In this document: positions 1 through 24,471 of the stretch, piece by piece
Position numbering within the stretch: the stretch's first letter is position 1
Layout: every line of letters begins with the position of its first letter
Source: a virus
Length of the DNA stretch: 24,471 bases
Strand: one strand, 5' to 3'
Virus record (IMG/VR): IMGVR_UViG_3300027996_000155
Coordinates: 1 to 24,471 of that record
Translations under genes and position numbers: made by a program
The notes under the pieces: model-generated
Database searches by the model: none
What the model saw: only the letters and a program-made list of their open reading frames with translations
What the model was told of the DNA's origin: nothing

Positions 1-99
1 TTAGGTGAACCCTATACAAACATTAGACAAGCTGTAATGGAATTGAATAAGGAGAGATTAGAACTTATCAAAATCATACCTAAGTTCAGGAGCTTATAA
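1..99 (+). CDS. 3' end of an upstream virion-region gene (partial)
   Basis: An open frame enters from the left edge and ends with TAA at 97-99, giving the last 32 residues (ending PKFRSL). The segment is rich in charged and leucine residues and is probably helical. Its stop overlaps the next start by one base (TAATG), so the two are translationally coupled. Position just before neck genes suggests a head or connector protein, but too little is present to name a family. Confidence 0.6.
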   Translation, partial: LGEPYTNIRQAVMELNKERLELIKIIPKFRSL

Positions 100-461
100 T
101 GGGTTGGGTAGAAGCCAGTTGGATTGATCAAATCATCACCAAGACTGGTCGAACTGTTAGCAGGACACCTGCAACAGTAACAGATGACTGGAAAGGTGAA
201 GAAACTTTGGCGGATGGGACTCCAGCTGATATCACAGCGGTGTTCCTAAGGAAAGAACAGTTCATTAATATTGATAAGCATGGGGAACTCGAAGAGGGTG
301 ACGCATATGTCATAGTTGCCGACACACAGGCATTAGTAAGAAACGATAAGATAACAGTCAACTCTGTAGTGTACAGGGTTGGCACAGTGATCACCTTTTA
401 TGGTGATACAAGCAACGCGACGGCGATGTACAAGTATGCTAACTTATTCATAGTTAGTTAA
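99..461 (+). CDS. Putative head-tail joining (neck/stopper) protein
   Basis: A 120-residue protein whose ATG overlaps the stop of the preceding gene. It looks beta-rich: alternating hydrophobic strands such as ITAVFL, AYVIVA and VVYRVGTVITFYG, and an L-x-E-G-D-x-Y turn as in small beta-barrel stopper proteins. No catalytic motif or membrane segment is visible. The call rests mainly on synteny: it sits directly before an HK97-gp10-like gene and a terminator candidate, where siphoviruses keep the head-closure protein. It could instead be another neck component. Family assignment is inference; coding status is well supported by overlap and spacing. Confidence 0.55.
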   Translation: MGWVEASWIDQIITKTGRTVSRTPATVTDDWKGEETLADGTPADITAVFLRKEQFINIDKHGELEEGDAYVIVADTQALVRNDKITVNSVVYRVGTVITFYGDTSNATAMYKYANLFIVS

Positions 462-489
462 ACCTCATAAGTGTGAGGGAGGAATCCAA

Positions 490-840
490 GTGGTAGACAA
501 GAAAACATTATTTTTAATAGGGAATGATCTAGTGACAGCTCTTTCTAATAATTGTCCAGTTAATACTGGCGCTTTAAAGAATAGTATTTGGTTTAAGATA
601 GATGGTAATGACATTATAATTTCTATGAAAAAGTATGGTAAGAATGTTGAGTTTGGAACTCCACCGCATGTAATCGAACCGAAGAAAGCAAAGGCATTAC
701 ATTGGAAGGGAGATGGTGGCGACATTTTTGCTAAGAAAGTGAACCATCCCGGAACAAGACCACAACCTTTCATTAGAAGTACAATGAAGAATAAACTACC
801 AAGCATATTACAAAGGAGAATGAAAAATGGCAACTCTTGA
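490..840 (+). CDS. Tail completion protein, HK97 gp10-like
   Basis: This 116-residue protein carries the signature layout of the HK97-gp10 family of neck/tail completion proteins. N-terminal helix, then CPVNTGALKNSI (about residues 22-33), then a Y-x-x-x-VEFGTPPHVI block (about 49-61), KAKALHW (about 64-70), and a C-terminal KKVNHPGTRPQPFIR block (about 80-94). These proteins complete the tail end that docks to the head. The start is GTG at 490, chosen because GAGGGAGG lies about 10 bases upstream. The 3' end overlaps the next gene by 14 bases in another frame, which supports translational coupling. Length is typical of the family. Confidence 0.85.
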   Translation: MVDKKTLFLIGNDLVTALSNNCPVNTGALKNSIWFKIDGNDIIISMKKYGKNVEFGTPPHVIEPKKAKALHWKGDGGDIFAKKVNHPGTRPQPFIRSTMKNKLPSILQRRMKNGNS

Positions 841-1486
841 TATTACAAACATAAAAGATGAAATTTTAGTATGGCTGAGAAACAGCGATATAATTGCAAT
901 TGGAACTCGTGGAGTGACAACTGTTACAGAAGAATTTAATGGCGATAATGTTGAAGTCAACTTTACATTAGCACAAGCTGGAGCTAAGAATGTAAGAACA
1001 GTTACAGTGGGCGGAGTAGCAGTGGCATTCGGATCTGGTTATACAGTGGCATACGGAACTTCAACAATAGTAACATTTGCAACTGCACCTGTGGGTGGAA
1101 CTGATAATGTTGATATTACATATGATTATGGTACAACTGGAGACAATATTTATCCAGACTTTCCTAGAGATGATATTACAATTTCAAGCTTTCCGAGGAT
1201 TGGGTTTGATATAATGTTCATAACAACTGAAGATGCGGGGTTTGGTAACAATAGCGTGAGTGACATCGATATTGACATCATTACATATGATGATAAGATT
1301 AGTGATGTTGAAGACTACATTGACGCTATCAGGAGCCAATTGATCACCGACAGGGATGGGTTCTATTATCTTAAGAGAATGATTCCAGTTGGCACTGGAC
1401 CTGTAATCAAGTCTGCAATGAAAGGAAATAAGGTATTTCAAAAGAACCTGTCAATCAGAAGTATTTTGAATTATGAGAAAAATTAA
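827..1486 (+). CDS. Putative tail terminator protein with an inserted beta domain
   Basis: A 219-residue protein. The N-terminal helix (about 6-20) and the C-terminal half (about 112-219, with a strand-helix pattern and VEDYIDAIRSQL) resemble siphovirus tail terminator/minor tail proteins, which cap the tail tube. Between them, about residues 35-102, lies a repeat-like beta module (EEFNGDNVEVNFTL, then VRTVTVGG, then VDITYDYG). A related module lies inside the hub protein at about residues 233-306. The start overlaps the preceding gene, with AAAGGAG upstream. The gene order gp10-like, this gene, tail tube supports the terminator call. The fold match is inference; the insertion is read directly from the two proteins. 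Confidence 0.6.
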   Translation: MATLDITNIKDEILVWLRNSDIIAIGTRGVTTVTEEFNGDNVEVNFTLAQAGAKNVRTVTVGGVAVAFGSGYTVAYGTSTIVTFATAPVGGTDNVDITYDYGTTGDNIYPDFPRDDITISSFPRIGFDIMFITTEDAGFGNNSVSDIDIDIITYDDKISDVEDYIDAIRSQLITDRDGFYYLKRMIPVGTGPVIKSAMKGNKVFQKNLSIRSILNYEKN

Positions 1487-1487
1487 A

Positions 1488-1595
1488 ATGGATGAAAAAC
1501 AATTTGATGAAATGAGAGAATGGTTCAAGGATCTCAATAAAGAGATGCGAGAAGTTAAGATCTTACTTCATCGGATGTTGGAGAAATTACAATGA
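1488..1595 (+). CDS. Small helical charged protein, unknown
   Basis: A 35-residue ORF starting one base after the preceding stop (TAAAATG). An alternative in-frame ATG lies at 1473. The product is almost wholly charged and amphipathic (MDEKQFDEMREWFK...), consistent with one long helix or short coiled coil. Its stop overlaps the next ATG (ATGA at 1592). The tight coupling on both sides argues that it is translated. Function is not recognisable. Confidence 0.5.
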   Translation: MDEKQFDEMREWFKDLNKEMREVKILLHRMLEKLQ

Positions 1596-1771
1596 AAGTC
1601 GAAGACAGACAAATCAAAGCAATGTTCATAACTGGTGTGGTAGAGATACTCACTGGTTTATTCACAACTTGGATGAGTTGGGAAATTAATTTCCTAGGTT
1701 ATCTTGGTTATGGTATGATCGTATATTCCATGGTATTGGGATATTATGTTCGCAACAACAGGAGGAAATAA
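1592..1771 (+). CDS. Small membrane protein, two predicted transmembrane segments
   Basis: A 59-residue ORF overlapping the preceding stop by four bases. Two hydrophobic stretches (about residues 10-28 and 34-53) are separated by a short polar turn, and it ends in a basic RNNRRK tail, so a helical hairpin in the membrane is likely. Its last codons contain the GGAGG ribosome binding site of the tail tube gene, so it is translationally linked to the tail module. It could be a lysis-related or tail-associated membrane peptide; nothing specific identifies it. Confidence 0.5.
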   Translation: MKVEDRQIKAMFITGVVEILTGLFTTWMSWEINFLGYLGYGMIVYSMVLGYYVRNNRRK

Positions 1772-1773
1772 AA

Positions 1774-2727
1774 ATGGCAAATACAGAAAAAATAGCTGGT
1801 ATTGATTCATACTTAATATATGGAGCGGAGTCAACATACGGCACAGCAGTGGCACCGACATTATCATTTGGAGCACTGGTTCAAGATGTAAATCCGTCAA
1901 TGAAAAACAACATTAAAAAGTTTAGAGGTTTCACTGATGGTTCAAATAACGGAAGGGATGTTTCACATGTAATAGGTGGTACATTCGAGGTAAGCTTTTC
2001 AGCTAACATCATCCCATTATCATGGGGATGGTTAGAATATGTGCTTGGTGCAGTATCCGGAGCGGGTACAGTGGCGAGTCCATATGCATATGTAGCAGCA
2101 AGTTTGCCTGTAGGTTTAACAGTTTCAAGTAACATTAACAACGATACAACTGACAGGGAAAGCAAATATTTAGGTTGTGTTATCAATCAAGTTGTACTTA
2201 AAGCAGCAGTTGGAGAAGCAGTTACAGCGTCAATTGATTTCTTGGCGGGTGACATGGCAAAGGATGCAACAATTGCATCAAATGTAGCATTACCATCACT
2301 TGAACCTTTTTCATTCGTGGGTGGAACAATCGAAATTCCAAATGCGAGTGCAATCAGTAACATTATTGATAGTGTAGAAATAACAATCACCAACTCAGCT
2401 GAAATTAAGTATGGGTTCAGTAGAACCACAGCAGCGAGAAACTTTAAGGCAAGAGATTATTCGCTTAAGTTTACAGTGAAATACTTAGATGAAACTTTAG
2501 TTGAGAAGTTTTTAGGAGCTTCAGGTGCACCAATAGCTACCACACCAGCAGCGGATGCTACAGTAGCAATCAGGTTCCAGAACGCAGCAAACCATTATGT
2601 AGATTTTATCTTTGCAAATGGTTACATTGAAGATTTCGCAGAAGGACATACACTGAATGAGATGATCACAGAAGACATTACTTACACAGCGAAGTCGCTG
2701 ACAGTTAATGAAGTAATCCAATCATAA
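1774..2727 (+). CDS. Major tail tube protein
   Basis: A 317-residue protein that forms the stacked rings of a non-contractile tail. The N-terminus (SYLIYGAESTYGTAVAP, about residues 12-28) is a pattern seen in many siphovirus tail tube proteins: a short glycine-rich opening after a start-proximal strand. The rest is beta-rich with many Thr, Ser, Ala and Val residues and no cysteine clusters, apart from a lone CVINQVVLKAAVGEAVTASIDF-type strand region. The ribosome binding site GGAGGAAA precedes the ATG by about 6 bases. It is followed by the chaperone pair and tape measure proteins, the canonical order. The long C-terminal half may carry an extra surface domain. Confidence 0.8.
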   Translation: MANTEKIAGIDSYLIYGAESTYGTAVAPTLSFGALVQDVNPSMKNNIKKFRGFTDGSNNGRDVSHVIGGTFEVSFSANIIPLSWGWLEYVLGAVSGAGTVASPYAYVAASLPVGLTVSSNINNDTTDRESKYLGCVINQVVLKAAVGEAVTASIDFLAGDMAKDATIASNVALPSLEPFSFVGGTIEIPNASAISNIIDSVEITITNSAEIKYGFSRTTAARNFKARDYSLKFTVKYLDETLVEKFLGASGAPIATTPAADATVAIRFQNAANHYVDFIFANGYIEDFAEGHTLNEMITEDITYTAKSLTVNEVIQS

Positions 2728-2746
2728 GCGTGATAGGAAACACAAA

Positions 2747-3076
2747 ATGAAAGAAATAAAAGGAATTCCAGGACTAGATCCGGAGGTTGTAGTTACAATT
2801 AAGAAATTTAACTATGACGAAAAGTCGCAATTACTTGGTAAGACATTAAAACTTAATGTCACATCAAGAACAAAAGAGTTTACAACTGACTTTGGAGCTT
2901 ACAGGTTATATGCTCTAGTGTATGGTATCGATAATGCACCATTCTTTGGGGTGGGTATTGATAAGTTACAAGCTGTCAAGAAGCTAGATGCCGATACAGG
3001 AGACCATATATTTGAAGAGATTCAAAAGTACAATAGTTTAGAAAACTTGGATGAGATTAAAAAAAAATTAAGTTAG
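2747..3076 (+). CDS. Tail assembly chaperone, G-like (zero-frame product)
   Basis: A 109-residue protein between the tail tube and the tape measure, the invariant place of tail assembly chaperones. It begins MKEIKGIPGLDPEVVVTIKKFNYDEKSQL and ends in a lysine run just before TAG. The codons for the final lysines form a run of nine A (3059-3067). The downstream -1 frame opens right after a TAA at 3058-3060, so a -1 slip there would fuse this protein to the next frame. In lambda the equivalent G and GT proteins coat the tape measure and recruit tube subunits. No sequence motif proves the family; position plus the slippery run is the evidence. Confidence 0.75.
   Translation: MKEIKGIPGLDPEVVVTIKKFNYDEKSQLLGKTLKLNVTSRTKEFTTDFGAYRLYALVYGIDNAPFFGVGIDKLQAVKKLDADTGDHIFEEIQKYNSLENLDEIKKKLS
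3059..3067 (+). promoter_or_regulatory. Candidate programmed -1 ribosomal frameshift site (A9)
   Basis: Nine consecutive A at 3059-3067 near the end of the G-like gene. Zero-frame AAA AAA can re-pair perfectly after a one-base backward slip, and the -1 frame is open only from just after 3060 onward. The arrangement matches the conserved G/GT frameshift of tailed phages. No strong downstream pseudoknot was identified. Confidence 0.6.
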
Positions 3077-3255
3077 TAATGAAAGGGCGGAGTAAAGATC
3101 AACAAGCAACCGAAATTGTTCACCAAGCAATGCTTTGTAAGATGTTTGGATGTACACCCTCAGTATTGAGGAAGGAAAGCTATGAAGATCTGATACTCAT
3201 GAGCTTGGCATACAACGAAATCGCCAAAACAAACCCTATGTTGCTATTTGTATGA
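3061..3255 (+). CDS. Tail assembly chaperone extension, GT-like (-1 frame)
   Basis: This frame is open from just after TAA at 3058-3060 to TGA at 3253-3255. It can be entered by -1 slippage on the A9 run, giving a G-T fusion of roughly 170 residues. It could also start independently at ATG 3079 (58 residues: MKGRSKDQQATEIVHQAM...). It is helical with an LCKMFGCTPSVLR segment and a C-terminal hydrophobic end. Its stop overlaps the region of the tape measure start. Short helical T-domains of this type follow G proteins in many siphoviruses. There is no good ribosome binding site for ATG 3079, which favours frameshifting. Confidence 0.65.
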   Translation, partial: KKIKLVMKGRSKDQQATEIVHQAMLCKMFGCTPSVLRKESYEDLILMSLAYNEIAKTNPMLLFV

Positions 3256-3259
3256 GAAT

Positions 3260-4288
3260 ATGACAGAAGACTTCCAAATAAGAGTGAAACTGGATGGTTC
3301 AGGAAAGGCAACCTCCACTGAGACAGGTGTAGCTGGCAGTGGATCTCAAGCCCAAGCAGAAGGTGCATTCAAGAGTGTGCTTGATGGTATGGGGTTGGGT
3401 GCTGGAATCGCATTACTCTCTGGTTTGGTAGATGGATTCAAACCCCTTCTTTCTATGGTGGCAGCGTTGACAAAGGTTGTAATGTTAACATTGATGCCGA
3501 TCTCGCAAGTTATAATGGGATTATTATATCCTGTTCTATTAATAATGAAGCCAATAGTGTTGGCTGTCAATCAAATAATGATGCCGTTTCTTACTCAAGC
3601 CATGGAGTTCATGCGTGAGGGGACTGAAACAGGCAACGCTGGAATGGTTGCTGCGGGGATGACAACTTTAATGGCTGGGTTGAATGCTGTAATATTATAC
3701 ATGTCATCTAGTTTGATGACCTTTGTAACAACTGCATTCTTAACAGTAGTGGCTGAAATTGTTGGGTTGATAAGTGATGATGGAAAGTCATTCATCACAG
3801 ACCAAATAATTCCAAACATACAAGGCATAATGGAAACTGCCACAGCTTCGGGGATAGGTGCTATTGCGATGCAAATCACAAACATGGGTGCTTTATTAGG
3901 GGCAGACATGAGCAGTTTTAACGCTAATGTTGTTTCAATGATAGATGGCGTATTTCCAAACCTTAGTGATGAGTTCATTACAGGATTAGAAGAGGCTTTG
4001 GCACTTACAGAAACAGATGGAATCAAAGCTGGGTACACAGCATTATTAGCAACCACCGCAGATGAATGGTCAAAGTATAGCGTGGCAGCGTCACAATCTA
4101 TTTATGATGCTTTCTTTGATATGATAACAGCAGTGGGTAGCGGTGAAATATCATTAGAGTTTTTAGGTATTGAAGAGGAAAGCTTTTTCGGAAAGTTATT
4201 TGATACAGTGAGGGAGAATTGGGACTTAATTGGTAGTGTTGTGGCACCTCGTGCAACAGCTACATACAGATTATTAACAAGGTCATAA
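3260..4288 (+). CDS. Short tape-measure-like protein, copy 1
   Basis: From ATG 3260 it has 342 residues; a TTG at 3248 would add four. After a Gly/Ser/Ala-rich N-terminus come long hydrophobic segments, including a VIMGLLYPVLLIMKPI block, alternating with amphipathic helices, typical of tape measure proteins. These set tail length and later help DNA cross the membrane. It follows the chaperone genes directly. It is short for a tape measure, and the next gene is a paralog (shared SVL-x-GM, MGLLYPxLLIxKP, QxIMxPF and EFMREG/EAMRQG blocks). No peptidase or lytic domain is visible. It could alternatively be a membrane-active tail-tip component. Confidence 0.65.
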   Translation: MTEDFQIRVKLDGSGKATSTETGVAGSGSQAQAEGAFKSVLDGMGLGAGIALLSGLVDGFKPLLSMVAALTKVVMLTLMPISQVIMGLLYPVLLIMKPIVLAVNQIMMPFLTQAMEFMREGTETGNAGMVAAGMTTLMAGLNAVILYMSSSLMTFVTTAFLTVVAEIVGLISDDGKSFITDQIIPNIQGIMETATASGIGAIAMQITNMGALLGADMSSFNANVVSMIDGVFPNLSDEFITGLEEALALTETDGIKAGYTALLATTADEWSKYSVAASQSIYDAFFDMITAVGSGEISLEFLGIEEESFFGKLFDTVRENWDLIGSVVAPRATATYRLLTRS

Positions 4289-4292
4289 TAAA

Positions 4293-5198
4293 ATGGTAGT
4301 GAGTGAAATAAAATCAATTGCAAAGGGCTTGAAGTCGGTCTTGTCAGGTATGAAGGTTGGCTCTGGTTGGGGTATAATCTTAGAGATAGCCGATGGAATG
4401 AAGGGGCTGATGCAAATGGTTGGTGTTTTGTTAAAACTTATAACCAATCTAATGTCACCAATCGCAAATGTTATCATGGGATTGTTATATCCTATCTTAT
4501 TAATATTAAAACCACTTACAATTGGATTGCAACGGATAATGCAACCATTCTTTGAGCTTGGCTTAGAAGCCATGAGGCAGGGTGCTGAGCTGATGGTTGA
4601 TGGCGATCTTGCTGGTGCAACTGAAATGTTCGCTGCGGGTGCAGCTATCTTGTTGGGTGGGCTTGGAACTGTAATTGCAGCTTCAATGTATACAACTGTC
4701 ACAACATTCGCAAGTTTAATCTTAGAATTAATGTTGCTTATCGCAGGAACTATAATTCCTATTTCTGAAGAGAAAAAGGATGAGATCATGGAAGAGGCAC
4801 AATTAATGTGGGGAACCATGTTCGGAAGCTTCTTATCAATGGGAGTTGACCAGATTGCGGGACTTGCTAATCTGGTTGGACTTGATACAGCTGTCTTTGA
4901 AAAGGATGCTAAGGAAGGAATATTTAACTTTCTTTTGGGTGAAGATGGTGTTGAAAAGTTGTTGACAGATGAAACTCTTAATTATACAGAAATCCAAGAA
5001 GTGGCAATCAAAGACATGTTAGGTACAGGATCAGTTGGTCTAACATCTACAACACAAACATTAGCAGATGATCTAGGAAAGGCTGGTGTTAGTAAGGTTA
5101 ATCAAATTTTAGCAGAAGCGCGAGAGAAAGCAGCAGCGATTGTAGCAGCAGCTAATAGTCGTGCGGAAAGCATAACAAGCTTAGGAGGTTTATTATAA
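4293..5198 (+). CDS. Short tape-measure-like protein, copy 2 (paralog)
   Basis: A 301-residue paralog of the preceding protein. The match covers about the first 130 residues: KSVLSGM, then VIMGLLYPILLILKPL (about 66-81), IMQPFFELGLEAMRQG, and a hydrophobic ILLGGLGTVIAAS block. The C-terminal part diverges and ends in an alanine-rich amphipathic helix (AEAREKAAAIVAAANSRAES). It starts four bases after the previous stop without a clear ribosome binding site, suggesting coupling. Its stop overlaps the next ATG. Together with copy 1 it occupies the tape measure slot, so either two proteins share the role or one has become a membrane-insertion factor. Confidence 0.6.
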   Translation: MVVSEIKSIAKGLKSVLSGMKVGSGWGIILEIADGMKGLMQMVGVLLKLITNLMSPIANVIMGLLYPILLILKPLTIGLQRIMQPFFELGLEAMRQGAELMVDGDLAGATEMFAAGAAILLGGLGTVIAASMYTTVTTFASLILELMLLIAGTIIPISEEKKDEIMEEAQLMWGTMFGSFLSMGVDQIAGLANLVGLDTAVFEKDAKEGIFNFLLGEDGVEKLLTDETLNYTEIQEVAIKDMLGTGSVGLTSTTQTLADDLGKAGVSKVNQILAEAREKAAAIVAAANSRAESITSLGGLL

Positions 5199-5647
5199 TG
5201 GTAAGCGTAGCAATAACAAATGGAGACAGCGTAGTTTTTACATTCGCAGATGGTGAAGTGAAAACAGTTAGGAGTGAGATAACATCTCAGGTTGATAGTA
5301 TTCCGATGCCTGCGAGCGCACCCGCAAACACGATCTTGTTGGATCTGGGTGGCGTAATTAAAAAGATTACTGTGACAGGAACATTGTTCGTGACAGCAAC
5401 AACAAGGACAAGCGTTGGAACTGTGACTTCATTATTAGCACAGAAACAGTGGTTGGAAGACTTAATGGATGGCGGACAGACTTCAATGTTGTTTACATCT
5501 AATTTTGAATCATATTCACATGATGGAACTGGAAGTTGGGAATCAACATCTACAACTCAGGTTGTAGTACAAAAGCTAACATTCGCTGAGAATGAAGGAA
5601 ACCCTAACGAAATTCCGTTTGTAATGAATTTAATGGTAGGAACTTAA
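5198..5647 (+). CDS. Putative distal tail / tail-tip protein
   Basis: A 149-residue protein overlapping the tape-measure-like stop by one base (TAATG). It is beta-rich, with strands such as SVVFTFADGEVKTV, IKKITVTGTLFVTAT and VVVQKLTFAENEG. A short helical stretch (LLAQKQWLEDLMDGGQ, about residues 80-95) resembles the turn seen in distal tail and T4-gp19-like small tail proteins. It lies between tape measure and hub, where distal tail (Dit-type) adaptors are encoded, so a ring joining tube and hub is the likely role. Length is short for a full Dit protein. The assignment is positional. Confidence 0.5.
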   Translation: MVSVAITNGDSVVFTFADGEVKTVRSEITSQVDSIPMPASAPANTILLDLGGVIKKITVTGTLFVTATTRTSVGTVTSLLAQKQWLEDLMDGGQTSMLFTSNFESYSHDGTGSWESTSTTQVVVQKLTFAENEGNPNEIPFVMNLMVGT

Positions 5648-5649
5648 AT

Positions 5650-8031
5650 ATGGCAAGCCCAAAGTTGAAATATGTAGAGATTGATAGCACCGATGTAAGT
5701 AGTTATGTAACTTCTTTCAAGGTTACTCGTACTAAGGACTCTGGAATTACAAATGCTATAATATCATTCAACACTAATATTTTAACAGTCATTGACTTTG
5801 ACGAAAACAATACATTCCACGAGATCGAGATTTGGCGGGGGGTATCAGCTGGAAATGAAGACAGAATCTTTAAAGGGGAGGTCTATACTTTTTCCAAAGA
5901 CGGGGTTTTCATTACGTGTCAGTGTAAGTGTGAACTCTACAAGGCAGTCAGGGCGTCAGTTACTAAGTCATTTGATTCTAATATAGATACTGAAGCTGGA
6001 AACTTCAGTGAGATATTTTCAACTTTAATGGAAGATTATGCAGGATTAACAGCTGTTGTGGGTGGCACTGTACAAGACTATGGAACTACTCATATCATTT
6101 CAAAGTTCATATGTAACCATGCCGATGTGTTTGAAAGGTGTGAAATGCTTGCTAATGCTATTGGATGGCAATTCTATTACAACCCAGATGATGATAAGGT
6201 TTATTTTGAAGAGAATGGATTTCCAGCTGCTTCTACAACATTAACAGTTGGAACTAATGTGAGTAACAATCCACCATGGGCATACGATAAGTCTGCAATG
6301 ATTAACAAGTATAAGATTATTGGGGGTGAAGATCTGGTTGAAACTGATGAAACCTTTGATGGAGATGCAGCGGAAGACACGTTCACATTAGAGTTCACAC
6401 CTGTTAGTGTTAGGGTTACAGTTGGAGGAAGCTTACAAGTTGGAGGTAACGATACAACATCCGGAACCTTTGATTATCAGGTAGACACTGAAAACAAACA
6501 AATCATATTTGAATCTGGATCTATTCCAGGAGCTGGTGTTGGAAATGTTGCAGTGACATACACTCACAATTTACCAAGACCAGTGATAAACAGCAACCAA
6601 GATAGCATTGACACTCACGGAACCTATGAAAAGGTAAGCTTTGCCGTTGAATTGAGAGATGTTGACGATGTTAAAACATACTGCAGACAATACATTTCAA
6701 CTTATAGTATTCCATTCCAAGTTTGTAATGATGTTAAAGTTGTAGATGTGTCTGATATGTTTCCAGGACAAGCAGTCACAATAGTTGACACCACACACAG
6801 CATCAATAAAACCTTTTACATTACCAAGACCGAAATGTATTATCCTTATGTGCCTGATAAGTTAGCTGTTACAGACAGCAATTCAGCTGAAGAAGACTTT
6901 GGAACCACTGTTAATGATAGGGTTCGAAGATTAGAAGAGGCTATGGGGCAGAACCAAGATGTTTTAATTCATTTGTTCGATGGTACAAGAACCATTAAAT
7001 ATCGGAGAAGGTATGCCAAACTTAACAAGAGAACCGCAGCTGGAACTGATATGTTTATCCTAGGAAACCCAACTTATGGTGTTATCGGAACTGCTAAGTG
7101 GGGGGATCAAGACATGGGTGCTAGATCTACTGAGTCTGTACATCAAGGCAATGATACTTATAGAGAATATTTATATGATTATGAGTTTGCAATAGATTCG
7201 AATGCATGGACAATTCAAGATGATTGTGATTCTATTGTTTGGAGTGTTGGTGGAAATGGAATAGCACCAACATTAAACTATAATGATTACAAAACTGGTA
7301 CAACCTCATTAAACTTACTTATGGGTGCGGGTGGTGGCTCTTCCACATGGTACAAAACATTACCAGGAACATTCGATGGGACTGGAAAGGGTTTCAGATT
7401 ATGGGTGAGAATTAGAGATTCAACAGCGATGGCTAAATTTAGTGCGATGGGAAATGGCTTACAAGTTAGAGTTGGAAGTGACAATGCTAATTATTATTAT
7501 TTTGATAATCCACTTGGAACCGCAGAGCTTATTACTGGTTGGAATTTATTAGGGTTTGACTTTGCAACCGCAAGTTCAATAGGATCTCCCAATGTGGCAG
7601 CATTAGATTATTTAGAGGTTAGAATCATACCAGAAGGTGCGGTTGTCACATTCACAGATGATGAGATAATTATGGATACTTGGCTGACTGGAGATTCAGA
7701 AGCTAAGTTTAACATGAACAATAACAGAATAGACTTTGAAGCTGATGATGTATGGTACAGCGATTTCCTATTCAAAGGAACACAGTTCACTTACGCGACA
7801 CTAACAGTTGGAAGTGTTACAGGCTCATTAGCATATGCGGTGTCAGCTGATGGTGGATCTACATGGCAAGCTGCAACCAGTGGAAGCAGAATTACATTAT
7901 CAAGCACAGATACAACAGGTGTTAAGTTAAGAATAACTGAAGATGCATCTGGAGCAGCTCAGATAAATGATACAACAGATGTATATGGTAGAGTTAGTGC
8001 ACCACACTTGACACTACTAATGGAGGTTTAA
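5650..8031 (+). CDS. Baseplate hub / tail-tip protein with C-terminal adhesion-type domains
   Basis: A 793-residue protein starting two bases after the previous stop. Residues about 1-400 look like a tail hub (gp27/gpD-type): beta-strand opening, IFKGEVYTFSKDGVFITCQCKCELY (about 73-97), a helical ADVFERCEMLANAIGWQFYYN block (about 158-178), and C-terminal hub strands. A beta module at about 233-306 interrupts the hub and resembles the insert in the terminator candidate. A linker with a short coiled-coil-like VNDRVRRLEEAMGQ follows (about 421-434). A beta-sandwich of CBM/LamG type spans about 518-685 and is paralogous to one in the next gene. A final beta domain ends the protein. It probably combines tube closure and host-surface binding. 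Confidence 0.65.
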   Translation: MASPKLKYVEIDSTDVSSYVTSFKVTRTKDSGITNAIISFNTNILTVIDFDENNTFHEIEIWRGVSAGNEDRIFKGEVYTFSKDGVFITCQCKCELYKAVRASVTKSFDSNIDTEAGNFSEIFSTLMEDYAGLTAVVGGTVQDYGTTHIISKFICNHADVFERCEMLANAIGWQFYYNPDDDKVYFEENGFPAASTTLTVGTNVSNNPPWAYDKSAMINKYKIIGGEDLVETDETFDGDAAEDTFTLEFTPVSVRVTVGGSLQVGGNDTTSGTFDYQVDTENKQIIFESGSIPGAGVGNVAVTYTHNLPRPVINSNQDSIDTHGTYEKVSFAVELRDVDDVKTYCRQYISTYSIPFQVCNDVKVVDVSDMFPGQAVTIVDTTHSINKTFYITKTEMYYPYVPDKLAVTDSNSAEEDFGTTVNDRVRRLEEAMGQNQDVLIHLFDGTRTIKYRRRYAKLNKRTAAGTDMFILGNPTYGVIGTAKWGDQDMGARSTESVHQGNDTYREYLYDYEFAIDSNAWTIQDDCDSIVWSVGGNGIAPTLNYNDYKTGTTSLNLLMGAGGGSSTWYKTLPGTFDGTGKGFRLWVRIRDSTAMAKFSAMGNGLQVRVGSDNANYYYFDNPLGTAELITGWNLLGFDFATASSIGSPNVAALDYLEVRIIPEGAVVTFTDDEIIMDTWLTGDSEAKFNMNNNRIDFEADDVWYSDFLFKGTQFTYATLTVGSVTGSLAYAVSADGGSTWQAATSGSRITLSSTDTTGVKLRITEDASGAAQINDTTDVYGRVSAPHLTLLMEV

Positions 8032-8032
8032 A

Positions 8033-8917
8033 ATGGCAAATGGAAGTATAATAACAAATAACGGAAAAAAGGTTTTACTTAATCGAGCATACAAGTCATC
8101 ACCAGATTACAATCCTATCAATCAGTTTAAGGTGGGTGTTGCAAATGGAACTCCTGCAGTTTCGAGCACAGACTTAGACACTCCAGTCCCTATCAATGGA
8201 TTTGAAGTCACAGATGATTGTGAAGCTGCAGATTGGGTTGATGACGCAGAGATTACAACTGCATTAAATGCGACATATTTTAAGGAAGGAACTTATGGTC
8301 TTGACTTAACAAAGGATGCGGGTGGAAACATTGACGCTACAACTGACAAAACAACCACTTCGGTAGACTTTACAAGCAAAGATCTATGGATGTGGCTTTA
8401 CATTAAAGATGCGACAATGTATGCTAAATTGAATGCAACTGATTGTGTGACAATTAGGTTTGGTTCAGACAATGGTAATTATTATCAATATACTAGAGAT
8501 GCAGCTGACTTGGCAGTTGGATGGAATTACATAACATTCAACACTGGAACTGCTGACAGTACAGTTGGTGCTCCTGCAATTGCAGCTTGCGATTATTCAT
8601 ACATTGGAATCAAAGCAGACGCAGCTGGTACAGTTTGGGCTGTCGATGATCTAGTGATGGATCACTGGAGAGTTGCAAGCGCAGATGATTACTTTGAAAA
8701 CATTGACGCTGGTTATCCGGTGTTTGATGAAACTAATAATGAAGTTGAAATACAGGCAACATTAGCGACTACAGATGCAAATGGATTTAACATTGATGGC
8801 TTTGCACTTTGGAATGATGACGCAACAGAGTTAATGATGTCAGAGGACACAATCACCGATGAGAGTAAATCAAGCACTGATGAGTTTGTTTGGGTGATAA
8901 CAGACAGGGTTGAATAA
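8033..8917 (+). CDS. Tail fibre / receptor-binding candidate with beta-sandwich domain
   Basis: A 294-residue protein, almost all beta. After a short N-terminal attachment-like region comes a domain at about 57-213 with the same pattern as the hub C-terminal domain: DDCE...W, a YGLDL/SLNLL strand, LWMWLYIKD, VTIRFGSDNGNYYQY, GWNYITFN, and DDLVMDHW. This pattern is typical of carbohydrate-binding beta-sandwiches. The last ~80 residues form another beta unit ending in DEFVWVITDRVE. The stop overlaps the next ATG (TAATGG). Location among fibre genes and the shared domain indicate a role in recognising host surface glycans; the ligand is unknown. Confidence 0.6.
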   Translation: MANGSIITNNGKKVLLNRAYKSSPDYNPINQFKVGVANGTPAVSSTDLDTPVPINGFEVTDDCEAADWVDDAEITTALNATYFKEGTYGLDLTKDAGGNIDATTDKTTTSVDFTSKDLWMWLYIKDATMYAKLNATDCVTIRFGSDNGNYYQYTRDAADLAVGWNYITFNTGTADSTVGAPAIAACDYSYIGIKADAAGTVWAVDDLVMDHWRVASADDYFENIDAGYPVFDETNNEVEIQATLATTDANGFNIDGFALWNDDATELMMSEDTITDESKSSTDEFVWVITDRVE

Positions 8918-9672
8918 TGGTAGCAGCAGAAAACATATGGTCAAAAACAAACGGAAGCTTTGGATATGCTTCTGACGGAAATTACAGGGCAGGTTGGATA
9001 GTAGAAGCCGAAGCAGGTGAAACTATCACAGCAGGCAATGTAGTCTATGTTCATTTGACAGATTGTAAAGCATATGTTTCTGACACTGGGACTGCTAATG
9101 ATATTCGAGCAACTGGAATTGCAATCAACGGAGTTTCAAGCGGATCTACTGTTTACTTACAAGTTGGTGGCACATATGATACAACTGGATTAACAGACAA
9201 AGAAGATTATTATTTGGGTGCTGCAGGTGCAATCAGTACAACTAGAAGTGGAGTAAGAATTGGAACTGCACTAAGCACAACCGAACTGTGGATCAACATC
9301 ATACAAGACGATAGAGATGCAGTTGGAACTGTCAAGCCGACAGTGCCAGATTTTACAGGAATACCAAGCAATAATTTAACAGCGTTTTGGGTGGCGTGTG
9401 CAGGTCAAAGCTTGAGTGATACTGAGAGTCCACTCAATGGACAAACCATACCAGACTTAAATGATGCTGCGGGTACTGAAACTTTCCTTAGAGGAAATAC
9501 AGCATCTGGTGGAACTGGTGGTTCAGCAAGTCACAGTCACAGTGCAAGTTCAGGTGCTTCTGGACCTGGAAATATAGGAGCTGCGACATCGTGGTTGACA
9601 AGTTCAAACACAAATGGTGCAGGAATAGAACCAGAATATTATGATGTAGTATGGGTGATGAAGGTAAAATAA
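8917..9672 (+). CDS. Tail-collar-type fibre protein, copy 1 of 3
   Basis: A 251-residue protein with two parts. Residues about 25-135 form a beta module of the kind found in small decoration proteins (VEAEAGETITAGNVVYVHLTD, DTGTANDIRATGIA, DYYLGAAGAISTTRSGVRIG). Residues about 150-251 form a phage tail collar-like domain: FWVACAGQSLSDTESPLNGQ, TIPDLN, FLRGNTASGGTGG, an HSH metal-site-like motif in SASHSHS, and a terminal YDVVWVMKVK. In other tail fibres the HxH motif binds iron or another metal within a trimer. The start overlaps the previous stop. Divergence from the two downstream paralogs is concentrated after HSH. Confidence 0.7.
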   Translation: MVAAENIWSKTNGSFGYASDGNYRAGWIVEAEAGETITAGNVVYVHLTDCKAYVSDTGTANDIRATGIAINGVSSGSTVYLQVGGTYDTTGLTDKEDYYLGAAGAISTTRSGVRIGTALSTTELWINIIQDDRDAVGTVKPTVPDFTGIPSNNLTAFWVACAGQSLSDTESPLNGQTIPDLNDAAGTETFLRGNTASGGTGGSASHSHSASSGASGPGNIGAATSWLTSSNTNGAGIEPEYYDVVWVMKVK

Positions 9673-9673
9673 A

Positions 9674-10417
9674 ATGGCAGATGAAGGAGAATACATAAAA
9701 GCGACAAATGACACTGTTTTCAGCAGTGAGTTTAATGGAAGTATTGGAAAGATTGTTGTGGTTGAAGCTGGAGAGAACTTGACAGGTGGCAACACAGTAT
9801 ATTTTAAACAATCAGATGGAAAAGCTTACAAGTCAGACACTGGAACTGCAGATGATATCAGAGCAGATGGAATAATATTTAACTCACCAACATCTGGAAA
9901 TGATGGGTATGTGATAACTAGGGGGTTATACCAAACTACAGGGTTAACAGCTAATACTGATTACTATTTGGGAGCAGCTGGTGCTTTGAGTGCAACTCCT
10001 TCAGGGGTTAGAATAGGACATGCAACATCTACAACCGAATTATATTTAAACATTATACAAGATGATAAGGATAAGGTTGGAACAGTAAAAGCTTATTTGA
10101 AAGACTTTACAGGGATACCAGCAAACAACATGACAGCCTTCTGGGTTGAATGTGCAGGACAATCCTTATCAGACGCAGAAAGTCCTTTGAACGGACAGAC
10201 AATACCAGACCTTAACGCAGATGCTGGAGCTGATCAAAGGTTCCTAAGAGGAAACACGGCATCTGGCGGTACAGGTGGAGCTGACTCACACAGTCACGGC
10301 ATTTCAACAGGTTCATCATTAGGATGTACAGGACAATTCCAACCTGCTGGAAGTACAGGTGGAGCTTCAAGCTTACCACCATATTATGAGGTCGTATGGA
10401 TTATGAAGGTGAAATAA
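9674..10417 (+). CDS. Tail-collar-type fibre protein, copy 2 of 3
   Basis: A 247-residue paralog of the preceding gene with the same two-part layout: N-terminal decoration-like module (VEAGENLTGGNTVYFKQSD, DYYLGAAGALSATPSGVRIG) and C-terminal collar domain (CAGQSLSDAESPLNGQ, TIPDLN, RFLRGNTASGGTGG, DSHSHG, YYEVVWIMKVK). Identity to copy 1 is high up to the HSH motif. The next ~30 residues differ (STGSSLGCTGQFQPAGSTG), and it then converges again on the YYEVVW end. It starts one base after the previous stop, without a strong ribosome binding site. Most likely a subunit of the same fibre or an alternative tip. Confidence 0.7.
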   Translation: MADEGEYIKATNDTVFSSEFNGSIGKIVVVEAGENLTGGNTVYFKQSDGKAYKSDTGTADDIRADGIIFNSPTSGNDGYVITRGLYQTTGLTANTDYYLGAAGALSATPSGVRIGHATSTTELYLNIIQDDKDKVGTVKAYLKDFTGIPANNMTAFWVECAGQSLSDAESPLNGQTIPDLNADAGADQRFLRGNTASGGTGGADSHSHGISTGSSLGCTGQFQPAGSTGGASSLPPYYEVVWIMKVK

Positions 10418-10418
10418 A

Positions 10419-11156
10419 ATGGCATTACCAGACAATGACGGAACAGATACAGTTGATGCAAATGATATCAACTCAGAATGTGGAAACTTATTATTAGTGG
10501 AAGCTGGGGAAAACTTGACAGCTGGGAATGCAGTTTACATTCACTTGACAGATGGAAAGGCTTACATTTCTGATACAGGAACAGCTGCAGACATTAGAGC
10601 AAATGGTATTGCTTTGGCAACTGTAAACTCTGGCGATGATGTTAATGTTATCACTAGGGGGCTTTATACAACATCAGGATTAACTGGAAATACAACTTAT
10701 TATTTAGGAGCTGCGGGTGCAATCTCAACTACAAGGTCTGGAGTAAGGATTGGCTATGCTGAATCTACAACCTCCCTATATATAGACATAGACCAAGATG
10801 ATGAGGCGGTTGTGGGTACAATAAAGGCTTATTTGAAAGACTTCACGAACATCCCAGCTAATAACTTTAATGCTTTTTGGAACGAGTGTGATGGGGCTGT
10901 ATTTAATGACAGTGAAAGTCCACTGGATGGACAAACATTACCAGATCTTAATGGGAGTGTAGCAACTCAAAGATTCTTGAGAGGAAATGCAGCTTCCGGA
11001 GGTACAGGCGGAGCTGCAAGTCACAGCCACAGTTTAAACACTGGCTCTGGTGATGGAATTTCGTGTCCACCAAAATCAACACCCCCAGCAAACACTGGAA
11101 GTGCGAGTAACTATCCTAAGTATTATGAAGTTGTATGGATAATAAAAACGAAATAG
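10419..11156 (+). CDS. Tail-collar-type fibre protein, copy 3 of 3
   Basis: The third tandem paralog, 245 residues. The N-terminal module is intact (VEAGENLTAGNAVYIHLTD, TYYLGAAGAISTTRSGVRIG). The collar domain is more divergent at its start (NECDGAVFNDSESPLDGQ) but keeps TLPDLN, RFLRGNAASGGTGG, ASHSHS and the YYEVVWIIKTK end. The segment after HSH is again unique (LNTGSGDGISCPPKSTPP). All three copies keep the same reading and spacing, so all appear functional. Variation confined to the tip loop fits host-receptor diversification. Confidence 0.7.
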   Translation: MALPDNDGTDTVDANDINSECGNLLLVEAGENLTAGNAVYIHLTDGKAYISDTGTAADIRANGIALATVNSGDDVNVITRGLYTTSGLTGNTTYYLGAAGAISTTRSGVRIGYAESTTSLYIDIDQDDEAVVGTIKAYLKDFTNIPANNFNAFWNECDGAVFNDSESPLDGQTLPDLNGSVATQRFLRGNAASGGTGGAASHSHSLNTGSGDGISCPPKSTPPANTGSASNYPKYYEVVWIIKTK

Positions 11157-11168
11157 GAGGAAACACAA

Positions 11169-11356
11169 TGGTAAAAAAATTTAATGCAAAGAACTATTTA
11201 GCTTCAAAGACCTTTTGGGGTGCAGTTGTAGTAGTTGTAGCAGGTATAATGGTATCATTAGGATACATTGAAGCTGCTGCGGTTGTAGGAAGTCTTGGTG
11301 CAGGTCTTGGATTGATCGGAGTTAGGAATGCAGAAGGCAAACTGACTTGGAAGTAG
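11169..11356 (+). CDS. Holin-like small membrane protein
   Basis: A 62-residue protein from ATG 11169, chosen because GGAGG lies 7-8 bases upstream; an upstream in-frame ATG at 11135 lies inside the previous gene. A basic N-terminus (MVKKFNAKNYLASK) leads into a long hydrophobic stretch (about 17-52, WGAVVVVVAGIMVSLGYIEAAAVVGSLGAGLGLIG-like), interrupted by a single Glu, so one or two membrane segments. It ends with a short polar tail. Position after the fibre genes suggests a holin or other lysis-associated protein. No endolysin is present in this window. Confidence 0.55.
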
Positions 11357-11395
11357 TAACTACTGACGAGTAGAACGGGTAATAAATACCTTTAA

Positions 11396-11417
11396 ATATG
11401 CTAAATCTTTAGTATAT
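11396..11417. promoter_or_regulatory. Imperfect dyad overlapping the promoter of the acidic membrane protein gene
   Basis: A 22-base inverted repeat: arms ATAT-x-CTAAA and TTTAG-x-ATAT around a TC centre, with one mismatch. A TATA-like TTTAAATA overlaps its left edge (11391-11398). It lies about 40 bases before the likely start at 11457. It could be an operator for a dimeric regulator such as an RHH protein. Confidence 0.4.
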
Positions 11418-11456
11418 AACATGAAATTCGCTATATGCGAGGAGATAAAATATAAA

Positions 11457-12029
11457 ATGGAAACACGTGAATATATTTCATGGGTTCTGGTAGCATTACT
11501 TGCAATTGGTGTCGTTGGTTTGGCACTGACAGCAAACTGGGAAGAAACTCCTGTTTGTGAAGAAACTGTATGTGTATGTGAAGGAGCTAGTGAAAGTTTT
11601 TGTGCAGACTTCATCGAAGACTGCCCTGTAGTTGAACCTGTGGTTTGTCCAGAGGTAAACGAAACACTGTGTGTTGACTTTGTTGAAACAGTCGAAGATG
11701 ACTTAGCAGAAGAAAACACAGCGAGAGAGACAGCAAGAGATGAAATCGAAGCAGAAATGTCAGATGATGATTTTGTTGAAGATGTATTTGACTTCTTGGT
11801 TAATGATCTAGGATTAGATGTTAACGACGAGGACGATGTATCGCTTGAAGATGCCGATGGATTTGAATGGAGTTATGATTGGTCAGACACCGAAGATGGT
11901 GAAGGCGAAGTAACTGTTGAGTTTAAGGCATACTACACAGAAGATGGTGACGAAGACGATGAGAAGCTAGAGTGCTTATTTGTACTTGAAGACTTCGAAA
12001 TTGACGGATACACCTTAACTGAGCATTAA
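11457..12029 (+). CDS. Membrane-anchored, highly acidic protein, unknown
   Basis: A 190-residue protein from ATG 11457, preferred over ATG 11421 because GAGGAG precedes it by about 9 bases. A hydrophobic segment (about 7-26, ISWVLVALLAIGVVGLALTA) after METREY makes it a signal-anchored membrane protein with the rest outside. A cysteine-rich stretch follows (about 33-72: CEETVCVCEG, CADFIEDC, CPEVNETLC), then a very Asp/Glu-rich domain to the end with beta-like strands near the C-terminus. Such acidity could mean calcium binding or interaction with a basic surface. It has its own promoter region and a T-rich terminator, so it is a single-gene unit. The family is not recognised; superinfection exclusion or a surface role is speculation. 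Confidence 0.6.
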   Translation: METREYISWVLVALLAIGVVGLALTANWEETPVCEETVCVCEGASESFCADFIEDCPVVEPVVCPEVNETLCVDFVETVEDDLAEENTARETARDEIEAEMSDDDFVEDVFDFLVNDLGLDVNDEDDVSLEDADGFEWSYDWSDTEDGEGEVTVEFKAYYTEDGDEDDEKLECLFVLEDFEIDGYTLTEH

Positions 12030-12056
12030 TTTGCTCTCTTTTTTTCTTTTTTTTTA
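12030..12056 (+). terminator. T-rich archaeal-type transcription terminator
   Basis: Directly after the stop at 12029 come two T runs (7 and 9 T) separated by a single C, in the window TTTGCTC...TTTAAATA. Intrinsic termination in archaea relies on U-tracts without a required hairpin, so this is a good end for the late transcript. Confidence 0.6.
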
Positions 12057-12251
12057 AATAAATATTTTTATAAAGTTCTAGATCTTACATATTAACACTT
12101 ATTAGGCAATCCCTCCCAGTGTTTACTGGGATCGGTGCAGGGGGTTCTACCCCCTCACCTCCCCATATTCTCAAGAACCTATATCTTTATATAGGAGTAT
12201 TCTCTAATATATACTAGGTTTTAAGCAATTAAAACCGAGGAGAAAAACAAA
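12057..12251 (+). promoter_or_regulatory. Intergenic promoter/leader region with hairpins and dyads
   Basis: This 195-base gap contains a TATA-like TTTATAAAG (about 12067-12075). Two adjacent GC-rich hairpins follow: CCCAGT-GTTT-ACTGGG at 12115-12130 and a 7-bp stem AGGGGGT/ACCCCCT at 12139-12155. There are two perfect AT-rich dyads: CCTATAT-CTTT-ATATAGG at 12178-12195 and GTTTTAA-GCAA-TTAAAAC at 12218-12235. A further TATA-like run lies at 12207-12213, and a GAGGAG ribosome binding site near 12237. It is probably the promoter/operator of the early-type gene cluster; the C-rich part could be a small RNA. Confidence 0.55.
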
Positions 12252-12350
12252 ATGGGAAATGCAAAAGATGAACATGATGCTTTGTTTAAAGCAGCATTAG
12301 AAGCAGACGCAGTCAATAGATGTGTGGAGGACTATAAATATGGGAGATAG
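12252..12350 (+). CDS. Tiny ORF at the head of the early-type cluster
   Basis: A 32-residue ORF (MGNAKDEHDALFKAALEAD...) with GAGGAG about 9 bases upstream, the best ribosome binding site in the area. It is alanine-, acid- and helix-rich with a single Cys near the end. Its stop overlaps the start of the next gene, so it may act as a coupled leader peptide. No family recognised. Confidence 0.5.
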   Translation: MGNAKDEHDALFKAALEADAVNRCVEDYKYGR

Positions 12351-12642
12351 AGGAAACATTATTGTAAAGTATAACGAAGACATTGTTTATTTATACACCC
12401 ATTGGGGTGGATCTGAGTTATATAGTATATTAAGAAGAGCACTTGGCAAGAAAGAAAGGTGGGGAGACCATGCTTATTTAACTAGAATTATATTTTGTGA
12501 GATGGTTAAAGATGATATGGAAGGCACAACTGGATATGGTATCTCATCAACAGAAGGTGATGGTGGAACTGATATTGTTGTGGACGTAGTGAAGCAGACA
12601 GTTCAAGGACAACCATTTGAAGACTTTATTAAAAATGGTTAG
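12340..12642 (+). CDS. Conserved viral hypothetical protein (MGDRGNI...HWGG family)
   Basis: A 100-residue protein. The start at 12340 is chosen because GGAGG lies just upstream and the N-terminus MGDRGNIIVKYNEDIVYLYTHWGGSEL matches a conserved pattern in small proteins of many tailed viruses and some prokaryotes (MGDRxN near the start, then YLYTHWGGSEL). The rest includes LRRALGKKERWGDHAYLTRIIFCEMV and a Gly/Asp-rich YGISSTEGDGGTDI segment, suggesting a compact alpha/beta fold. The biochemical function of this family is unknown. The start overlaps the preceding tiny ORF and the end overlaps the next start. Confidence 0.65.
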   Translation: MGDRGNIIVKYNEDIVYLYTHWGGSELYSILRRALGKKERWGDHAYLTRIIFCEMVKDDMEGTTGYGISSTEGDGGTDIVVDVVKQTVQGQPFEDFIKNG

Positions 12643-12937
12643 AGATAAGATCTGTGTGTATTGTGGAGAACCCATGAGTTATGAAGATTGGAGGGATTCT
12701 ACATTCAAACCCAATGAATATATGTGGAAGCGTAAAAAGTATTGTAGCACTGTATGTTGTGGGAAAGATCATAGAAAACAAAGGAGAGTGAAAATGAGTG
12801 ATTATGTGTTTTATTGTAAAGTGTGTGAAACGGAAACTGGGTTTAAAATGTTACCACCCGACATGCAAAGGTTTCCAAAGAACTATACAACTGTTGAATG
12901 TGTTGAATGTGGGTGGAGATGGTGGACTAAAAAATGA
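12635..12937 (+). CDS. Tandem zinc-ribbon protein
   Basis: A 100-residue protein whose ATG overlaps the previous stop (ATGGTTAG). Two Cys modules are visible: CVYCGEP near the N-terminus with CSTVCC about 30 residues later, and CKVC with CVEC near the C-terminus before GWRWWTKK. This indicates two zinc ribbons in one small nucleic-acid-binding or adaptor protein. An internal ATG at 12794, preceded by GGAGAG, could also produce the second ribbon alone (about 47 residues), so two products from one frame are possible. No specific family recognised. Confidence 0.6.
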   Translation: MVRDKICVYCGEPMSYEDWRDSTFKPNEYMWKRKKYCSTVCCGKDHRKQRRVKMSDYVFYCKVCETETGFKMLPPDMQRFPKNYTTVECVECGWRWWTKK

Positions 12938-12956
12938 TAGAAGGAGGAAATAAAAA

Positions 12957-13193
12957 ATGGTAGAACCGAACTGGGACAAGATTAATGCAAAGAAGCGTAA
13001 AGAGATAATGCTTGGGCAAGCAATGAATCAAGCAAAAGATATATTGATTGCTTCAAAAAAAGAATATACTTTTGAAGATTGGGATGCGTTGGAAAAGATA
13101 GGAATTGATGAAGAGAAAATATATAAGGAATGGGCAAAATTATTCTTCAAATGGAATCGAGAGATCTATGATGAGGCGATTAAGAATGAGTGA
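12957..13193 (+). CDS. Small helical charged protein, unknown
   Basis: A 78-residue protein with a strong ribosome binding site (GGAGGAAA) about 7 bases before the ATG. It is rich in Lys, Glu, Asp and Trp and appears all-helical: KINAKKRKEIMLGQAMNQAKDIL, then YTFEDWDALEKIGI and a C-terminal amphipathic helix. No cysteine, membrane or catalytic signature. The stop overlaps the next start (ATGAGTGA). Probably an early accessory protein. Confidence 0.55.
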   Translation: MVEPNWDKINAKKRKEIMLGQAMNQAKDILIASKKEYTFEDWDALEKIGIDEEKIYKEWAKLFFKWNREIYDEAIKNE

Positions 13194-13401
13194 AAGAAAA
13201 AGGATGACCCAAGATGATTTTAGAGATCTGGAAGTTGTTGTGACACAATGTATAGGTTCAGGCGGAAGAAATTATAACACATTACATCCTGGAGATGTAT
13301 TCTACACCTGCAATTGTAGCTTGAAATGTCCGTATCAAGTAGAAAGGGAAGACTTAAGACCTTATTGCAAGGCTGCGGTGTATGAAACGGAGGTGAGATG
13401 A
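13186..13401 (+). CDS. Small cysteine-containing early protein, unknown
   Basis: A 71-residue protein starting at ATG 13186, which overlaps the preceding stop; a longer frame begins upstream but is less likely. Cysteines occur as C-I-G, then CNCSLKC and a late C in RPYCKAAV, possibly a metal site. A LHPGDVFYTCNCSLKC segment suggests a small beta hairpin. The stop overlaps the next start. Function unknown. Confidence 0.5.
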   Translation: MSERKRMTQDDFRDLEVVVTQCIGSGGRNYNTLHPGDVFYTCNCSLKCPYQVEREDLRPYCKAAVYETEVR

Positions 13402-13505
13402 TGACATGGACAGCTTGGATGAATGATGTTCACAAAGCAGGGTGGACAAAAGACATAATCAAAAGAAAGTTTGAGGAGGCAAAAGATGGAAATCAAAGAC
13501 TTTAG
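13398..13505 (+). CDS. Tiny early ORF, unknown
   Basis: A 35-residue ORF starting with two adjacent ATGs, overlapping the previous stop. The product (MMTWTAWMNDVHKAGWTKD...) is tryptophan- and lysine-rich and probably helical. It contains the GAGGAGG ribosome binding site of the following gene near its end, which supports coupled translation of a polycistronic early message. Confidence 0.45.
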   Translation: MMTWTAWMNDVHKAGWTKDIIKRKFEEAKDGNQRL

Positions 13506-13839
13506 AGGTCTACCTGAAAAGATTAAAAACCTTAAGATGGAGATCATTACAAGAAAAAGGGGTGCAATGCTGAGAGACAGAGAACTGGAAGGTGTGAGAA
13601 GCCGTCATAAACTCGCTTTGGCAACTAGAAAAGGAGATGATGGTAAGTTTATCTACCCAAATGAGAAAGCGCGTGAATCAGCTCTAATATTGACACTGGG
13701 AGCTGACAAAACATATCAGAAAAGCTTGACTGATAAGGATGACAACCAATATGAGTTGGATCTGTTGGTCATAGAGCTTGAAGGTCTGAAAGATCAGTTG
13801 AGAGTGGAGTCCATAATACTGCAGTTTGCTGCAGACTAA
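13486..13839 (+). CDS. Coiled-coil/helical early protein, unknown
   Basis: A 117-residue protein. ATG 13486 is chosen because GAGGAGG lies 8 bases upstream. The whole chain is strongly helical and charged, with heptad-like leucines in the C-terminal half (YELDLLVIELEGLKDQLRVESIILQ). The middle reads KGDDGKFIYPNEKARESALILTLGADKTYQKSL. It resembles the pattern of small phage proteins with two antiparallel helices, but no named family is certain. No cysteine or membrane segment. Confidence 0.55.
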   Translation: MEIKDFRGLPEKIKNLKMEIITRKRGAMLRDRELEGVRSRHKLALATRKGDDGKFIYPNEKARESALILTLGADKTYQKSLTDKDDNQYELDLLVIELEGLKDQLRVESIILQFAAD

Positions 13840-13840
13840 A

Positions 13841-13936
13841 ATGGAACCAGAAATTGCAATGCTCAGGGTGACTTTTTTACTCTGGGCTTTGTTGTTTTTT
13901 ATTATTTGGGCAATACTAGAGGAGATAGACAAATGA
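13841..13936 (+). CDS. Single-pass small membrane peptide
   Basis: A 31-residue ORF two bases after the previous stop: MEPEIAML-R followed by a hydrophobic helix (about 10-26, VTFLLWALLFFIIWAIL) and an acidic-basic EEIDK tail. The stop overlaps the next ATG (ATGA at 13933). The clean membrane helix and overlap suggest it is real; the role is unknown. Confidence 0.5.
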   Translation: MEPEIAMLRVTFLLWALLFFIIWAILEEIDK

Positions 13937-14094
13937 AAAAATTAAAATGTATCTGTGGAAAAGAAGTTGAAATGAGCAAACAAGACATTAAAGTGGATTT
14001 CATTCAATTAGAAGAGGTTTGGATGGGTGAATGTGAGAGTTGTTTGAGAAAATATGATCTATGGGTGTGTAATAAAAATGGAAATAGATGTTAA
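13933..14094 (+). CDS. Small zinc-ribbon protein
   Basis: A 53-residue protein from ATG 13933, preferred over the upstream ATG 13906 because of GGAG about 10 bases before it and overlap with the previous stop. CICGKE near the N-terminus and CESCLRKYD about 33 residues later form one zinc ribbon; two later Cys follow. Such proteins often bind nucleic acid or polymerase, but no partner is visible here. Confidence 0.55.
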   Translation: MKKLKCICGKEVEMSKQDIKVDFIQLEEVWMGECESCLRKYDLWVCNKNGNRC

Positions 14095-14221
14095 AAAACT
14101 AAGTAGAGTTACATTAGTTGATAAAACTGGCAGAGTTTATGAAAGATTTGGAATCAATGTATATTTGCTCATATCCGATGAAGGAAGAACATTAAAAGTG
14201 TTTGTAAATAAGAAATCATAG
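14078..14221 (+). CDS. Small beta-rich protein, unknown
   Basis: A 47-residue ORF overlapping the previous gene by 17 bases in another frame. It reads as alternating strands: VTLVDKTGRVYERFG, INVYLLISDEGRTLKVFVNKK. It could form a small beta-sheet fold. The stop (ATCATAG) leads into the GC-rich patch at 14233-14256. No family recognised. Confidence 0.45.
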   Translation: MEIDVKKLSRVTLVDKTGRVYERFGINVYLLISDEGRTLKVFVNKKS

Positions 14222-14232
14222 TGGGTTCCCAT

Positions 14233-14256
14233 CCCCCTTCTCAATTCTGCGGGGGG
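14233..14256 (+). other. GC-rich hairpin-forming patch (C5...G6)
   Basis: CCCCC at 14233-14237 can pair with the G run at 14251-14256 across a 13-base loop. The surrounding DNA is AT-rich. A nearly identical nonamer (ATCATAGTG) flanks it at 14216-14224 and 14275-14283. Possible terminator, processing or protein-binding site between genes. Confidence 0.35.
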
Positions 14257-14288
14257 TTGCCATTATGACTTAAGATCATAGTGACACA

Positions 14289-14387
14289 ATGAATAAAAAA
14301 CAACGAAAGCAAACAGCTAGAAAGAGGCTTGGAAGTAAATGGAAATATGGAATCAAAAAGAAAGTTAAAGATGACAGACTACTATAA
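14289..14387 (+). CDS. Small basic peptide
   Basis: A 32-residue ORF (MNKKQRKQTARKRLGSKWK...) with an extremely basic composition (about half Lys/Arg). This suggests nucleic-acid binding, similar in feel to basic ribosomal-type peptides. No strong ribosome binding site is visible. It is isolated between two short intergenic patches, so coding status is uncertain. Confidence 0.4.
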   Translation: MNKKQRKQTARKRLGSKWKYGIKKKVKDDRLL

Positions 14388-14403
14388 AGTTAATACGAAC
14401 ACC

Positions 14404-14442
14404 GACCCTTTAGTATAATAAACTTTATAAACTGTCTGGGTC
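14404..14442 (+). promoter_or_regulatory. Promoter with flanking GACCC/GGGTC dyad
   Basis: TATA-like stretches (AGTATAATAA and ACTTTATAAAC, 14411-14432) lie between GACCC at 14404-14408 and GGGTC at 14438-14442. A start site around 14450 would serve the RHH gene at 14466 and the primase-ATPase behind it. The dyad may be the RHH protein's own operator. Confidence 0.45.
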
Positions 14443-14465
14443 ACAGTAAAAATGGAGGTTGATAA

Positions 14466-14615
14466 ATGTATAAAAAAGATAAACTAACAATTTCTATTGA
14501 TGAAAATTTAAAGAAAGACTATAAGGATTATTGTGAAAAAGAAGGCTATAAACTGAGTAGTAGAATCTCAGTGTTAATATTTAAGGATATGACTTATAAA
14601 GATGGTGAAAAATGA
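14466..14615 (+). CDS. Ribbon-helix-helix (RHH) type regulator
   Basis: A 49-residue protein with GGAGG about 7 bases upstream. KLTISIDENLKKDYKDYCEKEG then LSSRISVLIFKDM reads as one short beta strand followed by two helices, the Arc/MetJ/CopG plan in which paired strands of a dimer enter the DNA major groove. Its stop overlaps the primase-ATPase start by four bases, so they are co-expressed. A dyad around its promoter suggests autoregulation. Confidence 0.6.
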   Translation: MYKKDKLTISIDENLKKDYKDYCEKEGYKLSSRISVLIFKDMTYKDGEK

Positions 14616-16888
14616 ATGAACAGCAAAAATATATAGAAGTTCTTAGGAGAGTGACCACTCCTGAGATTAAGGTTGCGTTAGATTGTTACAAGCCTAAAAC
14701 TAAAAAGTATGAACCAGGATTTAGGCATAACATTGACATGTACAAATTACACGATGAGAGGACAGCGTGTATTAATGAGGTTATATTTGATTTTGATTAT
14801 TCTAGTTATGTTAAAAATTTTAAACAAGCGCAGAATGTTGTTGAGACATTGAAGATGCGTGGTATTGAACCCTATGTGTGCGCTACAGGCGGAAAGGGGA
14901 TTCACATTCATATATTTTTTGATAAGATTACTTGTAAGCGAGATGAAAATAAAGAACTTCTTAAAGATGCGTTCAGCTATGGGTTGACTTGGAAGCATAT
15001 AAGGTTGTGGCTTTGGAACTCTATCCTTGATGAGGCTGGCATTGAACCTGAACACAGGGGCATGGGCAAACAACTCGATTCATTTCCGATGAACTTTGAC
15101 TACTTCGCGGGTTCTACCCGATTGATCAGAGACATTGGTGGAAGGAAGCATGTTAAGAATAGTGATGGTGAGTGGACTAAATATTACAAAACCTATATTC
15201 CATTAGATGAGTTTACCAAGAAGAAGCCTGTTATAACTAATATTGACCAAGTTAGATTTCCAACCGAGATTAAACTGTTCAAGATTGGTGAGCATGAACT
15301 GTCAGGGTATCTAGAGAACTTCATTAAAGAGGCAAAGGGTAATGAGTTCAGAGAATTTAAGAATGAAAAGCTTCCTGTTAATTATAGAGATCTGGATGGG
15401 GTTGCTAGGATTAGGGAGGGGTTGGGTACAGGTCAAAGAAGCTTGGGTGCATTAACACTATCCATAGCTTGTAAAGTAGATGGTTTGAAGATCGAGGATG
15501 CAACTATTATATTGAAAGAGTATGTTAAGAGCTGTGGGCAGACCCAGCATAAGTTTAGTGAAGGTGAAGCATTACAGTGGTTAGATTGGGTTTACACTCA
15601 AAACAACGTGTTTTGGAGCTGTGCACAGCTCAAAACCCTAGGATTACACAACGAATACGACTGTGAATATTGTAAGTTTAGGCATAAAGACGCGCTGAAG
15701 TTCTTGACAGCCACCGACATACTCAAGAAGATAGAGGAAGTGCTTAACTTCGAGATCGTGGGTGAGATGGAATCCAAGGCATTAATATTCTTATTATTAC
15801 TAAGCAAAGACTTTCCATCTCATACGGGCAAGCCCGATTGGAACATTATCAGTGATCCACAGAGTCAGAATGTTATCCTGAGTGCTGACAGTTCAAGTGG
15901 TAAAACCTATTTGGTGAAAGCTATATTGAAGATGTTTGGCGAGAAAGATGTTGACTACTTTGTTATAAGTAGGATTACCAAGAATGCCATCAACTACTTT
16001 ACAGATGTTAATATGGATGGCAAAATTATATTTATCGAAGAAATGCAAGGACTCGATGATGCAACCTCTCAGTTGAGGTTGTGGATGTCTGAGGGTTGTC
16101 TTACCTTGAACACAGTGGAGAAAGTTAAGAATGATGAAGGTGTTGAAGTGAATACCATGGTCACCAAGACCACCACTGGACAACCTAGTTTTATAACATG
16201 TCAAGCTGAGGGGCTGGTGAATGATCAACTTAATAATAGAAGTTGGGTTTTGAGCACCGATGTGAGTGATGAGCAAACTCAAATGATATTAAATTTTCAG
16301 AATGATATGAACCAAGGCTCGATTAAGATTAACAAAAAGAAAATTAGAATGATATCCGATGCGATGAAGCAATTAAGACCATACCATTTCAAGATACCAT
16401 TTGCAGATCACGCTGCAATGGGAATACCAACTGGTGACATTAGGGTGAGAAGAGATTATCAGAAGTTTTTAACCCTTATCAAATGCAGCGCATACTTACA
16501 CCAGAAACAAAGGCAGATCATTAAAGAGAATGACCAAGAGTTTATAATATGCACCATCCAAGATTATGATATTGCTAGGTTGTACAGCAGTGGTATATTA
16601 GGTGCAACATTCAGTGGTTTGACAATGATACAGCTTAACCTTCTAACCTTCTTAAAGAAGTCCAGTTTTAACATGGAATTTGAAATAAGAGATCTTCAGC
16701 GTAACTTGAACAAGAGCCAACCTTATTGGTATGGTCAGTTAAAACAGCTTGTAGATCTTGGTTACATTTCTTGTGAAAAGAGTATAGGAAAGTCAACAGT
16801 TTACAGTTTAGTTAAGGAAAAAACAGTGAATTTGATCAAACTTCCAACAGGTGAAGAGCTTGCCAAAAAGCTCTTGACTTCTTCTTGA
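14612..16888 (+). CDS. Archaeo-eukaryotic primase fused to an AAA+-type replicative ATPase/helicase
   Basis: A 758-residue replication protein. The N-terminal part is an archaeo-eukaryotic primase: catalytic DFD at 60-62 (VIFDFD) and the nucleotide-binding GGKGIHIHIF at 93-102; an RLIRDIGGRKH block (about 170-180) may give the remaining active-site residues. A cysteine cluster follows (C337, C351, C354), probably a zinc-binding linker. An ATPase core has Walker A SSSGKT (427-432) and Walker B KIIFIEE (471-477), with a RSW...D segment (about 543-550) that could supply the arginine finger. The C-terminus (about 670-740) looks like a winged helix. It should prime and unwind viral DNA. The repeat element right after its stop is a plausible origin for it. 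Confidence 0.85.
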   Translation: MNEQQKYIEVLRRVTTPEIKVALDCYKPKTKKYEPGFRHNIDMYKLHDERTACINEVIFDFDYSSYVKNFKQAQNVVETLKMRGIEPYVCATGGKGIHIHIFFDKITCKRDENKELLKDAFSYGLTWKHIRLWLWNSILDEAGIEPEHRGMGKQLDSFPMNFDYFAGSTRLIRDIGGRKHVKNSDGEWTKYYKTYIPLDEFTKKKPVITNIDQVRFPTEIKLFKIGEHELSGYLENFIKEAKGNEFREFKNEKLPVNYRDLDGVARIREGLGTGQRSLGALTLSIACKVDGLKIEDATIILKEYVKSCGQTQHKFSEGEALQWLDWVYTQNNVFWSCAQLKTLGLHNEYDCEYCKFRHKDALKFLTATDILKKIEEVLNFEIVGEMESKALIFLLLLSKDFPSHTGKPDWNIISDPQSQNVILSADSSSGKTYLVKAILKMFGEKDVDYFVISRITKNAINYFTDVNMDGKIIFIEEMQGLDDATSQLRLWMSEGCLTLNTVEKVKNDEGVEVNTMVTKTTTGQPSFITCQAEGLVNDQLNNRSWVLSTDVSDEQTQMILNFQNDMNQGSIKINKKKIRMISDAMKQLRPYHFKIPFADHAAMGIPTGDIRVRRDYQKFLTLIKCSAYLHQKQRQIIKENDQEFIICTIQDYDIARLYSSGILGATFSGLTMIQLNLLTFLKKSSFNMEFEIRDLQRNLNKSQPYWYGQLKQLVDLGYISCEKSIGKSTVYSLVKEKTVNLIKLPTGEELAKKLLTSS

Positions 16889-16901
16889 ATATATATATTA
16901 C

Positions 16902-17200
16902 AAGTGCCGACCTATAACGAGCTTGAAAAAAACCGACCTATTACTCTTTGGTAATAATACTTTTACAAAAGCGATATTACCAAGAGGTAGTACAGAGGTT
17001 TTTCAAAACCTCGTTATAGGTCGACCTTCATGCTACCCGAATTCAATAGGAAGGGCGGTTGAGTACCTATTACAACACCTTATGAGAGTGGTCACGCAAA
17101 AATGATCGATATATATTTATACTATATATACTACTTATATTTATGGATCGATTATTCTCAAGTCGCTCATCTCATAGCGTGTTGTAATAGGTCGGCACTT
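16902..17200. repeat. Repeat-rich AT-rich element, candidate replication origin (alternative: MITE-like element)
   Basis: Five copies of a core CGACCTATWAC-like motif lie here in mixed orientation: + at 16902-16921, + at 16933-16944, - at 17010-17023, + at 17065-17079, and - at 17179-17200. The outer pair forms terminal inverted repeats (AAGTGCCGACCTAT/ATAGGTCGGCACTT). Copies 1 and 3 share a 14-base inverted match through CGAG; copies 4 and 5 share another through ACAACAC. Internally there is a perfect 8-bp hairpin GAGGTTTT/AAAACCTC at 16995-17012 and an AT-rich block (17111-17145) bounded by ATCGAT at 17105-17110 and 17147-17152. Iterons beside an unwinding-like AT block next to the replication protein suggest an origin. 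Confidence 0.55.
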
Positions 17201-17231
17201 CAAACATATAGGTTGTAACATATAAACTCAA

Positions 17232-17250
17232 GGGTATAAATATATATAAG
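17232..17250 (+). promoter_or_regulatory. Archaeal-type promoter (purine-rich BRE plus TATA box)
   Basis: AAGGG precedes TATAAATATATATAAG. The distance to ATG 17287 (about 40-50 bases) fits a short leader with the GGAGG ribosome binding site at 17275-17279. It would drive the RHH-like gene and the RNA ligase behind it. Confidence 0.55.
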
Positions 17251-17286
17251 CTAGTAGTAGCATCAACATGGTATGGAGGTGCTAAG

Positions 17287-17415
17287 ATGGTGAAAAGAAT
17301 TTTTGTAATTGTGGATGATCCCGAGCACGAAAGATATGTTAAAGCCAAGGGGTTTAGAACTTGGAAAGATGTGATTGAAAGGGGTGTGGAAAGCATTGAA
17401 AATGATGATCAATGA
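17287..17415 (+). CDS. Small RHH-like regulator candidate
   Basis: A 42-residue protein with GGAGG at the correct spacing. KRIFVIVDDPEHERYVKAKGFRTWKDVIERGVES gives a beta strand followed by two helices, consistent with a minimal RHH or similar dimeric DNA-binding fold, though without a canonical signature. It overlaps the RNA ligase start and lies next to the candidate origin, so it may regulate replication or this operon. Confidence 0.45.
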   Translation: MVKRIFVIVDDPEHERYVKAKGFRTWKDVIERGVESIENDDQ

Positions 17416-18007
17416 TATGCCAAAACTACACTCTCCCTTTGTTAGAAAGATGATTGACAAGAGGTATGTTGTTACACCAGAAATAGATGAAGATTTTAAA
17501 TGGGTGTTTGAAGATGATGAGGTGATAGCAACTGAAAAGCTGGATGGGACTAATGTCAGTATAATTATTGAGAATGGTAAGGTGACAAGAGTTTTTAACC
17601 GAAAGAATGAAATCCAAATATTTGGTTCCAAACAACGATTTATAATTGAAGGTGTTATGAATGCGTTTGATCGTGGGTATTGTAATTTTACTGATGGGCA
17701 ATATTTCGGTGAAGTGATAGGTCCGAAGTTGCAGAAAAACCCGTTGGGGTCAAAGGAACATTTATGGATTCCATTTGAAAAGGTCAGAAAGAGTTATTCA
17801 TATAAATCATGGGGCAAATATCCTAAAGATTTTGATAATATATCAACATGGTTCAAAGATGATTTGTTTAGTTTGTTTGTAAGACAAAGATCGGGCAAAG
17901 TGATCAAACCTGAAGGTATTGTCTTTTACCAACCATCAACTGGAAAGATGGCGAAACTTAGAGTTGATATGTTTGATTGGTTTGAAGGAAAGAGGCATCG
18001 AAAATGA
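17402..18007 (+). CDS. RNA ligase family nucleotidyltransferase
   Basis: A 201-residue protein from ATG 17402 (ATGs at 17405 and 17417 are possible). It shows the covalent nucleotidyltransferase motifs in order: motif I EKLDGTN with catalytic Lys46 (45-51), an NRK segment (66-68), motif III-like FGEVIG (102-107), motif IV EGIVF (171-175) and motif V KMAKLR (182-187). This is the RNA-ligase type core, which seals nicked or broken RNA using ATP. The length is close to a catalytic core only; no C-terminal domain is present, so a partner may be needed. It is followed by a zinc ribbon and a tRNA-like gene, which suggests tRNA repair or splicing. A role in DNA sealing cannot be excluded. Confidence 0.75.
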   Translation: MMINDMPKLHSPFVRKMIDKRYVVTPEIDEDFKWVFEDDEVIATEKLDGTNVSIIIENGKVTRVFNRKNEIQIFGSKQRFIIEGVMNAFDRGYCNFTDGQYFGEVIGPKLQKNPLGSKEHLWIPFEKVRKSYSYKSWGKYPKDFDNISTWFKDDLFSLFVRQRSGKVIKPEGIVFYQPSTGKMAKLRVDMFDWFEGKRHRK

Positions 18008-18120
18008 TGATTTATAGATGCCTTGGGTGTGATGGTGATTGCTACCAAACCAAGGAAGATGAAGATGTTTACATTTGTATCGAGTGTGGAGCTACATTTG
18101 ATATTGATGATTACTTATAG
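18004..18120 (+). CDS. Small zinc-ribbon protein next to RNA ligase
   Basis: A 38-residue protein whose ATG overlaps the ligase stop. CLGC near the N-terminus and CIEC about 16 residues later make a single zinc ribbon, followed by an acidic tail (FDIDDYL). Coupling to the ligase suggests an accessory nucleic-acid-binding subunit, but it has no other features. Its stop codon coincides with the first bases of the tRNA-like gene. Confidence 0.55.
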   Translation: MMIYRCLGCDGDCYQTKEDEDVYICIECGATFDIDDYL

Positions 18121-18219
18121 TGGGGTAGCTCAGTCTGGTCGAGCGCAGGACAGCACCATCATAAAATATCTTGATGGTCCGTAAAGCCTGAGACACTGGT
18201 TCAAATCCAGTCCCCATAT
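18119..18219 (+). tRNA. tRNA-like gene with an oversized anticodon arm
   Basis: A canonical D-arm (TAGCTCAG...GAGC, stem 18128-18131/18141-18144) and T-arm (ACTGG-TTCAAAT-CCAGT, 18195-18211) are present, with an acceptor stem of about six pairs (GTGGGG with CCCCAT); the first pair is A-A. The anticodon stem CAGG/CCTG (18146-18149/18187-18190) is separated by about 37 bases, some 28 more than normal. The extra part folds into a hairpin (ACCATCA 18155-18161 / TGATGGT 18172-18178). An intron is likely, but no canonical bulge-helix-bulge or U33 context could be set, so the anticodon is not assigned. CCA is not encoded. The shared leader of the next gene begins at its 3' end. Confidence 0.6.
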
Positions 18220-18249
18220 CATAGTCACGGCGAAAGCCAAGACAGGAGA
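18219..18249 (+). promoter_or_regulatory. Shared leader element, copy 1 (GNRA-type hairpin before the ribosome binding site)
   Basis: TCATAGTCACGGCGAAAGC is followed at once by CAAGACAGGAGA. GGC-GAAA-GCC forms a GNRA tetraloop hairpin, extended by GTC/GAC across a small internal loop, and the AGGAG ribosome binding site follows. The same two blocks occur before the gene at 18657. Here it directly abuts the tRNA-like 3' end. Confidence 0.6.
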
Positions 18250-18256
18250 AAAAAAG

Positions 18257-18514
18257 ATGGAAACAAAAAGCAGATATGAAGTGTTTGCTCAACTAGAAGA
18301 GCAAAAAAGAAAGTATATTATTGAAAGAGATTCATTCGCTGGGTATATTTCAAACAAAGCCAGACAAATAAAACAGTTGAAAAGACAGCTTGAAGATCTG
18401 GAAGAAGAAAGAGCAGAGATAATATCACAAAAGGCTGAAAGAGAAGCTATGCTTAATAAGTTGATAGCGTCCATAGACAAAAGCATGGAAGATTTCAATT
18501 CAGGTAAAAAATAA
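18257..18514 (+). CDS. Coiled-coil protein, unknown
   Basis: An 85-residue protein with the shared leader and an AGGAGA ribosome binding site. Almost the entire chain is charged and heptad-like (ARQIKQLKRQLEDLEEERAEII..., about residues 33-72), so a long parallel or antiparallel coiled coil is expected. No cysteine or membrane segment. It sits between the tRNA-like gene and an OB-fold candidate and shares a leader with the latter, implying joint regulation, possibly as DNA/RNA-metabolism partners. Confidence 0.6.
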   Translation: METKSRYEVFAQLEEQKRKYIIERDSFAGYISNKARQIKQLKRQLEDLEEERAEIISQKAEREAMLNKLIASIDKSMEDFNSGKK

Positions 18515-18515
18515 T

Positions 18516-18599
18516 AATCTCAGAAAAAACAAATAAAAATTTAGCCCCTGCCTGAGATTCCACCGATATAGGTATATAAAAACATCTGGAAAGCAGGGG
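18516..18599 (+). ncRNA. Candidate H-type pseudoknot RNA
   Basis: Two interlocked perfect helices are visible. Stem 1 is AATCTCAG (18516-18523) with CTGAGATT (18552-18559). Stem 2 is CCCCTGC (18545-18551) with GCAGGGG (18593-18599). The second strand of stem 1 follows the first strand of stem 2 with no gap, allowing coaxial stacking. The first loop is A-rich. A nested TTCCA/TGGAA helix (18558-18562/18587-18591) partly competes with stem 1. It starts just after the coiled-coil stop and ends just before leader copy 2. A TATA-like TATATAAAA (18573-18581) inside it could instead be a promoter. Confidence 0.5.
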
Positions 18600-18606
18600 A
18601 TGCTTT

Positions 18607-18649
18607 TCATAGTCACGGCGAAAGCAGAAAGCTAAGTCAAGACAGGAGA
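18607..18649 (+). promoter_or_regulatory. Shared leader element, copy 2
   Basis: The same 19-base block TCATAGTCACGGCGAAAGC (18607-18625) and the same 12-base block CAAGACAGGAGA (18638-18649) as copy 1, separated here by a 12-base insert AGAAAGCTAAGT. The ribosome binding site within it precedes the ATG at 18657. Conservation of both blocks despite the insert points to a functional leader. Confidence 0.6.
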
Positions 18650-18656
18650 CAAGAAA

Positions 18657-18992
18657 ATGAGTATAAGTTGGAGTGAGGCAACAGCCTCAGACAGATTTGT
18701 TGGGTTCGAAGAGAACGAAGACAAGGTTCTGGTTATCCATAACTGGAAATTAGAAGAAGTTGAAAAGTTTGGTAAGAAGGGAATCGAGTTCTCTGCAGAA
18801 GTTGTTGAAGAGGATGGCAAAGATTTGACTGGATTAGAAGAGCCAAAACTATTGACAACTACAAGCAGAAGACTGAAGAAAGCTTTGAGACCATTGGTTG
18901 AGAATGCAGATCCGAAGACGCCACTGAAAATTAAAGTGCTAAAGATCGGTGATAAGTTTGACACCCAGTACAGTGTCAAGCTGGTGAAGTGA
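18657..18992 (+). CDS. Putative OB-fold single-stranded-DNA-binding protein
   Basis: A 111-residue protein. Beta strands alternate with a central helix: KVLVIHNWKLEEVEKFGKKGIEFSAEVVEEDG (about 23-54), then EPKLLTTTSRRLKKALRPLVEN (about 61-82), then LKIKVLKIGDKFDTQYSVKLVK. The pattern, with a TTTSRRL-type segment and a final strand pair, resembles small OB-fold ssDNA-binding proteins of archaeal and phage replicons. A position among primase-ATPase, polymerase and nuclease genes agrees. No diagnostic residues prove DNA binding; another small beta-barrel factor is possible. Its stop lies in the strand of the following hairpin. Confidence 0.5.
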   Translation: MSISWSEATASDRFVGFEENEDKVLVIHNWKLEEVEKFGKKGIEFSAEVVEEDGKDLTGLEEPKLLTTTSRRLKKALRPLVENADPKTPLKIKVLKIGDKFDTQYSVKLVK

Positions 18993-19010
18993 GGGGGTAT
19001 TCCCCCACTT
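18987..19010 (+). terminator. GC-rich stem-loop between OB-fold gene and methyltransferase gene
   Basis: AAGT-(GA)-GGGGG-TATT-CCCCC-ACTT gives a 9-bp stem with a GA bulge and a tetraloop. It overlaps the preceding stop codon. It is followed by TTTATAAC, a TATA-like box. Possible terminator or processing site; function is inferred. Confidence 0.4.
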
Positions 19011-19028
19011 TATAACATGGAGGTTAAA

Positions 19029-19664
19029 ATGATAGGTGAAAAAAGTCAATTAGAATATTTATTTAAAAGACAAAAGAATTATGATAGAAAATATGGTATG
19101 TTTGTTAATATCATAGAAAGTGTGGTTGGTCAAGAGATTGATGTGCTTGAATTGTTTGGTGGTGTTGGCATACAAACTTATTTGCTGGATTTGTTTACCA
19201 AGCCAAAGTTTCATACAGTGGTTGAAAGGGACGAACACTGTTTAAGAATATTGGGTTATTTTAACAAAAACAAAGATGTGATTGAAGGTGATGCATTTGA
19301 ATATGATCATGACTTTGAATATGACTTGGCAATATTAGACTCTGGAATGAATAAGAGTAACACTGACAAGCACATTAAACTATTGAAGAATGTGAAAGCC
19401 AAGAAGATCATCATTACAGAGACAGGCGTGTACAATGTTAAGTTTCATAAAGATCTTACTTATGAACAGTATTATAAGAATGTTGCAAAGAGGTTGCAAA
19501 GTGCGGGGTTCAAGGTTGAGCGTATAGTCTATGAATGTAACTTTGGGATGATACTGATCAACCAAGAGCATCAAGGTGGGCTGATCATTGAAAAGAATAC
19601 ATACACCAACCTATGTTGGCGTGATTATGTAGAGCTTATCAAGGACGAGGCATACGATGAGTGA
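19029..19664 (+). CDS. SAM-dependent methyltransferase, substrate unknown
   Basis: A 211-residue Rossmann-fold methyltransferase. ATG 19029 is preferred because GGAGG (19019-19023) sits about 5 bases upstream; a further ATG at 19017 would place the start over that site. Motif I is VLELFGGVGIQT (39-50), motif II ends in an acidic VVERDEH, and a GDAFEYD...YDLAILDSG stretch fits motifs III/IV. There is no DPPY or PCQ motif, so it is not a standard DNA adenine or cytosine-C5 enzyme, and its target is unclear (nucleic acid, protein or small molecule). It overlaps the radical SAM gene by 8 bases, which suggests a joint reaction. Confidence 0.7.
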   Translation: MIGEKSQLEYLFKRQKNYDRKYGMFVNIIESVVGQEIDVLELFGGVGIQTYLLDLFTKPKFHTVVERDEHCLRILGYFNKNKDVIEGDAFEYDHDFEYDLAILDSGMNKSNTDKHIKLLKNVKAKKIIITETGVYNVKFHKDLTYEQYYKNVAKRLQSAGFKVERIVYECNFGMILINQEHQGGLIIEKNTYTNLCWRDYVELIKDEAYDE

Positions 19665-21018
19665 TGTTTACTCAATGCCATTGAGTGTCACTTCGCAATT
19701 TTATTTTTGTCCAATGCCATTGAGGTTAGACACTTACAGCGGATGCACTAATAACTGCTTGTATTGCTTTGCAAACAACAGCATGCAGAAGTACATGAAC
19801 ACTGATGGTGATGTTAAGCTGGCAACCTTACACGATGATGAGTTTGTTAAGGCGTCAACATTACAACACGTCAAGAAGTATTTTGACATTGCATTCGAAG
19901 GTGCACCCAACAATTTTAAAGAACAAGAGGGGTGTGCGATTGAAGCACTTAGGAGAAGGATACCCATACACTTCGGTGGAATGAGTGATCCCTTCCAACC
20001 CAAAGAGAAGAAGTCAAGGGTGACATTAGAGGTTCTCAAGCTTCTTAAAAGTTACAACTATCCAGTTGTACTCTCAACCAAATGTAAGCTTATCATGGAA
20101 CCCGAGTACAGAGAGATCATTGACGATTATGAAAACTTTGGCTTGCAGGTCAGTCTGATTGATACTAGGCAAGAGGTCATGGATCTTATTGAGCCAGGAG
20201 TTGGTAAGAATAGTGTACAGGATCGGCTTGATATCTTAGAAACTTACAAACACAAATGGACAGCAATCAGGATACAGCCTGTCATCATTAACCTTAATGA
20301 GCCAATCATTCCCGACCTACTACAGAAGTGTAAAGATCGAGATGTCAACCACGCGGTGGTTGAAGGGTTGAAGTTCATGAACTCTAACAAGACAGCTAAT
20401 ATTGTTATAAGTAAAGCATTCAAGAAGATTACAGGCGAAAGCTTTGACTTGGCTGCGCACTACAAAGCGATTGGTGGAAAGGTGAGTGGTAATGATATTG
20501 AACTGCCGACATGGCGTAAGAATGTGTATGTTAAGAAGTTTAAGAAGGTGTGTAAAGATCTGGGCATCACTTACGGGGCTGCTGATAATGATCTAAGGCT
20601 CGAGGGTGAAACTCCGTGTTGTTGTGGCAATGAACAAATGCCAGGATATGATAATGTTTGCAAACATAACATTGGATATGCGGTGTTCAGAGCCAAAGCG
20701 AAAGGGGTGCCAATCACTTATGACCTGATTAAAGATGAATGGTTCTGGAAGGGTGACTTTAGAATGATAATTTCACAGGACAAACTTTCAAGGAAGCTTG
20801 GGCGTAGAGCCACGAGGGACGATTCAAACATTCCGTTGATGGAATGCTTCATGAAACAGTGGAACAACAATGGAAAGAATAGTCCTTGCCAGCATTGTTC
20901 AGTGAAAAAAAGGCAAAAGCTTGATGAAGATGGTAACAAGACCTATATATTTAAAGATGATGGAGAGATGAAAGAGTTATTGAAACCAATCAACCAAAAG
21001 ACATTGTTCAGTTTTTAG
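19657..21018 (+). CDS. Radical SAM protein, SPL/DNA-photolyase-like (COG1533 type)
   Basis: A 453-residue protein. The radical SAM cluster motif is CTNNCLYC (C30, C34, C37), binding a [4Fe-4S] centre. The flanking sequence DTYSGC...FANN and a downstream FGGMSDPFQPKEKKSRVTLEVLKLL...VVLSTK (about 106-142) are hallmarks of the spore-photoproduct-lyase-related group. Two extra Cys groups occur in the C-terminal part: CCC at 321-323 with C335, and CQHC at 411-414, perhaps a second metal or Fe-S site. Family members repair or modify nucleic acids; the reaction here is unknown. The gene overlaps the methyltransferase and precedes PolB. Confidence 0.8.
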   Translation: MSDVYSMPLSVTSQFYFCPMPLRLDTYSGCTNNCLYCFANNSMQKYMNTDGDVKLATLHDDEFVKASTLQHVKKYFDIAFEGAPNNFKEQEGCAIEALRRRIPIHFGGMSDPFQPKEKKSRVTLEVLKLLKSYNYPVVLSTKCKLIMEPEYREIIDDYENFGLQVSLIDTRQEVMDLIEPGVGKNSVQDRLDILETYKHKWTAIRIQPVIINLNEPIIPDLLQKCKDRDVNHAVVEGLKFMNSNKTANIVISKAFKKITGESFDLAAHYKAIGGKVSGNDIELPTWRKNVYVKKFKKVCKDLGITYGAADNDLRLEGETPCCCGNEQMPGYDNVCKHNIGYAVFRAKAKGVPITYDLIKDEWFWKGDFRMIISQDKLSRKLGRRATRDDSNIPLMECFMKQWNNNGKNSPCQHCSVKKRQKLDEDGNKTYIFKDDGEMKELLKPINQKTLFSF

Positions 21019-21030
21019 AGGAGGTGAAAC

Positions 21031-22800
21031 ATGTTAATATTCGATATTGAAACACAGACATTCGGAAAACCAAACCCCAAGAAAGATGTATTCAAGTACA
21101 TGGGTGCGTACAGCTACATTGACAAGAAATATTATTTCTTGGATGATAAGGATGAAGTGAAAGAACTGCTAAAACGACACAAGATAATTGTGGGGTTCAA
21201 CTCATACCATTATGATGAACCTATCATGAAAAGGTGTGGCTGTTGGGTGGGTGGTCACACTCACCTAGATCTGTACAAGATCATTAAGAAAAGGTCAAAC
21301 CTTCTTAGGTGCGAGAATGAGAGTAAGTCATTAAGGAATCTGGCGAAGTTCTTTGGTATGAAGGTACAAAAGGGTGAGATGGATTATGAACTCTTGAATA
21401 AGCCTGCAATTAGCCAAGAGGAGTTCTATACCATAAAGGAATATACGCTTAAAGATATAGAAGTTACAAAAGAGTTGTTTGAATATATATACAATTTCTT
21501 TGAACCCTTTAAAGAATATCTCTCAAAGTATGATCAAGACAGGTTCAAGTGGCTGACCACTTCGACTGGTGCATATGCTTACAAAGTAATATGTAACATG
21601 ACTGGCATTGAAGAGGAATACTCTGACATCCGTGAGGGTGAAAGGTATAAAGGTGGCTATGTGAGCTTGCCAACTCAAGCTGAAGAACACGATGATATCC
21701 TTTGTTATGATTTTAATAGTTTGTATCCGCACTGCTTCATCCAAGCCAACTTGTACTCTCATTCATGTAACTGTTGCAAGGAAGAAGATAAGTGGACTGG
21801 CAATGAGATGTTTCCTGTGACTGGAAAGTATTGTATTAAAACACAAGGCAAGATTGAAAAACTATTGTTAGAGATGTATAAGAAAAGACAAGTCTATAAG
21901 AAAGATAATGATAGGCGTGAATATGTTATCAAGATCATCATTAATACGATGTATGGAATAAGTGGCTCTCCACTATTTAAGAATTTATATTCTTACAAGA
22001 CTGCTTCTGACTGTACCCTGATAGCGAGAAGGTCAACCAAGTTTGCCAGAAAGAAGTTTCAAAGTGCTGGGTATGAGGTTTTATACTCTGACACTGATTC
22101 AGTCTATCTTAAAGACCCATTCAAAGATCCGGAAAGGTTGAAGTTTATCAAGAAGCATATTGTGGATACCATTAAGAAGAATCTGCCATTTCCCGCAGAA
22201 ACATTTGACATGGGTGTTGATGATGAAATTAAACACATTTGGTTCTTCAAGAAAAATGATAAGTTTCTTAAGAAGTTTTACATTTATGTGACTGAAGGTG
22301 GCAAGGTGAAAGTCAAAGGGCTTCCGATGATTAAGAATGATAGCTCTAAGGTTGGATATCACGTGTTCAAGAAGTACATGCTGGAGAGTGTCAAGCAGGG
22401 TGTTATTAAGTTTGACTATGAGAATGTTAAACTGTGGGTTGATAATGAATTAAGACTGAATTTAGATTATGTTGTTAGGACTTATAAAGTTAATTCGTTT
22501 GAAACATATAAGAATGAGAGTCAATTACAAGCACAGATCTCTAAGAAGTATGGTGCTGGTGTTCATTACCTGATAGCAAACAAAAAGGTGGGTGTTGGCA
22601 AGGGGTGTCGTTACTGTACCCGTGAAGAGTTTAAAGATGCCGAGCTTGGCTTTGATGATTTAGTGTTGACTAAGTTCTGGAGTGAAATGGAAGTGTTCTG
22701 TGACATTCCAGTTATTAAAAAGTATAAAGTTGTAGGACGCAAACAAAGAAGAAAAAAGGCACAGCTTTCATTGGAAGCGTGGTGCGATCTAGGAGAATAA
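21031..22800 (+). CDS. polB: Compact family B DNA polymerase with proofreading exonuclease
   Basis: A 589-residue PolB. The ribosome binding site GAGGAGGTGA precedes the ATG. Exonuclease motifs: Exo I D5-I-E7, Exo II VGFNSYHYDEP (N57, D62), Exo III Y138-x3-D142. YKGG (206-209) links the domains. Polymerase motifs: A YDFNSLYP (catalytic D227), B KIIINTMYG (301-309), C YSDTDS (352-357). All catalytic aspartates are present. It is short compared with cellular PolB enzymes (about 750-800 residues), as in some viral polymerases. A Cys pair (GCRYC) and a basic tail (GRKQRRKK) lie near the C-terminus. It replicates the viral genome together with the primase-ATPase. Confidence 0.9.
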   Translation: MLIFDIETQTFGKPNPKKDVFKYMGAYSYIDKKYYFLDDKDEVKELLKRHKIIVGFNSYHYDEPIMKRCGCWVGGHTHLDLYKIIKKRSNLLRCENESKSLRNLAKFFGMKVQKGEMDYELLNKPAISQEEFYTIKEYTLKDIEVTKELFEYIYNFFEPFKEYLSKYDQDRFKWLTTSTGAYAYKVICNMTGIEEEYSDIREGERYKGGYVSLPTQAEEHDDILCYDFNSLYPHCFIQANLYSHSCNCCKEEDKWTGNEMFPVTGKYCIKTQGKIEKLLLEMYKKRQVYKKDNDRREYVIKIIINTMYGISGSPLFKNLYSYKTASDCTLIARRSTKFARKKFQSAGYEVLYSDTDSVYLKDPFKDPERLKFIKKHIVDTIKKNLPFPAETFDMGVDDEIKHIWFFKKNDKFLKKFYIYVTEGGKVKVKGLPMIKNDSSKVGYHVFKKYMLESVKQGVIKFDYENVKLWVDNELRLNLDYVVRTYKVNSFETYKNESQLQAQISKKYGAGVHYLIANKKVGVGKGCRYCTREEFKDAELGFDDLVLTKFWSEMEVFCDIPVIKKYKVVGRKQRRKKAQLSLEAWCDLGE

Positions 22801-22804
22801 GAAA

Positions 22805-23200
22805 ATGAATAAAAAAGGACAAGGCGAAATGCTTGTGGTCGGGGTGATAGTAGTTTTTATCATTGCAATAATAGTGGGTGCAATGTTTGTCATGCCAATC
22901 TACAATGTATGGGCAAAAGAAAAGAAAGGTGAAGCGTCATTAGCAGAAGCAGAATGGGACAGACAAATACAGATTGCTGAGGCAGAAGCTAATCTGGAAG
23001 CGCAGAGCTATAATGCTGATGCTGAAATAATCAGAGCAGCAGGAGTCGCAGAAGCAAACCTTATCATTGCTGGTAGTTTAGATGAGCAATATTTAAGATA
23101 TTTGTGGATACAAGGATTGAATGATGGTAGCAGTGAAGTTATTTATGTCGCAACTGAAGCGGGACTACCAATTCTGGAAGCTGGAAGGCTTTCAGAATAA
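22805..23200 (+). CDS. SPFH/prohibitin-like membrane protein
   Basis: A 131-residue protein. MNKKGQGEMLVVGVIVVFIIAIIVGA is a basic N-terminus with a KKGQ-x-E stretch before a hydrophobic helix (about 9-32), like archaeal class III signal or signal-anchor sequences. The rest is alanine- and glutamate-rich helix (LAEAEWDRQIQIAEAEANLEAQ) ending in VAEANLIIAG...YLRYLWIQGL...VIYVATEAGLPIL, the pattern of the C-terminal part of SPFH proteins. The globular SPFH domain itself appears missing, so this is a compact form. It may assemble at the host membrane. It shares a 17-base leader with the next gene. Confidence 0.6.
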   Translation: MNKKGQGEMLVVGVIVVFIIAIIVGAMFVMPIYNVWAKEKKGEASLAEAEWDRQIQIAEAEANLEAQSYNADAEIIRAAGVAEANLIIAGSLDEQYLRYLWIQGLNDGSSEVIYVATEAGLPILEAGRLSE

Positions 23201-23214
23201 AGGAGAATAAGAAA

Positions 23215-23454
23215 ATGGTAAAAAAGAAGAAAACATTAACATTAGCGAGTGTGAACAAAAAGGTCGATAAGCTATGGGATCTATGTAGTCAATTTGAAGA
23301 CTCAGTTAACACACGTGACTTATTAACAAATGAAGTTATGAAACTGCAAAGCAAGATAGATAAAAACCAACACAGGATTAATGTTGTTCACAATATATGG
23401 GTTTTAGTGATAATTTTACTAACATTAATAAACATAGCGGTGAATATCTTTTAA
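23215..23454 (+). CDS. Small coiled-coil protein with C-terminal transmembrane anchor
   Basis: A 79-residue protein. A basic N-terminus (MVKKKKTLTL), a helical coiled-coil-like section (about 15-55, with LTNEVMKLQSKIDKNQHRI) and a terminal hydrophobic helix (about 60-79, WVLVIILLTLINIAVNIF) indicate a tail-anchored protein. The leader AGGAGAATAAGAAAATG is identical to that of the preceding gene, so both membrane proteins are probably translated alike. Function unknown. Confidence 0.55.
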   Translation: MVKKKKTLTLASVNKKVDKLWDLCSQFEDSVNTRDLLTNEVMKLQSKIDKNQHRINVVHNIWVLVIILLTLINIAVNIF

Positions 23455-23455
23455 A

Positions 23456-23878
23456 ATGGATATTGTGGTTGATAGTAGGGAGCAAAAACCTCTCTGGAAA
23501 AAAGACATTGAAGTCAAAGCACTCAATGTGGGTGATTATAGCCTGAAGGGATATGAAAATAGGATTGCAGTGGAAAGGAAGTCACTGCAAGATCTCTTTG
23601 GTACTCTGGGCAAGGGGCATAAGAGGTTTAAGAAAGAATTGGAAAGAGCTGATGGGTATGATTACTTTGCCATTGTAGTGGATGGATCATACTCAGATTG
23701 TAAGAATAAAAACTTTGCGGGGTCATTCTACTCTAAGATGAAAGGGTATGTTATCATTAAGATACTGTTCACGTTGCATGTGAAGTATAAGATTAACATC
23801 TTTTTTACATCCGGCAGGGTAGAGTCAAAACAGGTGATAAAAAGTATATTTGAAGCGTATCTTAACACAAAGAAGTAA
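23456..23878 (+). CDS. ERCC4/XPF-type nuclease
   Basis: A 140-residue stand-alone ERCC4 nuclease domain. VVDSREQKPL (4-13), VGDYSL (25-30) and VERKS (39-43) hold the residues of the metal-dependent active site (D6, GD27Y and the ERK motif). The rest follows the fold (FKKELERADGYDYFAIVVDGS, then a C-terminal IFEAYL). Cellular XPF cuts branched DNA and works with helicase or HhH domains; none is fused here, so it probably acts as a dimer or with the ATPase. It starts one base after the previous stop. Likely roles are resolving replication or recombination intermediates. Confidence 0.8.
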   Translation: MDIVVDSREQKPLWKKDIEVKALNVGDYSLKGYENRIAVERKSLQDLFGTLGKGHKRFKKELERADGYDYFAIVVDGSYSDCKNKNFAGSFYSKMKGYVIIKILFTLHVKYKINIFFTSGRVESKQVIKSIFEAYLNTKK

Positions 23879-23880
23879 AG

Positions 23881-23889
23881 CTTATAAAG
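23881..23889 (+). promoter_or_regulatory. TATA box for a near-leaderless transcript
   Basis: CTTATAAAG lies 22 bases before the ATG at 23911. In archaea transcription starts about 25 bases downstream of the TATA box, so the mRNA would begin at or just before the start codon. A second AT run (ATATATAATA) follows at 23902-23911. Confidence 0.45.
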
Positions 23890-23910
23890 GAAAGCATACC
23901 AATATATAAT

Positions 23911-24075
23911 ATGGTGATGGATGTTCTGGAAAAGAAGGCAACAACTTCTGTTAGTGTTAAAATTAAAAACCTGATGTGGTTGGATGAACAAAGAGAAGCT
24001 GATCCCAAGTTTACATTTAGCAAGTTTGTTGATAATGCCATTGACAAGGAGAGGAAGGGTGGAACTAAGGTTTAA
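23911..24075 (+). CDS. RHH-type DNA-binding protein
   Basis: A 54-residue protein. TTSVSVKIKNLMWLDEQREADPKFTFSKFVDNAIDKER gives the strand-helix-helix order of the RHH family: strand about 11-17, helix about 20-30, helix about 35-48. A basic tail follows (KERKGG). No ribosome binding site stands before ATG 23911, agreeing with leaderless translation from the TATA box upstream. It probably represses its own promoter or the downstream genes. Confidence 0.6.
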   Translation: MVMDVLEKKATTSVSVKIKNLMWLDEQREADPKFTFSKFVDNAIDKERKGGTKV

Positions 24076-24079
24076 GAAG

Positions 24080-24250
24080 ATGAGGTGTATGTTCTGTGGA
24101 ATGTCGAAGTCGAACACGTCAAAAGCGCTTGGTAAGTTTAAATTATATTATAATCCTAAAAGGTTGGCGTGTAAGTGCCTGACCTGTGGAAAACGAGTCT
24201 ATTTAGACTTGATGGAGGAAAATAAAAATGTTGAAAGAAGTAGTGTATGA
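24080..24250 (+). CDS. Small zinc-ribbon protein
   Basis: A 56-residue protein from ATG 24080, four bases after the previous stop. CMFCGMS at the N-terminus and CLTCGKRVYLDL about 30 residues later form one zinc ribbon with basic linkers (KFKLYYNPKRLACK). It resembles transcription-factor or adaptor ribbons, but no family is certain. Its last codons overlap the next start. Confidence 0.55.
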   Translation: MRCMFCGMSKSNTSKALGKFKLYYNPKRLACKCLTCGKRVYLDLMEENKNVERSSV

Positions 24251-24471
24251 AGTAAAAGAAGGAGAAATTAAAAGGACGCAAGTTTCAGAGTTTGATAGTC
24301 AAATTGAAGGTGCGATGATTGGTAAGAGTGAATCAAGACAAACCATGACAATCATTGATGTGACAAGTGCAGCTATATTATTGCAAGATCTTGAAAAACA
24401 GTATGAAACCCTTAAAAAGAATAAGGAAGGGTTTGATGATGGCTTGAAAAAGATGGATGACTTTGATGATG
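24228..24471 (+). CDS. Helical protein, partial, runs off the window
   Basis: The frame is open from ATG 24228 to the right edge (at least 81 residues). GGAGG (24214-24218) precedes the ATG by about 9 bases, overlapping the zinc-ribbon gene. The visible part has a beta-like start (MLKEVVYEVKEGEIKRTQV) and a long charged helix at its end (ILLQDLEKQYETLKKNKEGFDDGLKKM). No family recognised. Confidence 0.6.
   Translation, partial: MLKEVVYEVKEGEIKRTQVSEFDSQIEGAMIGKSESRQTMTIIDVTSAAILLQDLEKQYETLKKNKEGFDDGLKKMDDFDD

Follow-up and report, generated by a model that had tools for sequence, protein, structure and literature searches.

Does the repeat-rich DNA that lies directly behind the primase-ATPase gene of this virus serve as its origin of replication, and which protein would read it? 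A preliminary description of the 24,471-nucleotide stretch analysed here (the window) had proposed an origin, composed of iterons and an unwinding block, and had named a MITE-like element as the alternative. Few viruses of uncultured archaea have, to our knowledge, a known origin. Comparison alone provides, in the case presented below, a putative recognition word, a two-pair geometry and one candidate specificity residue.

Genomic context

The record is a 24.5-kb linear viral DNA whose gene set includes a phage tail-tube protein, a family B DNA polymerase, an RNA ligase and the primase-ATPase. An archaeal host is suggested by an intron-bearing tRNA gene and by promoters of TATA-like sequence. 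The tRNA gene is interrupted in its anticodon region by an intron or insert and is detected by ARAGORN only when introns are allowed, with the reading Ser-TGA and a tentative anticodon. No match to the Orc1/Cdc6 family was found among the ten large ORFs scanned. All large genes lie on one strand and GC skew is positive throughout the window with no switch, so that the skew analysis suggested in the preliminary description, once run, was uninformative.

Several features of the surroundings are recorded here in their own right. A comparison with L006, one of the relatives introduced below, places the tRNA gene precisely at the stop codon of the zinc-ribbon-like ORF that precedes it. The RNA ligase gene (17375-18007) sits between this ORF and the gene of a small protein resembling ribbon-helix-helix (RHH) proteins, and since these two genes directly adjoin each other in L006, the ligase was either gained or lost. 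A leader of the form ATAGTCACGGCGAAAGC...AAGACAGGAG occurs twice in the window (18220-18256 and 18608-18656), ahead of two different ORFs, and TATAGTCA...AAGACGGAG forms precede a homologous gene in several relatives, perhaps representing a conserved 5' leader. In L005, genes for a QueD-like protein and a QueE-like radical SAM enzyme were recognised by eye at ~4776-5500, and the window contains a radical-SAM-like gene (19657-21018, weak Pfam match); a 7-deazaguanine-type base modification is possible in these viruses.

The repeat element and the gene in front of it

The repeat cluster in the window is confirmed (Table 1). Four of the five copies of CGACCTATWAC previously reported are exact, whilst the fifth lacks the CG, i.e. 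TACCTATTAC; no further exact core with its CGA is present in the window. The 14-base outer inverted ends match perfectly, and the nested inverted pairs are present at 16908-17023 (57-nt arms, 74%) and 17065-17192 (57-nt arms, 72%), both being imperfect. The element folds far better than its shuffles, as the preliminary description had suggested checking, both as single-stranded DNA (z = -7.6) and as RNA (z = -11.2), with no shuffle equally good in either case. In a de novo 9-mer scan it is the top 420-bp stretch of the window, with a score of 5.7 versus 4.4 for the best stretch elsewhere. In agreement with the earlier view that it contains no convincing gene, a 60-aa TTG frame is the only listed ORF that it fully encloses. 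A megablast search of the element against phages gave no match.

The AT-rich block bounded by ATCGAT (copies at 17105-17110 and 17147-17152), to which unwinding had been ascribed, is present but specific to the window, the AT content of the corresponding F2-R2 interval being 55-72% in the five other genomes measured.

Table 1. Positions of the repeat element, its sites and the neighbouring genes in the window
Feature	Position	Strand	Remarks
Primase-ATPase gene	14612-16888	+	putative initiator with AEP-like primase domain, AAA/SF3-like ATPase and C-terminal winged helix
wH1 coding part, residues 672-733	16625-16810	+	AF2 model
Residue 707 codon	16730-16732	+	
Left outer inverted end, AAGTGCCGACCTAT	16902-16915	+	
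Site F1, CGACCTATAAC	16908-16918	+	
Extra site F1', CGACCTATTAC	16934-16944	+	within first hairpin
Site R1, CGACCTATAAC on - strand	17013-17023	-	first inverted pair, with F1
Central CGAATTC	17038-17044		20 bases past start of R1 AGGT, 20 before F2 ACCT
Site F2, ACCTATTAC	17065-17073	+	without leading CG
AT-rich hairpin bounded by ATCGAT	17105-17152		between F2 and R2
Site R2, CGACCTATTAC on - strand	17184-17194	-	second inverted pair, with F2
Right outer inverted end, ATAGGTCGGCACTT	17187-17200	-	
RHH-like protein gene	17287-17415	+	42 aa; own TATA-like promoter 17235-17249
tRNA gene	18119-18219		intron or insert in anticodon region; Rfam 38.9 bits

The primase-ATPase has the architecture expected of an initiator, namely a predicted ATPase/helicase core followed by a C-terminal DNA-binding domain, the predicted winged helix wH1. 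Pfam matches to LigD_Prim-Pol and AEP-TOTE at the N-terminus and to HTH_34 (673-726) are weak and all below the gathering score, and Foldseek returned matches to Prim-Pol structures, none of them below E 1e-3. The ATPase region is poorly modelled by AF2 (pLDDT below 50), and the Walker-type DSSSGKT and IIFIEE motifs are present in the alignment. wH1 is modelled with helices at 672-683, 692-699 and 703-716 and strands at 719-722 and 730-733 (pLDDT ~70-82; 85-90 for its homologue in the L005 model), which makes the third helix, 703-716, the predicted recognition helix, with residue 707 near its start. Foldseek matches of the wH1 fragment are winged-helix repressors, and the pNOB8 centromere-binding protein is listed among the winged-helix matches.

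Conservation of place, order and word

Scans of viral contigs recovered six independent relatives (L004, L005, L006, L009, L011 and L012), whose primase-ATPases are 54-60% identical to that of the window, together with the near-duplicate L010 and the distant L013. In all six, a motif cluster of the same kind immediately follows the wH1 codons, so that it is found there in seven of seven genomes with the window included and is missing from none of the close relatives, in support of the origin reading of the preliminary description. The motif is ACCT(A/T/G)WWA and the sites, three to six per genome, follow the order F1-R1-F2-R2, which is elaborated to FFRFR in the window and FRFFRR in L006; L004 is without a clear R2 and F1 is degenerate in L012. 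In total, the seven regions contain 30 sites where 1.34 would be expected (Poisson p ~6e-30), and several short common repeats thus directly adjoin the putative initiator gene, as in iteron origins.

The start-to-start spacings are 78-119 for F1-R1, 42-51 for R1-F2 (88 in L011) and 83-120 for F2-R2. R1-F2 measures 51 bp in the window, L006 and L012, which carry the central CGAATTC at the same offset, coding in L012 only and noncoding in the other two. In a blind k-mer scan of the relatives the clusters rank 2-16, and the rank-2 stretch of L005 consists of a different word; because these clusters would not by themselves be exceptional, the case rests on conserved place, order and word. No such cluster was found in L013 (30% identity), and a search of genome contigs yielded only two matches, both weak and partial, from archaeal MAGs. 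Behind the distantly related ATPases of a Sulfolobus virus and bacterial plasmids (L038-L040) no comparable cluster was found.

Copies scattered in unrelated genomes, which would favour a transposable element, were not seen in two scans of 2.9 million viral contigs with exact long DNA patterns, one of which was empty while the other found only L006. A three-site pattern with the T-variant of the word gave eight matches among all viral contigs, of which five are contigs of the family, each match beside the primase, and three are other phages. The same scan with the A-variant gave eight matches, all in other phages and several of them plainly coding coincidences, and no further primase relatives. 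L025, L027, L028, L033 and L037 were rejected as further members, having no primase relative, and such site triplets in unrelated phages arise by chance or for other reasons. ACCTATAA/ACCTTAAA clusters in both orientations occur in unrelated phages at L037 893-1133, L033 3302-3478, L027 12309-12514 and L028 7200-7405, the neighbouring genes being ATPase or VapE-like in L033 and L037 and DUF5906/D5-like in L027. Some of these look-alikes may be origins too; other matches in phages are coincidences within genes.

Constraint on DNA within a reading frame

In five relatives (L004, L005, L009, L011 and L012) the cluster is part of the primase reading frame, which continues beyond it to encode a second winged-helix domain. 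The primases of the window and L006 terminate sooner and are without this domain, and their clusters are noncoding, except that F1 of L006 is still within the gene. The origin would therefore be kept within the reading frame of its initiator in most members of the family and outside it in two. The L005 linker that the cluster encodes, between two confidently modelled winged-helix domains, is predicted to be disordered (pLDDT ~40-55). Across the five in-frame relatives the words occupy codon phases 0, 1 and 2, and since the word is read in all three phases, the constraint acts on DNA and not on protein. The second winged-helix domain weakly resembles the archaeal RPA32 winged helix (E 0.06) and possibly serves as a replisome contact.

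Folding is also enriched between the sites: the mean z of the inner F-R intervals is -2.0, and random segments drawn from the same contigs average -0.34 (p 3e-4). The F2-R2 intervals of L009 and L011 and the F1-R1 interval of L006 show no excess folding, and their words are kept.

Word variants and residue 707

Each genome uses one variant of the word throughout: CTAT in the window and L011, CTTA in L005, L006, L009 and L012, and CTGA in L004. The resulting partition by the base after CCT (A/T/G) is matched by exactly one of 750 ungapped columns of the primase alignment, residue 707 (Y/H/R). When labels were permuted, a match within the recognition helix arose in two of 105 arrangements (p ~0.02, n = 7 genomes), and the correspondence is suggestive of a protein-DNA code in which residue 707 takes part.

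The tree joins the window to L006 (support 94/97) and leaves the rest unresolved, a topology that fits about three joint changes of residue and base. Because the sister of the window is L006 and not L011, the A-variant common to the window and L011 does not reflect simple close kinship; these two genomes have 23 private primase columns in common, however, so that shared ancestry may contribute to the match at residue 707. A fuller scenario, which we find plausible but slightly less likely than not, is that initiator and origin co-evolve, with residue 707 (Tyr/His/Arg) specifying the base after CCT (A/T/G) through those three or so joint changes, while the four-site origin entered or left the coding sequence with its geometry kept.

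Other readers of the word were ranked lower: the second winged-helix domain, since the window and L006 are without it and yet keep the words, and the RHH-like protein, since five genomes have no such gene beside the cluster.

An origin weighed against other roles

The cluster is most probably the replication origin of the virus, a reading well supported by comparison. Computed directly are the repeats themselves, their conserved order and place, the uniformity of the word within each genome, the DNA-level constraint in coding sequence and the excess of hairpins, and the alternatives can be judged against these.

The strongest competitor, which we nevertheless regard as unlikely, holds that the cluster is a cis site for another protein, either a centromere-like partition site or an operator of the RHH-like protein or a host factor, with replication not its main role. 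Such a role would suit the small RHH-like gene that follows the cluster in the window with its own promoter, and centromere-binding proteins can have a winged-helix fold, as the pNOB8 match illustrates. L006 is the one relative with a comparable small gene after the cluster, whereas five of the seven genomes hold words of the same kind inside the primase gene with no such gene directly after; the word variant, moreover, tracks a residue of the primase winged helix. The RHH label itself was given by eye, and no Pfam family matches the protein, which is possibly an accessory factor or regulator.

It is considerably less probable that the hairpins act in the transcript, as a structured RNA or terminator at the end of the primase message. 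The strong RNA fold and the two long imperfect hairpins of the window would be expected of such an element, but no Rfam family matches it, the region is translated in five relatives, where only short words and modest hairpins persist, and the words are kept in every genome while the hairpins are not, as the three intervals without excess folding demonstrate. The MITE or other transposable insertion offered earlier as an alternative has its perfect 14-bp terminal inverted repeats in its favour and is rejected as the least probable reading, given that the cluster occupies the same place in all seven genomes and is in frame in five, that the element is single-copy in the record, with its longer sequence in no other viral contig except L006, and that, as already remarked in the preliminary description, no target duplication is seen.

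With the cluster read as an origin, a working model can be proposed, in which binding by wH1 is suggested by the one matching residue-base partition and the subsequent steps are borrowed from published systems. The primase-ATPase would use the recognition helix of wH1 to bind the ACCT(A/T/G)WWA words. The pairs F1/R1 and F2/R2, each spanning ~78-120 bp, lie back to back on either side of a 42-51-bp centre (88 bp in L011) and would position two ATPase assemblies in opposite orientation, facing each other. These assemblies may melt the DNA between the sites, aided by local hairpin-forming sequence, after which the primase domain would make primers and the family B polymerase of the virus would extend them in both directions.

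Comparison with known systems

The origin of phage lambda lies inside the O gene. Its placement resembles that in L004, L005, L009, L011 and L012, where the repeats proposed to bind the initiator are likewise part of the initiator's own coding sequence; it differs in having four near-direct iterons and in that O is neither a primase nor an ATPase. In phage P4, the alpha protein is a primase-helicase fused to a winged-helix domain that binds origin repeats (PMC4234260), an arrangement comparable to the reader proposed for the window, although the P4 primase is of the TOPRIM type.

For SaPI Rep and SCCmec Cch2, the passages on these proteins in PMC7581432 (citing Ubeda et al. 2007) place iterons directly downstream of the initiator helicase gene, where they are read by the C-terminal domain, and binding by two hexamers is proposed. 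The likeness to the window lies in iterons that directly adjoin the gene of a self-loading initiator helicase with a C-terminal reader, which for the window is a proposal. The differences are that these are bacterial helicases of the DUF927 or D5 type with the iterons downstream of the gene, and the F-R-F-R geometry with an origin inside the initiator frame is not described for them in those passages.

The Sulfolobus plasmid pRN1 encodes ORF904, an AEP primase-SF3 helicase-winged helix protein that needs a 100-bp stem-loop directly 3' of its gene; its origin is without iterons, and the recognised motif was described by the authors as 'not yet identified' (PMC4234260). Three likenesses stand out: a protein combining primase, ATPase and C-terminal winged helix, as predicted for the window, with the known or probable origin directly behind its gene, inverted arms (21-nt in pRN1, 58 nt apart) at a span like that of the F-R pairs, and a gene for a small DNA-binding regulator, putative in the window, beside the replication gene. 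Correspondingly, the window has two inverted pairs of the ~100-bp stem-loop kind 3' of its replication gene. In contrast, pRN1 has one inverted pair and no iterons, and only the known 21-nt arms, 58 nt apart, were found behind its gene (L041), whereas the window family has two pairs built around a common short word. Membership of the pRN1 family is not supported by protein relation, hhalign giving a probability of 6.8% over 41 columns around Walker A only.

In published precedents (pRN1, SaPI Rep and Cch2, the latter two as presented in the passages cited) the origin immediately follows the gene of the initiator helicase, which supports reading the cluster as an origin. The window family appears to join the iteron-origin traits of SaPI and P4 with the 3' stem-loop trait of pRN1, and, if this is true, ACCT(A/T/G)WWA would be the kind of recognition word that pRN1-like primase/winged-helix initiators have so far lacked.
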